NCBI RefSeq assembly: GCF_000177675.1
Contig: NZ_ADGX01000010.1
Location: forward strand, 1-64,000
Direction of reading: 5' to 3'
Source: Parafrankia sp. EUN1f
GTDB lineage: Bacteria > Actinomycetota > Actinomycetes > Frankiales > Frankiaceae
DNA length: 64,000 nt
Translations under genes and position numbers: made by a program
In this document: positions 1-64,000 of the stretch, piece after piece
Layout: each line of letters starts with the position of its first letter
Position numbering within the stretch: position 1 is the first letter of the stretch
Notes under the pieces: model-generated
Database searches by the model: none
What the model was told of the DNA's origin: nothing
What the model saw: the letters and a program-made list of their open reading frames with translations, nothing else

Positions 1-206
1 CCACTCTTCGAGTGGTGGTTGACCGGGTAGCCGGCGGGTGTTGTTCGGGTTGCCGGGTCGGCCACCAGCTGGAGCATGGCGTGGACGTCGACCACGCAGG
101 CCACGCCTACGGCGCGAGGGCCAGACCGGCCGGATCTCGGCGCGCTTCGACGGCGACGCCGCCACCGGGCTCGCCGTCGGTGCGACTTCAGGGTCATGAC
201 GTCCAC

Positions 207-260
207 CACGGCGTGGGTATCAAGCACGGCGTGGGCATCAAGCACGGCGTGGGCATCGAG
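207..260. repeat. 18-bp tandem repeat, 3 copies
   Basis: Three consecutive copies of an 18-bp unit beginning CACGGCGTGGG, with one or two differences between copies. The surrounding bases 1-302 show no convincing gene on either strand; this stretch lies downstream of the minus-strand operon that ends at 303. Confidence 0.7.
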
Positions 261-302
261 TGCGACCGGCGGGTGTGTCTCTCCTCGCCCGCCGGTCGAC
301 TG

Positions 303-1751
303 TCAGACGCCGAGGCTTCGGCGCATCACGGCGGTCGCCGTAGCCGTTTTCGTGCGCAGGGGAAGAACCGCGCCGATGGCTCGGTAGGCACGGTTGATCA
401 GTCCGGGAACGTGCACGAGATCCCGGCCCAGGGTGGCCAGTGAACCGGCGGCGACGACCTCCGGAGTCAGTGTCCACGGTGGCAGGCGGGTGCTTCCAGA
501 GCGTGCCTGAAAGGGCGTGGCCGTCGTTCCGGGCAGTACGGTCTGGAACAGGACACCGCTGTCACGGTTCTCGTGCCATACGGCCGTCGCATACGAGAGC
601 AGAAATGCCTTTCCCGCCGAATAGACGGCGCTGTGCCCGATTGGTGCCAGGGCGTTCACCGAGGCGATGTGGATCACGGCCCCGCGGCCGCGACCGAGCA
701 TCGAGGGCAGGACGGCTCGGGTCAGCAGCACCGGAGCCAGCATGTTGAGGTGGACCAGGTCCGTGTAGGCGGCGGCGTCCGCGGCGGTGAACAGTCCCTT
801 GATGCCGATTCCGGCGCTGTTGACCAGCACGTCCACACGCCGCCCGTCGACAAGGCCCGGCAGCTTGTCGACGAAGGAGGGATCGGCCAGATCCAGGGGA
901 TGAGCGACCGCCCGGACGCCGTGTTCGGCGCGCAGCGCGGCGGCCACCCGGACCAGGTTCTCCGCGTCGTCGCTGGTCAGGATCAGATCCACGCCGAGGG
1001 TGGCGAGAGCTTCGGCATAGGCCCGGCCGATGCCCGACGACGCGCCTGTCACCAGCGCCCACCCGCCGTCGGCCGCCTGGGCGAGAACGGCCTTGCCGGC
1101 CGCCGACGTCCTGAACGGCGCCCGTACCCGCATCCGCACCGGCATCCGCCCCTCGGTTCGTGGCCCTGGCCTCCTGGCGGGCAGGCCCAGCCGCTCTCTC
1201 AGTGCCCTGCCCAGCCTGTGCCGCACTATCCGCAGAATGCCGAAGTAGCGCTTTTCGAGCGTCGTCTGGTAAACCCATCCGGTCTTCTCGACGCCGTCGA
1301 CCACGACCGGCCCGACGTATAACGGCCGCGGCCTGCTGTGGTGGTAGAAGTCGCGCAGCGCGGGAACCTCGGTGCCCATGATGACACTGTGTCTGCCGAC
1401 CTTTCCGCCCTGGTGCAGTACATGGCACCAGAACAGGAGGGAACGCCAGCTCCGGCGCAGGGGCGGCGCGAGCCAGGCGCAGGTGAACTCCTGGGTGTCT
1501 GTTTCGTCGATCTCCATCTCGCAGCGGGCCCGCGCCGGCTGCGGAATTCGGGTGAGAGTGCGGAAGGGGGGAGTCACGTTCAGTACGAAGCCGCCGACGA
1601 GATCGGGGCCGTCGAAGGTGGCGAAGACACGCGCAGAACGCAGATATTCGATTTCGACGGAATATCCAGAATATCGGGCATAATGTGCGGTGAACGCGGC
1701 CAGTTCGGTGTCCGTGCGCAGCCGCCTCAGCCGGAACGCGTGTCCCCCCAC
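303..1751 (-). CDS. GNAT-like N-terminal domain fused to short-chain dehydrogenase
   Basis: A two-domain protein. The first ~190 residues resemble an N-acyltransferase (GNAT-like) fold without a motif I can name with certainty. The C-terminal ~250 residues are a classical SDR: TGASSGIG cofactor loop near residue 234, NSAG near 311 and a YSAGK catalytic Tyr-Lys near 377. It is the last gene of a minus-strand operon with the SDR at 1816 and the monooxygenase at 2733. The frame stays open to an ATG at 1889, but that stretch overlaps the end of the upstream SDR and reads as non-coding, so I chose the GTG at 1751; no good ribosome site supports either start. The SDR assignment is firm, the GNAT assignment tentative. 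Substrate unknown, presumably a lipophilic ketone, alcohol or acyl compound. Confidence 0.75.
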   Translation of the reverse strand: MGGHAFRLRRLRTDTELAAFTAHYARYSGYSVEIEYLRSARVFATFDGPDLVGGFVLNVTPPFRTLTRIPQPARARCEMEIDETDTQEFTCAWLAPPLRRSWRSLLFWCHVLHQGGKVGRHSVIMGTEVPALRDFYHHSRPRPLYVGPVVVDGVEKTGWVYQTTLEKRYFGILRIVRHRLGRALRERLGLPARRPGPRTEGRMPVRMRVRAPFRTSAAGKAVLAQAADGGWALVTGASSGIGRAYAEALATLGVDLILTSDDAENLVRVAAALRAEHGVRAVAHPLDLADPSFVDKLPGLVDGRRVDVLVNSAGIGIKGLFTAADAAAYTDLVHLNMLAPVLLTRAVLPSMLGRGRGAVIHIASVNALAPIGHSAVYSAGKAFLLSYATAVWHENRDSGVLFQTVLPGTTATPFQARSGSTRLPPWTLTPEVVAAGSLATLGRDLVHVPGLINRAYRAIGAVLPLRTKTATATAVMRRSLGV

Positions 1752-1815
1752 CAGACCATGGTAGGGACGAACGGCGGTTCCGCGCGGCGACGGATGCCCG
1801 CGGAACGTGTGGGGC

Positions 1816-2727
1816 CTAGCGGAGCGCGCGGCGCAGGAGACGATGTGCCAGAGCCGGGTACTGTCGTGGCAAAAGCCGCACCACGGCATCGGTGATCTTT
1901 GCGTCGGTGCCCACGAGGATACGTGGCCGGTTCTCCTCGACGCCCCGCAGAATGATGGTCGCGGCCTTCTCCGCGGGAAGTCTCAGAAGCTTTTCGTTGT
2001 AGAGGCGGGCACGGTTGACCTGATCGTCGGTGATCTCCAGGTTCCGGCGCCGGGCCTCCTCCAGCGCGGCGTTGGCGATGTTGGTCTTCACTCCACCCGG
2101 GTGGACGACGGTGACCCGCACCGGATGGTTCCCCTGCAGCATCTCGATGCGCAGGGTCTCGGTGAAACCCCGGACCCCGAACTTCGAGGCGCAGTAGGGG
2201 CCGAGCTCGGGCTGGGCCATGAATCCGTTGAGGCTCGACATATTGATGACGTGGCCGTCGCCGGAGGCGATGAGATACGGCAGGAACGCCTTGGTGCCGT
2301 GCAGCACACCCCACAGGTTCACGGACAGGACGCGCTCGAAGACCGTCCAGTCGGAGTCGAGGATCGTGGTACCGGCGCCGGCGATTCCGGCATTGTTGTA
2401 GAGCTGGTGGACGGTCCCGAAACGGGCGTTGACCTCGGCGGCGAAGGCCTCCACCGCGGCGCGGTCACTGACGTCGAGGTGGCTGGTGTGCAGGTCGGGC
2501 ACGTCGGCACCGGCGGCCGCCTTGACCAGGTCGGCGGTCTCAGCGAGGCCGGCGTCGTCGACGTCGGCAAGGGCGAGCCGGGCGCCCCGGCTCGCGAGGC
2601 CCAGCGTGAGGGCCCGGCCTATACCCGAGGCGGCACCGGTGACGACGGCGACCTTGCCGTGGATGCTGGTCAGGGTGCTTCTCCTCCGTGCTGGGCCGTT
2701 CCCGGCCGGGTGGTTCAGGCGGTTCAA
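1816..2727 (-). CDS. short-chain dehydrogenase/reductase
   Basis: A complete SDR: TGAASGIG (residues 30-37), NNAG (111-114), the Ser region at 163-165 and YCASK (178-182). It should carry out NAD(P)-dependent oxidation or reduction of an alcohol/ketone. The ATG at 2727 lies 5 nt after the stop of the monooxygenase-hydrolase gene, so the two are probably co-transcribed. A strong GGAGGAG purine run sits 7 nt upstream of an in-frame CTG at 2671-2673, so the real start may be that CTG, giving a protein 18 residues shorter and beginning just before the Rossmann fold. Operon context points to a ketone/alcohol degradation route. Confidence 0.85.
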   Translation of the reverse strand: MNRLNHPAGNGPARRRSTLTSIHGKVAVVTGAASGIGRALTLGLASRGARLALADVDDAGLAETADLVKAAAGADVPDLHTSHLDVSDRAAVEAFAAEVNARFGTVHQLYNNAGIAGAGTTILDSDWTVFERVLSVNLWGVLHGTKAFLPYLIASGDGHVINMSSLNGFMAQPELGPYCASKFGVRGFTETLRIEMLQGNHPVRVTVVHPGGVKTNIANAALEEARRRNLEITDDQVNRARLYNEKLLRLPAEKAATIILRGVEENRPRILVGTDAKITDAVVRLLPRQYPALAHRLLRRALR

Positions 2728-2732
2728 ACGGT

Positions 2733-5447
2733 TCAGGCGGTTCGGGCGTTGCCGGCCGCCTGGGCTTCGCCGGCCGGGTGGGTGGTGCTGGCCGGGCGGG
2801 CGGTGCCGGTGTGGTCGGTGATGAGCTCGACGAGCTGGTCGACGACGCCCGGTGCGAGGTGATGGCGCAGACCGGTGATCTCGACGTGTCGCGCTCCCGT
2901 GATCGCCGTCGCGGTGGCCCGGCCGCCGCTGGGATGAACCATCAGATCGGCGTCGCCATGGATGACCAGGGTCGGCGCGGTGACGGCGGCGAGCGAGGCG
3001 GTGCGGTTGCCCGAGGCCTGGATCGCGCCGATCTGCCGGGCGACCCCGGCGCGTCCCCGCGGTCCCGGCCCGCGGTCCCAGGCCCGGGCGGCCCAGTCGG
3101 ATTCGACGTCCACATCGGGCGGGTAGGTGGTCGACCCGATATGCCCGAGCAGCGCCAGGTGGCGGGCCACGGCCTCCTCGCGGTCGCGGGGCGGGCGCCC
3201 GGCCATCAGCCGCAGCGTCGACCGGGCCGGCTGCCCGACCTGACGCGCACCCGTGGTCGAGAAGATCGAGGTGAGGGTGGCGACCCGCTCCCCGTGGCGG
3301 GCGGCGAGCGACTGGGCGATCATGCCGCCCATCGACATGCCGACGACATGGGCGCGGGCGACGCCGAGCTGGTCGAGCAGCCCCACCGTGTCCTCGACCA
3401 TGGCGACCAGGCTGTAGGCGTCGGGGCGGGGGCGGGCCAGCAGCAGCCGGGCCCGGCCCGGCGGAGGCGGCGGTGGTGACGCGGTGGGGAACGTCGTCCG
3501 ACCGACGTCACGATTGTCGAACCGGATGACCCGCAGGCCGCCGGACACCAGACCGGCCACCATCGACTCCGGCCAGGACGCCAGGTCGAGGCTGAGCCCG
3601 GCGATCAACAGCACCGGGACCGTGCCACCGGGATCGCTCTGGCCGCTCTGGCCGCTCTGGCCGCTCTGGCTGGACTGGTCGGACTGGTCCGGCTCGTCGA
3701 TCCGATAGCACAGCCGCATCCCGTTGGGCAGGTCGCAGAACCGCTCGTCCTGCCCGGCGGAGGCCGGTACCGATGCCGGGGTTGCTGTCAGTACCGATGC
3801 CGATGCCGATGCCGACGCCGGTGTCAGCGTCGGGGCCTGGGCCTGGGCCTGGGCCTGCCGGGCTCGGGTGAACCGCAGCTCGTCGTCCTCTACCGGCATC
3901 CGCCGCAGCAGCCTGACATCACCGAAGTAGTCGAACGACGTCCGCCACGGTGCCCGGTCGCCCTGCCGGGGCAGCTCGTCGATGGAACGCTGGATGTAGC
4001 CGGCGCCGAAATCGAGGAACGGCTGGGTGCTCAGTGCTGGGCCGGTGACCGCCGGGCAGGCCGTGTCGTAGCCGTTCGCGTCCATATGGGCCAGCAGGCG
4101 GCACAGGTGCTGTGCGAGCAGGCCGACCTTGAGCGTCCAGGAGGAGTTCGTATAGCCGACCAGGTAGGCGAAGTTCGGCACGCCGGAAAGCATGAGGCCC
4201 TTGTAGGAGACGGTGGACGGCAGCCGCACCGGCTCTCCGTCGACAGCCAGGCTGACGTCGCCGAGCGACTTCAGGTTCAGCCCGGTGGCGGTGACGATGA
4301 CATCCGCCGCCAGCTCCCGGCCGGATTCCAGCAGCACACCGTCCTCGGTGAACTCGGTGATCCGGTCGGTGACGACCGAGGCCGCGCCGCGACCGATCGT
4401 CCGGAAAAGATCCGCACCGGGGGCGATGCACAGCCGTTGATCCCACGGGTCATACGGCGGGTTGAAATGCTCGTCGACCGGATAACCGGCGGGCAGCAGC
4501 ATCCTGGTCAGCCGGCGGAGGATGCGGCGGGCCGCCGTCGGATACCGCCGGCAGAAACGCCAGATCGCCTGCTGGCGAAAAATGTAGAGGGGGCGGATGA
4601 TCGCGTGCGCGCGCTCCGCGCCGACCGCGCGCCGCAGCCCGATGGACAGCACGTCCCTGCTGGCCATCGGCAGGATGTAGGTGGGCGTCCGCTGCAGCAT
4701 GGTCACGTGCCGCGCGGTGGCGGCCAGCGCCGGGACCAGCGTCACCGCCGTCGCACCACTGCCGACCACCACGACCCGTTTCCCGGTGCAGTCGAGATCC
4801 GCCGGCCAGTGCTGGGGGTGGACGATCTGCCCGCGGAACCGTTCCCGGCCTTCGAACCGCGGGGTGTAGCCCTCGTCGTAGCGGTAGTAGCCGGTCGCGG
4901 ACAACAGCCAGGAGCAGGTCAGCGTCCGGCGGGTCCCGGACCGGCGGCCTTCACCACCACCACCGCTGCTTTCACCACCACCGCCGCCGCCGTTGCCGAC
5001 CTCGACCTCGACCTCGACGGTCCAACGCGCGTCGGGTGACGACCAGGAGGCGCCGACCACCTTCGTCCGAAGGTGGATCCTGCTCTCGATGCCGAACTCG
5101 GCCGCGGTGTCGTGCAGGTAGGTGAGGATCTCGTCGCCGCCGGCGAGCGTTCCGTCGCCGCGCCACGGCTTGAACTCGTAGCCGAACGTGTGCAGGTCGG
5201 AGTCCGAGCGGATACCCGGGTACCGGAACAGATCCCAGGTGCCGCCGATCGCCCCGCGTGCCTCCACGATCGCGTAGCTGCGCCGAGGATGGTCCCGCTG
5301 CAGGTAGTACGCGGCGCCGATACCGGAGATCCCCGCCCCGACGATGAGGACGTCGACGTGCTCGGGAAGGCCGACGTGCTCGGGAAGGCCGCGCGTGCGC
5401 TCGACAGAGCCGCGAGCGTGCGCGGCGGAGTCGGAGTTCGGCGACAT
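2733..5447 (-). CDS. Baeyer-Villiger monooxygenase fused to alpha/beta hydrolase
   Basis: One 904-residue frame carries two enzymes. Residues ~33-525 are a flavin Baeyer-Villiger monooxygenase: VGAGISGIG FAD loop (36-44), the BVMO fingerprint FRGQIVHPQHWP (~208-219), then a second dinucleotide-binding loop VGSGATAV. Residues ~525-560 are a low-complexity Ala/Gln/Ser linker encoded by short tandem repeats. Residues ~565-890 are an alpha/beta hydrolase with nucleophile elbow GMSMGG (~704), an Asp in HGDAD (~831) and a terminal His (~860). The expected chemistry is ketone to ester or lactone, then hydrolysis of that ester. Gly-rich (~150-172) and Ser-Gln repeat (~590-605) inserts are unusual. 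First gene of the operon, divergent from the PucR regulator at 5585. Confidence 0.9.
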   Translation of the reverse strand: MSPNSDSAAHARGSVERTRGLPEHVGLPEHVDVLIVGAGISGIGAAYYLQRDHPRRSYAIVEARGAIGGTWDLFRYPGIRSDSDLHTFGYEFKPWRGDGTLAGGDEILTYLHDTAAEFGIESRIHLRTKVVGASWSSPDARWTVEVEVEVGNGGGGGGESSGGGGEGRRSGTRRTLTCSWLLSATGYYRYDEGYTPRFEGRERFRGQIVHPQHWPADLDCTGKRVVVVGSGATAVTLVPALAATARHVTMLQRTPTYILPMASRDVLSIGLRRAVGAERAHAIIRPLYIFRQQAIWRFCRRYPTAARRILRRLTRMLLPAGYPVDEHFNPPYDPWDQRLCIAPGADLFRTIGRGAASVVTDRITEFTEDGVLLESGRELAADVIVTATGLNLKSLGDVSLAVDGEPVRLPSTVSYKGLMLSGVPNFAYLVGYTNSSWTLKVGLLAQHLCRLLAHMDANGYDTACPAVTGPALSTQPFLDFGAGYIQRSIDELPRQGDRAPWRTSFDYFGDVRLLRRMPVEDDELRFTRARQAQAQAQAPTLTPASASASASVLTATPASVPASAGQDERFCDLPNGMRLCYRIDEPDQSDQSSQSGQSGQSGQSDPGGTVPVLLIAGLSLDLASWPESMVAGLVSGGLRVIRFDNRDVGRTTFPTASPPPPPPGRARLLLARPRPDAYSLVAMVEDTVGLLDQLGVARAHVVGMSMGGMIAQSLAARHGERVATLTSIFSTTGARQVGQPARSTLRLMAGRPPRDREEAVARHLALLGHIGSTTYPPDVDVESDWAARAWDRGPGPRGRAGVARQIGAIQASGNRTASLAAVTAPTLVIHGDADLMVHPSGGRATATAITGARHVEITGLRHHLAPGVVDQLVELITDHTGTARPASTTHPAGEAQAAGNARTA

Positions 5448-5527
5448 TCGGTGACCTCCCAGCCGGTATCAAGCACCGTATGGGGACTTATGGTGTCGCC
5501 GCAGCGCGCGATTCACCAGGGATGAAG

Positions 5528-5555
5528 TGCACCATCCTGGATGGAAACTGGTGCA
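5528..5555. promoter_or_regulatory. nested palindrome between BVMO operon and pucR-type gene
   Basis: The 137-bp divergent intergenic region holds TGCACC (5528-5533) facing GGTGCA (5550-5555), with a perfect inner palindrome CCATC-CTG-GATGG (5532-5544). It is placed to control both the minus-strand operon and the GTG start at 5585. I infer this is the operator of the PucR regulator. Confidence 0.5.
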
Positions 5556-5584
5556 GATTGCACTGCCTGCCGTAGGTTCGGGTC

Positions 5585-6817
5585 GTGTCCTGGGACCTTC
5601 CGTCCAGCCGGATCCGCGAGCTGCTACGCCGCGGCGCCGAGCTGGTGCTGCATCCCAATCCGGATTGGCTCGACGAGCTCGACGCGGCGACCCTGGCCGG
5701 CCCGGCCCGCCAGCAGGTCGCGGAGGACCCGGTCCTCGCCGCGGCCATCCGGCGCAGCAACCGCGCGAACCTGCGCTACTGGGCGGCGGCCAACATCCGC
5801 GCCCCGGGGGAGCGGGTGCCGGCCGATCTGGGGGATGTGCCGCTCGCGGTCGCCCGCGACCTGGTCCGGCGCGGCCTGGACGACGCGATGCTCGGCGCCT
5901 ATCGATCCGGTCAGAGCGTCGCCCTGCGCTACTGGATCGAGATCGTGTTCACCCTCACCTCCGACCCGGAGGAGCTGCGGGCCCTGCTGGACGTCTCCTG
6001 CCGCTCGATCGCCACCTACATCGAGGACACCGTCGACGCGATCGCCGCCCAGATGGACCGGGAACGCGCCGACCTCACCCACGGCACCCACGCCGAGCGC
6101 CGCGAGGCCGTCACCCTGCTGCTGGACGGGGCGCCGCTCTCCCCGCAGCGTGCGCAGCAGCGGCTGGGCTATCGCCTCGAAGGCGCGCACTGGGCGGCCG
6201 TCATCTGGAGCGACGACCCCGACATCGACCTCGCCGCCCTCGACCGGGCCGCCGACCTGTTCGCCGTGGCCGCCGGTGACCCCCGGCCGCTGACCGTGCT
6301 CGCCAGTGCCGCGACCCGCTGGGTCTGGGTCCACGGCGAGCCGGACCTCGCCCGGCTGCACGCCACGGCCGCCGAGATCCCGGCCGCCCGCATCGCGATC
6401 GGCCGCCGCCGGGTCGATCTCGACGGGTTCCGGCGCAGCCATCATGACGCCCTCACCGTGCAGCGGATGCTGGCCCGGCTGGGCGCGCCCCGCCAGATCG
6501 CCACCTACGCCGATGTGGAGCTCGTCGCGCTGCTCACCACCGACCGCGAACGCGCCGACCAGTTCGTCGCCGGCGCCCTCGGGGATCTCGCCACCGCCCC
6601 GCCCGAGCTTCGTGAGGCGGTGCGCACCTTCGTCGCCGCCGGCTGTAACGCCACCGCCGCCGCGGGCCGGCTCTACACCCACCGCAACACCCTGCTGCGC
6701 CGGCTCGCCCGCGCCGAGCGCCTGCTACCGGTGCCGCTCGCCGACAACCTCATCCCGGTCGCGGCCGCACTGGAGGTACAGCACTGGCATGCCGGCGCAT
6801 GGCCACCCGCAGTCTGA
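5585..6817 (+). CDS. PucR/CdaR-family transcriptional regulator
   Basis: A 410-residue protein starting at GTG. The C-terminal ~60 residues are the PucR helix-turn-helix, recognisable from the TAAAGRLYTHRNTLLRRLAR pattern; the central part resembles the GGDEF-like domain of CdaR-type regulators, and the N-terminal ~160 residues resemble the helical sensor found in many actinobacterial members. It is divergent from the BVMO-hydrolase operon and most likely activates it in response to the substrate. The family assignment is firm; the target is inferred from position and from the palindrome at 5528-5555. Confidence 0.85.
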   Translation: MSWDLPSSRIRELLRRGAELVLHPNPDWLDELDAATLAGPARQQVAEDPVLAAAIRRSNRANLRYWAAANIRAPGERVPADLGDVPLAVARDLVRRGLDDAMLGAYRSGQSVALRYWIEIVFTLTSDPEELRALLDVSCRSIATYIEDTVDAIAAQMDRERADLTHGTHAERREAVTLLLDGAPLSPQRAQQRLGYRLEGAHWAAVIWSDDPDIDLAALDRAADLFAVAAGDPRPLTVLASAATRWVWVHGEPDLARLHATAAEIPAARIAIGRRRVDLDGFRRSHHDALTVQRMLARLGAPRQIATYADVELVALLTTDRERADQFVAGALGDLATAPPELREAVRTFVAAGCNATAAAGRLYTHRNTLLRRLARAERLLPVPLADNLIPVAAALEVQHWHAGAWPPAV

Positions 6818-6881
6818 AAGCCTGCAACCTGACAGCCGGCGCAGAACCCCGAACTTCGGGTTGCCGTTGCTGCTGAGCAAG

Positions 6882-6923
6882 ATCCGAGGATCTTGGCGGC
6901 TGGAACGACCAAAATCCTCGGAT
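6882..6923. terminator. bidirectional stem-loop between convergent genes
   Basis: ATCCGAGGAT (6882-6891) is perfectly complementary to ATCCTCGGAT (6914-6923), with extra AAGAT/ATCTT pairing outside. It lies between the convergent ends of the PucR gene (6817) and the lipoprotein gene (7027). Confidence 0.6.
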
Positions 6924-6930
6924 GATCTTC

Positions 6931-6988
6931 GAGTTGCGGCTGCGGCTGCGGCAGCGGTTGCGGTTGCGGTTGCGGTTGCGAGCTGCGG
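6931..6988. repeat. hexanucleotide repeat (GGTTGC/GGCTGC)n
   Basis: An imperfect run of about nine 6-bp units just downstream of the stem-loop, ending before the stop of the lipoprotein gene. Non-coding. Confidence 0.6.
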
Positions 6989-7026
6989 CTGTCGGTGTGG
7001 GCGGGTTGGTGGCACGCCCCGCTACC

Positions 7027-8022
7027 TCACGGCAGCAGGTCCGCGCAGCCCGTCTCGTCCGGCAGCAGCGGGCGGAACCTGACCATCCACTGCCGGCCAT
7101 CGGACGTCCACCGAGTGGTGCTCACCGCGGTGCGGGCGACCGCCAGCAGCTCCCGTGCCTGGTCGCCGCTGACCGTGGCGCAGGTTGTCCTGGTGAGCGA
7201 GCCGAACGGCTCACCCGGAAGCGATGGTCCTGGCCAGGCAGGTACGCCCGTGCCGGTCGCGGGGTCGCATCCGGCGAGCGGACCACCGCCGGACGGCGCC
7301 GACGGGCAGCCTTCGGGCCGCGGCTCGACGAACGCGGCCACGGCGGCCGGCGTGTACGGCTCGGGCTCGCTGACCGCGCGGGGGCCGAGCGTGGTCGGCA
7401 GGTCGGTCAGCGCGTCCTGTAGCTGTTCGAGCGCCTCCCGCGCGGACCGCTGCCGTGCTGTCAGCTCGGATCCACCCATCGCGGGCGTGTACTCGGACAG
7501 CGCATAGACCGACGTCGTCCGGACGCCATCCGCGGTGCGGACGGTGAACCTGGTAGTCGACGAATCCGTGATCCGCGGCTGGCCGAAGTCCCGGTCGCCG
7601 CCGACACCGGCCGCGACGGCGAGGTCGACGAGCTTCTGGACGTCCGCAGCCGAGATCCGCCGCAGCTGGAGTGCGGGCAGCGCAGGGCCCGGCCCCCCGG
7701 CAGGCGACGGATCCCGGGTGATCACCCGACCGTCCTGGTAGACGACCACCGACGGCAGACGGACGGCCTGCATGTCCACAGTGACCATGCCTCCGAGCAC
7801 ATCCACCCGGATGGCGACGCTGTCGGCGCTGTCACCGGGAAGGGAACCGCGCGGCGCGGGTGGGGTCCGGGTGGTGCCGGGGGCGTAGGTCAGCCGGCTT
7901 CGCGGTCGGTCGCCGCGTCCGTCGCCGCTGGTCTCGGTACACGCCGCGGTCGAGACCACCAGGACGGCCAGGGGAACTGCGGCCGCCATCAGCCGGAAGC
8001 CGCGGTGCGTCATCATCGCCAT
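7027..8022 (-). CDS. putative lipoprotein of unknown function
   Basis: 331 residues beginning with a basic, then hydrophobic, signal peptide and a lipobox ending in a Cys at about residue 28 (VSTAAC), so it is probably lipid-anchored outside the membrane. The mature part is Pro/Gly-rich at first, with Cys-containing segments near the C-terminus, and resembles no family I can name. An AAAGGG ribosome site precedes the ATG at 8022. It stands alone between convergent and upstream minus-strand genes. Confidence 0.7.
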   Translation of the reverse strand: MAMMTHRGFRLMAAAVPLAVLVVSTAACTETSGDGRGDRPRSRLTYAPGTTRTPPAPRGSLPGDSADSVAIRVDVLGGMVTVDMQAVRLPSVVVYQDGRVITRDPSPAGGPGPALPALQLRRISAADVQKLVDLAVAAGVGGDRDFGQPRITDSSTTRFTVRTADGVRTTSVYALSEYTPAMGGSELTARQRSAREALEQLQDALTDLPTTLGPRAVSEPEPYTPAAVAAFVEPRPEGCPSAPSGGGPLAGCDPATGTGVPAWPGPSLPGEPFGSLTRTTCATVSGDQARELLAVARTAVSTTRWTSDGRQWMVRFRPLLPDETGCADLLP

Positions 8023-8098
8023 GGCCCTTTGACGGGACAGCGCCCGGTCTGGTTCGTACCTCTCTACCGTGGATCTGCCGGCGACCGCTGAGAACCCG

Positions 8099-8170
8099 CT
8101 GGCCTGCCTGGCCTGCCTGGCCTGCCTGGCCTGGGTGGCTTGGGCGGCCTGGGTGGCTTGGGCGGCCCGG
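8099..8170. repeat. 9-bp tandem repeat, ~8 copies
   Basis: Eight consecutive 9-bp units related to CTGGCCTGC, drifting to GTGGCTTGG/GCGGCCTGG in the second half. It lies in the 309-bp gap between the lipoprotein and the ComB-like gene. There is no spacer structure, so it is not a CRISPR. Confidence 0.7.
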
Positions 8171-8331
8171 CTTCATGCGGTGGCGGCGGAGACGTTCCCG
8201 TGTAGTTCGTCCCAGGATTGCCGCGCAGCGGCGATGGCATCCCGATGTTCCCGGGACCAGTCCGCCAGCGCGAATATCGCGGTGATGAGGCTCTCGCCGA
8301 CGGGCGTGACCCGGCCGGATCCCAGCCGGCC

Positions 8332-9156
8332 TCAGCTGCCTGCGGCGCTGCGCTCGTAGGCGCCGTCGCGCAGGATGGGCACCACGTCGTCGGTGTCGGC
8401 ACGTGCCGCGCACAGCACGTCGTCATCCCAGCCCCGGGCCCGCAGCTCCTGGCCGGAGGCCGAGGCCATCAGCTCGCCGGGCAGGTCCGCCGCCGCGGCG
8501 CGGAACGCCGCCATCGCCGCCCGTGCCTCGGGTGACACCGCGGACGTCGGTAGTCCCCCCGCGTCAACGGTGCGCGCGATGATGCCGCCGGCGCCGAGCA
8601 GATCCTCCACCGCCGGCCGCAACGGACCCAGGTGCGGGGTGCCGGACGGATCCGGCCAACGTTCCCCGGCCGCGATGACCGCCACGGCCTGCCCCGCGCT
8701 GATCCGCTCGGCGAGCCACCTGCCGACCGCCGCCGCGTTGCGCAGACAGCCGGCGATCACGGCGGCGGCACCCAGCTCCTGGGCCCGTGCCGACAGCGTC
8801 GCCCCGTTCGGCGACGTCAGTACCAGCCGCGTACCGGCCGGGATGGCGGTCAGCCTCGCCGGCGACAGCGACCACCGGCTGGACGGATCATCCCGGCTAC
8901 CTGCCAGCGCCGCGCCATGCTCCACCGCGAACCCGCGTGCGGACGCATCGCGCCAGCGATAAGGCCACACCCGGGCACCGCGCGCGACGGCGACCGACAC
9001 CGCGGTGCTGAACCTCAGGACGTCGACGACGACAAGGACACATCCAGCCCGGGCAAGTACCGCGAGATCCTCACCGCCCCACCCGAACCTGAGCGGGTAC
9101 TCGCGCTGGTTGGTAAAGACATCCGCCCCGGCCACCGCGCCGGCATGTACAACCAC
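8332..9156 (-). CDS. ComB-like (2-phosphosulfolactate phosphatase family) protein
   Basis: The core matches the ComB family: VVDVLRFSTAV near the N-terminus, LVLTSPNGATL in the middle and a late GWDDDV Asp-rich segment. ComB hydrolyses 2-phosphosulfolactate in coenzyme M-type pathways, but actinobacterial homologues have no assigned role and the true substrate may differ. The frame is open to 9480, but that upstream part is shadowed by the gene at 9274, so I chose GTG 9156, which gives 274 residues and the usual family length. Directly after the TGA stop, the same frame continues for 52 protein-like codons to 8173. Confidence 0.7.
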   Translation of the reverse strand: MVVHAGAVAGADVFTNQREYPLRFGWGGEDLAVLARAGCVLVVVDVLRFSTAVSVAVARGARVWPYRWRDASARGFAVEHGAALAGSRDDPSSRWSLSPARLTAIPAGTRLVLTSPNGATLSARAQELGAAAVIAGCLRNAAAVGRWLAERISAGQAVAVIAAGERWPDPSGTPHLGPLRPAVEDLLGAGGIIARTVDAGGLPTSAVSPEARAAMAAFRAAAADLPGELMASASGQELRARGWDDDVLCAARADTDDVVPILRDGAYERSAAGS

Positions 9157-9273
9157 GCTGCGATGGTGACATCCCGCATCGGGCCATGCCGCTGAGGGCG
9201 GCGGTGTCACACCGGCAGATGTGCCGGACATGTTCTGGTCAGCCGACCACGTCGACAGCGGAGGTTGATCAGG

Positions 9274-10071
9274 ATGAGGCTGCGCAGAGCCGATCGTCCC
9301 GAAGGCGGTGAACTGAACCGCCGGGTGCGCGCCGCGGACCCGCTCGGGCCCGACTTCACCACCAGCGAGGACGTCGGCCGCCTCGTCGACGAGCTCGCAA
9401 GTGCGGTGGTACGGACCGGGCGTGCCGAGCCTTCCGCCGGATCCGCGCACCGCGCGGCGACCACCCGGGCTCCGCGCCACAACCCGACCTGGGCGGATCA
9501 GGCCGGAGCAAGACGGCGGCGGGTGCTGGTCGCCACACTGGCGACCCTGGCCCTGCTGGGCACTGCGGCGTTCACCTTCGGCGACGATCTCGTCGCGCGA
9601 ACGGGAATGTTCGGCTCACCGGGGATGACGGAAAACGACACCAGCGAATGGCTCAACACCCGCGCCTCGGACTTCCGGGAGGTCATGGAATCGCTGCAAC
9701 CGACCGACATCCCGTTGCCGGCTGGCCGCAGCTGGCAGCCCGTTATCGACAACAACGTCGCGAACGGCCAGCGGGAAGGCGGGTTGATGCAGGTCACCGG
9801 GGTCCGGGCGGCCTTCGCGTTCTACGCGGAATGTGTCTGGGACTATGAATGGCTCGTCGCCCGCCAGGCGGGTGACAGCGGCCGGGTCGACCGCGCGGTC
9901 GAGGTGATGGGCGGTATGGCGTCCTGGCCGATTGTCGTCGCGACCGACGGCGGTGGCGTTCGGGACTGGCTTCGCAATGTGGCCGACGCGGCGGCGCGTG
10001 GCGACGAGGGCCCGGTGCGGCAGAACCTGGCGGCGAACTGCGAAGCCGACTGGATCGGTGCCACCCCGTGA
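9274..10071 (+). CDS. single-pass membrane protein, putative anti-sigma factor
   Basis: 265 residues. The cytoplasmic N-terminal ~80 residues include an RAADPLGPD stretch, followed by a single transmembrane helix (VLVATLATLALLGTAAF) and an extracytoplasmic domain without recognised motifs. It overlaps the ECF sigma gene by 4 nt (GTGA), the arrangement of a sigma/anti-sigma pair, although the membrane protein comes first. ATG 9274 is chosen because GGAGG (9260-9264) is spaced properly for it, whereas it abuts the alternative TTG at 9265. Function inferred from topology and neighbour. Confidence 0.6.
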   Translation: MRLRRADRPEGGELNRRVRAADPLGPDFTTSEDVGRLVDELASAVVRTGRAEPSAGSAHRAATTRAPRHNPTWADQAGARRRRVLVATLATLALLGTAAFTFGDDLVARTGMFGSPGMTENDTSEWLNTRASDFREVMESLQPTDIPLPAGRSWQPVIDNNVANGQREGGLMQVTGVRAAFAFYAECVWDYEWLVARQAGDSGRVDRAVEVMGGMASWPIVVATDGGGVRDWLRNVADAAARGDEGPVRQNLAANCEADWIGATP

Positions 10072-10709
10072 CCGGTGAGAGCCTTACCCGCGCCGCGTTC
10101 CCGGCGACATCGTCGTTCCGCGCGACGTCGCCGTCCGTCCGAACCACATCCGCGACGGACCCGGAGATGGCCGCACCAGGCCCGGTGGCCTTGGTGGAGG
10201 AGCGGTTCACCGGTCTGGTCAGCGCGGTCGGCCCGCGGGTGCTGGCGTTTCTCGCCCGTCGCGTCGATCCGCCCGCGGACGCCGCCGACCTGCTCGCCGA
10301 CGTCCTGATGACCGCCTGGCGCCGGGTCGGCGACCTGCCGCCCGACGACGACGCGGCAGCCGCCTGGCTGTTCGGTGTGGCCCGCCACACGCTCGCCAAC
10401 CACCGCCGCTCCCAGACCCGCCGGGCCGCGCTCGCCGACCGCCTGCGGGACCATCTCGCCACGGTCGTACCGGCTCGAGAGGCGCTGACCGGCGCTGCGA
10501 TGGCTGATGACGTGATGACCGACGAGGCCGTCGAGGTCCGGGCCGGGCTGGCGCGGCTCGCCGAGGCCGACCGGCTGGTTCTCACCCTCTCCTGCTGGGA
10601 CGACCTGACCGCGGATGAGATCGCCGGCGTTCTGCGGATCACCCCGGCGGCCGTCCGGCAACGCCTGAGCCGCGCCCGCACCCGCCTCCGCCGCCAGCTG
10701 GACGCCTGA
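10068..10709 (+). CDS. ECF-type RNA polymerase sigma factor
   Basis: 213 residues. Region 2 spans ~45-105 (FTGLVSAVGPRVLAFLARRV... DLLADVLMTAWRR) and region 4 spans ~155-210, with the typical helix-turn-helix (LTADEIAGVLRITPAAVRQR LSRAR). It directs RNA polymerase to an unknown regulon. It starts at GTG overlapping the stop of the membrane protein gene at 9274, so translation is coupled; that protein is its probable membrane-bound antagonist. Confidence 0.85.
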   Translation: MTGESLTRAAFPATSSFRATSPSVRTTSATDPEMAAPGPVALVEERFTGLVSAVGPRVLAFLARRVDPPADAADLLADVLMTAWRRVGDLPPDDDAAAAWLFGVARHTLANHRRSQTRRAALADRLRDHLATVVPAREALTGAAMADDVMTDEAVEVRAGLARLAEADRLVLTLSCWDDLTADEIAGVLRITPAAVRQRLSRARTRLRRQLDA

Positions 10710-10745
10710 CGTCCGCCGCCTGACGTCCGGCGTCTGACGTCCGGC
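10704..10745. repeat. 14-bp tandem repeat, 3 copies
   Basis: Three copies of GCCTGACGTCCGGC-like units, starting in the last codons of the sigma factor gene and running into the convergent gap. They may help end transcription, but no clear hairpin with a T-tract is present. Confidence 0.5.
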
Positions 10746-10781
10746 GCCCGATCATGTGGGGCTGGCGTTGCGGGGGAGGGC

Positions 10782-11747
10782 TCAAGGTTGCTCGGCCACA
10801 TCCAGGACGATCTTCCCCTGGATGTGGCCCTGTTCGGCCCGCTCGTGTGCCCGCCAGGCTTCGGCGAGCGGGTAGACGCCGTCGATGCCGACCCGCACCG
10901 CACCGGCGTCGAGGAGGGCGGCGATCTCCGCCAGCTGGTCACCGGCGGAGTGGACCTGGCCGCTGCGAATCAGGACGCCGCGCCGGGCCAGCTCCTCCTC
11001 GCCGAAGTCGCCGTAGAACACAGGGCTGAGCACGCCACCGTCCCTGATCGCGGGGGTGAGGCGATGGGCGTTCGGCCCTCCGACGGTGTCGAACAGGACG
11101 TCGACGTCCTTCACGACGTCCGTGACCTGGGTTGTCGTGTAGTCGATGTACTCGTCGACGCCCAGCCCACGCAGGAACTCCTCGTGCCGCGTCGACGCGA
11201 CGGCGATCACCCGGGTGCCGAGAACGCGCAGGAACTGGACGAGGAAGTGCCCGACGCCCCCGGCGGCGCCGTTGACCAGCACGGTGCTCCCGGGGGTCAC
11301 CCGAGCATGCTCCCGGATGAACTGCCAGGCCGTGAGCCCCGCCATCGGGACCGCCGCGGCCTCGACGTGGTCGATTCCGGCCGGCTTGCGCGCGAGTTCC
11401 GCGGCCGGCGCGGTCGTGTACTCGGCGTAGCCTTTCGGCGCGCCTATCTCGGTGGGGAAGCGAAGCAGCCCGAAGACCTCGTCCCCCGCCGACCAGGCGG
11501 TGACGCCGGGCCCGGTGGCCGTGACGACGCCGGACACGTCCGTCCCCGGTGTGAACGGGAACGGGACGACGGGTCGGAGCTCCGCGGGGATCGAGGCGAG
11601 CCCGGACCGCGCGTACCAGTCCGGAGGGTTCACCCCGGCGGCGTGCACCCGCACGAGGACCTCGCCCGGGCCGGGCTCCGGACAGCTGACGTCGGCAAGC
11701 TGGAGCTCGCGGGGCGGACCGGGGCGGTGCACGAGGATGGTTTTCAT
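10782..11747 (-). CDS. zinc-independent NADPH:quinone-type oxidoreductase (MDR superfamily)
   Basis: 321 residues. An N-terminal GroES-like domain (GEVLVRVHAAGVNPPDWYARSG) is followed by a Rossmann domain with the GAAGGVG cofactor loop near residue 160. Zinc-ligand cysteines are absent, so it belongs to the quinone-oxidoreductase branch of medium-chain dehydrogenases and should reduce quinones or enones with NADPH. It is divergent from the TetR gene at 11850 with two palindromes between them, so it is very probably repressed by that regulator. Confidence 0.88.
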   Translation of the reverse strand: MKTILVHRPGPPRELQLADVSCPEPGPGEVLVRVHAAGVNPPDWYARSGLASIPAELRPVVPFPFTPGTDVSGVVTATGPGVTAWSAGDEVFGLLRFPTEIGAPKGYAEYTTAPAAELARKPAGIDHVEAAAVPMAGLTAWQFIREHARVTPGSTVLVNGAAGGVGHFLVQFLRVLGTRVIAVASTRHEEFLRGLGVDEYIDYTTTQVTDVVKDVDVLFDTVGGPNAHRLTPAIRDGGVLSPVFYGDFGEEELARRGVLIRSGQVHSAGDQLAEIAALLDAGAVRVGIDGVYPLAEAWRAHERAEQGHIQGKIVLDVAEQP

Positions 11748-11789
11748 GCGAGGTCGTCTCCTGATCGTCGGGCGAAGGTCACCACATTC

Positions 11790-11828
11790 CGGAGCAGTGC
11801 TCCGGATGCTAGACGGAGCACTGCTCCG
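11790..11828. promoter_or_regulatory. double palindromic TetR operator
   Basis: Two 15-bp palindromes, CGGAGCA-G-TGCTCCG (11790-11804) and CGGAGCA-C-TGCTCCG (11814-11828), with centres 24 bp apart, lie between the divergent oxidoreductase and TetR genes. The perfect half-sites suggest two dimers of the TetR protein bind here and control both genes. Confidence 0.75.
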
Positions 11829-11849
11829 ATTTCAACCTCGGCGGCCGGC

Positions 11850-12440
11850 ATGAGCGCGGGACCGGACTCGCCCGGTCACCGCGACCGGCGCGCGGACGCC
11901 CGCCGCAACTACGACCACATCCTCGCCACCGCGGCCGTCGTGCTGGCGGAGCAGGGCGTGCAGGCATCCCTACGCGACGTCGCCCGTCGCGCCGACGTCG
12001 GTCTGGGCACCCTCTACCGGCACTTCCCGACCCGCGAGGCGCTCCTGGAGACGCTGCTGCGCCAGGGTTTCGAACGGCTCGTGGAGCTCGCCGGCCGCCT
12101 GAGCGAGACCCACCCACCCGAGCAGGCCCTGACCAGGTGGCTCCACGAGCTCGCCGCCGGCGCCAGCGTCTACCGCGGTCTGCCGACCTCGCTGGTCGCC
12201 ACCCTGCAGGACCCGACGTCGGCGCTGTTCGCGTCCTGCTCGGCGCTGCAGAACGCGGGCGCCGGCCTGGTCGAGAACGCCCAGCAGGCCGGCGCCGTCC
12301 GGGCTGACATCACCGGCCCGGACGTCTTCGCGCTCGTGGGAGCCGTCGCGTCGATGGCCGAACATGCCGCCTTCCGTGGCCGCACCGCCCTCCTGCTCGA
12401 CGTCGTCATCGACGGTCTGAAGAAACCGGCGGGAGGCTAG
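11850..12440 (+). CDS. TetR-family repressor
   Basis: 196 residues with an N-terminal TetR DNA-binding domain (LRDVARRADVGLGTLYRHFP, ~residues 40-60) and a helical ligand domain that includes LQDPTSALFASC. A longer frame upstream is a shadow of the opposite oxidoreductase gene; ATG 11850 is the first start after the operator. It is divergent from the oxidoreductase, so it probably represses both and releases on binding a small electrophile or aromatic compound. The 3' end overlaps the convergent WD40 gene by 35 bp. Confidence 0.85.
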   Translation: MSAGPDSPGHRDRRADARRNYDHILATAAVVLAEQGVQASLRDVARRADVGLGTLYRHFPTREALLETLLRQGFERLVELAGRLSETHPPEQALTRWLHELAAGASVYRGLPTSLVATLQDPTSALFASCSALQNAGAGLVENAQQAGAVRADITGPDVFALVGAVASMAEHAAFRGRTALLLDVVIDGLKKPAGG

Positions 12441-14520
12441 CCGCGGCCGAGTGATCACCGGAGACGCCGCCTCGGACCTGCGTCAGGCTGTGCCGGTCCC
12501 AGACCCGGATCGTGTGGTCGCTGCTGACGCTGACGATCTCGGCGGCGTCCGGGGTGATGGCCACGCCCGTGACCCCGTGGGTGTGGCCGGTTAGGCAGGC
12601 CAGTTGCCGGCCACTGGCGCGGTCCCAGATCCGGATCGTCCCGTCGCCGCCCAGCGTCCGCACCACCGGGCCGCCGGCGCCCCCGCAGCTGACGATCTGC
12701 GATCCGTCCGGGCTCACCGCCACCGCCCGCACGTCGCCGACATGTCCGGTGAGACGGGCCTGTCCACGGCCACGGCCACGGCCACGACCACGGCCACGGG
12801 CGCGGGCCAGGTCCCACAGCCGCACCGTCCCGTCGCCGCCACCGCTGACCGCCTGCCGGCCGTCCGGAGTGACGGCCACCGCGGACGCCCAGTTTCGGTG
12901 CCGCCCGAGACGACGTTGCCGGTCGCCGTCGAGGTCCGCCACCCAGACGGTTCCGTCCAGATCACCGCAGACGATCCGCTGGCCGTCCGGGGTCACTGCT
13001 ACCGCGGTCACCGCCGTCTCCCGACCCGGAAACAGCCGCTCCCAGAGCGCCCGCCGGCGTCTGAGACGTGTCTGTTCTCGAGCGGCATCCCGGTCCTCGC
13101 CGGCATCCCGGTTCCGGTCCCAGTCCGGGTTCCGCTCCCAGAGCCGGACCGTGCCGTCGCCGTGGCCGGTCACGATCCGTCGGCCATCGGGAGTGACGGC
13201 GACTGCCCACACCGGGACGCCGTCGCTGGTCAGACACCCGAGGCGGCGGCCGCCGGCGAGATCCCAGATCCGCAGCGCCCCGGAGAGGTCGCCGCTGGCG
13301 GCCCACCGGCCGTCCGGCGCCACGGCCAGCGCCGACATCCGGTCAGGTCCGAGGAAAGGCGCCCGTGATGTCGCCGGTATCTCCCCGGGAGGGATATGGG
13401 CCTGCTCCTCGCCGGTCTCCAGCTCCCAGATCCGCAGCATGCCGTCGCCACCGCCGGTCACGACCCGTCTGCCATCCGGCGTCAACGCGACCGCGGACAC
13501 CTCACCGGTGTGACCGGTCAGGGCCGCCCGCTCCGTACCGTCGGCGAGGTCCCACAGCCGCACCACCCCGTCCGCGCCCCCGCTGACGACCTGCCGGCCG
13601 TCCGGGGTGAGGGCCACGGCCAGGACCGCACCGTGGTGACCGCTCAGGCTGGCCTGTTCCCGGCTGCCGGCGAGGTCCCAGACCCGAACCAGCCCGTCGT
13701 AGCCGCCGCTGACGCCCGTCCTGCCGTCCGTGGTAAGCACCAACGACGTCATCGCCGTCAGCCCTGGCGCCCGGTCCGAATCTTCCGTGCCTTCCGTGCC
13801 TTCCGCGTGCCTTGTGGGATACAGGCAGGCCTGCTCGCGGCCGGTGGCCAGATCCCAGACCCGCACCATTCCGTCGGCGCAGCCGCCGACCATCTGGGCG
13901 CCATCCGGCGTCAGCGCCAACCTGCCCAGCGACTCGAAGGCATGTTCGGCGACCCGCCGACCGGTGGCGAGGTCATTTATTTGGAGTACCCAGCCATCGG
14001 CGATCTGGGAGATGACGAGATGCGTTCCGTCAGGGGTGAGTGCCAGCCCCAGCACGCTCGCGACGCCGATGGTCGTCAGCAGCTGGCCGCTGTCCAGGTC
14101 CGAGACATGGATCGGCCCGCGCCACCCGGCACTGACCACCCGCCGGCCGTCGGGGGTGACCACCACCGCCGACACCTCGTCGACGAGCCCCGCCGATCCG
14201 TCCGAGGGCTTTTCCAGCCAATGGGTCACGCTGGCGCGTTGTCGTCCCGTGTCCAGGTCCCAGATCCGTACCGTGCCATCGCCACCGCCGCCGACGACCT
14301 GCCGTCCGTCCGGCGTCACCGCCAGCGCCATCACGGAGGAGCCGCCGATGGTGAGGCGCAGGCGCTCCCGTCCGGTCGACCGGTCCCAGATCCGCACCGT
14401 GTCGTCGTCCCTGCCCGCGCTGATGACCGAGCGGCCGTCGGGTGTCACCGCCACCGCGGACACCGCCCCGGAGTGGCCCCAGAACGGTTCTGAAACAGAC
14501 CCATCCGGCAAGCTGGTCAC
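12406..14520 (-). CDS. WD40-repeat beta-propeller protein
   Basis: 704 residues made almost entirely of WD40 repeats, roughly thirteen to fourteen, each of the form VAVTPDGR..VSGG.DG.VRIWDL. That is enough for two seven-bladed propellers. There is no kinase, NACHT or protease domain in front, unlike many actinobacterial WD40 proteins, and no signal peptide. The GTG start lies 21 bp after the malic-enzyme-like gene on the same strand, so it may be co-transcribed with it. Probably a protein-interaction scaffold; partner unknown. Confidence 0.88.
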   Translation of the reverse strand: MTSLPDGSVSEPFWGHSGAVSAVAVTPDGRSVISAGRDDDTVRIWDRSTGRERLRLTIGGSSVMALAVTPDGRQVVGGGGDGTVRIWDLDTGRQRASVTHWLEKPSDGSAGLVDEVSAVVVTPDGRRVVSAGWRGPIHVSDLDSGQLLTTIGVASVLGLALTPDGTHLVISQIADGWVLQINDLATGRRVAEHAFESLGRLALTPDGAQMVGGCADGMVRVWDLATGREQACLYPTRHAEGTEGTEDSDRAPGLTAMTSLVLTTDGRTGVSGGYDGLVRVWDLAGSREQASLSGHHGAVLAVALTPDGRQVVSGGADGVVRLWDLADGTERAALTGHTGEVSAVALTPDGRRVVTGGGDGMLRIWELETGEEQAHIPPGEIPATSRAPFLGPDRMSALAVAPDGRWAASGDLSGALRIWDLAGGRRLGCLTSDGVPVWAVAVTPDGRRIVTGHGDGTVRLWERNPDWDRNRDAGEDRDAAREQTRLRRRRALWERLFPGRETAVTAVAVTPDGQRIVCGDLDGTVWVADLDGDRQRRLGRHRNWASAVAVTPDGRQAVSGGGDGTVRLWDLARARGRGRGRGRGRGQARLTGHVGDVRAVAVSPDGSQIVSCGGAGGPVVRTLGGDGTIRIWDRASGRQLACLTGHTHGVTGVAITPDAAEIVSVSSDHTIRVWDRHSLTQVRGGVSGDHSAAASLPPVSSDRR

Positions 14521-14540
14521 CCGGACAGTCTGGCACCGAG

Positions 14541-15788
14541 CTAGGTGAGTGCCCGCAGGGCGGCGTCGGCGACGGCGGGGGCGAGCTGGGGGTGGTCCGG
14601 CCGCGGGAGCAGCGCGCCGAAGGGGGCCTGGGCGGCGATGGCGTGGACCGCGGCGACCCGGGCGGCCATGTTGATCGGGCAGTGGGCGGTGACCGCGGCG
14701 CGCAGCAGGCCGGGCAGCGCGTGCAGGGGCCGCGGCCCGTCGGTCGCCTGCGGGAGCAGGGGTGGTGATTCGGGACGGACCCGCAGTAGCGCGGGGCCTT
14801 CCGGCGGCGCCGCCAGGCCGATCAGGTCGACGAGGAGATCGAGACGGCCCGCGAGCTCGTGCAGCAGCGTCACCCCGTAGGCGACCGGGTCGTACAGCAG
14901 CAGGTCGTGGATCCCGGCGGCCAGCAGGAGACCGGCGAGATCCCCGCCGCGCTGCGGATCGACGACTGCCACCCGGGCGTGGCGGGGGTCGACGCCCCGG
15001 CGCCGCAGATGGTTCAGAGCGGCCGCCACGGCCGCCACGGCGAGACCGTCGTTGATCGCGTCCAGCAGCACCGGGTGCGGTGCGGGTTGCGATGCGGGGT
15101 GCGGTGCGGGTGCGGCCCGCAGCGTGGCGCGGACGGCGTCGATGTGCCGGACGTGCGTGTGGACCAGCACCGACGCACCGAACCCCGGCGCCATCATGCG
15201 GATCATCGCGGCGAGCTCGTCCGGGCCACAGGCCGACAGCGGAATCGGCACCACGTCCAGACCGGTCTCCCGGTGCAGGTGGGCTGCCTGCGACTCGACG
15301 GCTGGCAGCGCCGCCTCCGCTGGCAACGACTCGAAGTCCAGCACCGCGCTGGCGTCACTGAGCAGCGCGACTCGGCGGGCCCGGCCGCTGAACCTGTCGA
15401 CCTGCCCCGGATGGGCGACCAGATGACGGATCACCCGGCGGTCCGCGTCGGCATCCAGCAACGCCAGGTCCCGCCCGGTCGCGGTCGACGCCCGCAGCTG
15501 CTGGCCCAGCTTCCCCGTCGAGGCGACCGTGAACACCGGATCCTCGGTCCGGAGCAGGTCAGCGCCCAGGGTTTCCCGGAGGGCCTCCACCAGCCAGGAC
15601 AGTGTCGGCCCGCTGTCGGCGTCCACGATGATCCGCCGGCAGCCGTCCGGGCCGGGCTCGTCCGCCTGGATGACCGCCATGCCCGGGGTTCGGGCGAGGA
15701 CCGCGTCCACCGCCGGCCGTGCCTGCGCGGACACGTACACCGCGACACCGAACGCCGCACTGACCGCGGCTGACCCGTGGGGCGTCAC
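14541..15788 (-). CDS. malic-enzyme-like NAD-binding protein (divergent)
   Basis: 415 residues. The central and C-terminal parts resemble the malic-enzyme N-terminal and NAD-binding domains (HPVLLDAINDGLAVAAVAAAL, then VAVVDPQRGGDLAGLL), but the sequence is divergent and several catalytic residues cannot be identified. The N-terminal ~90 residues resemble the regulatory domain preceding some bacterial malic enzymes. GTG 15788 has AGGTGG just upstream; the longer frame to 16013 is low-complexity. Enzymatic activity is doubtful. Confidence 0.5.
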   Translation of the reverse strand: MTPHGSAAVSAAFGVAVYVSAQARPAVDAVLARTPGMAVIQADEPGPDGCRRIIVDADSGPTLSWLVEALRETLGADLLRTEDPVFTVASTGKLGQQLRASTATGRDLALLDADADRRVIRHLVAHPGQVDRFSGRARRVALLSDASAVLDFESLPAEAALPAVESQAAHLHRETGLDVVPIPLSACGPDELAAMIRMMAPGFGASVLVHTHVRHIDAVRATLRAAPAPHPASQPAPHPVLLDAINDGLAVAAVAAALNHLRRRGVDPRHARVAVVDPQRGGDLAGLLLAAGIHDLLLYDPVAYGVTLLHELAGRLDLLVDLIGLAAPPEGPALLRVRPESPPLLPQATDGPRPLHALPGLLRAAVTAHCPINMAARVAAVHAIAAQAPFGALLPRPDHPQLAPAVADAALRALT

Positions 15789-15944
15789 GGCGCCACCTGC
15801 GTCAGGATCCGTCGGGCCGCATCCCCCACCTGGCCGTCCGGCATCCTTACAGGATCTACGAAGTTGCCGAGGGCGGCAAGCAGTCGGCGTGCCAGAGTGC
15901 CCGGCGTCGCCTGGTGGCCGATGACCGCCGGACGGTGCGCAGGC

Positions 15945-15993
15945 AGGACGGTGCCCGGGAAGGACGGTGCCCGGGAAGGACGGTGCCCAGGGA
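15945..15993. repeat. 16-bp tandem repeat, 3 copies
   Basis: Three copies of a unit reading AGGACGGTGCCCGGGA in the 233-bp gap between the protease operon and the malic-enzyme-like gene. No gene is seen in the gap. Confidence 0.7.
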
Positions 15994-16021
15994 TTCGCCC
16001 GGTCCCTGGGCAACGCACGGC

Positions 16022-16651
16022 TTAGAGACTGAGGGCGCTGCGCATCCGCGCCCGCGTCACCGGGCCCACGACGCCGTCGACCACAAGCCCGTGGCTGCTC
16101 TGGAAGTCGCGGGTCGCGGCCTGGGTGAGCGGCCCGAACGCCTCATCGACCGTCAGGTCCCGGTGCAGGGCCAGGCGTAGCCGCCACTGCCAGGTCGCCA
16201 CCGCGGCGCCGAACGCACCGACCTGCAGGAGCTGGTTGCCGGTACCGGGCGGGGTGTGGGTGACGTCGATCGCGATCCGGGAAGGCGATTCGAACGGTCG
16301 GACCTCGAACGGCGTCCGGGCCGCGACCCCGATGCCCCAGCCGGCGATCCCCTCGAAGACGTCAGGCTTTGTCACCTGCCGCAGCGCCGCGAGATCTCGG
16401 ATGTCCGGCGGCGCAAGCGTCACCGTCGGGTTGCCGTTGTCGTCCACGCTGTCGGCGGGCCGCAGTGTCACGTGCAGGAAAGCGCGCCCCTTCAGCGGGA
16501 TCCGGTCGCCGGATCCGTCCTGGAACACCTCCGGCACGTACCTGACGTCCACGGTGGGTCGAGGTCCGTCCCATTCGATCACGACCCGGTCGAAGTCCGG
16601 GTGCCCGCCGATCCGTACGTCTGTCAACAGAGCTTTGAACTGGTTGGTCAT
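16022..16651 (-). CDS. AMIN-like domain plus peptidoglycan-binding domain protein
   Basis: 209 residues. Residues 1-~130 resemble the AMIN-like beta domain (HPDFDRVVIEWDG, then FEVRPFESPSRIAIDVTHT). Residues ~140-209 are a peptidoglycan-binding type 1 helical domain (FGPLTQAATRDFQSSHGLVVDGVVGPVTRARM). No signal peptide is visible. ATG 16651 overlaps the protease stop by 4 nt (ATGA), so it is the third gene of a coupled peroxidase-protease-AMIN operon. Both domain types are usually found in envelope proteins that bind cell-wall polymers. Confidence 0.78.
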   Translation of the reverse strand: MTNQFKALLTDVRIGGHPDFDRVVIEWDGPRPTVDVRYVPEVFQDGSGDRIPLKGRAFLHVTLRPADSVDDNGNPTVTLAPPDIRDLAALRQVTKPDVFEGIAGWGIGVAARTPFEVRPFESPSRIAIDVTHTPPGTGNQLLQVGAFGAAVATWQWRLRLALHRDLTVDEAFGPLTQAATRDFQSSHGLVVDGVVGPVTRARMRSALSL

Positions 16652-17580
16652 CGCGTCCATCCGATGTCGAGGAATTCGGTGAGCAGGGCGTTCGCGTCGA
16701 CGCCGGCCGTTTTTGGAACGGCGCGCGCGATCGTGCGTACTTTCTCGACGATCGCCGAGATCCGGATGCCCTCGTTGCCGACGGGCCGGCCGTCGATCAG
16801 CCCACCACCGCGCTGATGCAGGGCGACGAGCTCCCATTCGTCGTTGAGGACGGGGGAACCGGACGAACCGCGATCGGTGTCGGCCTGATACGTCAGGCGG
16901 GTCGTGCTTTCGACCGCCAGCAACAGGTTGCTCCGGACGGAGATCTCCCGCGGGCGCCCCTGAGGATGCCCGACGATGTTCACGGGACGTCCTTCGAGGA
17001 TCTTGCCCTGTGCTCCGATCGCGGGCAGCCACCCGAAGACGCTGCCCGGGGGAGCACCGTCGCCGGTCGACGTGACCGCCACCAGGGTGAAGTCGAGATC
17101 GGTCACCGCCGCCGTGACGAAGCAGCGTCGGGGTTCCAACGTGTGGCGCACGCTCTGCGTCCGCTGGTCGTCGGCATCGTTGCGATAGCGGAACATCACC
17201 TGCGCGTTCTCGGCCGTCGCGACGTCGGGCACCACATGGTTGTTGGTCAACAGCAGCCAGGGGGAGACGAGGAACCCGGTGCCGAAACCGGCGGGGACCT
17301 CGACCCTCGCCACGGCCTCCGCCGCGGCGGCTCCCAGGCGCAGCCACCTTCCGGGCAGGAAATCCGCCTTGCCAAGGGCGATTTCAAGTTCCGCCGCCAG
17401 CTGCGGCGGGTCGTCGAGGACGTCGGCGCCCACCCCGTGTCGCCTCGCGTAGGCCTGCCGGCGTGCCTCGGGCTCCGACCGCCAGGCGTTGCGCGGTTCC
17501 GCGAGGACTTCCCTGGCGCGGGTACTGGCTTCGAACGCAGGCAGCAGCTCGCCCGGAGTGAGGGCCGTGAGAGCTGTCAC
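16648..17580 (-). CDS. trypsin-like serine protease
   Basis: 310 residues with the full catalytic triad pattern of a chymotrypsin-fold protease: His in LLTNNHVVPD (~114), Asp in DLDFTLV (~161) and Ser in DRGSSGSPV (~239). The ~85-residue N-terminal helical extension has no known motif. There is no signal peptide, so it may act in the cytosol. GTG 17580 overlaps the peroxidase stop (GTGA) and its own stop overlaps the next ATG, showing tight coupling within the three-gene operon. Confidence 0.88.
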   Translation of the reverse strand: MTALTALTPGELLPAFEASTRAREVLAEPRNAWRSEPEARRQAYARRHGVGADVLDDPPQLAAELEIALGKADFLPGRWLRLGAAAAEAVARVEVPAGFGTGFLVSPWLLLTNNHVVPDVATAENAQVMFRYRNDADDQRTQSVRHTLEPRRCFVTAAVTDLDFTLVAVTSTGDGAPPGSVFGWLPAIGAQGKILEGRPVNIVGHPQGRPREISVRSNLLLAVESTTRLTYQADTDRGSSGSPVLNDEWELVALHQRGGGLIDGRPVGNEGIRISAIVEKVRTIARAVPKTAGVDANALLTEFLDIGWTR

Positions 17581-19364
17581 GGCCCGGTGAGCACACCGGC
17601 GAACACGAACAGATCCTTGATGGTGACGATTGGATCACCGTTCGGCAGGAGGACACCCTGCTCGGGGCTCCAGCCGTTGTCCTGGTTCAGATAGGAGCCG
17701 GGGTCCAGGCGTAGCTGGCCGATCAGGGTCTCGACGACGATCCGGCTGCCGACCTCGCCGAGTGAGTTTCCGTTCGCCCGTACCTCGGCCTCCTTAAGGA
17801 TGTAGTACCAGAGCGGGGTCGCCTGCAGGAAACCCCCGTCCGTCAGCGCGGCGCTCACCTCGTCGCTGTTTCCCTGCAGCAGTTCGTCCGCGGTCAGCGG
17901 CGTGACACCGAGGGCGCCCGCGACGGCCTGCCCGGTGGGCAGGGCGAGCTGGTATCCGCGCAGCAGATTGCGTACGGCGAGCCTCTTGAGGATCTCCGCG
18001 TCGGCGGGCACGACCCCCTGCGCGGGGCCGATCTCGTTGATGAGGTCGAACAGCGGCGGGGCCAGCCGGGTGTCGATCTTGCGGGCGAAGTGGTCGGGCT
18101 TGGGGGATCCCTTGTCCACGAAACGATCCCACTCGATCACCCAGTTGAAGGGAAGGACACTGGTGCGCCCGACAAACGGCGGGTTGGCGCCTCCCGTGAA
18201 GCTGAAGAGGAGGCTGAAGGGTGCGTTATCAAGTACCTTCCCTTTCCCGCCTCCCGCCCGACCGAAGTTCTGGTTGTAGTCGTAGGCGGCCCGTACCATG
18301 CTGTGCCCGAAACGAAAGGCGGCGGCCGAGAACTCGAGTGGCATGAAGACCTTGCCCGCCCTCGGAGCGAAATGCTGCGGGCCACTCAGCAGAACCTTGT
18401 CCGTGACGCCGGGCAGCGCCACCGTCTTCAGATAGTCGTGGACGACGAGCCACTGGTAGTGCCAGCGCACCAGATCGCGGGCCCGGTTGAAGACCTCCCG
18501 GTCGGTTGCGAGGTACGGCTCGTGCGCGAGCACCCAGTCGACCACCGCGTTGTGGAAACGGAGAAAAGCGACGTGGAACTGCGCGACTATCAGGTTCTCG
18601 TCGTTGCGCCCGTCTCCGACGAGCGCCACCGAGCCGTCCCGGGGCAGGTCGTGCAGGCCGTCGGCCGCGAGCGGTATGGGATCGCCCGCCGGCCGCGATC
18701 CGTCGTTGTTGGCCTCGGCCACGCGGCCGAGCCGCAGCCTCACCCCGTCGTACAGGTCGTCCGGGGTCTCCGTCTCCGTTGCCGTTGCCGTTGCCGCGCC
18801 GGCGTCGTCGAAGACAGGTCCGCCACCGTAGACGGAGTCGAGGTCGAGGGCCGGTTGCCGGCCGTTGCGGAGACTGTTGGCCACCGCCGTGGGCAGCAGT
18901 GGAGTGACCGGCCCGTTGGCGACGCCGATGAGGGTGCTGTTGGCGCCGGTGTTCAGGGTGAGGTCGTGATCGGTGAACTGGCCCCAGTAGGTGTAGACGG
19001 GCGGGATCGTGCTGTTTCCCGCCGGTCCGTCCACCTGCGCTCCGGCGACCGGCGATGTTCCGGCAACCGCCTGCCCCCCGTCCGCGGCGGTACTCGGCTC
19101 GGTCAGGGCGTTTCCCAGCCGTTCGAGGGCTGCCCGCACGACGGCCGGGTCGCCCTGGAGGTGGTGGTCGGGAAAGTTCGCGGCCAGACCGGCGAAGAGG
19201 AAGTCGAAGGGGGTTGAAGTCGCCAGTTCGAGTTGCCCGGGCGTAGCGGAATCGCCGCCCGTGCCGCCCGCGCCACCAGTGTCCCCGGAAGCATCGTCGG
19301 GCGGTATCTGGCGTGCATGGTGAACTGCCCGCAGGATGCGGTGGTCTGCGGCCGACGGTGTCAT
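17577..19364 (-). CDS. animal-type haem peroxidase
   Basis: 595 residues of the animal haem peroxidase superfamily. A distal-His segment WGQFTDHDLTLN (~126-137) and the proximal-His segment FRFGHSMVRAAYDYN (~346-360) are present, and RWHYQWLVVHDYL lies between them. It should bind haem and oxidise substrates with H2O2. ATG 19364 has GGAG 8 nt upstream; the frame further upstream is low-complexity Ser/Arg. No signal peptide is visible. First gene of the coupled operon with the protease (17580) and AMIN protein (16651); divergent from the frameshifted LuxR regulator. Confidence 0.9.
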   Translation of the reverse strand: MTPSAADHRILRAVHHARQIPPDDASGDTGGAGGTGGDSATPGQLELATSTPFDFLFAGLAANFPDHHLQGDPAVVRAALERLGNALTEPSTAADGGQAVAGTSPVAGAQVDGPAGNSTIPPVYTYWGQFTDHDLTLNTGANSTLIGVANGPVTPLLPTAVANSLRNGRQPALDLDSVYGGGPVFDDAGAATATATETETPDDLYDGVRLRLGRVAEANNDGSRPAGDPIPLAADGLHDLPRDGSVALVGDGRNDENLIVAQFHVAFLRFHNAVVDWVLAHEPYLATDREVFNRARDLVRWHYQWLVVHDYLKTVALPGVTDKVLLSGPQHFAPRAGKVFMPLEFSAAAFRFGHSMVRAAYDYNQNFGRAGGGKGKVLDNAPFSLLFSFTGGANPPFVGRTSVLPFNWVIEWDRFVDKGSPKPDHFARKIDTRLAPPLFDLINEIGPAQGVVPADAEILKRLAVRNLLRGYQLALPTGQAVAGALGVTPLTADELLQGNSDEVSAALTDGGFLQATPLWYYILKEAEVRANGNSLGEVGSRIVVETLIGQLRLDPGSYLNQDNGWSPEQGVLLPNGDPIVTIKDLFVFAGVLTGP

Positions 19365-19524
19365 GACGCGGCTCCTGCTGCTGCTGCTGCTGCGCTTGGC
19401 TGCATAGCCGGATCGTCGGTGTTTCTCCTGCTGGCGACATCGGGAAAATCCCGAACACGTGCCCCCGAGTCCGGATTCCCGGACCCTGCGGGAATGGGGG
19501 GTCGCATCGGCGATAATAGGGGGC

Positions 19525-22487
19525 ATGTCGGCGGGGGAGGCCGTTCCTTTGGGGCGCGAGCGTGAGCTCGGCGCGGTTGAGCAGGCAGTTCAATCTCTGC
19601 GGGAGGGCCGGTCGGGAGTACTGCTCCTGGCCGGTGAGCCGGGTATCGGCAAGACACGGCTGTTACGGGAGCTGGTCGTTCGCGCGCGGGCCGCGGACGT
19701 GCTGACCCTGTACGGCCGGGCGACGGAGTACGAGCGCGACCGCACGTTCGGGCTGTTCGTCGATGCCCTCGACGACCACGTCGCCGCGGTCGGTACGTCC
19801 GGTCTGCCGCTTCCTCGGGAGGCCGACCGCGAGCTCACCCGGATCCTCCCGTCCTGGGGGTCGGGGGAGGAGACGCATCCGTCGCGTCTGCGGGAGGAAC
19901 GGCATCGCGGTCACTGGGCACTACGGGCCCTGCTGCGGGCGTTGAGCGAGGCCCGTCCCGTACTGCTGGCGTTGGACGACATGCACTGGGCCGATCCGGC
20001 GTCGGCGGAGATGCTGTCCTACCTGCTGCGCCATCCGGTCCGTGAGCAGCTACTGCTCGCCATGGCCTTCCGCCAGGAGGAGGTCCCCCCGCCGCTCGCG
20101 ACGGAGCTGGCAACCGCGGTCAGGGACGGGAGTGCCCGCCGGCTCGACATCGCCCCCCTGAGCGAGCAGGAGGCGGATGGGTTGTTCCGGCCCGGCCTGC
20201 ATCCGGGGGCGCGGCGCCGGATCTACCAGGACAGCGGCGGGAACCCCTTCTACCTTCTTGAGCTGGCCCGCGCGTCGAGCGAGTCGTCCGGCGCGGCGGC
20301 CGTCCTGGCGCACCGGCCGGAGGTGGAAGCCGCCGCCCACGCGGACCCCGTCCCCCGGCGGTACGCGAGGCCATCGCCGGCGAACTGAGCGCGCTGAGCC
20401 CGCGGGCCCGAAGGCTGCTGGACGGCGCCGCGGTCATCGGGGACCCCTTCCAGGTGGATCTCGCCGCCATCGCCGCGGATCTCGACGACGACGACGCGCT
20501 TGCCGCCCTCGACGAACTGCGAACCCACACACTCGTCCAGCCCATCGCGCCGGCGCGCCAGTTCCGGTTCCGCCATCCGATCGTGCGCCGGGCCGCCTAT
20601 CAGGCCGCCGGAGCCGGATGGCGCCTCGGCGCCCACGCGCGTGCCGCCGAGGCACTGGCAGCGTGGGGCGCTTCCTCCGCCGTGCTGGCGCACCACATCG
20701 AACCGTCCGCGCGGCCCGGCGACCTCAACGCCGTCGAGCTGCTGACCCGAGCGGGGCAGGAGGTGGCCTCGCAGGATCCCGCGACGTCAGCCGGGTGGTT
20801 CCAGGCAGCGCTGCGGCTGATCCCCGAGACGGCCCGGACGTCCGACCATCGCCGAGAGCTCCTGCTGGCCGCGGCGGACAGCCTTCGGGCCGCGGGCCGG
20901 CTGGAGGAAAGCCGCGACTGCCTGCGGGCGGCCCTGGAGCTGGCCGCGCCGGACAGGATGTCGCGGGTGGCCGTGGTCGTGGCCTGCGCCGGCCTGGACT
21001 ACCTGCTCCGACGGCACACCGAGGCACTGGCCATCCTGCACGAGACCCTCGACCAGATCGCCGACCCCGGCTCGGCGGAAGCCTGCCAGCTGCGGCTGGC
21101 CATCGGAGGGATCCTCACCTGGAGCGACGATCCGACCGCCCCGCGGACCTGGGCCCGTAACGCGCTCGCCGGTGGCGTCCACGCCGACGACCCGGCGCTG
21201 ACGGTGGCCGCGCTTGGCCTGCTGTCGCTGGGCGAATGGCGGATGGGCAGCACCGGTGCCGCCTTCGAGGCCATCGACACGGCCCGCGGCATGCTGGTCG
21301 ACCTCGATGATGATCGGCTGTCCCCGAGAGTCGACGCCCTCACCTGGCTCGCGTTCGCGGAGGCCCTGAGCGAACGGGTCGACGACGCGATCGAGCACTG
21401 CGACCGAGCCCTCCAGATCGCCCAGACGACCGGGCAGGGCCACCTGCTCACCGCCGTGTTGACCGCGCTGGGCTACTCGTTGCAGTGGAAGGGGGACGTG
21501 CCGGGCGCGATCAGCCGCTACGACGATGCGATCGAGGTCGCCCATCTCACCGCGGTCAAGGAGACCTACGTCTGGGCCGCCGGCCTGCGCTGCTATGCCG
21601 CGACCGTCGCCGGTGACTTCGCCGCGGCGGTGCGCTACGGCCAGCGGGCACTGGAGACCATCGACAGCTCCGCGCACCTGACGACCACAACCGCCGGGCT
21701 CTTCCTCGCCGAGGCGCAGCTGGAAGCCGGTGACCCCCACGGCTGTGTCGACCTGGTGCTCGCGACGGGCGGCGGACCCCAGCTGCCGAGAGCCGAACTG
21801 CCGGACCGCCCCTACTGGTATGAGGTCCTGACCCGGGCGGAGCTTGCCCGCGGACGGGTCGACGCCGCCGGCCGCTGGGCCGAACGATCCGCGCAGAGCG
21901 CGAACAACCTGGGCCTGCCCGGACGAGCCGGCTGGGCGAGCCGTGCCCGGGCCGGCGTCTGCCTCGCGATGGGTGAGGCCGCGGCGGCGGTGAAACTCGC
22001 CCAGGAATCCGCCGCGCTGCTGGGCCTGGCCGGTAACCCCGTCGAACAGGCGAGAACCCGGATAGTGGTGGGACGGGCGCTTGCCGCCGCCGGTGAGACG
22101 GCCCTGGCCGTCGTGGAGCTCACCGACGCCGAGGCGGATCTGTCCCGGTTCGGCGCCTACGGCTACCAGAAGCAGGCCGGCCGCGAGCTGCGCCGCCTCG
22201 GGCAGCGCGAGCGCCGCCGCCGGCCCGCTGGTGGTGGACGGGCTACGAGCAATGGCCGCCGGATCGCAGCCGATGGCCGGACCGCCGCCCAGGTCGCGGC
22301 CCTTACCGATCGTGAACTGGACGTCGCGAGACTCATCCGCTCCGGAAAAAGCAACCGGGAGATCGCCGCCGCCCTCTTCCTGAGCGAAAAGACGATCGAA
22401 CACCACCTCACCCGCATCTTCGCGAAACTCGGAGTGTCCTCCCGGGCGGCCGCCGCCAGCATTCTGACCCGAGCCCTCACACCGTAG
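19525..22487 (+). pseudogene. large LuxR-family ATPase regulator, frameshifted
   Basis: Two frames together make one LAL-type regulator of ~985 residues. The first frame (19525-20388) has the AAA ATPase part: Walker A GEPGIGKTR, Walker B VLLALDDMHWAD and the GGNPFYL motif. The second (open through 20454) continues without a gap in homology through a TPR-like region to a LuxR HTH (LTDRELDVARLIRSGKSNRE, then TIEHHLTRIF). Adding one C to the C5 run at 20352-20356 restores a single frame (VPPAVREAIAGEL). This is either a real one-base deletion or a sequencing slip. The gene is divergent from the peroxidase operon and may have regulated it. Confidence 0.85.
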
Positions 22488-22516
22488 GCGTTCGGCGTGA
22501 GCTGACCTATTAGGCT

Positions 22517-23344
22517 GTGGCGGTGGACCGAGTAGCCGATGTGCCCGAGAATCTCGCCCAGTCCGTGGATCCGGCCCGGGTTAATGACTACGACAGCTTT
22601 GCGCAGGCGTACTCGGCGGAGACCGAGAACAGTCTCGTGAATGCGTACTACGAGCGCCCCGCGATGTTGGACCTCGCCGGGGACGTGGCCGGCCGTCGGA
22701 TCTTGGACGCCGGCTGTGGCACAGGGCCCCTGTCTGCTGCGTTGCGCGATCGCGGTGCGGTCGTCACCGGCATCGACGCCAGCGCCGAAATGCTGGCGTT
22801 GGCCAGGTAACGTCTGGGTGACGACATAGCCCTGCATCTGGTCGACCTGCGCGACCGTCTGCCGTTCGCCGACGGAGCGTTCGATGACGTGGTCGCGTCA
22901 CTGGTGCTGCACTACCTGGAGGACTGGGGGGCGACACTGGCCGAGATGCGGCGAGTCCTCAGGCCCGGCGGCCGGCTGATCGCGTCGGTGGACCATCCTT
23001 TTGTGGCCTACACGATCCGCAACCCTCGGCCTGACTACTTTGCAACCACCAGCTATGATTTCAACTGGACGCTCAACGGGCAGTCTGCCCCGATGAGGTT
23101 CTGGCGCAAGCCACTGCATGCGATGACCGATGCCTTCACCGCCGCCGGCTTCCGTCTTTCCGTCAGCGGCGAGCCGCAGCCCGACCCGGCCGCCCGTGAG
23201 CTGTTCCCCGACGGCTTCCATGATCTTTCGACCAAAACCATCTTCCTTTTCTTCGTCGTCGAGGTACCGCCGTCGGCCACGGGATCGATCGGCGAATTCG
23301 GTCGCGGCCCACGAGCGGCGCAAGAATTCACTGGCGAGCACTGA
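22517..23344 (+). pseudogene. SAM-dependent methyltransferase with one nonsense codon
   Basis: A 275-codon class I methyltransferase frame interrupted only by TAA at 22808-22810. Before it, ILDAGCGTGPLSAAL is SAM motif I; after it, LPFADGAFDDVVASLVLHYL and LRPGGRLIASVDHPF match motifs II and III. The surrounding reading is ALAR-stop-RLGDD, so a single C-to-T change of CAA to TAA explains the break; there is no frameshift. Starts at GTG 22517, 29 bp after the LuxR gene, same strand. Confidence 0.85.
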
Positions 23345-23356
23345 AAATGCCTGGTC

Positions 23357-23767
23357 TTGAGACCACCCGACCCGGATTCCGTCAGCCAGGTCACGGCTGA
23401 GATGGGCGCAGGCCTGTTCGTCGAAAATCCCGTGTCCGTCACGTGTTTTCTGCGCGGCGCCGCGGATGCGGTGCCACCTCGCTGGTCTTTCGGGGTTCTG
23501 ATCCTCGACGGGAGAACGTTGACGTGGCGATCCTTCTACTACTGTAGCCGTAACCGAGTTACACGCCTGCCGTCCCGGCTCGACGTCGAGCAGGTACGCG
23601 AGGTCCGGGGTGCGGAGAAGTTCAAGATCAAGGCGGATCTTTTCAGGATCGTGGTCTGCCAGTCGACGTCAGGACGACTGGAGCTCGGGTTACCGGCGCT
23701 GGACGTACCGCTCGTGCGGCGCGCGATTCAACGTGATCAGGGAGAATCTTTTCCTGTCTCGGGCTGA
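23357..23767 (+). CDS. hypothetical protein
   Basis: 136 residues from a TTG at 23357; an ATG at 23402 is an equally possible start. The C-terminal ~95 residues look like a small beta-rich PH-like or DUF2550-like domain (GVLILDGRTLTWRSFYYCSR, then FKIKADLFRIVVCQ). The Trp/Tyr content and codon pattern support coding. No membrane segment. Function unknown. Confidence 0.55.
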   Translation: MRPPDPDSVSQVTAEMGAGLFVENPVSVTCFLRGAADAVPPRWSFGVLILDGRTLTWRSFYYCSRNRVTRLPSRLDVEQVREVRGAEKFKIKADLFRIVVCQSTSGRLELGLPALDVPLVRRAIQRDQGESFPVSG

Positions 23768-23793
23768 GCCGACCTCCACCGGCATCGATTGAA

Positions 23794-24396
23794 TCACGAG
23801 CGGGGTCGGTGCGCCCGAAGAAAGTCGTCGACAAGGTCATGGACATAGGCGGCGGTGAAGGTCTGCCCGGCGAGCAGCCGCCGGTAGATCAGCGGCCCGG
23901 CCAACTGGTCGACCGCCCGGGAGGGGTCGAGCCGTGCGTCGAGCTCACCCCGCGCGACCGCGGAGCGGACGATTTCCCCGAGGACGCGCGAGCCCTCCTG
24001 GTACAGGAACTCCTTGAGCTCGCCATAGGCCGGATGGGTCGGTGCGCGCTCGATCACCGCCCGCATCGTCCGTTCCAGCGGCGGTCGGTGGAGCTGGCCG
24101 CGCAGCACATCCAGCTCACTGGTCAGGTCATCGCGCAGGACGCCGGTGGGAACGGTGTGGTCGATCTCCATCTGCTCACGGAGCACGTCGCGCAGGAGCG
24201 CGATGGTGTCGGGCCAGTGCCGGTAGAGAGTGGTTCGCCCGATCCCGCCGCGGGCGGCGACCGCGACGTGGGTGACGGCCTCCCATCCGTCTTCGAGCAG
24301 GATCGCGCGGGCTGCGGCGAGGGCGGCGGCGCGGCTGCGCAGCACACGCGGATCAACCGCCCCGGCTCCCGGCGAGTGCGTCGACTCGCTGGCCAT
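23794..24396 (-). CDS. TetR-family repressor
   Basis: 200 residues with a TetR HTH (THVAVAARGGIGRTTLYRHWP) and a C-terminal ligand domain of the kind containing LAGPLIYRRLLAGQ. ATG 24396 follows an AAGGGAAG ribosome site; the longer frame is a shadow. It is divergent from the cupin gene with a 15-bp inverted repeat between them, so it probably represses the cupin gene and itself. Confidence 0.85.
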   Translation of the reverse strand: MASESTHSPGAGAVDPRVLRSRAAALAAARAILLEDGWEAVTHVAVAARGGIGRTTLYRHWPDTIALLRDVLREQMEIDHTVPTGVLRDDLTSELDVLRGQLHRPPLERTMRAVIERAPTHPAYGELKEFLYQEGSRVLGEIVRSAVARGELDARLDPSRAVDQLAGPLIYRRLLAGQTFTAAYVHDLVDDFLRAHRPRS

Positions 24397-24497
24397 GTGG
24401 TGTGGCTTCCCTTCGCGTCCTGGGGCGAGCCCGCCTGTGGTTCGACCTAGCTCATGGTTCGACCCCGCCCAGCGGCACTTGCCCATCGTGGAATTCC

Positions 24498-24535
24498 GGG
24501 GCAAGATGTTCCACATCTTCGGAACAACTTGTCCC
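24498..24535. promoter_or_regulatory. inverted-repeat operator between tetR and cupin gene
   Basis: GGGGCAAGATGTTCC (24498-24512) faces GGAACAACTTGTCCC (24521-24535); 13 of 15 positions are complementary, with an 8-bp spacer. It lies in the divergent promoter region, 32 bp before the cupin ATG. Confidence 0.7.
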
Positions 24536-24566
24536 AGATCTTTTCCGTATCTGGAGGTGACCAACC

Positions 24567-25058
24567 ATGCCTGACGATCGCTTCATCATGCTTGGCGACG
24601 CCCAGACCCGGCCGGGCCGCGTTCCCCTGCCGCCTGCCTTCGCGGTCAAGGCACGCACCGAGGACACCGGCGGGAGCTTCTCCCTTCTGGAGGTGTCCGT
24701 GGCGGCCGACATCCCCCGGCACGTCCATCTGCACGCGGACGAGTGCATCTACGTGCTGGAAGGTGTGTTGGGCGTCGACTTCGAGGACCGGACCTACACG
24801 GCGTCGGCTGGCATGTTCACGCTGCTTCCACAGGGCGTTCCCCACGCGCTGCGCCGCATCTCGACGCCACCACCTCGGGTACTGCAGATCTCCTCGCCCG
24901 GCGGTTGGGAGCGCTACCTCGAGGACCTGTTCGAGGCCGGCCCGACCGTCCTCACCGGCGGAGTGCTCGATCCAGTGAAGATCAACCCGATCGCCGCCCG
25001 GCACGGCATTCGCTACGAGGAGCGGCCCTGGTGCGCCACCCCCGATACGGGCGGGTAG
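24567..25058 (+). CDS. cupin-domain protein
   Basis: 163 residues with a single cupin fold. Motif 1 supplies His52/His54/His56 region ligands and Glu59 (RHVHLHADECIYVLEG), and motif 2 supplies His93 (LPQGVPHALR), a normal metal site. It resembles quercetinase-type or small-molecule-sequestering cupins. Divergent from and probably controlled by the TetR at 23794. A good GGAGG site precedes ATG 24567. Confidence 0.85.
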   Translation: MPDDRFIMLGDAQTRPGRVPLPPAFAVKARTEDTGGSFSLLEVSVAADIPRHVHLHADECIYVLEGVLGVDFEDRTYTASAGMFTLLPQGVPHALRRISTPPPRVLQISSPGGWERYLEDLFEAGPTVLTGGVLDPVKINPIAARHGIRYEERPWCATPDTGG

Positions 25059-25098
25059 CGCTCGAACGTCTCGACCTCCGAAGGCGGAGCGACTGAGC

Positions 25099-25255
25099 TC
25101 AGGACTTGTCCTGGATCTCCCAGACGTGGTCGAGGGTATGCCAGGCGAATCGGCGGGCGGCGTAGGTCGGTGGCCAGCCGCCGCCGGCGAGCGGCACGCC
25201 GTCGGCGGGGGTGCCAGCACCTCGAGGATCTGGGTCTCGCCGTGGTTTCGCCGTT
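25099..25255 (-). pseudogene. C-terminal fragment of a DinB-like protein
   Basis: The minus strand reads AGTPADGVPLAGGGWPPTYA followed by ARRFAWHTLDHVWEIQDKS and a stop, which looks like the end of a DinB/MDMPI-fold protein (His-x3-Asp-His helix, terminal WEI(E/Q)D). The preceding ETQILEVL piece is in another frame, and no N-terminal part exists before the WYL gene. Probably a decayed remnant. Confidence 0.4.
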
Positions 25256-25338
25256 TTCCGGAGGTGCCCGGACGACCGGACTGCCGCTCAGCCCGGTCGG
25301 CCCGGTTCGCGGGCCGGTACCAGCCACCCTGGAGACTC

Positions 25339-25361
25339 CTGAGGACAGTTTCGTTCCTCAG
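25339..25361. promoter_or_regulatory. inverted repeat upstream of WYL regulator
   Basis: CTGAGGA (25339-25345) faces TCCTCAG (25355-25361) 22 bp before the regulator ATG. The 10-mer CTGAGGACAG found here recurs exactly at 26354-26363, before the epoxide hydrolase gene, so it may be the regulator's half-site. Confidence 0.5.
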
Positions 25362-25382
25362 CTCGAAGGGAGCTGCGCGCGG

Positions 25383-26357
25383 ATGCTGGAAACGTCGGCT
25401 CGGCTGTTACGGCTGCTGTCCCTGCTGCAGTCCCGCCGTGACTGGCCCGGCGCCGAGCTCGCCGAGCGGCTGGGCGTCACCACCCGCACGGTGCGCCGCG
25501 ACGTCGACCGGTTGCGCGACCTCGGCTACCCCGTTGAGTCCGCCACCGGCACCCGCGGCGGGTACCGGCTCGGCGCGGGCGCCGCCCTGCCCCCGCTGCT
25601 GCTCGACGACGACGAGGCCGTCGCCGTGGCCGTCGGCCTGCGCGCCGCCACCGGGACGGTCACCGGGATCGAGGAGACGTCGCTGCGTGCGCTCGCCAAG
25701 CTCGAACAGGTCCTGCCGTCCAGGCTGCGCCATCGGGTCGACGCGATGCGGTCAGCCATCCTGCCGCTGACCGGCCCCGGTCCGACCGTGGACCCGGATC
25801 TGCTCCTCGCGCTGGCCGCCGCCTGCCGGGCCCACGAAGGCGTCCGATTCGGCTATCAGCAGCGCACCCGCCGCGTCGAGCCGTACCGCCTGGTGCACAC
25901 CGGCCGGCGCTGGTACCTGCTCGCCTTCGACCTCGACCGCGACGACTGGCGCACCTTCCGCGTCGACCGCATGGACCCGGCACCACCGCGGCCCGGGCCA
26001 CGATTCACGCCTCGGCCCGAGCCTGCCGAGGGAGCGCATGCCTATGTCGCGAACGCCCTCACCGCCGCTCCGTACCGATACCAGGCGACGATCCTGTTCC
26101 ACGCGCCGCTTCAGGTCGTCGCCGAGCACACCTCGCCCACCTCGGGCCGTCTCGAGCCCCGCGACGCCGACAGCTGCCTGTTCCACGCGGGTGGCGACTC
26201 CCTCGACAAGATCGCCCTTTACGTCGCGCTGAAGGGCATCGACTTCCAGGTACTCAACCCGCCCGAGCTCAGGGACCACATCCGCGCGCTCGCCCGCAGA
26301 CTCGGCGACGCCGCCTCAGCCACGGAGCTGGCCGGTGCCGGCGGCCGGGAAAGCTGA
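25383..26357 (+). CDS. DeoR/YafY-type regulator with WYL domain
   Basis: 324 residues. An N-terminal HTH_11 winged helix (LAERLGVTTRTVRRDVDRLR, ~25-45) is followed by a WYL domain (VRFGYQQRTRRVEPYRLVHT, then RRWYLLAFDLDRDDWRTFRV) and a WCX C-terminal part. ATG 25383 begins the conserved HTH; the longer frame is non-coding. It is 39 bp upstream of the epoxide hydrolase on the same strand and probably controls it. Confidence 0.88.
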   Translation: MLETSARLLRLLSLLQSRRDWPGAELAERLGVTTRTVRRDVDRLRDLGYPVESATGTRGGYRLGAGAALPPLLLDDDEAVAVAVGLRAATGTVTGIEETSLRALAKLEQVLPSRLRHRVDAMRSAILPLTGPGPTVDPDLLLALAAACRAHEGVRFGYQQRTRRVEPYRLVHTGRRWYLLAFDLDRDDWRTFRVDRMDPAPPRPGPRFTPRPEPAEGAHAYVANALTAAPYRYQATILFHAPLQVVAEHTSPTSGRLEPRDADSCLFHAGGDSLDKIALYVALKGIDFQVLNPPELRDHIRALARRLGDAASATELAGAGGRES

Positions 26358-26371
26358 GGACAGGAGCTGTC
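26354..26371. promoter_or_regulatory. palindrome before epoxide hydrolase gene
   Basis: CTGAGGACAG is followed by GAG and CTGTCC, so GGACAG-GAG-CTGTCC forms a 6-bp palindrome. It shares its left half with the element at 25339 and overlaps the regulator's last codons. Confidence 0.5.
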
Positions 26372-26396
26372 CGCAAGGATCTCTAACGTTCCGGAC

Positions 26397-27554
26397 ATGA
26401 GCGAAACAATCACCCGGTTCCGGATCGATATCCGCCAGGCGGACCTCGACGACCTGAACCGCCGACTGGCGGCCGTGCGCTGGCCCAGCGAGCTGCCCGG
26501 TGTCGGCTGGTCCCGAGGGGTGCCCCTGGGCTACCTCAAGGACCTGGTCGAGCACTGGCGCACCTCGTACGACTGGCGCAGGCACGAGGCGGCGCTGAAC
26601 GACATCCCGCAGTTCACCACCGAGATCGACGGGCAGCGGATCCACTTCCTTCATGTGCGGTCCCCGCAGTCGGATGCGCTGCCGCTGGTCCTCACGCACG
26701 GCTGGCCCGGCTCGGTGGTCGAGTTCGGCAAGATCATCGGCCCGCTGGCCGATCCGGCGGCGCACGGCGGGAACCCGGCCGACGCCTTCCACCTGGTGAT
26801 CCCGTCGCTGCCAGGCTTCGGGTTCTCCGGCCCCACACGGGATGTCGGATGGAACAGCGGGCGCATCGCGCGGGCCTGGGCGCAGCTGATGAACCGGCTC
26901 GGCTACGACCGTTACGGCGTGCAGGGCGGTGACCTCGGCGCGCTGGTCGCCCCGGAACTCGGCCGTGCCGCGACCGGGCAGGTCGTCGGCATCCACGTCA
27001 ACGCGGCCACCTTCGGCTTCATCCCCTTCGGCGACATTCCGGATACCGAACGCGCCACGCTCACCGACGCCGAGCAGGCGCGGCTGGCATTCGCGAAGGA
27101 CTTCCTGGACGACCAGAGCGGCTACTTCAAGATCTCGGCCACCCGGCCGCAGACGGTGGCGTACGCCCTCACCGACTCGCCGGTCGGCCAGCTCGCCTGG
27201 CTCGTCGAGAAGTTCAAGGAGTGGACCCATCCCGCCGCCGACCTGCCCGAGGCCGCCATCGACCGGGACCTGCTGCTGACCAACGCGATGCTCCACTGGC
27301 TCACCGGCACGGCCGGATCCGTCGCCAACCTGTACTACGAGAACATGCACGCGAACAGCTGGCATACCGCCCCGGCCACCACCCCCACCGGTGTCGCCGT
27401 GTTCGCCCAGGACCTGCCCATCCGCCGCTACGCCGAACGCGGCAACAACATCACCCACTGGACGGAGTTCGACCGCGGCGGCCACTTCGCCGCCCTGGAA
27501 GCCCCTGATCTGCTCACCGCCGACATCCGCGCGTTCTTCCGCGCGCTGCGCTAG
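26397..27554 (+). CDS. epoxide hydrolase (EHN-domain alpha/beta hydrolase)
   Basis: 385 residues. The N-terminal epoxide-hydrolase domain ([15 protein letters not shown]) is followed by an alpha/beta hydrolase with oxyanion motif HGWPGS (101-106), nucleophile Asp180 in GGDLGALV, and a C-terminal His in [10 protein letters not shown]. It should open epoxides to diols by the two-step Asp mechanism. It follows the WYL regulator by 39 bp. Confidence 0.9.
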
Positions 27555-27621
27555 CGCTCGCACCGTCCAGGCCGCGGTGGTCAGGGAGCCGTGGCCCTGG
27601 ACGTGGCGCGTCCGCTTGACG

Positions 27622-27644
27622 AAGTAGTGAGTGGCCACTACCTT
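27622..27644. promoter_or_regulatory. TetR operator, copy 1
   Basis: GTAGTG (27624-27629) faces CACTAC (27636-27641) inside AAGTAGTGAGT-GGC-CACTACCTT. A related site lies at 28409-28429 before the MFS gene. The operator overlaps a possible GTG at 27631, which argues for the later GTG 27652 as the regulator's start. Confidence 0.65.
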
Positions 27645-27651
27645 CGTCCTT

Positions 27652-28350
27652 GTGGCAGCGACAGGGGCGAGGCAGACGGCGGAGGAACGCCGTGTATCGG
27701 TGCTTGCCGCTGCCGTGTCGGAGTTCGCGCGGGGTGGGTTGGAAGGCACGTCGACGGAGTCGATCGCCACGGCGGCCGGCATCTCCCAGCCCTACCTGTT
27801 CCGGCTGTTCGGCTCGAAGAAGGGCCTGTTCCTGGCGGCCGTGAAGGAGACGTTCGCCCGGACGGTCGCGGCCTTCGAGGTCGCGGCGGGGGAGCGGTCC
27901 GGCCAGGAGGCCATGGCCGCGATGGCGCAGGCCTACAACGACCTGCTGGCCGAACCCAGCTACCTGCTGATGCAGATGCAGGCGTACGCCGCGTGCGGCG
28001 ACCCGGACATCCGGGCCGCGACGCGGCGGGGGTTCCGGGATCTCTGGTACGTGGTCGAGCGTCTCAGTGGCCTGGACGTCGACGTCGTGCGCGCCTTCTT
28101 CGCCATGGGGATGCTCTGTAACGTCTCGGCGGCCATGGATCTGCCCGCCCTCGACGAGCGCTGGGCGCAGATCATCTGCACGGATGGCGTGGGCATTGCG
28201 GTGAGCAAGACGGTGCTCGCCGAAGGCTTCACGGGTCCGGCCTCCGAGCCCGCCGACGCCGATGCCGACGCGGTCGTCGACGATTCCGGCGCGGGCGCGG
28301 GCGCGGGCGCGGGCACGGATGTCGGTAGCGGCGCCGGCGCGCCGGTGTGA
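27652..28350 (+). CDS. TetR-family repressor of the adjacent exporter
   Basis: 232 residues. A TetR HTH near the N-terminus (TESIATAAGISQPYLFRLFG) is followed by a ligand domain and an Ala/Gly/Asp-rich tail (GAGAGAGAGTDVGSGAGA) encoded by tandem repeats. It lies 92 bp upstream of an MFS drug exporter with matching operators in front of both, so it most likely represses itself and the exporter. Confidence 0.87.
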   Translation: MAATGARQTAEERRVSVLAAAVSEFARGGLEGTSTESIATAAGISQPYLFRLFGSKKGLFLAAVKETFARTVAAFEVAAGERSGQEAMAAMAQAYNDLLAEPSYLLMQMQAYAACGDPDIRAATRRGFRDLWYVVERLSGLDVDVVRAFFAMGMLCNVSAAMDLPALDERWAQIICTDGVGIAVSKTVLAEGFTGPASEPADADADAVVDDSGAGAGAGAGTDVGSGAGAPV

Positions 28351-28408
28351 CCGGCATCGACTGAGCAGCAACACGAGTCATCCGCGGCATTTTTTTGGCC
28401 GCGTAAGG

Positions 28409-28429
28409 AAGTGGTCAGTCACTACCTTG
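28409..28429. promoter_or_regulatory. TetR operator, copy 2, before MFS gene
   Basis: AAGTGGTCAGTCACTACCTT matches the site at 27622-27644 except for a 3-bp shorter centre and two substitutions. It sits just before the GGAGGGAAGG ribosome site of the exporter. Confidence 0.65.
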
Positions 28430-28442
28430 GAGGGAAGGCCTG

Positions 28443-29900
28443 ATGGCCACCGACCGGAACCGCCTCACCTGGACCTTCGTCGTCACCTGTATCGCCGCCT
28501 TCATGACCTCCCTGGACAACCTGGTGGTCACGATGGCGCTGCCGTCGATCCGCGAGCACCTCCACGCCAGCCTGGCCGAGCTGGAATGGACCGTTAACGC
28601 CTACACCCTCAGCTTCGCGGTCCTGCTGCTGCCCGCGGCGGCGCTGGGAGACAGGCTCGGCCGGCGCCGCGTCTTCGCCGCCGGGCTGGCGATCTTCACC
28701 GTGGCCAGTGCCGCCGCCGCACTGGCACCGGGCGTCGGCACGCTCATCGCCGCCCGGGCCGTGCAGGGCGTCGGCGGGGCGATCGTGCTGCCGCTGTCGA
28801 TGACCCTGCTGTCGGCCGCGGTCCCGGCCGAGCGCCGCGGCGCCGCCCTGGGTATCTGGGGCGCGGTCTCCGGTCTGGCCATCGCGCTCGGGCCGCTGGT
28901 CGGCGGGGCCATCACGCAGGGCGCGGCCTGGCAGTGGATCTTCTGGGTGAACGTCCCGCTGGGCCTCGCTGTGATCCCCCTGGCCTTCACCCGCCTCACC
29001 GAGAGCCGTGAGCCGTCCAGCCGGCTGGACGTCACGGGAACCGTCCTGGTCAGCCTGGGCCTGTTCGGGGTGGTCCTCGGTGTGGTCCGCGGGCAGGACC
29101 ACGGCTGGACGAGCGCCGGGGTGCTTGGCGCACTGATCGCCGGTGCGGTCGGACTGGTCGCGTTCGTCGCCTGGGAGCTGCGGTCCGAGCGGAACGGCGG
29201 CGCGCCGATGCTGCCGGTGAGCCTGTTCCGCCGCCGCGGATTCGCCGCGGTCAACGCGGTCGCGGTCCTGTTCTCCTTCGGGATGTTCGGCTCGATCTTC
29301 CTGATCTCCCAGTACCTGCAGAACGTCATGGGCTACTCGCCGCTGGGCGCCGGTCTGCGCACCCTGCCCTGGACGGTGATGCCGCTGATCGTGGCGCCCA
29401 TCGCCGGCCCGCTGTCCGACCGGATCGGCGGGCGCCCGCTGATGATCACCGGCCTGGCCATGATGACCGTCGGGCTGCTGTGGCTGCGCGCCGACCTGGC
29501 CCCCGACACCTCGTTCCCGACCCTCGTGCCTGCCTTCATCGTCTCCGGCATCGGCATGGCCCTGTTCTTCGTCCCGGTCGCCAACGTGGTCATGGGCTCG
29601 GTCCCGACCGAGTTCGAGGGCGTGGCCTCCGGCGTCAACAACGCCGTCCGTGAGGTCGGCGGGGTCTTCGGCATCGCGGTCCTGGCCTCGGTGTTCGCCG
29701 CGGTCGGCGGCTACGCCAGCGCCGCCGACTTCACCGACGGCATCCGCGTCGCCCTGGTCGTCGGCGCGGCCGCGACCGGCGTCGGAACGCTCGGCTCCCT
29801 GCTCGTCCCCCGCCACCGGACGCCCTCCGCCGCAGAGCAGTCCGAGAGCCACGCAGGCAATCCGGCTCTCCGTCTCGGCTACGAGCCGGTCAATTCCTGA
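28443..29900 (+). CDS. MFS drug exporter, DHA2 (EmrB/QacA) family
   Basis: 485 residues with about fourteen hydrophobic segments. Motif C-like AVSGLAIALGPLVGGAITQG, motif A-like LGDRLGRRRVF and the early FMTSLDNLVVTMALP are typical of DHA2 proton-coupled multidrug exporters. A strong ribosome site precedes the ATG. It is paired with the TetR at 27652 and is presumably induced by its substrate. Confidence 0.9.
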   Translation: MATDRNRLTWTFVVTCIAAFMTSLDNLVVTMALPSIREHLHASLAELEWTVNAYTLSFAVLLLPAAALGDRLGRRRVFAAGLAIFTVASAAAALAPGVGTLIAARAVQGVGGAIVLPLSMTLLSAAVPAERRGAALGIWGAVSGLAIALGPLVGGAITQGAAWQWIFWVNVPLGLAVIPLAFTRLTESREPSSRLDVTGTVLVSLGLFGVVLGVVRGQDHGWTSAGVLGALIAGAVGLVAFVAWELRSERNGGAPMLPVSLFRRRGFAAVNAVAVLFSFGMFGSIFLISQYLQNVMGYSPLGAGLRTLPWTVMPLIVAPIAGPLSDRIGGRPLMITGLAMMTVGLLWLRADLAPDTSFPTLVPAFIVSGIGMALFFVPVANVVMGSVPTEFEGVASGVNNAVREVGGVFGIAVLASVFAAVGGYASAADFTDGIRVALVVGAAATGVGTLGSLLVPRHRTPSAAEQSESHAGNPALRLGYEPVNS

Positions 29901-30070
29901 ACCGCAGTACCTGAGTCGCTGAAAGCCCGGTCCCCGCGCCGGAGTGTCGGCTGCGGGGCGCCGGGCTTTCGCAACCCAACGTGGGGGGAACCGGGGTCGA
30001 CACAGCATGACTACTGTCGAAAGCGGGTCGTGGGCACCCGTAGCCTTGTGGTCGACACCGTACTGTAACA

Positions 30071-31540
30071 CTATGCGGAATCTATCCCGGCTATTATCTG
30101 TGTGGAGCGCTGCTCGACGCTGGCGCGGCCGAAGCGGCGGACCAGGGAAAGGTAGAAAAGTGGAGCCGCCGACGTCGCCCAGTCGTTTATGCGGTCTGGT
30201 CGTAGCAGATATTTGATGACGGGATCGATCTGGAACTCCTCGTAGTCAAGGGCCGTGTTCTCCCACTTGTCCGGGACACCGCGACTTCTTCGCTCTACAA
30301 CTTCATGTGCGGAAAGTCTGTTCAGTGACGCAAGGAAAAGTGCGCCCCATTGTTGTTTGTTGACATCGATGGAGATGGCCAGCAGTTCCAGTCCGTACTC
30401 GTTGCTGTGGATCGCGAGTTCCTCCGATATCCCACGGCGTGCGACATCGAACAGGTTCGGGGGTTTCCTGCCCTGCGAGTCCAGGGATCTTGATATCGCC
30501 TCGTTGACCGATGAGTTCCAGAGGAGCGCGCCCGAGCCGACCTGCGCGCTCCGTCGCGCGAATATGGCTTTGTTGTCGGCCGATACAACTGCGACATTCA
30601 CGCCAAAGCTGCAGCACATGAAGTCCGGTGCATTCTGCGGATCTTCGGGATCCAGGTACCTGCTGCGAGGTGTCGAGCCGTCGCGAAACTCTCTGTCTAG
30701 CTGCTGTGCCGCAAGAAATGTGAAGTAGTCGGCGTTCTTCAGCCTTAAGAAGATCTCCGGCTCCTCGTCCACCCCGACTCTGGTCACGGAAAAGCCCGCC
30801 ACCGCATAACGAAGGCCGTTCCAGAAATGTGTTAGTCCCTCGTTCCGGCGTCTGGCCTGTTCGGCCTCGATTTCTTCTCGCCATTCGGCGAGTTCGTCCG
30901 GCAGGTTCACGAACTGCGGATCGAGGATGATCCTCGCTGAATGCTCCGGTATGGGATGCTCTCCGTCTCCCTCTACGATCAGGAGATCCGTGAACAGCGG
31001 GCCCAGCCGGAAACCCTGCGGAGTAAGCACGGGTGACGGGGGTGGGGCGTTGTTTGGGCCGTTGGAATCAGGAGCCGGCCGCTGTCGCTGGATCCCAGCT
31101 CCAGGTGCGGATCTCGACGTTCCTGCCTCGTGATGGGATCTCACATCTCGCAGTACTTTGTCGGCGACTGATCCAACGCAGTCCTCGTTTAGATCGAGGT
31201 ATACGCGATCGCGTAGAGTCGGCGGCATCACGACATTCTCGATACAGAGGGGAAGGACTTTTATCTTCTTGTTGGAGATCTGCCCGTTCATTGCGAGCGC
31301 GATCTCTCGTTGGCACCAACCTGATCTTATCGAGGTGGGTGAGACGAGGGCAAGAAGGAAGTCTACCTCGTATATCGCCTCTGATATGCGCTCAACGAGC
31401 GAGTCGCCGATCCTGAGCTCACCTTCATCGATCCATACTCGAGCCCCTCCTGACTCAAGTTCGGCTGCCAGTAGGCGAGCGAGACTCCTATCTGTGTGAG
31501 AGTAGCTTATGAAAATCGATACTGGATTTTCGCTTGACAT
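30071..31540 (-). CDS. TIR domain protein with C-terminal NUDIX-like domain
   Basis: 489 residues. Residues 1-~135 are a TIR domain (IFISYSHTDRSLARLLAAEL, then ARVWIDEGELRIGDSL, then SGWCQREIALAM), so the NADase-site Glu region is plausible. After a Pro-rich linker (~145-175), residues ~210-480 include a stretch with the layout of a degenerate NUDIX box (VNEAISRSLDSQG, then ARRGISEELAI near 368) inside a domain like the SMODS-associated NUDIX. The known roles of these families suggest an NAD-consuming effector with a nucleotide-sensing domain. Codon use is clearly AT-richer than in the neighbours. GGAG 6 nt upstream supports ATG 31540. It directly follows a relic of an AICE-type XRE gene. Confidence 0.8.
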   Translation of the reverse strand: MSSENPVSIFISYSHTDRSLARLLAAELESGGARVWIDEGELRIGDSLVERISEAIYEVDFLLALVSPTSIRSGWCQREIALAMNGQISNKKIKVLPLCIENVVMPPTLRDRVYLDLNEDCVGSVADKVLRDVRSHHEAGTSRSAPGAGIQRQRPAPDSNGPNNAPPPSPVLTPQGFRLGPLFTDLLIVEGDGEHPIPEHSARIILDPQFVNLPDELAEWREEIEAEQARRRNEGLTHFWNGLRYAVAGFSVTRVGVDEEPEIFLRLKNADYFTFLAAQQLDREFRDGSTPRSRYLDPEDPQNAPDFMCCSFGVNVAVVSADNKAIFARRSAQVGSGALLWNSSVNEAISRSLDSQGRKPPNLFDVARRGISEELAIHSNEYGLELLAISIDVNKQQWGALFLASLNRLSAHEVVERRSRGVPDKWENTALDYEEFQIDPVIKYLLRPDRINDWATSAAPLFYLSLVRRFGRASVEQRSTQIIAGIDSA

Positions 31541-31679
31541 ATGAATCTCCGAGTATATTTTCTCGTCTTCTTGACGGCTGTCGATGGCGTATGGCCGGCG
31601 ACGCCCCGGCGAACACGGTGCGGCAGCGGTCCTCGGCGTTGGTGCGGCGGATGGTGCCGCCGGGAGGCCGGCCGATCAG

Positions 31680-31811
31680 AAGACGAGCGCCGTCGTACCT
31701 GCCTGACAGAGGGAGCAGCTTCTTCAAGCCGGTTGCCTCGTCGGCGGCGCGGAACTTGCCTCGCACTGGGAACTCGGGCAGGACGGTGTGGGGAGGAGTG
31801 GGCCGCGTCAT
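31680..31811 (-). pseudogene. N-terminal relic of AICE-type XRE regulator
   Basis: The frame from ATG 31811 reads MTRPTPPHTVLPEF, then KFRAADEATGLKKLLPLSGR, then YDGA. It aligns with the start of the intact element regulator at 56703 (MAQPAPPYTVSPEL, then DFRAACEAMDFGTIFRLMRK, then YDGA). Homology stops after ~44 codons, where sequence leading to the TIR gene takes over, so the gene body has been lost. Confidence 0.7.
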
Positions 31812-31929
31812 CCGCCAACTCCTCTGGGTGGGGCCGACTGCGGAGAGTCGGCGGGTGGTCGGGTCGCTACGCAGAGACTAGCCCGACCATGCCACGTGGT
31901 GGCATCACCCGTAGGTCGCCGTTGTGAGG
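31809..31929. repeat. copy of AICE promoter module (see 56701-56819)
   Basis: About 120 bp upstream of the relic aligns nearly end to end with 56701-56819, including the identical core GTCGCTACGCAGAGACTA and the end GTTGTGAGGA. It holds a perfect palindrome ATGCCAC-GTG-GTGGCAT-like element at 31889-31905 (arms ATGCCAC and GTGGCAT). This is a preserved operator/promoter now upstream of the TIR gene. Bases 31930-32140 show no gene. Confidence 0.8.
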
Positions 31930-32140
31930 ACCAGCCCTCGGAAAGCCCCTGTCCGTCCGTGTCCGCTCAACGCCGCGCCTGTGGCGGCCGGCCACATCGC
32001 GCTGTGACCTGGGCGCCGCTGTCAGCAGCCGCGATCGTTTGGGGGAAGCCGGGCAGGTCCCTCAGCGGGCCGCGCCCCGCGCCGCCTGGCGCCGCGGTCA
32101 ACAGCCCGCAGCGTCAGGCCCGCTGACGCATGACTTTCAG

Positions 32141-33429
32141 CTATCTCCGGGGGCGGAAGAAGTTCCTGACCGCGTAGGCGGTGGTCTTTGCGCCGATCTT
32201 CGCACCCTCGATGTCGGCCGTCCGGGTGTGGATTCCACCCCAGATACGAGCCTCGATCACCTCGGCGATGGCCTGCGAGAAGCTCCGGAAATACCGGGTG
32301 GTGCCCGAGGCCTCGCTGTAGGCGCTGAAGGCTATGTCGTCCCGGCCGAAAAAGTACGCCAGCGCCGACATGCTCGCCGCCGTGAAACAGGTGTGCCCCG
32401 AGGTGAAATCGGGGTGCGGTGGTGTCACGAGCAGCGGCATCCAGTTCGGGTCGGCCGCAGTAGCCGGATTGCCGTCGGTGTCCGCCAGCTGGATCGCGGT
32501 CACCGGCCGCCAGAACATCCAGGCCGCCTTCTCGTTGTAGCAGGCGGTGGTCGCGTCGGCCTCGGAGATGTCCACCATGGCGAACATCCGCGCCGTCTGC
32601 AGGACGTTCAGGTGCTGGCCCGTGGCCAGCTGCCGCTTGATCTCCCACTCGCCCAGGTGACGGTCATGCCACCAGATCGCGGCCTGCGTCTGGTCGAGGG
32701 TGCGGGTGGTGCTGTTGACCGCGCCGATCTCCTTGACCTCGTTGAAGTCGCGGGCGTACTGGGCGGAGGTCAGCGCGGGCGGGCCGGCGCTGCGGAACAT
32801 CGACGTACTCGGCAGGAGGAACGGCTTGAGCTCCGCCACCCACGCCGTGTCGGAGGCGTAGGTGGGCGGGGTCGGCCGCCACTGGCCGGGCTCGGTTCCC
32901 CCACCGGCCAGGCCGGGTCGCCGAACGCCCCGTCATCCTGGCGCGCCCGGATCATCGCGGCGGCGGTCTGGCTGCCCACCGAGACCCCGCCGCGCTTCGC
33001 GGCACTGTCCGGGACGGTCGCCATCCACTCGTCGTACTGTGCCTGCAGACGCGCCTGCTGGGCGGGGAAAAGCGAGCTGAGAACCTGGAAGGCCGCGGTG
33101 CCGACCGCCGCGTTCACGGATTCGCGGCCGTTGGTGCGCGGGGCGCTGAGATAGGGCTCGTAGGGGCGCCCGGAGATGGCGTTCACCGCGTCGTAGACCG
33201 CTCCGTGCACCATCGCGAAGCTGCGTGCCTGTACCTGCGGCTGCTGCCCGGCCACATCCCAGATCGCGGTCTGCGCGTTACGGTCCCAGACGATGACGGC
33301 ATTTGGCGAGGTGCTCGCGGCCGTACCCGATGCGGGCGGTGCACCGGCCGCGGCCGGCACGCCGGCGGCAAGAAATCCGACGATGGCCGTGCACATTAGT
33401 TTTCGGCGAAAGCGACCCGAGCGCGCCAC
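32141..33429 (-). pseudogene. vanadium-dependent haloperoxidase / PAP2-family protein, frameshifted
   Basis: Two frames make one secreted PAP2-superfamily protein of ~430 residues. Frame one (from ATG 33429) has a signal peptide (LMCTAIVGFLAAGVPAAAGA) and the N-terminal helical domain. Frame two has the phosphate/vanadate-binding motifs: FWRPVTAI, HPDFTSGHTCFTAAS and ARIWGGIHTRTADIEG. Adding one base to the C5 run at 32898-32902 joins them as PVGGTEPGQWRPTPPTYASD. This is either a true deletion or a sequencing slip, the same class of error as at 20352. Confidence 0.85.
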
Positions 33430-33661
33430 AGTTGGTCTCCCTTGCTCGTGGGCAGAAAACGACGAGAGATGGATGGCAGTCCGGCGTGAACCTCGGTCAT
33501 GATGTCACCACGAGATCAAAGACGTCGCGCTTTGAAGTACAATGTGCTGTTTCGGCAGGTCCGGGTGTTGCCGGCTTCGGGCATCGCCGTGACGTTCCCT
33601 GTTCCCGGCGGAGCCCACAGCCGGCCGGTCAGTCGCTGCGATGGTCCGGCATGCTGGGCGG

Positions 33662-33868
33662 ATGCGTGAAGTGAGTATTCGTGACGACGTCATCCGCCTG
33701 GGTCAGTTCCTCAAGCTCGCCGACGTGGTGGAGGCGGGCGCGGAGATCAGGACAGTGCTCGCCAACGGGGACGTTCGCGTCAACGGTGAGGTCGAGACCC
33801 GCCGCGGCCGCCAGCTACGGCGGGGAGACGAGGTCACGCTGCCCGGTGAGCGGCTGCGTGTCGGCTGA
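33662..33868 (+). CDS. S4-domain RNA-binding protein
   Basis: 68 residues forming one S4 domain (IRLGQFLKLADVVEAGAEIR, then VLANGDVRVNGEVETRRGRQ), like the YaaA/RlbA small S4 proteins. It likely binds structured RNA. ATG 33662 begins the conserved domain. Bases 33869-34098 downstream show no supportable gene. Confidence 0.85.
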   Translation: MREVSIRDDVIRLGQFLKLADVVEAGAEIRTVLANGDVRVNGEVETRRGRQLRRGDEVTLPGERLRVG

Positions 33869-34098
33869 TCCACGCCAGGGCCCGGTCCACCTCTGGGTCC
33901 GGCGGTCAAGCGTCACGGCTGCGCAGGGTGTGCCAGCCGCTGAGGATCGCGGCCGCCGCCCAGGGTGTCCATCGCCGTCACGGAGGGAGGCGGCCGGTTC
34001 GGGTCGGCGGACGCGGGCCCTGCGGCCCACGCTCCGGACCTCGGCACTGGCTTTCTCACCGAAGGTGGAACAGAGCCGCTGTCTGGACAGACTCGGCG

Positions 34099-34758
34099 TC
34101 AGGCCCCGACGTGGATGTGAGCTGCCCAGATTGACGGCTTGGCCGGATGCGCGGCGCGAAGGCGGCGAACGGCGGCGTGCAGGGCGTCGGCGGTGGCGTC
34201 AGTACCACCATCGGCGAGGAAGCCATAGACCGCGTCTGATATGTGGGCCGACGATCTGTCCTCGATGGGCCACAGAGTGGCGATAACCCGGCGATATCCA
34301 GCGAGCTGGAATGCGGACGCGAGATGGATCGTCTCGTCGGTCAGAGCTGTCGTCGGCCGGCTGGTCGAGCAGGCGGAGAGGAAAGCGAACTCTGCTGTTT
34401 CCAGCCGCAACGCCGCGATGTCCGCAACTGTCAGTCGATCGTCATGCAGGAGAAGGTGGCTGGTCGAGGGTGCGGTGGGGTTACTCACCCCGTGGCAGGC
34501 GAAATGAACCCACGGCCGGCTCCGTAGCGCCGCCACGACGGAATCGTGGGTCGCGGTCGGACCGCTGAGAACCTCGACTCCGCCGCGGAATCTGTCGCGT
34601 ATCATTGCGGCCTCCTGTTCCACGCCGTCGAGGCGCTGCTCACCCGGCGTGTTCGGCATCGCCACGACGGCCATCCTGCTGCCGGCGGCTGTTCCGGAAC
34701 CGCCGGGCCTGCGGGCGTACAGCAGCGTTCGGATGTTGGGAGTGTAGGAGGACACCAC
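34099..34758 (-). pseudogene. CHAT-domain protein, N-terminally truncated
   Basis: 219 codons matching the C-terminal half of a CHAT caspase-like domain, with the catalytic His in WVHFACHG (~110) and Cys in FLSACSTS (~155). Known CHAT proteins carry a longer N-terminal part, often TPR repeats. Here the frame upstream of GTG 34758 still reads weakly CHAT-like (WAFRVVSSYTPN) but lacks a start or partner domain, so it is probably a remnant. CHAT proteases occur in programmed-death and phage-defence systems. Confidence 0.65.
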
Positions 34759-34873
34759 ACGGAAGGCCCACTGACGGGAGAAACTCGGGTTTGGCAGGCG
34801 TACGCGATGCCGTGAATGGCGTTCGCGAAAGCGGTGCGCGAGGAACTGGTTAGCCGCCGAAATCGCCGGCCTC

Positions 34874-35758
34874 CTACGGGCGCCAACCAGCTGACCGCAG
34901 CCACGCCGCCAGCGTCAGGACTTTCGGGTGCAGGGCACGCAGAGCCGGCAGATCGGGCTGTTCCATCGCGCCGGAATCGAACCAGGCGAACATCTTCGCG
35001 ACCTCCTCGTCGAAGGCGCGCAGCTGCTCGAGCGGGGTCTGGTGAAAACGTGCCGGAATCCCGGCCGCCTCGCCGAGCCGTTCGGCTATCTCCGAGGCGG
35101 CGAGATGGTCACCCGCGATCACCACGGTCTGACCGATGAACGCCGCCGGCTCGTCGAACGCCAATGCCGCGAACTCGCCGATGTCGGCCATCGAGATCAG
35201 CGGCAGCCGGCTGGACGGACGCAGAGCGAGGGAGACGACCAGCCCGTTCTCGGTCAGGACGGGGCGGGTGACGGTCGTGAAGTTCTCCATGAAGAACACC
35301 GGCCGCAGGACGGTGGCAGGCAGGCCGAGATCCCGGATATGCGCTTCGATGAGCCCCTTGCTTTCCAGATGCGGAACGCCGGTGTCCTGGTCGGCGCCCG
35401 CAACCGAGCTGTACACGAGGTGGTCGACGCCGGCCTGTGCCGCGAGGTCGGCGGCGCGTCTGCCGCGCCGTACCTCGGCCTCGACGTCCGCCAGGCTCAC
35501 GGTGCCCGAGGCCACGCTGCTCAGTATCAGGAAGACGCCGCTCACGTCCGCCATGACCGTGCGGATCGATGCCGGGTCGTCCAGATCGCCGACGACGAGC
35601 CGGGCCCCCGCGGCCTGAAGCGCCCGCGCGGCGGGCCGCTGCGGGTCACGTACCAGCGCGTGCACCTTCCGCCCGCGTCCCAGCAGCGCTCGGGCCACCG
35701 CACCGCCCTGCTGTCCGGTCGCGCCGATGACAAGAACTGAATTCTCACGATCATCCAT
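34874..35758 (-). CDS. NmrA-family NAD(P)-binding protein
   Basis: 294 residues with a Rossmann loop VIGATGQQGGAVARAL at the N-terminus and the atypical-SDR NmrA layout (GDLDDPASIRTVM, then YSSVAGADQDTGVPHLESK). Such proteins sense redox cofactors or act as quinone reductases. It is divergent from the XRE regulator at 35847. Confidence 0.87.
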   Translation of the reverse strand: MDDRENSVLVIGATGQQGGAVARALLGRGRKVHALVRDPQRPAARALQAAGARLVVGDLDDPASIRTVMADVSGVFLILSSVASGTVSLADVEAEVRRGRRAADLAAQAGVDHLVYSSVAGADQDTGVPHLESKGLIEAHIRDLGLPATVLRPVFFMENFTTVTRPVLTENGLVVSLALRPSSRLPLISMADIGEFAALAFDEPAAFIGQTVVIAGDHLAASEIAERLGEAAGIPARFHQTPLEQLRAFDEEVAKMFAWFDSGAMEQPDLPALRALHPKVLTLAAWLRSAGWRP

Positions 35759-35812
35759 GGGGCGTAAAGCTAGCCACGGTCACCGCCGACAACCTGGTTG
35801 CGATGGTGATAC

Positions 35813-35825
35813 CCAGGACTCCTGG
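35813..35825. promoter_or_regulatory. palindrome between nmrA-like and XRE genes
   Basis: CCAGGA-C-TCCTGG is a perfect 6-bp palindrome with a 1-bp centre, 22 bp upstream of the XRE start. Candidate operator for the pair. Confidence 0.45.
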
Positions 35826-35846
35826 ACAGCAAGGGGACGAGGTTCT

Positions 35847-36662
35847 ATGCACCGCGCCGAACTGGCCACCTTCCTGCGCGCGCGTCGGGCAGCCCTGCGG
35901 CCCGCGGACGTCGGCCTGCCCGACGGCGTCGGCCAGCGCCGGACCCCCGGCCTGCGCCGAGAGGAGGTGGCCGAGCTGGCCGGGCTCTCGCTCACCTGGT
36001 ACACGTGGCTGGAGCAGGGCCGCTCGATCGCGGCGTCCGCACAGGTCGTGGACGCGCTGGCCCGCGCACTGCGGCTCGATGCCGACCAGCACCGGCACCT
36101 GCGTGTCCTGGCCGGCCTGCCGGTGCCGCCGGCGCGAACCGCCCCGGACGAGGTCGAGCCCCGGGTCCAGCGCCTCGTCGACGCGACCGCGCCGAACCCT
36201 TCCGTCATGTTCGACCGGTACTTCGACTTCATCGCCTGGAACGCCCCGTACGTTCGAATCAGGCATGATCCCGCCGTGTTACCTGAAGGCCTGCGCAATC
36301 TGCTGTGGATGATGTTCACGGACAAGGAGAACCGCGCACGGATGCCGTTCTGGGAGGCGGCCGCGCGGGCTGTGCTGAGCCAGTTTCGCGCGGCCGTGGG
36401 CCAGCGCCCGGACGACGCTCGGTCCGTGGAGCTGGTCCGTGCACTGACCGAGGCGAGCCCCGAATTCGGCCGGTGGTGGAACACCTACCCGATCCGTGAT
36501 TTCAGACCAGCGACGATTTCGATCGACCATCCGGCCACCGGCCGAATCGCCCTGGACGTCTACCAGCTGCGACCGGTGGAATACCCGGATCTCCTGCTGG
36601 TCATGCAGGTTCCGACAACCCCCGACGACCTGCGCCGCGCCCTCTCGTTGGTCGACCACTGA
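35847..36662 (+). CDS. XRE-family regulator with MmyB-like ligand domain
   Basis: 271 residues. The N-terminal HTH (TPGLRREEVAELAGLSLTWY, then TWLEQGRSIAASAQVVDAL) and C-terminal MmyB-like domain (VMFDRYFDFIAWNAPYVRI, then FGRWWNTYPI) are typical of actinobacterial regulators that control a divergent redox gene. AAGGGGACGAGG precedes ATG 35847. Divergent from the NmrA gene, its probable target. Confidence 0.87.
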   Translation: MHRAELATFLRARRAALRPADVGLPDGVGQRRTPGLRREEVAELAGLSLTWYTWLEQGRSIAASAQVVDALARALRLDADQHRHLRVLAGLPVPPARTAPDEVEPRVQRLVDATAPNPSVMFDRYFDFIAWNAPYVRIRHDPAVLPEGLRNLLWMMFTDKENRARMPFWEAAARAVLSQFRAAVGQRPDDARSVELVRALTEASPEFGRWWNTYPIRDFRPATISIDHPATGRIALDVYQLRPVEYPDLLLVMQVPTTPDDLRRALSLVDH

Positions 36663-36665
36663 CCG

Positions 36666-36695
36666 CAACTCAACTCAACTCAACTCAACGCAACT
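36666..36695. repeat. CAACT pentanucleotide repeat
   Basis: Five to six consecutive CAACT/CAACG units right after the XRE stop codon, between convergent genes. Confidence 0.7.
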
Positions 36696-36724
36696 TGACG
36701 CAGCGCATCGCAGTGCGGTCCTCG

Positions 36725-36764
36725 CGGTGCCGTTCAGATATCGGATGCGTTCGGGGGGATGGCG
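36725..36764. repeat. 40-bp dispersed repeat, copy 1
   Basis: Sequence beginning CGGTGCCGTTCAGATATCGG is present here and at 41589-41627, differing only in one G of a G-run. Here it spans the stop region of the TetR gene. Confidence 0.85.
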
Positions 36765-37366
36765 TCGAGGACGGCGAGGGCGTCGCTGAGCATGGTGGCG
36801 AGGTCGCCGCCGTGGAAGCTCCAGCGTGCGTGTGCGGCGATCATGACGGCCGCGGCGGCGACCGCGAGCATCGTGGGTTGGAGGCTGTCGCGTGCGGTGC
36901 CAAGGCGGGTGCTGAGGAAGTCGCCGAGGACCGCGTTGAGTTCCAGGACGTTGATGCCGAGCATCACGTTGCTGGCGGCCGGGCTGACCATGGAGATACG
37001 GATCCAGCGGGCGACGTCGGTGGTGTCCTCGGCGGCGACGACGTCGTGGACAGCCCATCGGATGGAGCGCATGGGTGGTTCGTCGGCTGCTCGGGCGGCC
37101 AACGCGGTGGCGATGGCCTGTGCCCGGCGGCGGACACCGGCGCGCAGAAGATCGTCTTTGGTGGGGAAGTAGCGGTAGAAGGTACGGATGGAGATCCCTG
37201 CGGCGGTCGCGATGTCACCTGCGGTCACCGCGTCGAATCCGTGAAGTTCGAACAGGTTGAGAGCGGCGGATTCGACAGCCCGCGCCGCGGCTTCCCGCCG
37301 GTCCGCCCGGGCCTGTTCCACATGCGGTGATGTCCTGTACGGACGCTTCGCCGTCCCGCCCGCCAC
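36734..37366 (-). CDS. TetR-family regulator
   Basis: 210 residues with a TetR HTH (TAGDIATAAGISIRTFYRYF) after an Arg-rich N-terminus, and a C-terminal helical domain resembling the MftR-like group. No divergent partner is obvious. The last ~10 codons lie in a 40-bp sequence repeated at 41589-41627. Confidence 0.83.
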   Translation of the reverse strand: MAGGTAKRPYRTSPHVEQARADRREAAARAVESAALNLFELHGFDAVTAGDIATAAGISIRTFYRYFPTKDDLLRAGVRRRAQAIATALAARAADEPPMRSIRWAVHDVVAAEDTTDVARWIRISMVSPAASNVMLGINVLELNAVLGDFLSTRLGTARDSLQPTMLAVAAAAVMIAAHARWSFHGGDLATMLSDALAVLDAIPPNASDI

Positions 37367-37479
37367 CGTTCCCCCCTGTGCCCGCCTGTGCCTGTGTCTG
37401 GCCCGCCTGCGCCTGTGTCCGCGACGGCAGTCTGCGCCGTTTCGACCAGGCTAGCTTCGGGGGCCGCTGGTGGCCGGGG

Positions 37480-37980
37480 TCAGCTGATGGGGGGGCAGGG
37501 CCAGGGTGGATCCGCCGGCGCCGGTGGCGATGGTGACGTCGACCGGTGCCGAGTTCTGGGTGAGTATCGACGAGGCGCGCAGGGAAACCGGTCGTTGAAG
37601 TTCTCTGCGGCGAGCTGATCGAAGAGCCCCCGGGCGCGTGCGTTCTCGGCGTCAAGGTGCTCATCCATAGCCGTCTCCGCCTCCTCATCGGTTGGAAAGC
37701 GCAGACTGTCCAGCGCCGCGCAGTGGCAGGTGACCTGCCACTGGCCGTCGAGGTCCTGGTCGATGGCGGCGCCTGTGCAGCTTTCGTCGCCCAGCAGGAA
37801 CAGGGGCATGGAACGCAGCCCCGGCGGCTCCGGGCTCTTCAGGACCACGTCGCACCGTCGATCCAAGAGCGGGTGGCTGTGAACAGCCGAATCGGCGGCG
37901 GCCTCAGTCGGATACTCGCCGTTGAGGGCGCCACACCAGCAGTGCACCCACCACCGCTCGTCAGCTCCACCTGCTTCCAC
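37480..37980 (-). CDS. hypothetical protein with duplicated Cys-x-Cys motif
   Basis: 166 residues. Two copies of one short module are visible: WWVHCWCGALNGEYPTEAAA (near residue 10) and WQVTCHCAALDSLRFPTDEE (near 81), each followed by an A-x-x-A...H helix. The paired Cys and His could bind metal. The C-terminal ~40 residues are Pro/Ser/Arg-rich and may not be conserved. GTG 37980 has GAGGAG 8 nt upstream. Family not recognised. Bases 37981-38274 show no gene. Confidence 0.55.
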   Translation of the reverse strand: MEAGGADERWWVHCWCGALNGEYPTEAAADSAVHSHPLLDRRCDVVLKSPEPPGLRSMPLFLLGDESCTGAAIDQDLDGQWQVTCHCAALDSLRFPTDEEAETAMDEHLDAENARARGLFDQLAAENFNDRFPCAPRRYSPRTRHRSTSPSPPAPADPPWPCPPIS

Positions 37981-38274
37981 CGCGTTCTCCTCTGCTGCAT
38001 GGCCCGCCGGATGCGTATGCAGCGTCCCATCACCCTGGTCTGGCCCACGGGCAGCCCATCAGTGAGGTCTGTCCAGGCAACGGCCCCGCTCGGCACCGGC
38101 AGGACGAGAACCTGAATCCCGGGCCGTGCCGGTGCGGATGCCCGGAAGGGAACGACCGCACGCGGGCACGACCCGGGTCGGGCGCCGGAAATGTGTACCT
38201 ACCCGGCGGTCAGGTCCACGGCCAGGTCGGTGGTCGTACCGCGGTTCCGCGGAACCGCGCGGTACCGGACGGCA

Positions 38275-39369
38275 TCAGGCCGGGGAGTAGCGCAGCACTC
38301 GGCTTCCGGTCAGCTGGGCCATCCAGACGGCGTCGCCCGGACCGTAGTTCAACTCCGCGGGTGGGCCGAGGGGGCCGCCGGGCACCGAGGTCTCCGTGAA
38401 AACGCCGGTCGCCGGGTCGTAGGCACCCAGCTTGTCGCGGAGAAGATAAGTGAAGTAGATCTTCCCCTGCGGTGAGGAGCAGATCCCGATCGGGAACGAC
38501 AGTGGGACCGGCACCGGGACCTCGCTGACCGAGCCGGTGACCGTGTCGATCCGTCCGAGCTTGCTGGCACCGAGCTCGGTGAACCAGACATAGCGGCCGC
38601 CATCCGTCTCGGCACGCATCACGAACGGGACCGCGAGGAGGCTCGGGACCGGGTATTCGGTGATCGTTCCGGTCGCTGCGTCAATGCGGCCGATCTTGTT
38701 CCCGAGAGCCTCGGTGAACCACACATCGCCGTTCGAGCCGGTGAAGACACCAATCGGCAGCGCACCCGGCGTGGGTACCGGGTAGGACCTGAAGGTCTTC
38801 GTCGCGATGTCGAATCGGCCGATCGTGTTGGCGGTGGTCTGGGTGAACCAGATCGCCCCGGCAGGGTCGGCGGCCAGGTCGTTGAAGGGGAAGAGATTAC
38901 CCCCCACGCCGGGAACCGAGTAGAGCGCGAACGCCTTCGTCTGCGGATCGATGCTGCCGAGCTGGTTGCGCAGACCGTTGGCGAAGTAGATCTTCCCGTC
39001 CGGCCCGGCTGTGATCGCGCACGGCAGGGCGGTAACCGGTGCGGGTGTCGCGACCGGCAGATTGAGCCAGTTGAGCGACGCCGGCAGCTGTGCGGTGGAC
39101 CAGGGAATCGGGAATTCCGCCGTTGCGCCGGTCGCCGGGTCGATGCGGCCGATCTTGTTGGCGAGTGCTTCGACGAACCAGGCCGCCGCGTCCGGCCCAC
39201 CCGCCGTAACGCACGGAATCGAAGCCGGGGTGGGGGTCGGGTACGAGGTGAACGTGCCAGCCGCCTGGGCCGGGGTCGCGACAGAAAGCGCGAGAGCGCC
39301 CATAGCGGCGGCCAGTCCCACGGCAGCTACGCGGTGACGAGCGCGGGCTCGCTCCAGTAAGGGAAACAA
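38275..39369 (-). CDS. secreted Vgb-like (streptogramin lyase-type) beta-propeller
   Basis: 364 residues with a signal peptide (VGLAAAMGALALSVATPAQA) followed by six to seven propeller blades of the form GD.WFTE.LGNKIGRID..TG.ITEYPVP, the virginiamycin B lyase repeat. Many secreted Vgb-like propellers lack lyase activity, so the function here is uncertain. An AGGAGG site precedes the ATG. The 342-bp gap to 39711 shows no gene. Confidence 0.83.
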   Translation of the reverse strand: MFPLLERARARHRVAAVGLAAAMGALALSVATPAQAAGTFTSYPTPTPASIPCVTAGGPDAAAWFVEALANKIGRIDPATGATAEFPIPWSTAQLPASLNWLNLPVATPAPVTALPCAITAGPDGKIYFANGLRNQLGSIDPQTKAFALYSVPGVGGNLFPFNDLAADPAGAIWFTQTTANTIGRFDIATKTFRSYPVPTPGALPIGVFTGSNGDVWFTEALGNKIGRIDAATGTITEYPVPSLLAVPFVMRAETDGGRYVWFTELGASKLGRIDTVTGSVSEVPVPVPLSFPIGICSSPQGKIYFTYLLRDKLGAYDPATGVFTETSVPGGPLGPPAELNYGPGDAVWMAQLTGSRVLRYSPA

Positions 39370-39711
39370 GGATCCTCCTTTATGGTGAGAGGCGGATTGC
39401 GGCGGAATTCTCGCAGAGCGCGTCGTGGCCTCAACCCGGTTTTATGCTCTGCATGTGCTGCCCGCGGCCCGTGATGGCCGCGCTGCGGCGAAGCGTTGCG
39501 TTTGCGCGGCGCCGCGCTGGTCGGAGTTCGGCGAGCCGGCCTCCACGATCCGGGTTGAACGCCAGGTAACCCGGGCGCGCGGGGTGAGAGGCTGGAGACC
39601 GGCCCGACAAGGAGCCAGGTTGGAACACGCGTGTTCGCACTCCCCGCGGTCGGCGCAGAGCGGCCACCGCGATGATCCTCGCGAGAACGCGACATTCAGG
39701 AGAGGACGAGC

Positions 39712-40560
39712 TTGGGGGCACCGGGCCTGGTTGGCCGCCGACGCGAGCGTGCCGCCATATCCGGCTGGCTTGCCGCCGCCCTCGGCGGGGCGCCGATGCT
39801 TGTGATGTGCGGGGGTGAGCCGGGCATCGGCAAGACCCGGCTGGCCACGGAGGCCGCCGACATGGCGGCGGCCGCCGGCGCACTCACCCGGTGGGCACGG
39901 GCGCATGAAGGCGTCGGTACCCCTCCTTTCTGGCTGTGGCGGCAACTGCTGCGTCCCGACCTGGCAGGGGAGGGGAACGGCCCGGCGGATCTGCCGACGA
40001 TGATCGAGGCGAACTCGGCGGCCGACCGGATCGCGCTGTTCGACGCCGTCGTCCGTCGGGTGTTCGCGCTCCCCGAGCGTTCCGGCCTGCTGCTGGTGGT
40101 CGAGGATGCGCAGTGGGCGGACGAGCCGTCGCTCCTGCTGTTGCGCTACCTGGCTCGCGAGCTGCGCGGAGCGCGGGTGCTGGTCCTGGCCACCCATCGG
40201 ACGGTAGGTGCCGGTGACGCGGGGCCGTGGCGCAGGATTCTCGCGGACCTGGGCCGGGAGCCGGTGACCGTGCAGGTGCGGCTGGCCGGACTGGACGAGG
40301 CGGAGACCGCCCACCTGGTACGGGCGGTCACCGACACGGCAGTGGCCGACGACGTGGCGAGGGAGGTGCACCGGCGGACCGGCGGCAACCCGTTCTTCGT
40401 CCGGGAGCTGGCCCGGATGCTGACGACGGACGCGGCTCTGGCCGGCCCGCGGCTGCCGGCGTCGCTCGTCGAGGTGGTGGGGCAGCGCGCGGCGGGCCTG
40501 TCCGGCCCGGCCCGCCGGATGCTGGCGGCGGCCGCGGTGCTGGGAGAGCAGTTCTCTCCA
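39712..40560 (+). pseudogene. LuxR-type ATPase regulator, truncated after ATPase domain
   Basis: From TTG 39712 (AGGAGAGG just upstream) the frame encodes an AAA ATPase like that at 19525: Walker A GGEPGIGKTR, Walker B LLLVVEDAQWAD and RTGGNPFFVREL. Recognisable homology ends at ~280 residues (MLAAAAVLGEQFS), and the frame closes at 40602 inside antisense of the next gene. The TPR region and LuxR HTH are missing, so the gene has been cut at a junction near 40560. Confidence 0.75.
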
Positions 40561-40562
40561 GG

Positions 40563-41230
40563 CTGGTCGACCCGTCCGCGAGTCCGGCCGCGGTCGCGGT
40601 GACCCCGTCCTTGACCTTGGCGAACAGCAGGACGAACCCGGCCTTCGCCGGGTCGTCGCCTGCGTTGGTGAACGTGATGGCGACCGGCCCGGCGGGAACG
40701 GTCTCCGGCAGGCCGGTGAGAGTCCCGGCGTCGTTGGTCACGGCGAGCGTGGGATAGCCGCAGTTGTCGACCATCCAGGCGTCGACGATCTGGCCCGCGG
40801 CGAAGAGCCCACTGCCTTCGTAGTCGATCGGCTGGCCCTGCCTGGCGGAATTCACCACGGAGACCAGGATGTCGACCTTGCTGGTCAGTTCGGCGGGGAC
40901 GCTCGCGCGCAGCGTGGCGGCCAGCGGTTCGGCGGCCGCCGCGAAGGCCCGCAGCTCCGCGGCGGTCGGGGGCGGGGCCGCGGGATCGGACCCGGGGAAG
41001 CCGAGGCTGTTGATCGCGACTTCCGCGGCGCATGCTGCCCGCACGTCGCCTGCGGCCGCGGCGGCGGTGCCCAGGCTGGTGGTCGGCGGGCTGGTGACCG
41101 GGCTGGTGGCCGCGGCGGTAGCCGGCTCGTCGGAGGCCGCGGAACAGACGGCGGTCGCGGTCAAGGCCGCGGCGGCGACTACCGCAGCGGCACCGTGGCG
41201 GACGACGCGGAAAGCATTGGGAGACGTCAC
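40563..41230 (-). pseudogene. secreted protein, C-terminally truncated
   Basis: The N-terminal signal peptide (AAAVVAAAALTATAVCSAAS) precedes an Ala-rich region and a helical part (AAEPLAATLRASVPAELTSK). It ends in a beta-strand segment (PVAITFTNAGDDPAKAGFVL) like cupredoxin-type domains, which is then lost where the sequence joins the truncated ATPase gene. The frame continues to 40328 only as antisense of that gene. Confidence 0.6.
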
Positions 41231-41588
41231 GGGAGCGCTCCTGGACTGGTGTGGCGGCGGGTGCTGGTTTCTGAGACGGCGCCTCGCGCCTTCCCGCTGC
41301 CGGCTCGCGCTCTCGCGGAGAACGGGCTGGAGAAGGGCGGTGCGAGTTCGCCTGTCCTCACTGACGGATGCCGGTCACGGCGTCCGGGAGGATCATGGCC
41401 GCCGCCGGGTGGCGCGGGAATCCGCCGAAATACGTATCGGACCTACGTATCGTCGGCGCCTGTGGCGCTCGCGGCGCTCGTTGCCGAGGGCGGGGGCCCG
41501 CACCTCGGTCCGCATCCCGCTTCGGGCGCGGATCGTTGCTACCCGGCGAAAAGCGTCGAAAGTCGGACGGTGCCGTTCAGGAGCCGGA

Positions 41589-41627
41589 CGGTGCCGTTCA
41601 GATATCGGATGCGTTCGGGGGATGGCG
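41589..41627. repeat. 40-bp dispersed repeat, copy 2
   Basis: Near-identical to 36725-36764. It lies in a 670-bp region without a firm gene and is preceded by a partial duplication of its own start: CGGACGGTGCCGTTCAG occurs twice, 18 bp apart. Confidence 0.85.
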
Positions 41628-41699
41628 CGTCGACGCGCGTCCGCCCACTGCGGCGGCTAGCGTGACGGGTTAGTAGCGGGCAGTGAGAATTCGGGGATC

Positions 41700-41906
41700 G
41701 TGGCCGACTCTGTGGATTTCTCCTGGGTCGCCGGGTTACTGCTTCCCAGGCTCGATACCGGTGAGGTGCCCCGGTCCTCATCACCCTCCCGTGTCAACAG
41801 GCAATTTCCCTCCTGGCATGTGCTCCTGAACGTCGCCTGGCCGCGACGGCAAGGAGTACATCTCGGAGCTTTTCTCTCGGTTGAGAAGAAACGGGTGTAC
41901 CGCTGA
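41700..41906 (+). CDS. possible small protein upstream of DUF2278 gene
   Basis: A 68-codon frame from GTG 41700 whose TGA overlaps the next ATG (TGATG), which suggests translational coupling. The composition (LLLPRLDTGEVP, HVLLNVAWPRR) is not clearly protein-like and no family is recognised, so this is weak. Confidence 0.3.
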   Translation: MADSVDFSWVAGLLLPRLDTGEVPRSSSPSRVNRQFPSWHVLLNVAWPRRQGVHLGAFLSVEKKRVYR

Positions 41907-42940
41907 TGTCTCTGGATCGATACGGTGTTCTAAAAGGCCGGGTTCTTGACCACCGCCGGGAACCCGACGATGACACGCCGCACTACCAGATCCTCATCGA
42001 CGGTGACGGTTCCGCTCGCGCGGCCGTCAACGTTCTTTCCTCTGGCCAGGAGTCGGACCCGAAGATGTCGGAACTGCTCTATGTTGCCGTGGAGGACTTC
42101 CAACATCCCATTCTTGCGGATCTCGAGAAACTGAAGGACGGGTACAAGGAGCTCGACCGGAAGCCCGGCGGGCTGGCGTTGGACTACATCCGCGGCAGTC
42201 TGTTCGACCGCACCGACCTGCGGGCGCTACCGGCGCACGAGCCCGGCGAGGACAATGATCTCGCCGATGTGCTCGACCACTACGTGACCCGAGCACAGGC
42301 GAACAACGGTAGCCGCATCTACGCCTTCGGTGAGCCGTGGTCGGCGGAGAAGGAAGCCGACAAGGTCTTCAGGTTCAGGCCGGGCCGAGGTATCCACAAC
42401 ATCCACATGAACCAGGGGAGCGCGGGCCGGTTCAAAGGCGACAACGGGGTGTGGCAGGACGGCGCGCTCCTGTTCCACTTCCCTGCCGCGGATCGCTGGG
42501 TCGCGATCTTCCTTGCGTTCCAGAGCCAGAGGTGGCACACCGATGACCGCACCGGCGGTGCGCTGCCGGACGTTCCGCAGGCCCGTCCGGGTGGCCAACC
42601 GGCGGAGGGCGAGCCCGACCAGCGGCTGCGGATCGTCGGAGCGCTCGTCAACGCGGTCGGCCCCTCGCCGGAGGACGAGTCCGTAACACTGATCAACACA
42701 ACGACCGAGTCGGTTGACCTGGCCGGCTGGGCGATCGCCGACCGAGACCAGCACCAGGTGTCGCTGCCTGCCCGTACGCTGGCTGCGGGAGAGACGATCC
42801 GTATCCCGCTCGTACCACCTGTCGCGCTGGGAAACCACGGTGGGACGATCACTCTGCTCGACGCGGTCGGCCTCAAGGTCGATGGTGTCGCCTACACCGC
42901 CGCGGATGCCACCGAGGAAGGGCGCACCGTCGTCTTCTGA
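41906..42940 (+). CDS. DUF2278 (YukJ-like) protein with C-terminal lamin-tail domain
   Basis: 344 residues. Residues 1-~215 match DUF2278 (YGVLKGRVLDHRREPDDDTP HYQ, then GIHNIHMNQGS, then FKGDNGVWQDGALLFHFP, then WVAIFLAFQSQ). Residues ~225-344 are a lamin-tail (LTD) immunoglobulin-like domain (SVTLINTTTESVDLAGWAIA). This domain pair is known in bacteria, but its biochemical role is not settled. No signal peptide. Confidence 0.85.
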   Translation: MSLDRYGVLKGRVLDHRREPDDDTPHYQILIDGDGSARAAVNVLSSGQESDPKMSELLYVAVEDFQHPILADLEKLKDGYKELDRKPGGLALDYIRGSLFDRTDLRALPAHEPGEDNDLADVLDHYVTRAQANNGSRIYAFGEPWSAEKEADKVFRFRPGRGIHNIHMNQGSAGRFKGDNGVWQDGALLFHFPAADRWVAIFLAFQSQRWHTDDRTGGALPDVPQARPGGQPAEGEPDQRLRIVGALVNAVGPSPEDESVTLINTTTESVDLAGWAIADRDQHQVSLPARTLAAGETIRIPLVPPVALGNHGGTITLLDAVGLKVDGVAYTAADATEEGRTVVF

Positions 42941-43133
42941 CCCGGCGAAGCATGCCCGGTGGCCCCGGACTACTCCGGGGCCACCACAGTGCCCTCGCGT
43001 TGCCCACGACGGTCGTCCGTTCTCCGTGAGCACAGGCGGCGGCAGGACAGGCGGCGGTGGCTGGACGATGGCCGTGCCCGGCTCGGCGTGGAACGCTCGG
43101 CGGCCAGCGGCGGACGATCGACGGTCAGGGCCG

Positions 43134-44621
43134 TCAGCGGTGGCGATGGGCCACCATCGGTAGGCCGCCCCTGGGGCGCAGGGTGACCAGCGGTTCGGGC
43201 ACGACCGGAGTGTCGGACGCCGGGGTGAATGACCAGCGGCGAGCGATCGCAGCCAGTGTCAGCACGCCCTCGGCGACCGCGAAGCTGTTTCCGACGCACT
43301 GGCGGGGCCCGGCACCGAAGGGGAAGTAGGCGAAACGCGGCCGGTTGTCCGCCGCCCCCAGCCAGCGGGTGGGATCGAAGCGGTCGGGATCGGGCCACCA
43401 GCGCTCGTGGCGGTGCATCACCCACTGGCTGAAGACCAGCGTTGACCCTGCGGGAAGCAGGTAGCCGGCTACCTCGTGGTCCGCGACGAGGTGGCGGCCC
43501 ATCGCCCAGACCGGAGGATAGAGCCGCATCGACTCGGAGAACACCGCGTTCGTGTAGGTCAGCCTCGGCAGGTCCTCGATCGTGGGCGGCCGGCCGTCGA
43601 GGGCCGTGTCGAGCTCCTCCCGCAGCCGCGCCGCCACCGCCGGTTCGCCACCGAGCAGGTGGAACGTCCACGCCAGCGCGTTCGCGGTGGTCTCATGACC
43701 GGCGAGGAGCAGGGTCATCACTTCGTCGCGGATCTGGATGTCGTCCATCCGCTCGCCGGTGTCGGGATCCCGGGCGGCCAGCAGCAGCGACAGCAGGTCG
43801 GTGCCGGCTCCTGCGCTCGTGCCCGGTGCCTGGGCGGCGCGACGGCCGGTGATCATTTCGTGGACGGTGCGGTCGAGCGCTGCCCTGGCGCCCCGGCGCC
43901 GCCGTGCGGCTCGCAGCGGGAGGCGTTCCAGCCGCTCGAGGACGGGCAGGCCGGCCCGGCGCGCGACCGGCATGTTCTCGCTGACGGCGGTCCGCACGAC
44001 GTCGACGACGTGGTCGGAGATGTCGACGTCGAACAGCGTCCTGGCGACGATCGCCAGCGTCATCTCCGTCATTTCTGCGTGCAGGTCCAGGGACTGGCCG
44101 TCCCGCCAGGTCGCTGCGGTGGCCTCGGCGAGGGCGACGAACTGGCCGCTGTAGCCGGCCATCTGCTTCTTGTGGAACAGGGGCTGGATCAGCCGGCGCT
44201 GGCGCATGTGCGCCTCGCCGGCGCTGGTCAGCAGGCCCTGGCCGAGCAGGAGCGTGAGCGGCTGCGTGACGGTTGTCCGCGAGCCGGGGCCACGGACGAC
44301 GGCCCCCTTGGCGTAAAGGCGGTGACCGCTGACCAGCGCGTCGGCGATCGCGTCCGGGTCGGACACGAGGAAGGCGGACACCGGCCAGCTCGCCAGCCGC
44401 GCGATCGGCCCGTACCCACGGCGGATCTCGGCGAGCCGGGTCAGCGGGTCGGCCCGCAGCCGCCGCACGGCCGCCATCGGCCCACTGGCCGGGCCGGGCA
44501 CGTCGGTCGCGGCCCGCGGGGCCGATTCCCGCGTGGACACCGGGGCCGCTGCGGTGGCCGGTCTGACCAGGGGAGAAGGAAACAGCGGGTGGTCGGGTTC
44601 GGATGCCGTCGGGCGCGTCAT
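43134..44621 (-). CDS. cytochrome P450
   Basis: 495 residues with all P450 hallmarks: I-helix AGHETT (~305-310), ExxR in ESMR (~360) and the haem loop FPFGAGPRQCVG with the Cys ligand near 442. The form is CYP102/110-like, with a His-rich MHRHERWWPDPDRFDPTRWL meander. The ~40-residue N-terminus is Pro/Ala-rich without a membrane anchor. GGAGG 7 nt before ATG 44621 fixes the start. No ferredoxin gene is adjacent; the substrate is unknown. Confidence 0.92.
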   Translation of the reverse strand: MTRPTASEPDHPLFPSPLVRPATAAAPVSTRESAPRAATDVPGPASGPMAAVRRLRADPLTRLAEIRRGYGPIARLASWPVSAFLVSDPDAIADALVSGHRLYAKGAVVRGPGSRTTVTQPLTLLLGQGLLTSAGEAHMRQRRLIQPLFHKKQMAGYSGQFVALAEATAATWRDGQSLDLHAEMTEMTLAIVARTLFDVDISDHVVDVVRTAVSENMPVARRAGLPVLERLERLPLRAARRRRGARAALDRTVHEMITGRRAAQAPGTSAGAGTDLLSLLLAARDPDTGERMDDIQIRDEVMTLLLAGHETTANALAWTFHLLGGEPAVAARLREELDTALDGRPPTIEDLPRLTYTNAVFSESMRLYPPVWAMGRHLVADHEVAGYLLPAGSTLVFSQWVMHRHERWWPDPDRFDPTRWLGAADNRPRFAYFPFGAGPRQCVGNSFAVAEGVLTLAAIARRWSFTPASDTPVVPEPLVTLRPRGGLPMVAHRHR

Positions 44622-44808
44622 GCGGCGCCTCCTTGTACCGACGTAGGGAAGGACGTAGAGAAGGCGGATCGGGACTGTCGAGGTGGGACACGGGCGGACC
44701 TTGGTCCGTGCGGGCAGCGGCACGGCCGCGGTGGGCAGGCCGGGCGGTTCCTGACCGGCGAGGCCGGCAAGGTGCGCGCTGTGGTTCCGACGGTCATCCG
44801 GACGTCCG

Positions 44809-45438
44809 TCAGCCGGGAAGGAGGACAAACGCCACCAGCAGGGCGATCTTCAGGGCGAGGACGAGGTCGCCGGCGGGACCGGACACGTGGGGCAGTCCGA
44901 TCGCTGCCAGGACACGGGTGGCTGCCTCCCGGGCCTTCGGCCACAACAGCAGCACGACGCTGACGCCGCAGCCCGCAACAGCGGCCTGGATGCCGACCGG
45001 CTCGGCCGTGAACATGACGGCGATCGCCGACGCCGCCACCATCGCGAATGCCTTGATTCCGGCGATCGCCGACGCCGCCACCATCGCGAATGCCTTGATT
45101 CCGGCGATCGCCGACGCCGCCACCATCGCGAATGCCTTGATTCCGGCGAACGCCACCAGCGCGTGCGCGCGGGGAAGCAGGACGGTGGCGAGGCCCGCCG
45201 AGATCAGGACCATGGCCAGCGTGGTCAGCCCGGTTGTCGGCTCCGGTTCGACCTCGGCCAGGCGAGCCATACGCAGGCCGGGAGCTGGGTGCTCGAGCCC
45301 GGAGACGGTCACCGCGAGCACGGTCAGCCCGGCGACGGCGGCCTGAACCACGCGCAGCACCAGCAGCGCGGCGAGAACGAAAAGCAGCCTGGTCGCGCGC
45401 CGCCGGCTGGCCGAAGTCACCACGGAGTTCATCGACAT
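44809..45438 (-). CDS. multi-pass membrane protein with three identical 14-residue repeats
   Basis: 209 residues with about six hydrophobic segments. The centre has three exact copies of GIKAFAMVAASAIA, which lengthen a membrane-embedded Ala-rich region. The second and third copies look like recent duplications of a 42-bp DNA unit. ATG 45438 is chosen over an upstream start. Family not recognised. Confidence 0.65.
   Translation of the reverse strand: MSMNSVVTSASRRRATRLLFVLAALLVLRVVQAAVAGLTVLAVTVSGLEHPAPGLRMARLAEVEPEPTTGLTTLAMVLISAGLATVLLPRAHALVAFAGIKAFAMVAASAIAGIKAFAMVAASAIAGIKAFAMVAASAIAVMFTAEPVGIQAAVAGCGVSVVLLLWPKAREAATRVLAAIGLPHVSGPAGDLVLALKIALLVAFVLLPG
45019..45144. repeat. 42-bp perfect tandem repeat, 3 copies
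   Basis: Units 45019-45060, 45061-45102 and 45103-45144 are identical and in frame within the membrane protein gene. Confidence 0.9.
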
Positions 45439-45544
45439 GGAGCATCGCTCCGCCGAGCACAATGTGCTGCTCGGCGACAGGGCAGCGGTCAACCGTTACC
45501 GGCAGGTGCTGAGCCTGCGCCGGGCCGTCGGTGCGTGCCCGTGA
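45411..45544 (+). pseudogene. possible C-terminal fragment of a DUF5753-type XRE regulator
   Basis: The plus strand reads TTEFIDMEHRSAEHNVLLGD then RAAVNRYRQVLSLRRAVGAC P-stop. This resembles the last ~40 residues of XRE/DUF5753 proteins, which end with v.rY...f..LR..Al.P. No upstream part is present, and it overlaps the start of the opposite membrane protein gene. Confidence 0.35.
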
Positions 45545-45867
45545 CCTGGGCGATTCCGATCGACCCGGCCAAGGCGCCCCGGCTGGGCGCGGCACTCACC
45601 GCCCACCGCCCCGCTCGGCGTCTGGACAGACCCGTGGGGCGCGTCCGTGCTGGTCACAGCGGTCGGAGACGGGACGGCGAACGTGCAGTGACGGCGAGTT
45701 CATAGTGGTCGTGGCGGATGTTCCGCATGAAGGGCTGCGACGACGAGGTTGCGCAGAGTGAGTGGGGCTGGTGGTGGAGGACCGGTGGTCGGTACTGAGC
45801 CTACGGGCTTGTGTCGGGAGCCCGTCTTCGCCCTGGCACGCGCGCCGCATGCACCCCATGCGCCGGG

Positions 45868-46040
45868 TGTGACGCCCGGGGGAAAGCCCAGGAACCGATG
45901 CCCATCTGTCGGGCACAGGCGAGGAAAGGCCGGAAGGGTGAATGAGATGAACCGTTGATGGAAGCCTCGTAATCAGAAGCGCGGTGAGTGCCCGGTGGTG
46001 TAGCGGGCTACACCACCGGTTGGGGAGTCCTCACCCTCGT
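45868..46040 (+). mobile_element. possible 5' fragment of a group II intron
   Basis: The run starts GTGTGACGCCCGGGGGAAAG and includes GGCGAGGAAAGGCCGGAAGG, AACCGTTGATGGAAGCCTCG and GTGGTGTAGCGGGCTACACC (a hairpin). This resembles the 5' structural domain of actinobacterial group II introns as I remember them. No reverse transcriptase follows, so it would be a truncated copy. The rest of 45545-46261 shows no gene. Confidence 0.4.
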
Positions 46041-46261
46041 GGCGAAGACCGTCTCGCGGAATCGTGTGAGACGACGAAGGACACTCCTCACCGGCACTTC
46101 AGCTGGCCGGATGCGTGCGCGGGGCCATTCTGGTGACCCGGCCGCGGAGCGGAAGGCCTGCCCCCACGCATGTCGATCCACATCGATCTCGGAGCACCCC
46201 GATCAGGCAGCTTCCCACGTCCTGCCCCGGCAAAAAGCTGAATATCGCTGACGCCCTACGG

Positions 46262-46681
46262 ATGGCCGCGGGGAGAACTGTGCCTTTCGTCTGGTCCTGC
46301 ATGCTCTGGGCGGCTTTCGCCGTAAGTATCACAGGAACGATCGCCGGAGCGAAGATCCTTGATCTCGACGGTGCGCAAGGTAAAGCCGTGAGCTACGGCT
46401 CGATCGCCCTCTCTCTCCTGGTGGGATCGCTTCTGGCACGGCGAGAGCCCCTGAGATCGCTCCTCAGGCCGACGAAGATGCAATGGTTCTTGTTTCTTTT
46501 CAACGGCGGCATCGCCGAGGGTTCCTATCTCTTCGTTGACGGCAACAATGGTATCGGCCTCGCCGTTGGGATGGGACTGGTCGCCCTCGGAGCGGGTATT
46601 GGCCTGCTGAAACATCCGAACCGGTCCGCCGCCGGCCGGAATAATGTGCTCCGTCGGGCGCTGTCGCGTCGGCAGTCCACC
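46262..46681 (+). CDS. small membrane protein, 3' end decayed
   Basis: From ATG 46262 the frame encodes three to four hydrophobic segments (FVWSCMLWAAFAVSITGTIA, SYGSIALSLLVGSLLA, WFLFLFNGGIAEGSYLFV, GIGLAVGMGLVALGAGIGLL) and then basic residues. Protein-like sequence stops near 46680, although the frame stays open to 47284 as an out-of-frame overlap of the MerR gene. The natural stop is apparently lost, so the end given is approximate. DNA is somewhat AT-richer than around it. Confidence 0.5.
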
Positions 46682-46919
46682 ATCCAGCGGCCGTTATCCG
46701 GCCATGATCGGGTGCTGCGTCGGCGTCGTGGCTGTCCACCGGTTCCGACGCCGGAGTTTCGCGGGGTTCCGGTTCCCGCCGAAGGTGATGTGTCGATGGA
46801 CATCCGCTGGCGTCCGTCCTCGTTCACCAGGACTCGTCGACCGTCGACCGTCCGTCCAGTGGAGCTGCCTGATCGCTTGACGTCGCTGGAGACGCCGGAC
46901 GGTTCGAGCGCGGTCTGGT

Positions 46920-46949
46920 TTGACTTCGAGCGCGCTCTAAGCTCTAGCG
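46920..46949 (+). promoter_or_regulatory. MerR-type promoter/operator
   Basis: TTGACT (46920-46925) is followed by the palindrome GAGCGCGCTC (46928-46937) and CTCTAGC downstream, ending 8 bp before the MerR ATG. The layout fits a MerR protein binding between the promoter elements and controlling its own operon. Confidence 0.5.
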
Positions 46950-46956
46950 TCGGGGC

Positions 46957-47567
46957 ATGGTCACGATCGACGGGCTCGATGAGCGCGATCTCGGAGTCTC
47001 GGGCTCGCGCCGGCCGGATGTCACGCCCACCGAGCCGGACGCCGACTCCGATGCACCCCCCGTCCTCGTCGCGGGCCCGGATTTCCGACTCGACGCCGTC
47101 GGTATCGCTGACACGGCCGGCATCGCTGACATCAGCGGCAGCGCCGGCAGCGGCAGCGCCGGCAGCGGCAGCGACGTCGAGCACACCGTCGCCCCTCCGC
47201 TCACCGGTCTCACGATCGCCGAGGCGGCGAAGGCGACGGGCGTCAGCGCGCACACGCTGCGGTACTACGAGCGCGTGGATCTGATGCTCGAGCGCGTGTC
47301 CCGAGCGCCGTCGAGTCATCGCCGATACGACGATGAGGACCTGCGCTGGGTCGGGACACTGACCGCACTACGCCGCACCGGCATGCCGATCCGGCAGATC
47401 GCCCGGTATGCGGCGCTGGTCCGGGCTGGCGACGGCAACGAGGCGCGGCGACTCGACCTGCTGGCCGCGCACCGACGGCTCGTCGCCGAGCGGCTGGAGG
47501 AAGTCCGCCGTCATCTCACGGCCATCGACAACAAGATCGATATCTATCGGAAGAAGGTCGACGACTG

Positions 47568-47568
<1 letters not shown>
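46957..47568 (+). CDS. MerR-family regulator
   Basis: 203 residues. An acidic, Gly/Ser-repeat N-terminal extension of ~85 residues precedes a MerR HTH ([22 protein letters not shown]) and a dimerisation helix ([20 protein letters not shown]). Its TGA overlaps the ATG of the aldo/keto reductase (TGATG), so the two are coupled, a common pair in actinobacteria. Confidence 0.87.
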
Positions 47569-48560
<992 letters not shown>

Positions 48561-48803
48561 GTTGAAGGGCCTGAGTATCAGAGGGCCTGTCTCGTTCTCG
48601 GCTGAGACTCGGACGAGCCGGGCGGTACCACCGAGTCAGTCTGTTGCGTGCATCGAAGTAGCCCAAGACGGGCCCGCTTCCGCAGGCAAACGCGCAGGCC
48701 ACCACCCAGATCGGAGTTCTGGAGCTCCACAGGGCAGGGCAGCGATGATTTTCCTGCTTCGTATGCGGCCGTGGCAACCGTCGCTGCCTCCGCTGCCTCC
48801 TGC

Positions 48804-50288
48804 TCAGGCTCCGGTGTTGGTGTTGGCACTGGCGTCGGCCACCTCGTCCCGGACACTGAGCGAGGCGAGATTGGCGGCGGCCCGGCCGAGGACGCCGCCT
48901 TCCACATCGGCGGCGTTCACGGTTTTCGCCACAACTTCGGGGAACATCCTCTCGGCCGCCTCCCGGACGCCGTCGTTGCGGGCGGCGAGTGCGGGCAACA
49001 GCCGGCTGTCGCCCGAGGCGGCAGCGGCGTCGGCACCCGCCTGCTCCGTCGCGGTCGCGAGTCGTTCGCCGATCCGGGTCGCGAAGGAGATGAGGAAGGA
49101 CTTGCGGAACGCGCGGGTCCGGGACCGGCCGTACCGGTCCTGGCGGCCGCCGGCCCGCGTCACCGCCGCGGTCGCCTGCACCAGCAGCGAGGTGTAGAGC
49201 AGCTCCACGGCCTCCAGATCCCTCGGGTACCCGATCACCGTCATGAACCCGAGGTTCCTCACCCAGATCGAGCGGCAACGGTTCGCCTCTGCGATCACGT
49301 TCAGCAGGATGGCCTTCGGCTCCTCATAAGGGTTGCCGATGCCGATCCGGCTCGCGCCCGGCTCGTGCGCAGACGCAGACGCAGACGCAGACGATTCGCG
49401 AGCCGCCAGCAGCGCGTCATCGATGCTGTACCGGGCCATCAGCTGCTGGGCCTTGGTGGTCAGGGCCTCGGCCTCCTCCGCGAAGGTGGTCGATTCGGCC
49501 TTGGCCAGCAGCGCGCGGACCCTGTCCAGGACACGGGGATCGCCGACGGGGCCGCGGGCACCACGCCGTGCGGCCCCCGGCAGGGGCCCCAGCATCTGGA
49601 TCGCGGGCAGGCCGTGGATCAGAACAATCAGTTCGATGGCGTCGTGGATCACTTCGGCTCGCCCGCGGCCCTCGTGCGTGCCCCAGGCGTCCAGCAGTTC
49701 GTCATCGCCCCACCAGACGGTGGCGTCGAGGGCCTGCAACTGCGCATCCCACCGTTCGTCAACGGTGGCGGCGTCGTAGCCACGCATCATCGCGGCCACG
49801 ATGTCGATGGCCATGCGCGCCGACCGGCTACCGACCTCGCGGCTGGCGAAGCGGTGGAGGTCCGCCGGTTGCCAGCCGCGGCGCCAGGCAGTGCTGACGG
49901 TGCGTTCGAGCCAGCCGGTCAGCGCCTGGTTGACGACCTGGTGCCCGCTCGACCCGGCCAGGTTCCGCACCTGTGCTGCCGCTGCGGCGGTGAGGCCGTT
50001 GACGTGGGCGTTCAGCGCCTCGGCGATCATCAGGTCGGCGGTCTCCCGGAGCATCGTCCGGTGGTCATGCTCCTGATCGATTCGGCCTGCAGGACCCGCA
50101 GGACTTGCAGGACCCGCAGGACTTGCAGGACCCCCCGTAGGCCCTGTGTCACCGGCCTTGCCTGTGTCACCGGCCTTGCCTGTGTCACCGGCCTTGCCTG
50201 TGTGATCGGCTTGCGCGCGGGCACGCGCCTCGCGCGCCTGCTGCTTGGCCTTGCGCTTCTCGCGGTTCTCGCGGTTGCGAGTGCCCAT
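48804..50288 (-). CDS. DUF2786-domain protein
   Basis: 494 residues. A basic N-terminus (NRENREKRKAKQQAREARAR) is followed by collagen-like repeats (GKAGDT three times, then GPASPA), an unknown helical region, and the DUF2786 motif (VLDRVRALLAKAESTTFAEE AEALTTKAQQLM) near 265-300. Function unknown; some members occur on phages and plasmids. ATG 50288 is chosen over an upstream start. Bases 48561-48803 show no gene. Confidence 0.75.
   Translation of the reverse strand: MGTRNRENREKRKAKQQAREARARAQADHTGKAGDTGKAGDTGKAGDTGPTGGPASPAGPASPAGPAGRIDQEHDHRTMLRETADLMIAEALNAHVNGLTAAAAAQVRNLAGSSGHQVVNQALTGWLERTVSTAWRRGWQPADLHRFASREVGSRSARMAIDIVAAMMRGYDAATVDERWDAQLQALDATVWWGDDELLDAWGTHEGRGRAEVIHDAIELIVLIHGLPAIQMLGPLPGAARRGARGPVGDPRVLDRVRALLAKAESTTFAEEAEALTTKAQQLMARYSIDDALLAARESSASASASAHEPGASRIGIGNPYEEPKAILLNVIAEANRCRSIWVRNLGFMTVIGYPRDLEAVELLYTSLLVQATAAVTRAGGRQDRYGRSRTRAFRKSFLISFATRIGERLATATEQAGADAAAASGDSRLLPALAARNDGVREAAERMFPEVVAKTVNAADVEGGVLGRAAANLASLSVRDEVADASANTNTGA
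50143..50196. repeat. 18-bp tandem repeat, 3 copies
   Basis: Three perfect units CCTGTGTCACCGGCCTTG encode the GKAGDT repeats of the DUF2786 protein. Confidence 0.85.
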
Positions 50289-50446
50289 GGTCGCCTCGCA
50301 ACGGTTCGTCCGGCCGGCTGGTTCCGGTGGTAGCACCTGCTGCCAAGTATGCCAACCGCCCAGGAGTCGCTTGAGAGAAGCAATCGGTCTGGCCGAGGTG
50401 CGACAAGATGACGAAGCGGCCGTAACGGCGCGGACGGGTCAGCCGA

Positions 50447-50711
50447 TACCCTCCGGCGCCGAGGCCAGCGGCGGCACCTTCGCGAAGCCGGATCCGGTGG
50501 CACCTACCCGCGTTCACGGCCTACGCCACACCGCGGCCGTGCTGCTGTTCTCCGCCGGTGCCGACCGGAACGAGATCCGCGCCCTGCTCCGGCGCACACC
50601 AGGCTGGCCACCAGAGCGGAAATCTACGCGCACATACTCACCAGGCTGCACCGCCTGTCAGCTACCGACCGTGGACGAATTGGGGAGGGGGATCGGGCCG
50701 CGGAAACGTGA
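50447..50711 (+). pseudogene. C-terminal relic of a tyrosine integrase
   Basis: RVHGLRHTAAVLLFSAGADR with EIRALLRR is box II of a tyrosine recombinase. In a shifted frame, HTRLATRAEIYAHILTRLHR supplies the nucleophile Tyr region, ending at TGA 50709-50711. The N-terminal two-thirds is absent. It sits in the position expected for the int gene of an earlier AICE, with its 3' end facing the tRNA-Arg att site. Confidence 0.7.
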
Positions 50712-50746
50712 TCGTTTTCAACTGCAGTACTTGAGCCTGGAAGCGG

Positions 50747-50785
50747 CAGAGCCCCGCAGCCTTGGATGGGGGCTGCGGGGCTCTG
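50747..50785. terminator. strong stem-loop beside the att site
   Basis: CAGAGCCCCGCAGCC (50747-50761) and GGCTGCGGGGCTCTG (50771-50785) form a perfect 15-bp stem with a 9-nt loop. It lies just 3' of the tRNA-Arg 3' half (minus strand) and could end both tRNA and int transcription. Confidence 0.75.
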
Positions 50786-50803
50786 GCCTGTCTCAACCGT
50801 GCG

Positions 50804-50845
50804 TGCGCTCGGAGGGACTCGAACCCCCAACCTTTTGATCCGTAG
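50804..50845 (-). other. attachment site: 3' half of tRNA-Arg(ACG)
   Basis: On the minus strand the sequence runs from the anticodon loop CTACGGA (anticodon ACG) through variable loop AGGTT and the T-arm with GGGGG-TTCGAGT-CCCTC to acceptor CGAGCGC plus A, as in actinobacterial tRNA-Arg(ACG). The 5' half is absent: the bases beyond the loop do not form an anticodon stem or D-arm. This is the usual core for integration into a tRNA 3' end and marks the left boundary of the element. Confidence 0.85.
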
Positions 50846-50858
50846 CCCTCGGCGCACC

Positions 50859-50934
50859 GTCCACGAACGTCCACCGACGTCCATCGGTGCAGGTCGCGGG
50901 CTCGGCGATGTCCACCGACGTCCACGGGTGTCCA
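50859..50934. repeat. phased GTCCA repeats inside the element edge
   Basis: GTCCA occurs at 50859, 50869 and 50879 and again at 50910, 50920 and 50930, exactly 10 bp apart within each cluster, mostly as CGTCCAC. The clusters sit just inside the att core and are candidate integrase or excisionase arm sites. Confidence 0.65.
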
Positions 50935-50948
50935 CCCCGGTTGCAGTA

Positions 50949-50960
50949 CAACTGCAGTAC
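50949..50960. repeat. CAACTGCAGTAC direct repeat
   Basis: The 12-mer here also occurs at 50719-50730 on the other side of the att core, with a partial copy (GTTGCAGTAC) at 50940-50949. The remaining 50961-51161 shows no gene. Confidence 0.7.
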
Positions 50961-51161
50961 GGCGGCTCGGGCCGTTGTAGTCACGGAGCGTTTGTAAATC
51001 CCGTTCATCCGTGGATTGGAGGGATGTCGGCGCTCCGTCTCCTGCCACTCATATTGGCTTTCGCATCGCATAATCCGGAATCTCGTAGGTGGGCACCATC
51101 GGCATCGGACCATTGTTCGCGGTGGATTCCTCCAGGCGGAGATGTTTCGGATCTCTACTGA

Positions 51162-54020
51162 CTATCTTATTCTCTGTGGAAGCAATTTCTTGCCTCGACA
51201 CCAAGAAGATGACCAAGATCCATAGGTTGAAGATAGCGAGTCAAGTTCCGAGTTAGAGAATCGTGAGATTGTGGGTTCAAATCGTTTGACATTTGAAACC
51301 GAAGTGCGGGTTGCGGCCATCCTTAGAAAGGAGTCGAAAGTCTCGGTCCCAAAAAAGATTGGCCGAAGGAATTCTTCGACACATTCTTTCTCGCTTCCCT
51401 CCCAGAGTAGTGCGCAGAACCATCTAGAAAGTGCTGGAAATCTATCGTTGGTAGTGCGTCTGGAACTGTTGGAGACGGCTGCAATAAGAAGTTTCCGAAG
51501 ATCATAACCGATCTCGCCGTAAATTCGTACGCTGCCGATACTGCGATCAACGTAGGAGAGTAGGGCGGCGTCATTTTCTTCGTTCGTCAAGTTACCCTGA
51601 AGAACCAGACGAATGTAAGACCCGAGTACGGCACCTCCGTAGGGGTAGTCGTTTATGTAATGAATAAAAAGCCCTCCGGAGCGAAATTTCTGTATATGAT
51701 CTTCGATCGTATGAAGTCGATCCCTGATAAGCAAATTCGTGACAGCCAAGTTGTTGCTCGTAAGAAGCTTTTGGCTGACCGAAGTGGCGATAGTCCGATA
51801 TATTGGATTCCAGTCCTCTTCGAATAGCGCTGTCTGTCCAAGAAAAAACCCGCGACACCAGAGGGCAACGAAATTCTCCCCTAGCGTCCATTCTGTTTTC
51901 GTGCCCGCGGGTGGCGAATTGTACCCCTCCAGAGCCACTCTCTCAAATCGGGATCGCGGATCCCGATAGAGTTCGAGAATAGCGCCAAGTGCGTCTCCCG
52001 TGAAAGCATCTTGAGAGGCTGCAGAGAGGCCGTCGTTCAAGTGTGCGAATACTCTATCGACGACGGTTTGACGAATTGGCGATGAATTAAGTAGGCGCAG
52101 GCAGAGTGATAGGTAGCGGTATCTGCGAAGTGGCCCAGTGCTGAGTCCAATCAGTCGGTCAACGATGTTTGCTGCCCCATTGTCAAACTTTTCCTCGGCG
52201 CATTGAACGATTACGTCCGGAAGAACCGAGCTAGGGTCACTCTCAAACGCCCCAACTACCTCAGAAACGACTTCTTCGACTGTATTTGCTCTCCGAACCA
52301 AACCCTCCGCCGCGTAGTACTCATTGAAGGTGCGATGCGTAAACGAGAATAGGCGTTGGTTCCGCTCACTAGTTCCTCTAGCGGTCAGTAGCCACGCGCG
52401 ATCGGCGCAAAACTCAAGAAAGTCGTGAGCACGTTGTCGTGCAGCCTCAGGTTCAACGACAGAGGTGTCCTGGAAGAACCTGGAGATTACATTCTCAAGC
52501 TGACGTTCTTCGACTCCGCGTTGGGCCGCTGCGCTCCGGTAGTAGAATAATGCTAGCTCTTGCATCAATCGAGCGCCATACTGGCGGTGATCGAATGGTG
52601 TCTCGATCTGCCGCATCGAATCCCATCGCCGAAACAGCAAATCTGCACAGTCTCTATATACATCCCGACGGTTTGTCGGGATGTACCCCCGGGTTCGGTA
52701 GAGAGTACAAAGAAGCGATAGCATTAGAGGATTCGGTGAAATATCGGAGATGCTTTCAAGGTCTCGTAGAAAATGACTTTTTTCTAGTTCGGTGCGACGG
52801 GTGATCTGGAACCAGCGTTCTACATAGTCGGCAATTTGTGGCTGCGTGAACTCGGCAAGTTCGTAGTTTTGGAAAGGCCGACTAAAGGAAGCCTTCTTGT
52901 ATCCTACTCTTCTTGCGGTTGCAAGGATGGTCGCAAGGGGAAAACGGTGTCCGAAAGCTTGAATGCGAGCGATAAAAGCTCGCCTCTGTGGAATATCGAT
53001 GATTTCGTCAACGCCATCGAATATTACAAGTGTGCGGCCGAGTGAGAGTAATGCGGAGAGATCTTTCTCGGAAACCTCCAGGGAGAGCTCCACTGACAGG
53101 AATCTGGCCAACAGTGAAAGTACTGTGTCTTCCCTCGTCGGTTGATACTGCCTGCACAAGAACAGCAGGGGAGCTACTCGATCGTCGGGAGTGTCAAGAT
53201 GAGAAACTTGGTTGATTAGGTGCCTTACAAACGTGCTCTTTCCGACTCCCGGATCGCCAGTGACGACTATTCGCGACCCAGCAGGAGACCCAATTATCAG
53301 TCGATCTGCCTCGAATCTTTCTCCGGAAGCAGTGTTTGCAACATCTCGGTCGACATAGAGATTTTCGAACCCAATTCGATACTCATCTTGGGCATGTTCG
53401 ATTCGCATTTCCGTGTAGTAGTTCTGCATTGCTCGCTGGATGTCTGAAACGAGACCGCCGAGATAAGCGAGCCTATCAACGTCGTGTGCCGCATCGACAA
53501 TTTCTCGTAGAAACGGAGGTGCATAAGTGCTTTCGCCTTGGAGGAGTGCGGATCCACCGAAGGTTAGAATTTTCTCTTTCTCTTCTGTCGGTATCTCGCC
53601 CAGGGCAGATTGTGTTGGCAAAGATCGATTGATGGCCGTGGTGAGAAGGTGCCACAGTGGCTCGTGGAGACTCGCCCATTCGGCGCTATTCTGCTTGCAC
53701 CAATCTTCGGTAAGGCTCGCGAAGCCGAGTGCAGACTTCTCTTCTACGATCTTGATAACTTCTCGCGGGCATGCAATTCGAGCGATGCAGTAGCTTTTTG
53801 TTAGGCGAGCAACCTCGGGACCTTTTAGAAATTCTTCTATCTGTAGTATCTGACCCTCTGTTGCTATTGCCTCGATCTCTCCTTCGATTTCAAGGGTCTG
53901 GTCGCCTATGATTTCGGGAGAGTGTACCGCTTGCGATCTAGCATTGCCCATTTTCTTGGCTGTTCCGATTACCATTGAGCCGATGGCTCGTCCTAGAACG
54001 CCTCCGATTAGCGGATCCAT
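51162..54020 (-). CDS. NACHT-domain NTPase, putative antiphage protein
   Basis: 952 residues. A Gly-rich hydrophobic N-terminus (DPLIGGVLGRAIGSMVIGTA) and a ~240-residue helical domain precede a NACHT module: Walker A GDPGVGKS (~254-261), Walker B TLVIFDGVDEI (~331-341), then ILATAR and the winged-helix region. The C-terminal ~400 residues are helical, without LRR or WD40 repeats. Bacterial NACHT proteins are known antiphage sensors. The DNA is strikingly AT-rich compared with both flanks, indicating recent transfer. It lies directly inside the left edge of the AICE as cargo. ATG 54020 is preferred to the longer frame, whose first 41 codons are not protein-like. Confidence 0.85.
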   Translation of the reverse strand: MDPLIGGVLGRAIGSMVIGTAKKMGNARSQAVHSPEIIGDQTLEIEGEIEAIATEGQILQIEEFLKGPEVARLTKSYCIARIACPREVIKIVEEKSALGFASLTEDWCKQNSAEWASLHEPLWHLLTTAINRSLPTQSALGEIPTEEKEKILTFGGSALLQGESTYAPPFLREIVDAAHDVDRLAYLGGLVSDIQRAMQNYYTEMRIEHAQDEYRIGFENLYVDRDVANTASGERFEADRLIIGSPAGSRIVVTGDPGVGKSTFVRHLINQVSHLDTPDDRVAPLLFLCRQYQPTREDTVLSLLARFLSVELSLEVSEKDLSALLSLGRTLVIFDGVDEIIDIPQRRAFIARIQAFGHRFPLATILATARRVGYKKASFSRPFQNYELAEFTQPQIADYVERWFQITRRTELEKSHFLRDLESISDISPNPLMLSLLCTLYRTRGYIPTNRRDVYRDCADLLFRRWDSMRQIETPFDHRQYGARLMQELALFYYRSAAAQRGVEERQLENVISRFFQDTSVVEPEAARQRAHDFLEFCADRAWLLTARGTSERNQRLFSFTHRTFNEYYAAEGLVRRANTVEEVVSEVVGAFESDPSSVLPDVIVQCAEEKFDNGAANIVDRLIGLSTGPLRRYRYLSLCLRLLNSSPIRQTVVDRVFAHLNDGLSAASQDAFTGDALGAILELYRDPRSRFERVALEGYNSPPAGTKTEWTLGENFVALWCRGFFLGQTALFEEDWNPIYRTIATSVSQKLLTSNNLAVTNLLIRDRLHTIEDHIQKFRSGGLFIHYINDYPYGGAVLGSYIRLVLQGNLTNEENDAALLSYVDRSIGSVRIYGEIGYDLRKLLIAAVSNSSRRTTNDRFPALSRWFCALLWEGSEKECVEEFLRPIFFGTETFDSFLRMAATRTSVSNVKRFEPTISRFSNSELDSLSSTYGSWSSSWCRGKKLLPQRIR

Positions 54021-54178
54021 CAGTAGCCCCCGGTGTGGTGTAGTCCGTAGCGATGTCGTGATTAATAGGAGAGTCTCGCGTTGCGCCGGCGAGCATGGCG
54101 CGGCAGCGCCAGGCGCAGCCGTCGCGCGGCGCGGGATCCGCACTTGATCCTAAATTGGCGGTTTCGGCAACGTCTGGC

Positions 54179-54667
54179 CTACGTGGTTGCCTCGTGTCGG
54201 CGGCGCCATGCGGCGCATCGTTCGACGTAGGCGGGTAGGTGGTCGCGGGCGAAGTCGTCCGGGCTCCACGCTGCGGCGGGGAGTAGCTCGGCGGTGTTGG
54301 CGCAGACGTAGGCCCATGCGTGGCGGTCGTGGTCCAGGGCGATGCGTCCGACCGTGTAGAAGTCGGCTTCGAATGCGTCCAGCGTGACCCACTCGCTCGG
54401 CGTGAGGTCGTCGAAGAGGTGGCCGGTCGCGGTGGCGTCCTGGTCGTGGATGAGGCCGGGGTAGATGCGTTCCGGCAGGGCGATGACGCGCCATCCGGTA
54501 ACAGCAACCGGGGTGCGGTGGGGGTCGCGGTCGATGAGGACGCGTAGAACGTCAGGGAAGAGAAGGCTTCCGTAGACGAAGAGGGGTGCCGGGTCCGCCG
54601 ATGCGGGGGCCAGTCGGCCAAAGGCCGGTGAGCTGGTGCGGGGTGAGGGGCTGTGTGTAGGTGGCAC
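54179..54667 (-). CDS. gamma-glutamylcyclotransferase-like (AIG2-like) protein
   Basis: 162 residues. APLFVYGSLLFPDVL is the GGCT fold's substrate loop (YGSL), followed by GHLFDDLTPSEWVTLDAFE, which contains the catalytic Glu region. The family cyclises gamma-glutamyl amines or dipeptides. GTG 54667 is preceded by GGAAGG at good spacing but overlaps the end of the HExxH gene by 116 bp. Third gene of the XRE/HExxH/GGCT operon. Confidence 0.75.
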   Translation of the reverse strand: MPPTHSPSPRTSSPAFGRLAPASADPAPLFVYGSLLFPDVLRVLIDRDPHRTPVAVTGWRVIALPERIYPGLIHDQDATATGHLFDDLTPSEWVTLDAFEADFYTVGRIALDHDRHAWAYVCANTAELLPAAAWSPDDFARDHLPAYVERCAAWRRRHEATT

Positions 54668-55748
54668 GGAAGACCTTCCCCACGGTGTCGGTGTCGGCGG
54701 TGTCGGCGAGGTTGACGAACCAGTCGATGCCGGCGGGGTAGGCCCACAGGTAGCTGCGTAGCTGGGGGTCATTGCCGCGGTCGGTGAGGATGTCGGCGAT
54801 CGTGCCCGTGGTCCAGAACGGGACGCGGGTGCGGGCGTGCTCGGCGCATGCGGCGGCGGAGTGGCCGGTGTTGACGGCCTGGTGTAGCTCGGCGCGGACG
54901 AGCTGGAGGTAGTGGTCCAGGCGGACGCGGGCGGCTACGGCGGAGTCGTCGGGGATGACGAACAACGGCATGGCCTGGGCGATGCCCTCCAACAGCACCT
55001 GGTACGGCACGTGGACCGACAGCAGGCGCGGCCACGGAACGTCGGTGCTCTCGGCGGTGCTGGTGTAGCTGGCACTCTGCAGCGCGTGGCCGAGGATCTC
55101 GTGTAGGGCGAACTGGCGTAGCCGGGTCTTGGTGAAGGCGGCGTTGCGAAGGTTGAACCGTAGCCGGACCTGGTGGCCGGTGCCGTCCAGCCAGTAGGCC
55201 CAGTAGGCGTCGACGTCGGCGGTCGTGATGTCCAGCGTGTACGGCGCATCCGTTTCGGCAACCGCGCGGACGGCCGGCTCCAACTCGTCCGCGGCGGCGC
55301 GGATCAGGTCCGGTGCGTCGGCGGTGTCGACGGGGCCTTCGGCGTCGCGGAGCTGGCGGTCCGTGTCCGGTCCCCAGGAGATCCCGAGGTCGGCCAGTGC
55401 CGCGCGGGCGCGCTCTCCCACGGCGGTGACGTACTCGTCGGGCCATCCGCCGGCGGGGCATCCCTGGGTGGCAATCAGGTAAGGGTCGAGCGGGGGCCGC
55501 TCGCCGAGCAAGGCGGCCAGGTAGGCCAGGTGCGCGCGGAGCTGCTCGGCGCACACCTGGTCGTCCTCGGCTTCGGCGCGTTCGTGCAGCCTGCTGAGCG
55601 TCTCGTAGACGTCCAGGCGGCTCGGGGCCGCGGTGACCGGCTCGTCGACGGGCGCACAGTCGAAGTCGATGACCGGGGCGGCGCCACGGGCTATTTCGTG
55701 GGCGTCCCAGGCGCGTAGGGCCTGCTCGATGGCGTCACGTAGACGCAT
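54552..55748 (-). CDS. HExxH zinc-peptidase-like protein
   Basis: 398 residues with a clear metallopeptidase helix FALHEILGHALQ (HEILGH ~213-218) and a downstream LLEGIAQAMPLF whose Glu (~251) could be the third zinc ligand, i.e. a gluzincin layout. The rest is helical and not assigned to a family I can name. The start overlaps the XRE stop by 14 bp, so the two are coupled. Pairing with an XRE regulator recalls ImmR/ImmA-type control, where a peptidase cleaves a repressor. That role is an inference. Confidence 0.7.
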   Translation of the reverse strand: MRLRDAIEQALRAWDAHEIARGAAPVIDFDCAPVDEPVTAAPSRLDVYETLSRLHERAEAEDDQVCAEQLRAHLAYLAALLGERPPLDPYLIATQGCPAGGWPDEYVTAVGERARAALADLGISWGPDTDRQLRDAEGPVDTADAPDLIRAAADELEPAVRAVAETDAPYTLDITTADVDAYWAYWLDGTGHQVRLRFNLRNAAFTKTRLRQFALHEILGHALQSASYTSTAESTDVPWPRLLSVHVPYQVLLEGIAQAMPLFVIPDDSAVAARVRLDHYLQLVRAELHQAVNTGHSAAACAEHARTRVPFWTTGTIADILTDRGNDPQLRSYLWAYPAGIDWFVNLADTADTDTVGKVFRATYTQPLTPHQLTGLWPTGPRIGGPGTPLRLRKPSLP

Positions 55749-56703
55749 GCGGGGTGTCCCACCGGAGCGTGACGAACTGGTTCGGGCGCAGGTTGCGGCG
55801 GGTCAACTCGATGACGATGCCGTTCTCGTCCCGGGCGATGGACAGGCTTTCGGTGGCGGTGATCTCCGATCCGTCCGGCCTGTCCTCGGTGGCGGAGCAC
55901 CGGGTCAGGGCTGTCACGCCCTGGTGGCGAAGCCGGATCGTGAACAGGCCGGTGGGGCGGACGATGGACTGCCGCCAGTAGTGGTCGTAGACGAACCGTC
56001 CGCCGGTGCTGCGGTAGCCGACCACCGCGGATTCCCCGGGCTGGATGGCGGGGAAGATCTGGCAGGCGAACCGGGCGGATAGCGCGGTGTCGTGGACGCG
56101 CTGGATGATGATGTTCCGGTCGGGCGACGGCAGGGCCTCGATGTCCAGCGGGCCGCGGGTTGTCTCGAACCACAGCTCGCGGTTCAGGCGGGTAAAGGCC
56201 GTGTCGGTGCCGTTGTAGATCTCGTGCCGATAGGTCAGGGTCGCCCATCCGTCGTCGGCCACGTCGATGTCGATGGTCACGCTGCGGTCCTCGACATCGC
56301 CGGCAGGCGCGGCGGGAACGGGCCCGGATGTGGGTCCGGCTGGCTGCCCGGGGATGACCGGCGTGGGTGACCCGGGGGCCGCTGCTTCGGCAACTGTCGC
56401 GGGGGCGGTGGCTTCCCATGGACGCGGGGCGAGACGGAAGTACGCCCCGGGGATGCGTAGGGCATCGGCGATGCGCTCGACCAGGTCAAGCGTGGTGATG
56501 CGGGTCTCTCCGGACATGACCCGGCTGACGCGGCTTTGGGTGAGGCCGCGGACGGGCGAGGAGACGCGGTCCTGGCTGGCTCCGTCGTACTTGCGCATGA
56601 GACGGAAGATCGTCCCGAAGTCCATGGCTTCGCAGGCGGCGCGGAAGTCGTCCCGGGCGAGGAGTTCGGGCGAGACGGTGTAGGGAGGGGCGGGCTGGGC
56701 CAT
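55735..56703 (-). CDS. XRE-like HTH regulator of the element
   Basis: 322 residues. The N-terminal ~95 residues form an HTH (FGTIFRLMRKYDGASQDRVS, then LTQSRVSRVMSGETRITTLD), a Pro/Ala linker follows, and a C-terminal beta-rich domain (~140-320: TIDIDVADDGWATLTYRHEI, then GYRSTGGRFVYDHYWRQS) may sense a ligand or protein. First gene of the coupled HExxH/GGCT operon. A decayed N-terminal paralogue with the same promoter lies at 31680-31811. Confidence 0.78.
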   Translation of the reverse strand: MAQPAPPYTVSPELLARDDFRAACEAMDFGTIFRLMRKYDGASQDRVSSPVRGLTQSRVSRVMSGETRITTLDLVERIADALRIPGAYFRLAPRPWEATAPATVAEAAAPGSPTPVIPGQPAGPTSGPVPAAPAGDVEDRSVTIDIDVADDGWATLTYRHEIYNGTDTAFTRLNRELWFETTRGPLDIEALPSPDRNIIIQRVHDTALSARFACQIFPAIQPGESAVVGYRSTGGRFVYDHYWRQSIVRPTGLFTIRLRHQGVTALTRCSATEDRPDGSEITATESLSIARDENGIVIELTRRNLRPNQFVTLRWDTPHAST

Positions 56704-56819
56704 CCGCCATCTCCTCCGGGTCCGGGCCGACTACCAGGGTCAGCGGGTGGTCATGTCGCTACGCAGAGACTAACCCGGCCATGCGACGTTGGTATGGCCA
56801 GTTCGCCGTAGTTGTGAGG
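56701..56819. promoter_or_regulatory. promoter/operator module of the XRE operon
   Basis: This segment contains the inverted repeat GGCCAT (56777-56782) / ATGGCC (56794-56799) and the core GTCGCTACGCAGAGACTA, and aligns with 31809-31929. The remaining 56820-57044 up to the divergent gene shows no further gene. Confidence 0.65.
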
Positions 56820-57044
56820 ATCAGGCGCTCGGCTGGCGCTCGCCAACCGCTCGCTGAACGGAACCCCACCGGCTCGTCCATGCACACCGTGCATTGCCAA
56901 CTTGACGTTTCGTGACACATCCGGGTAGCGGGAGGCTGATCGGCAAGCCACCCCGTTCCGCGCCTGAGACGGGCGTCCTCCGCGGGGCGGGGTGGCGTCC
57001 AGAGCGGCAGACAGCGTGAACGGACGAACTGGGGGTGCGGCGGC

Positions 57045-57524
57045 GTGGCCGATGAGGTGCGGGAAAGTCGGGACAGCGTGCGGCGGACCCCCGGGTTTGC
57101 GATGCGCTGGGCCCACGGTTCGGCCGATGTGGACGGCGACCCCGGGGTGGGGCTGCTGCCCTGGGGTGACGATGCCTGGGCGCTGGTGGTGCCGTCGGGC
57201 TCGTCGGCGTCGGCGCTGGCGGACGCGATGGTCGGGATGCCGGACGGGCTGCGGTTCGTGGAGGCGTTCGGCGATGTGGACGTGGTCCTCGTGTACGCGG
57301 CGGCGGGAGTGCGGGTGTCGCGGCGGGAAGCTCCGCGGTCGCTGCTTCGGCAGATGCTCGGGGGCGACCCTGCCGCGGTGGGGAACGATGACGGCCGGTG
57401 GCTGACGTCCGGCGAGGACGACACCGATGAGACGGCCCCGTCGGAGCTGCTGGTGGACGTGCTGCGTCGTCACGCGATCCGCCGTCGGACCCGGCCCGTG
57501 TGGACACCGCCGTCGTTGAGCTGA
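57045..57524 (+). CDS. element-encoded protein, paralogous to 63118 product
   Basis: 159 residues from GTG. The core LRFVEAFGDVDVVLVYAAAG matches FFTEHFGDVDAVLIFRQVPG in the small protein at 63118, so both belong to one small-domain family. A Trp-rich N-terminal part (WGDDAWALVVPSG) and a basic C-terminal tail follow the same order in both. Family otherwise not recognised. Expressed divergently from the XRE/HExxH operon. Confidence 0.65.
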   Translation: MADEVRESRDSVRRTPGFAMRWAHGSADVDGDPGVGLLPWGDDAWALVVPSGSSASALADAMVGMPDGLRFVEAFGDVDVVLVYAAAGVRVSRREAPRSLLRQMLGGDPAAVGNDDGRWLTSGEDDTDETAPSELLVDVLRRHAIRRRTRPVWTPPSLS

Positions 57525-57548
57525 CCGCACTGCTAATGCGGTAGGGGG

Positions 57549-57580
57549 TGGGCCGGATCTCGTCGGGGGGATCCGGCCCA
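57549..57580. terminator. stem-loop between convergent genes
   Basis: TGGGCCGGATC (57549-57559) and GATCCGGCCCA (57570-57580) form a perfect 11-bp stem with a 10-nt loop between the genes ending at 57524 and 57584. Confidence 0.75.
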
Positions 57581-57583
57581 CTG

Positions 57584-58054
57584 TCATGTCCGGCTGGTTC
57601 CGTCGTGGCGTCGGGACGAGTCGGGCTTGCTGTCGGGCGGTGCCGAGTCGTGGGCCGCGCTGACGGCGTGTTCGACAGCGGCGAGCCTGGTCAGGATCTC
57701 GGTCAGACGGTCCTCGACGCGGGTCAGGACGGTGAGGATCTCCCGTCCGGTGGGCTCGGCCGGCTCCGGGTCGGCGGCCGATCCGGTAGCGAGTAGCACC
57801 TGAATCAGATGATCGTCGGGCCACTCCAGGGCGCGGGCGATCGACGCGAGGGTCTTGTTCTGCACCCGGCGGCCGGCGCCGTGCTGCAGCTCGCGCAACG
57901 TCGACACGGACACCCCGGAGAGGCGGGCAAGGTCCTGCTGGCCGATGCGGCGCCGTGCCATCCGCTCGTTGAGCGCCACGGCAACGGCGGTCCAGTCCTC
58001 ATCATCAACGGGGCCTCTGGTCCGGTACACCGGCGCGGTTTTCCGGTCAGCCAT
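57584..58054 (-). CDS. XRE-family HTH repressor with C-terminal coiled coil
   Basis: 156 residues. The HTH spans ~25-80 (RRIGQQDLARLSGVSVSTLR, then LASIARALEWPDDHLIQVLL), followed by a predicted coiled coil (LTRVEDRLTEILTRLAAVEH). It is divergent from the Pra/Tra/Rep operon and probably plays the KorSA-like role of silencing transfer and replication genes. Confidence 0.78.
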   Translation of the reverse strand: MADRKTAPVYRTRGPVDDEDWTAVAVALNERMARRRIGQQDLARLSGVSVSTLRELQHGAGRRVQNKTLASIARALEWPDDHLIQVLLATGSAADPEPAEPTGREILTVLTRVEDRLTEILTRLAAVEHAVSAAHDSAPPDSKPDSSRRHDGTSRT

Positions 58055-58271
58055 GCGCGCATATTAGCGGCCTGCAAAGCAGGCGGAAACGCATACCCGG
58101 GCTTCATATCAACGTGGCATGGGCCATGCGGTCCCGCATGGCCGTCATACCACCGGTACATACAACGCTTGGTTGGCGTTTGATGCGCGCTTGCCGAGCG
58201 GTGGATCGTGTATCTCATCGGCCGGAACGACCGGTCGGAGATGACGGTCTGCGATGTGTGGAGGTGACGGG

Positions 58272-58682
58272 GTGGCGGTTCCTCGGCGTATTCCGGTGCG
58301 GTTTGAGGATGTGTTTCCGCACGGCGCGTACGTGCTCGGTGTGGAGGCGGCGAACGACTTCGACAAGGTGCGGGCGGGGGTGGCGGACCCGCAGCAGCGG
58401 GACAAGGAGACCGGCGCCCGGGTCTGGACGGTCCGCGTCCTGGACCCGGACCCGGCCGCCCGGCAGGCGGAGATGAAGGTGAAGATCCTCGGTGAGACGG
58501 CGCCGCTCGTGCCGGACGCGATGCCAGGGATGCCGTTCCGTCCGGTGCTGTTCGACGGCCTGTCGGTGCTGCCGTACGTGGACACCAACAGTTCCAAGCC
58601 CCGGCAGGCGTTCTCGCTGCGGGCGGTGTCCATGCGTCCGGTCGGTCCGGCTCGTCGGACGAACCCGGGGGTGGCGGCATGA
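58272..58682 (+). CDS. pra: Pra-like activator of replication, integration and excision
   Basis: 136 residues matching the AICE Pra family layout: PRRIPVRFEDVFPHGAYVLG, then DKETGARVWTVRVLDPDPAA, then MPGMPFRPVLFDGLSVLPYV. Pra activates the rep-xis-int genes of pSAM2-type elements. GTG 58272 is fixed by GGAGGT 7 nt upstream. First gene of the plus-strand operon, repressed presumably by the XRE at 57584. Confidence 0.8.
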   Translation: MAVPRRIPVRFEDVFPHGAYVLGVEAANDFDKVRAGVADPQQRDKETGARVWTVRVLDPDPAARQAEMKVKILGETAPLVPDAMPGMPFRPVLFDGLSVLPYVDTNSSKPRQAFSLRAVSMRPVGPARRTNPGVAA

Positions 58683-58972
58683 CGACCGGATCCGACCTCG
58701 ACGGGCCGCGCTCGTCGACGCACCTGGGGTTGCACGTGGGGGCGGACTGGTCGGTCCGCTGCCACAGCTACCCGGACAGCGCGCCGATCCTCGCGGTGAA
58801 CCTCGGCCGTACGACGCTGTCCGTCTCTGCGGCGGGTAGCGCGGTGACATCGGATCAGGTGGATTTCGCCTACGCGCTGCTCGCCGCGGTGAACGATTAC
58901 CTGATCGAATGCGAACAGCTCCGGTTCGCCGCGCTGGAAGCGGTCGAATCCGCGGAGTACCGCGCCGCATAG
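58679..58972 (+). CDS. hypothetical AICE-core protein
   Basis: 97 residues overlapping the Pra stop by 4 nt (ATGA). ADWSVRCHSYPDSAPILAVN and VDFAYALLAAVNDYLIECEQ suggest a small mixed fold. Proteins of this size and place recur in AICEs, but I know no function. Confidence 0.65.
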   Translation: MTTGSDLDGPRSSTHLGLHVGADWSVRCHSYPDSAPILAVNLGRTTLSVSAAGSAVTSDQVDFAYALLAAVNDYLIECEQLRFAALEAVESAEYRAA

Positions 58973-59109
58973 CGGCCCCTCCGGCTGGCTCCTTCGGGGA
59001 AGCGGCCCGGACTCTGGATACTGACTGACTCCCAATCCGGGCCGCTCCTCCTTTCTCTAATTCCCTCCTTCCTCTGGTTTCGTGCGCTCTGAAACGGGTG
59101 GTGTTTGGC

Positions 59110-60771
59110 ATGTCCAGGATCAACGGCGACCGGCGGTTGCCGCGTATTCCGTCCCGGCCGGATCGGGTGCGGGTACCGCTGTGGATGCTGCTCGTGGCGG
59201 TGGCCGGTAAGGGGCTGGTGCTCGGGGTGCGCTGGTGCTGGCGGCACCGGGTCGCTGTGCCCCTGGTGCTGGTGCTCGCGGTGTTCACCCACCGGGCCGG
59301 GCCGCTGCGCCTGGTGGCGCTGCTCGCCGCGCTGACCCTGGTCGCGGTGGGCTGGTCGCAGGTGCACCCGCGGTCGTTCGGCTGGCTGTCGCGGCGGGTC
59401 CGGGCCCGGGTCCGGTTGGCGTTCGTGTACCGGCGGCGGTGGGTGCCGGCGATGGTGCACACCAGTCTGGCCATCCGCATGCCGGCCTCGAACGGCGACC
59501 AGGTGACGTTCGACGAGTACTTCCCACGGATCCGTTCAATCCGTTCCACCCGGGCGGTGGACACGCTGCGGGTGGAACTCCTTCCCGGGCAGACCCCGGA
59601 GCAGTGGGCGGATCAGGCCGAAGCACTACGGCACGTGTTCCGGGCCCGGCGCTGCCAGGTGCAGGCGGAGGAGCACCGGTACATCCGGGTGCACTTCCAC
59701 TACCGCGACACCCTGACCGGCCAGATCCGACCGATCCGCCTCGACAACCCCGGCCCGGTCATCGACCACGAAACCGGTGACCAGACCGGCGGCGACCCCT
59801 CCAACGGCGGCCCTGCGGCGGCCTCGATCGTCGCGGGCCTCTCGGCGATTCCGATCGGCCGCTGTGAGGACGGATCTCCCTGGACCCTGCCGGTCCGGGG
59901 GACTCATCTGCTCGTCGCGGGTGCCACCGGGGCGGGGAAGGGGTCGGTGCTGTGGTCGATCATCCGCGGTCTCGGTCCGGCGGTACGGGCGGGGCTGGCC
60001 GAGCTGTGGGTGTGTGACCCGAAAGGCGGTATGGAGCTGGCGTTCGGGGAACCGCTGTTCACCCGCTTCGCGACCCGCACGGAGGAGATCGCGGATCTCC
60101 TCGACGACGCCGTGGCGGTCATGCAGAAACGGACGGGCCGGCTGCGGGGCCGGACCCGGCTGCACACCCCCACGACCGGTGAGCCGCTGATCGTCCTCGT
60201 CGTTGATGAGATCGCGTCGCTGACGGCGTATGTGACCGACCGGGACGTCAAGAAGCGGATCGGGGCAGCGCTGCCGCTGCTGCTGTCCCAGGGACGCGCC
60301 CCGGGCGTGGTGGTCCTGGCGGCGGTGCAGGACCCGCGTAAGGAGGTGCTGCCGTTCCGGGACCTGTTCCCGGTCCGGGTCGCACTGCGGATGACCGAAC
60401 CGGAACAAGCTGACCTCGTGCTCGGCTCGGGCGCCCGGGACCGCGGCGCGCGGGCGGATGAGATCCCGGTGTCCCTTCCCGGGGTGGGCTACGTGTTGGC
60501 GGAAGGTCAGCCGGAACCGGTCCGGGTCCGCGCGTCGTTCATCGACGACACGGAGATCAGCCGCACCGTGCTGGCCTACCGGCCGACCCCGGCCCTCGGC
60601 GCGGGTTGGACACCCGACCTGAGCGCCTACCTTGACGACCTTCCCGTGGTCGACCTTCCCGGCGTCGCCGGCGACAGCGGCTCCGCGGGGTGGACGCCGG
60701 ACCTCCGGGAGTTCCCGGGGCCCGACGGCCCGGAAACGAACGGGTTTCCCGGCTGGGGGGAGGTTGCTTGA
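59110..60771 (+). CDS. FtsK/SpoIIIE-type conjugal DNA translocase (TraSA/TraB-like)
   Basis: 553 residues. Two N-terminal membrane segments (~residues 25-85), a linker, then an FtsK-like ATPase: Walker A GATGAGKG (~271-278), LWVCDPKGGMELAFG, Walker B LIVLVVDEIASL (~359-370) and LSQGRAPGVVVLAAVQDP. Such single hexameric pumps move double-stranded DNA between mycelia. Stop overlaps the Rep start. Confidence 0.88.
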   Translation: MSRINGDRRLPRIPSRPDRVRVPLWMLLVAVAGKGLVLGVRWCWRHRVAVPLVLVLAVFTHRAGPLRLVALLAALTLVAVGWSQVHPRSFGWLSRRVRARVRLAFVYRRRWVPAMVHTSLAIRMPASNGDQVTFDEYFPRIRSIRSTRAVDTLRVELLPGQTPEQWADQAEALRHVFRARRCQVQAEEHRYIRVHFHYRDTLTGQIRPIRLDNPGPVIDHETGDQTGGDPSNGGPAAASIVAGLSAIPIGRCEDGSPWTLPVRGTHLLVAGATGAGKGSVLWSIIRGLGPAVRAGLAELWVCDPKGGMELAFGEPLFTRFATRTEEIADLLDDAVAVMQKRTGRLRGRTRLHTPTTGEPLIVLVVDEIASLTAYVTDRDVKKRIGAALPLLLSQGRAPGVVVLAAVQDPRKEVLPFRDLFPVRVALRMTEPEQADLVLGSGARDRGARADEIPVSLPGVGYVLAEGQPEPVRVRASFIDDTEISRTVLAYRPTPALGAGWTPDLSAYLDDLPVVDLPGVAGDSGSAGWTPDLREFPGPDGPETNGFPGWGEVA

Positions 60772-62522
60772 CCAACCCCACGACCCCCGACGCACCTTCG
60801 TCCCCTCACCGTCCCGACGCGGCTCCTTCCCCTGGCTGTGACGACCGTGACGATCGACCTGCCCGGCCCGGCTCCCGGGAAGCACGGATGCGCATGCCGC
60901 TGGCCCGGCAGGTCGTGGAAGCGGTCGCCATGGAGAACGGCGTGTGCGTGCGGCCGATGGCGATGCGGCGGACGAACCTCGACACCGGCGAGACGGAGAT
61001 CGTGCCGGTGCCCTGCGGGGCGACGCTGGCCAGCAAGTGCCCGACCTGTGCGGAGCGGGCGCGGCGGCTGCGGATGGCGCAGTGCAAGGCAGGCTGGCAC
61101 CTGGAAGACGAACCGGTACCGGACCCGGACCCGCCGTCGGAGGACGCGAAGGTCCTTGCCGGCTTCCGGGCGGACCTCGAAGCACTGCGGCGGGACGCGG
61201 AACGGGACAGCGACCCGGCCGGCGTGGCCGAACTCGACGAACTTATCGGCCAGGTCGACGACGAACTCAACGCCCTGGGCGTGCGCGGCAAGGCTGCCCC
61301 GGACAACCGGGACCGGCCTCGCCGTGCCCGCTCGACCCGGCGACGCCAGGACGCCCCCGACCTGCCCCGGCTCCCGGTGGACAAGCGGACGATCGGCCGG
61401 ACCTACGAAGCCCCGGACGGCACGACCTGGCGGCCGTCCATGTTCCTGACGCTCACCTGCGACACCTACGGGCGGGTACGCAGCGACGGCACGCCAGTGG
61501 ATCCGGGCTCGTACGACTACCGGCGGGCGGCCCGCGACGCGATCCACTTCCCGAAGCTCATCGACCGGTTCTGGCAGAACCTGCGACGGTGCGTCGGGTG
61601 GGATGTGCAGTACTTCGCCGCGCTCGAACCGCAACGGCGGCTTGCTCCCCACCTGCACGCGGCGATCCGGGGCACGGTCCCGCGGATGGTGCTTCGCCAG
61701 GTGGCGGCGGCGACGTACCACCAGGTGTGGTGGCCACCGTGCGACCGACCGATCTATCCGGATACGGCGTTGCCGGCCTGGGACACGGACAGCGGGGCCT
61801 ACCTCGACCCGACCACCGGAGAGGCGCTGCCCACCTGGGATGAGGCACTCGACGCGATCGGCGAGGAGGACGAACCCGCGCACGTCGCCCGGTTCGGCCC
61901 GCAACTACGCGTGGACGGCGTCACCGCGAACTCGGCCCATACCGGCCGGATGATCGGCTACCTGACGAAGTACCTGACCAAAAGCCTCGACACCTGCCAC
62001 GACACCGACAGCGACGCCCACCGACGCCACGTCGAACGGCTCGCGGACGCGCTGCGGCACGAACCGTGCTCGCCTGGCTGCGCGAACTGGCTGCGCTACG
62101 GCGTCCAGCCACGCAACCCGAAACCCGGCCTCGTCCCGGGCCGCTGTCGGGGGAAGGCACACCGGCGGGAGACGCTCGGGTTCGGCGGCCGGCGGGTGCT
62201 CGTCTCGCGTCGCTGGTCCGGCAAGACGCTGGCCGACCATCGGGCCGACCGGATCGCCTGGGTCCGCCAGCAACTCGAAGCACTCGGCCACACCGCCACC
62301 GGTACCGGCCCGGCGGCTGCGCCTGGTCCTGGGGCGGACTCGTCCCGGACGGTCTGCACCCTGCTGCGACCCGGTGACCCGGCCGCACCTCGACGGGAAC
62401 ACCTGCTCCTGCAAGCCGTCGCGCAACGCCGAGCCTGGCGGGCCCAACTCGACACGGCGAACGCTGCGGCACCCGGCCGGCATCCGGCAACCGGACCACC
62501 GGGCGCGCCCATCGCTGCCTGA
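60768..62522 (+). CDS. repSA: rolling-circle replication initiator RepSA-like
   Basis: 584 residues with a CPTC Cys pair (~90), MFLTLTCDTYG (~225), the metal-binding HUH PHLHAAIRG (~295) and a tyrosine motif TGRMIGYLTKYLTKS (~398), as in RepSA of pSAM2. TTG 60768 overlaps the translocase stop (TTGA) with GGGGGGAGG just upstream. It nicks the element's origin after excision. Confidence 0.88.
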   Translation: MTNPTTPDAPSSPHRPDAAPSPGCDDRDDRPARPGSREARMRMPLARQVVEAVAMENGVCVRPMAMRRTNLDTGETEIVPVPCGATLASKCPTCAERARRLRMAQCKAGWHLEDEPVPDPDPPSEDAKVLAGFRADLEALRRDAERDSDPAGVAELDELIGQVDDELNALGVRGKAAPDNRDRPRRARSTRRRQDAPDLPRLPVDKRTIGRTYEAPDGTTWRPSMFLTLTCDTYGRVRSDGTPVDPGSYDYRRAARDAIHFPKLIDRFWQNLRRCVGWDVQYFAALEPQRRLAPHLHAAIRGTVPRMVLRQVAAATYHQVWWPPCDRPIYPDTALPAWDTDSGAYLDPTTGEALPTWDEALDAIGEEDEPAHVARFGPQLRVDGVTANSAHTGRMIGYLTKYLTKSLDTCHDTDSDAHRRHVERLADALRHEPCSPGCANWLRYGVQPRNPKPGLVPGRCRGKAHRRETLGFGGRRVLVSRRWSGKTLADHRADRIAWVRQQLEALGHTATGTGPAAAPGPGADSSRTVCTLLRPGDPAAPRREHLLLQAVAQRRAWRAQLDTANAAAPGRHPATGPPGAPIAA

Positions 62523-62526
62523 GCCC

Positions 62527-62742
62527 ATGACCCGACTCGTCCGGAAGGTACCCGTGACCAAGCTTCTCCTGACCGTCGACGAAGCCGCGGAAGTGCTCGG
62601 CGTCAGCCGGGCGAAGCTGTATCAGCTCATGAAGGCGGGGGCGTTCGCGTCGGTGTCGATCGGCCGGCTGCGGCGGATCCCGGCCGATGAGCTGAGCGCC
62701 TACGTCGACCGGCTGCGGGGCGGATCGGCGCTGGCCGCGTGA
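62527..62742 (+). CDS. xis: excisionase (Xis), HTH_17
   Basis: 71 residues with a winged-helix excisionase fold: LTVDEAAEVLGVSRAKLYQL, then VSIGRLRRIPADELSAYVDR. It directs Int toward excision. ATG 62527 follows the Rep stop by 4 bp; GTG 62554 is an alternative start. Confidence 0.87.
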   Translation: MTRLVRKVPVTKLLLTVDEAAEVLGVSRAKLYQLMKAGAFASVSIGRLRRIPADELSAYVDRLRGGSALAA

Positions 62743-62775
62743 TCGTCGATGGCTCCGCCGTCGTGGGCTGACCGG

Positions 62776-62970
62776 TCAGGATCTGGCCGGCGGTCGGTGC
62801 TTGCTGATCCACCGTTCGATGTCCTCGGCGAGCCAGACCTTTCCGGCCTTGATCTCGTCGAGCGGCTCCGGGAAGGACGGGTCGGTGGTGGCGATCTGGT
62901 GCACGCGGACGCGACTCACGCCGAGGCGCTCGGCGATCTCGGCCGTGCCCATGAGCTGTGTCCGTCCCAC
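62776..62970 (-). CDS. small HTH DNA-binding protein (AlpA/MerR-like fold)
   Basis: 64 residues: TAEIAERLGVSRVRVHQIAT, then FPEPLDEIKAGKVWLAEDIE, a winged-helix regulator. It is convergent with xis and divergent from the small protein at 63118, with two ACTTAGC-type palindromes in front. Probably autoregulated and a switch for int expression. Confidence 0.8.
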   Translation of the reverse strand: MGRTQLMGTAEIAERLGVSRVRVHQIATTDPSFPEPLDEIKAGKVWLAEDIERWISKHRPPARS

Positions 62971-62981
62971 GGCGGAAGAGT

Positions 62982-63039
62982 ACTTGACATGTGCTAAGTC
63001 CGGGCCGCATCATCGGACACAACTTAGCGACTGCTAAGT
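62982..63039. promoter_or_regulatory. two related palindromic operators
   Basis: ACTTAGC-GACT-GCTAAGT (63022-63039) is a perfect palindrome. ACTTGACATGTGCTAAGT (62982-62999) is a related imperfect copy, 40 bp away. Both lie between divergent promoters and the left one overlaps the HTH gene's start region. Confidence 0.7.
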
Positions 63040-63117
63040 GAAGGCGGTCCCGGCGGGTGCTGCGAACACCCAACCGGGACCTTGATCCCAATCCTGCGTA
63101 CACAGGAGTTGAGACCC

Positions 63118-63420
63118 ATGCCCATTTTCTCGTCCGACGGTTTCGGCGCGTGGCGGACCCCCGGTGACGGCGAGTCCCCGCTGATCGCGGCCCGCACCCT
63201 CGACACCGGCACGCATGAGCTGACGATCCGTCCCGGCGCCGATGTCGGCGACCTGATGGCGATCCTCAGCACGCTGCCGTCCGATGCGTTCTTCACCGAG
63301 CACTTCGGCGACGTCGACGCGGTGCTCATCTTCCGGCAGGTACCCGGAGAGGACGCACCGGCCTGGCGGACGGTGAAGTTGTCCGGCGGCCCGGGAGCAG
63401 TCAGCATCACCCGCGCGTAG
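63118..63420 (+). CDS. small element-encoded protein, paralogous to 57045 product
   Basis: 100 residues from ATG 63118 (AGGAG at 63103). FFTEHFGDVDAVLIFRQVPG matches the core of the 57045 protein. The N-terminal part (SSDGFGAWRTPGDGESPLIA) and following strands suggest a small beta domain. Function unknown. Confidence 0.7.
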   Translation: MPIFSSDGFGAWRTPGDGESPLIAARTLDTGTHELTIRPGADVGDLMAILSTLPSDAFFTEHFGDVDAVLIFRQVPGEDAPAWRTVKLSGGPGAVSITRA

Positions 63421-63496
63421 CGGCAGCCACACCTGCCCTACCCCCATTTTTCTTTCGTTCTCTGGGGGCATCTGAAGCTGTCGAGGTGTCGGACGT

Positions 63497-63546
63497 GTCC
63501 AGGGTCGGCCGCAGGCCGATCGCGTAGCGACGCGAAGCGCCCTGGA
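63497..63546. other. structured intergenic region
   Basis: GTCCAGGG (63497-63504) pairs with CCCTGGAC (63539-63546), enclosing a CGGCC-GCA-GGCCG-type hairpin and a GCG/CGC stem. The 250-bp gap 63421-63670 has no gene; the structure could be a terminator, small RNA or single-strand origin. Confidence 0.35.
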
Positions 63547-63670
63547 CGCGGCCGGCGCCTCGGCAGACCATCCCCAGGCCAGAGAACGGAAACCCCACCG
63601 CACCGGGCGACATCACCCGCGGCCCGGGTTCCTCTTCCCGTTCTTTTCTCGGCAAGGAGCTGTCTTCGTC

Positions 63671-63880
63671 ATGCCCATCGACCAGGAAGGACACCCGACG
63701 ATGAGCCTGCAACAGGCTCTCCGGGAGCACATCGAACGCGCGAAACGCGGCGAAGGACGCCGCTACCCACAGACTGTTGGTGAGGACAAGTTCGCCTGCG
63801 ACATGGGCGAGAGCCGCTACGGCTGCGCCTGGTGCGACAACATCACCTGGCCCGACGGCAACCCGCTGGACGTCGCCTGA
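63671..63880 (+). CDS. small Cys-containing protein upstream of int
   Basis: 69 residues with CDMGESRYGCAWC, a possible metal-binding Cys cluster, after a basic helix (LQQALREHIERAKRGEGRR). Its TGA overlaps the int ATG. A second start at ATG 63701 is possible. Function unknown. Confidence 0.6.
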   Translation: MPIDQEGHPTMSLQQALREHIERAKRGEGRRYPQTVGEDKFACDMGESRYGCAWCDNITWPDGNPLDVA

Positions 63881-64000
63881 TGGCCGCGGGGGACCGGTCG
63901 GGCAAGGGCCGGCGCGGGAACAACGAGGGCTCGATCTACCGGTACCGCAACGGCTGGGCAGGCCAGGTGAGCCTCCCGGACGGGCGGCGTCCGACGTTCT
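63880..64000 (+). CDS. int: AICE tyrosine integrase, 5' end only
   Basis: The first 40 codons (GRRGNNEGSIYRYRNGWAGQ, then VSLPDGRRPTF) match the N-terminal arm-binding start of actinobacterial tyrosine integrases. The gene runs off the window; its end should face the right att site and the intact tRNA-Arg. ATG 63880 overlaps the upstream stop (TGATG). Confidence 0.85.
   Translation, partial: MAAGDRSGKGRRGNNEGSIYRYRNGWAGQVSLPDGRRPTF

What the first reader, a model, noticed from the sequence alone, without database searches (positions are those of the whole stretch)
51162..54020. AT-rich NACHT NTPase as AICE cargo at the att-proximal end
A complete NACHT core with an unassigned ~250-residue N-terminal effector region starting with a Gly-rich hydrophobic helix, and a C-terminal part lacking known repeats. 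Known bacterial NACHT proteins give phage protection; the N-terminus may act on membranes. Composition differs sharply from both flanks.
Basis: partly seen in the sequence, partly recalled or inferred. Interest (0 to 1): 0.7.

Follow-up and report, generated by a model that had tools for sequence, protein, structure and literature searches.

The report
Immune-sensor gene carried by mobile element
An intact, AT-rich gene for a bacterial relative of animal immune sensors sits as movable cargo at one end of a self-transmissible DNA element, in a slot where related elements carry other, partly defence-type genes; its front domain belongs to an unnamed helical family whose action is unknown.

Summary
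The ORF at 51162-54020 (-) encodes an intact 952-residue NACHT protein at 50.5% GC; its flanks are about 70%. It is cargo of a 14.6-kb AICE. A 126-bp att repeat (98%) flanks the element, with a 43-nt core in the 3' end of tRNA-Arg(acg); the NACHT stop codon lies 316 bp from attL. The NTPase switch is canonical and resembles NLRC4/NLRP3/NOD2. The front domain belongs to a small, mostly actinobacterial family (18 aligned members) without a Pfam or structural match; a six-helix bundle and a first helix of low confidence are predicted. Membrane action is possible but unproven: hydropathy is below the transmembrane range, and the basic stretch seen in many relatives is missing here. New here: the place between attL and the backbone genes is a variable, AT-rich slot. 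A congener with the same chromosomal site and left att core has another gene there; other relatives carry an IetA-like AAA protein beside a subtilase-like one, or TIR proteins. Best reading: a NACHT defence receptor, probably abortive, moving as AICE cargo. Low-GC AICE cargo, a NACHT protein included, has been in print since 2011; the domain family and the slot are the additions.

The parts
51162..54020 (-). NACHT STAND NTPase gene, 952 aa (P0001), AT-rich cargo
53955..54017 (-). predicted N-terminal Gly/Ala-rich helix, residues 2-22 (block pLDDT 38-46)
53622..53906 (-). predicted six-helix bundle of the N-terminal domain, residues 39-133 (block pLDDT 76-87 for residues 41-130 predicted alone, 55-67 in the full-length model)
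52806..53273 (-). NACHT domain, residues 250-405, Walker A GDPGVGKST and Walker B IFDGVDE
52308..52349 (-). winged-helix motif FSFTHRTFNEYYAA, residues 558-571; F560, H562, E567 and A571 invariant in the 18 aligned members
51165..52307 (-). C-terminal part, residues 572-952: predicted helical, no Pfam family, low confidence after about residue 780
50720..50845 (.). attL, 126-bp repeat; 43-nt core 50803-50845 is the 3' end of tRNA-Arg(acg)
50506..50719 (+). relic of a related integrase C-terminus left of attL (older element)
54179..54772 (-). GGACT-family gene, AICE backbone gene that borders the cargo slot
54552..55748 (-). conserved 398-aa AICE backbone protein, no Pfam match
55735..56703 (-). 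HTH_31 regulator, AICE backbone
59098..60771 (+). FtsK/SpoIIIE-type transfer protein (TraB-like)
60690..62522 (+). RepSA replication initiator
62374..62742 (+). HTH_17 protein, excisionase-like (frame start uncertain)

Best explanation
This is a NACHT-clade STAND NTPase that works as an invader sensor and is carried as exchangeable cargo of an AICE. Shown: intact gene, canonical NTPase switch, NLRC4-like NACHT-winged-helix core, three-part architecture shared with relatives, position in a variable slot of the element. Inferred: at rest the protein is ADP-bound and closed; the helical C-terminal part senses an invader product or its effect on the cell; nucleotide exchange opens it and it oligomerises; this brings the helical N-terminal domains together, which stops growth or kills the infected cell. 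How the N-terminal domain acts is open: direct action on the membrane and recruitment of a host partner are about equally likely (the first two rivals are forms of this last step).
For: NACHT domain over cut-off. Walker A, Walker B and winged-helix His positions are invariant in the 18 aligned members; the profile's winged-helix stretch matches NLRP3 chains weakly (best E 0.0077). Model residues 183-673 align to NLRC4 8fvu_B with Z 23.4, rmsd 6.2, 417 residues. The aligned stretch begins at NLRC4 residue 94, so residues 1-182 stand where NLRC4's CARD is (CARD position recalled). The 18 members share N-terminal domain, NACHT core and C-terminal part; they were picked for the shared N-terminus, so the less biased measure is the profile count: 20 of 104 NACHT frames in the fetched loci and window match the N-terminal profile in frame, and apart from L012 they are the top of the NACHT ranking. 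N-terminal label on the 35-row tree: 2 changes, 0 of 500 shuffles as low. The slot holds other genes in relatives: IetA-like AAA, 196 bits, best of 11 matches in G002, beside a subtilase-like protein; TIR_2 over cut-off in G005 and G030. A congener has a different gene at the same chromosomal site. Bacterial NACHT proteins protect E. coli from phages (PMC12169576, passages).
Against: No function was measured. No PADLOC family beyond a weak P-loop match (mad8, 18 bits, residues 244-275). Far under the cut-offs of the antiphage equivalogs DS8 (26.4 of 790) and EruA (24.2 of 1000). Rare: in 1 of 6 genomes of the genus at E up to 1e-10. AICE cargo is often decaying (PMC9513070, abstract and passages), although this gene is intact. 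TIR genes are common in both slot genomes (11 and 26 matches), so a TIR gene in a slot is weaker support than it looks. The IetA model rings in 14 of 14 control genomes. No random-position control was run for the slot.
Confidence: 0.62

Rival explanations
1. The N-terminal domain is a membrane-active helical bundle: oligomerisation releases its Gly/Ala-rich first helix, which inserts into the membrane, as in plant coiled-coil NLRs and fungal HeLo proteins (analogy recalled).
For: Residues 3-21 are the most hydrophobic 19-residue window of the protein. N-terminal segments of the 18 members hold 5-13 Gly/Ala/Ser of 19. The 30 residues after a similar segment hold on average 5.6 K/R against 3.5 in the background. 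No enzymatic domain is detectable.
Against: Hydropathy 0.40-1.38 in the 18, under the usual transmembrane range. The window protein itself has 3 K/R and 6 D/E after the helix. Helix block pLDDT 38-46. No significant fold match; BOK, a Bcl-2 protein, appears at E 8.0 and a holin at E 7.4, both chance level.
Confidence: 0.25
2. The N-terminal domain is an adaptor of the CARD/death type that recruits a separate effector encoded elsewhere in the genome.
For: Six-helix bundle of about 95 residues in the place of NLRC4's CARD. Bacterial CARD-NLR systems use such a helical domain (PMC13236601, passages).
Against: No second copy of the domain in the own genome, G194 or G215 at E up to 1, all candidates scored. 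In 93 fetched loci (frames of 60 residues or more) the only profile matches without NACHT in the frame are the linker of L012 and a frame directly upstream of the NACHT frame in L031. No peptidase or gasdermin family among the ORFs scanned with Pfam, although the 398-aa backbone protein has an HExxGH motif by eye. None of the 50 rows shown in either PDB structure listing is a CARD, which excludes nothing.
Confidence: 0.27
3. The gene serves the element, not the host against phages: it keeps out rival plasmids and AICEs or acts as an addiction or transfer-control gene.
For: It lies last on the leftward strand after the HTH, 398-aa and GGACT genes of the AICE. A relic integrase left of attL shows that elements have succeeded each other at this tRNA site.
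Against: The gene is not part of the conserved backbone: relatives with the same backbone lack it, and members of the family lie on Rhodococcus and Streptomyces plasmids. These facts also fit defence.
Confidence: 0.2
4. Passive, non-functional cargo on the way to loss.
For: AICE cargo in Streptomyces is often pseudogenised (PMC9513070, abstract). In the congener no TraB or RepSA match and only an integrase end were found. Two relatives of the NACHT gene, L012 and L031, look frame-broken.
Against: Open frame over 952 codons with the core motifs kept.
Confidence: 0.08

Closest known systems
Bacterial NACHT (bNACHT) antiphage proteins
   Same: N-terminal effector position, central NACHT, C-terminal sensor part in one polypeptide (architecture from PMC12169576, passages)
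   Different: N-terminal helical family without PD-(D/E)XK nuclease or other Pfam domain; no named C-terminal domain found by Pfam; protection untested
NCBIfam DS8_antiphage (NF053861) and antiphage_EruA (NF058535)
   Same: NACHT-region similarity; EruA matches 18 of 18 members weakly, best E 4.6e-12; DS8 4 of 18
   Different: 26.4 of 790 and 24.2 of 1000 bits for the window protein; no N-terminal match
Animal NLRs NLRC4, NLRP3, NOD2
   Same: NACHT, helical and winged-helix arrangement with the FxHxxxxEyyAA-type motif
   Different: no CARD or PYD match, no LRR found; 12-16% identity in the structural alignments
Bacterial CARD-NLR systems (Lysobacter, LypABC of Caulobacter)
   Same: helical N-terminal module with an NLR-like NTPase
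   Different: those are operons with peptidases and a gasdermin or lysis effector (PMC13236601, passages); no such partner gene was found here
Frankia AICEs (PMC3218068, 2011)
   Same: att-tra-rep-int-att layout, RepSA, tRNA integration, genes under 55% GC, a NACHT NTPase named in the Figure 7 legend (passages)
   Different: the passages seen do not single out one cargo slot or the N-terminal domain family

Membership tests
NACHT-clade STAND NTPase | PF05729 over its gathering score | tested here: met
   53.2 bits against 26.7; 18 of 18 members match
NACHT-clade STAND NTPase | intact Walker A and Walker B with the D-G-x-D-E signature | tested here: met
   G255, P257, G258, G260, K261, T263 and D335, G336, D338, E339 invariant in 18
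NACHT-clade STAND NTPase | winged-helix after the NTPase with conserved His | tested here: met
   H562 invariant; weak profile match to the NLRP3 stretch; fold Z 23.4 to NLRC4
bNACHT antiphage proteins | tripartite architecture with a C-terminal part after the NACHT module | tested here: met
   same layout in the 18 members, N-terminal parts 197-321 aa and C-terminal parts 329-419 aa
bNACHT antiphage proteins | protection against phage that needs the NTPase | not testable with these tools
   needs an experiment
bNACHT antiphage proteins | placement in one of the published clades | not tested
   reference sequences not at hand; the 35-row NACHT tree holds fetched loci only
DS8 / EruA antiphage equivalogs | score over NCBI's curated cut-off | tested here: not met
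   26.4 of 790 and 24.2 of 1000 bits
CARD-NLR systems | CARD or death-fold N-terminal domain | tested here: inconclusive
   six-helix bundle predicted; best structure hits E 0.53 and Z 5.8
CARD-NLR systems | adjacent peptidase and pore-forming effector genes | tested here: inconclusive
   no such Pfam family among the ORFs scanned; not every ORF was scanned and the 398-aa protein has an HExxGH motif by eye
HeLo/Bell or coiled-coil pore domains | helical bundle with membrane-inserting first helix | tested here: inconclusive
   low-confidence first helix, weak hydropathy, no significant fold match
AICE | tyrosine integrase, RepSA, FtsK/SpoIIIE transfer protein, Xis-like HTH, att repeats at a tRNA 3' end | tested here: met

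The most novel reading that the evidence does not exclude
The N-terminal family is a bacterial counterpart of the pore-forming helical bundles of plant coiled-coil NLRs and fungal HeLo proteins, fused directly to a NACHT switch. A single AICE-borne gene would then encode a complete one-protein 'resistosome' that punctures the host membrane, traded in a dedicated defence slot of actinobacterial AICEs.
Probability: 0.17. Interest if true: 0.78.

Novelty: new variant of a known kind. Interest (0 to 1): 0.42.

Why it matters
Bacterial NLR-like proteins whose effector part cannot be named are a gap in reading defence genomes. This one belongs to a small, testable family with its own NACHT clade and an unassigned helical N-terminal domain. 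The slot comparison gives a practical handle: the stretch between attL and the GGACT/398-aa genes of this AICE lineage can be mined in other actinomycetes for defence candidates, much as prophage and satellite hotspots are mined in enterobacteria.

Tried and rejected
Full tRNA in the window: none; the intact tRNA-Arg lies beyond the window. Phage collection: 1 record, residues 226-595 only. IMG/VR: 20 loci, none covering residues 1-217, so no sign that the family is phage-borne. PDB by sequence: nothing under E 0.3 for the protein or under 0.16 for the N-terminal profile. N-terminal fold: Foldseek best E 0.53; VIA-align best Z 5.8, to nuclear-receptor ligand domains, which is noise level for helical models; viral library best E 0.24; no CARD, HeLo or MLKL entry is among the 50 rows shown of each list, which excludes nothing. 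Conserved neighbours among relatives: I printed the best 60 pairs only; nearly all are between the two Lentzea loci, the rest are L025-L034 and L029-Lentzea pairs, and none involves the window. Literature: EruA with NACHT gave 0 papers; the NNH search gave noise; the Bell/HeLo search gave mainly fungal and amyloid-signalling papers and noise (listing); one search gave noise. A NACHT protein on Frankia AICEs is already in print, so 'NACHT on an AICE' is not new.

By profile, 20 of 104 NACHT frames match the N-terminal domain in frame, one of them (L031) only at 21 bits. L031, a cyanobacterial MAG, has a further weak match in another frame directly upstream, so it may be a frame-broken member.

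Slot census limits: 12 of 35 family genomes have a match to the 398-aa backbone protein, the window's own included. I fetched 10 such loci from 9 other genomes; G029, G032 and a second short match in G006 were not fetched. L139 and L141 are cut by contig ends, so 8 loci inform on cargo. In L142 and L143 GGACT was not found and the slot borders the 398-aa gene. Of the 8, three (G002, G005, G030) have a defence-type family by profile; HEPN-like (L134, L143), ParA-like (L143) and nitrilase-like (L144; its PDB matches are TraD/HerA-type ATPases) are names by eye; GHKL-like (L135) rests on weak MutL/PMS1 matches; the L137 TIR protein had no PDB match; L142 is unassigned.

Full report
1. The gene. 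The reading frame at 51162-54143 (-) is open for 993 codons from a GTG; the ATG at 54020 gives 952 residues. Three plasmid relatives with annotated starts begin at the same place with similar residues, so this start is kept. GC is 0.505 and third-position GC 0.495, against 0.674-0.725 and 0.778-0.885 in seven other genes nearby. The NACHT domain is well above its Pfam cut-off and is the best NACHT match in the genome; the family's full-length profile finds no second copy there at E up to 1e-10.

2. The element. The stretch 50720-50845 recurs at contig position 65331-65456 with 98% identity. The right copy overlaps an intact tRNA-Arg(acg). The shared tRNA part is 43 nt. Between the copies lie a FtsK/SpoIIIE transfer protein and an HTH_17 protein, RepSA and, mostly beyond the window, a tyrosine integrase. 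This is an AICE of about 14.6 kb. The NACHT gene is its leftmost large gene. Left of attL lies a relic of the same type of integrase end, in a 77% match that runs on into the att repeat, so an older element once used the site.

3. The switch. Walker A, Walker B and winged-helix His positions are invariant in the 18 aligned members. AlphaFold2 with 15 sequences gave mean pLDDT 69.1 and pTM 0.63, mostly above 70 from about residue 180 to 780. That part aligns to NLRC4 (8fvu_B, Z 23.4, rmsd 6.2, 417 residues), and NLRP3 and NOD2 follow in the list. The aligned part starts at NLRC4 residue 94, where its CARD ends (recalled), so residues 1-182 stand in the effector position.

4. The N-terminal domain. 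It is shared by the 17 other aligned proteins, all from Actinomycetota: Rhodococcus and Streptomyces plasmids, Lentzea, Actinoplanes, Microbacterium, Cellulomonas, Solihabitans, Streptomyces and others. A further paralogue stands beside one of them in L029, and a cyanobacterial MAG (L031) gives weak matches in two frames. The Rhodococcus proteins are 31% identical over residues 61-765, the Solihabitans one 37% over 163-624. Pfam finds nothing in the window's N-terminal part and nothing consistent in the others (11 families, 1-2 members each, best E 0.0025). The PDB sequence search is empty (best E 0.16). Predicted alone, residues 39-133 form six helices (block pLDDT 76-87 for residues 41-130) and residues 2-22 a helix of low confidence; in the full-length model the same bundle has only 55-67. 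No significant fold match was found. The domain is rare: 3 of 393 genomes of the class at E up to 1e-5, with at most 6 candidates scored per genome. It was found once in each of the three genomes where all candidates were scored.

5. Family structure. NACHT cores of the clade score 377-470 bits on the clade profile, and the next best frame 240; most of the clade helped to build the profile, but L012, L031 and the second L029 gene did not and score 400-411. On the 35-row tree the N-terminal label needs 2 changes (0 of 500 shuffles as low; a single change in 0% of 200 bootstrap trees), and L012 and L031 join the clade at an unresolved fork. L012, from the same bacterial family as this genome, has a DUF4062 domain in front, separated from its NACHT part by a frame break; this suggests exchange of N-terminal domains.

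6. The slot. In congener G003 (locus L134) the left flanking aldo-keto reductase (99%), the right metallophosphatase (95%), the tRNA-Arg, the 43-nt left att core (43 of 43) and the GGACT, 398-aa and HTH genes (91-94%) are all present. The place of the NACHT gene holds a different 498-aa frame and what looks like an IS110-type transposase (names by eye). In 8 of 9 relatives measured the first 1.4-1.5 kb of the slot have GC 0.51-0.57 against 0.69-0.71 in their backbone genes; the exception, L138, has 0.648; L141, with 0.7 kb of slot, was not measured there. The cargo of the 8 informative loci differs each time. By profile: an IetA-like AAA protein (196 bits) next to a subtilase-like protein (PDB match E 6.9e-5), and TIR_2 proteins in two loci (47.6 and 106.7 bits, cut-off 28). 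The other contents are named by eye or not at all. att copies border the slot's far side in L134 and L142 and in G023, where four copies stand in a row. The sample is small and no random-position control was run, so 'defence slot' is a suggestion; 'variable, mostly AT-rich cargo slot' is what the data show.

7. Function. Following the NLR and bNACHT scheme (PMC12169576, passages; ADP/ATP steps recalled): closed ADP form, trigger sensed by the C-terminal part, nucleotide exchange, oligomer, N-terminal output. Only the switch and the architecture are shown. Output by membrane damage or through a partner stays open: hydropathy and charge give the first no firm support in this member, and the absence of a second domain copy speaks against homotypic recruitment.

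8. What was known. Frankia AICEs were described in 2011 with the same layout, genes below 55% GC and a NACHT NTPase in the legend of Figure 7 (PMC3218068, abstract and passages). Streptomyces AICE families carry different cargo in related elements, including phage-resistance candidates (PMC9513070, abstract and passages). Actinobacterial nuclease genes in AICEs and near defence genes are reported too (PMC11706625, passages). Two papers on bacterial conflict systems were seen in passages and describe helical N-terminal adaptor domains in general (PMC8195603, PMC7159879). What I did not meet in the listings is this N-terminal family or the attL-GGACT slot; that library lacks most subscription papers, and the original bNACHT clade paper (recalled) was not read.

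Noticed in passing
window 50506-50719; L134 3165-3380: Relic C-terminus of a related integrase left of attL, present in a congener too: an older AICE used this tRNA-Arg before the present one.
   Followed up: partly
L145 520-644, 1551-1646, 2587-2712, 3540-3635: Four copies of the att repeat (matches of 96-126 bp, 94-99%) about 1 kb apart in genome G023, at the far end of its cargo slot.
   Followed up: no
L136 4364-7757: Frames of an IetA-like AAA ATPase and a subtilase-like protein overlap, resembling the IetAS defence pair (recalled), in the slot of a congener's AICE.
   Followed up: partly
L029 2303-5230 and 6329-9721: Two NACHT genes of the same clade stand one after the other in a Nocardiopsaceae MAG; the first has a diverged N-terminal domain (59 bits).
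   Followed up: no
L012 2534-3367: Same NACHT clade with a DUF4062 N-terminal domain, frame broken near the Walker A motif: N-terminal domain exchange and decay, or a sequencing error.
   Followed up: partly
L031, frames at residues 3080 and 3255: Cyanobacterial MAG with a weak N-terminal-domain match (23 bits) in one frame directly before a NACHT frame of this clade: possible frame-broken member outside Actinomycetota.
   Followed up: no
window 54552-55748: Conserved 398-aa AICE backbone protein without Pfam match carries an HEILGH motif (by eye, zinc-peptidase-like); matched in 12 of 35 genomes of the family.
   Followed up: partly
window 45018-45154: Three copies of a 42-nt tandem unit.
   Followed up: no
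window 56579-56832 and 31687-31941: Two stretches 73.5% alike, one inside the AICE and one outside, possibly another element relic.
   Followed up: no
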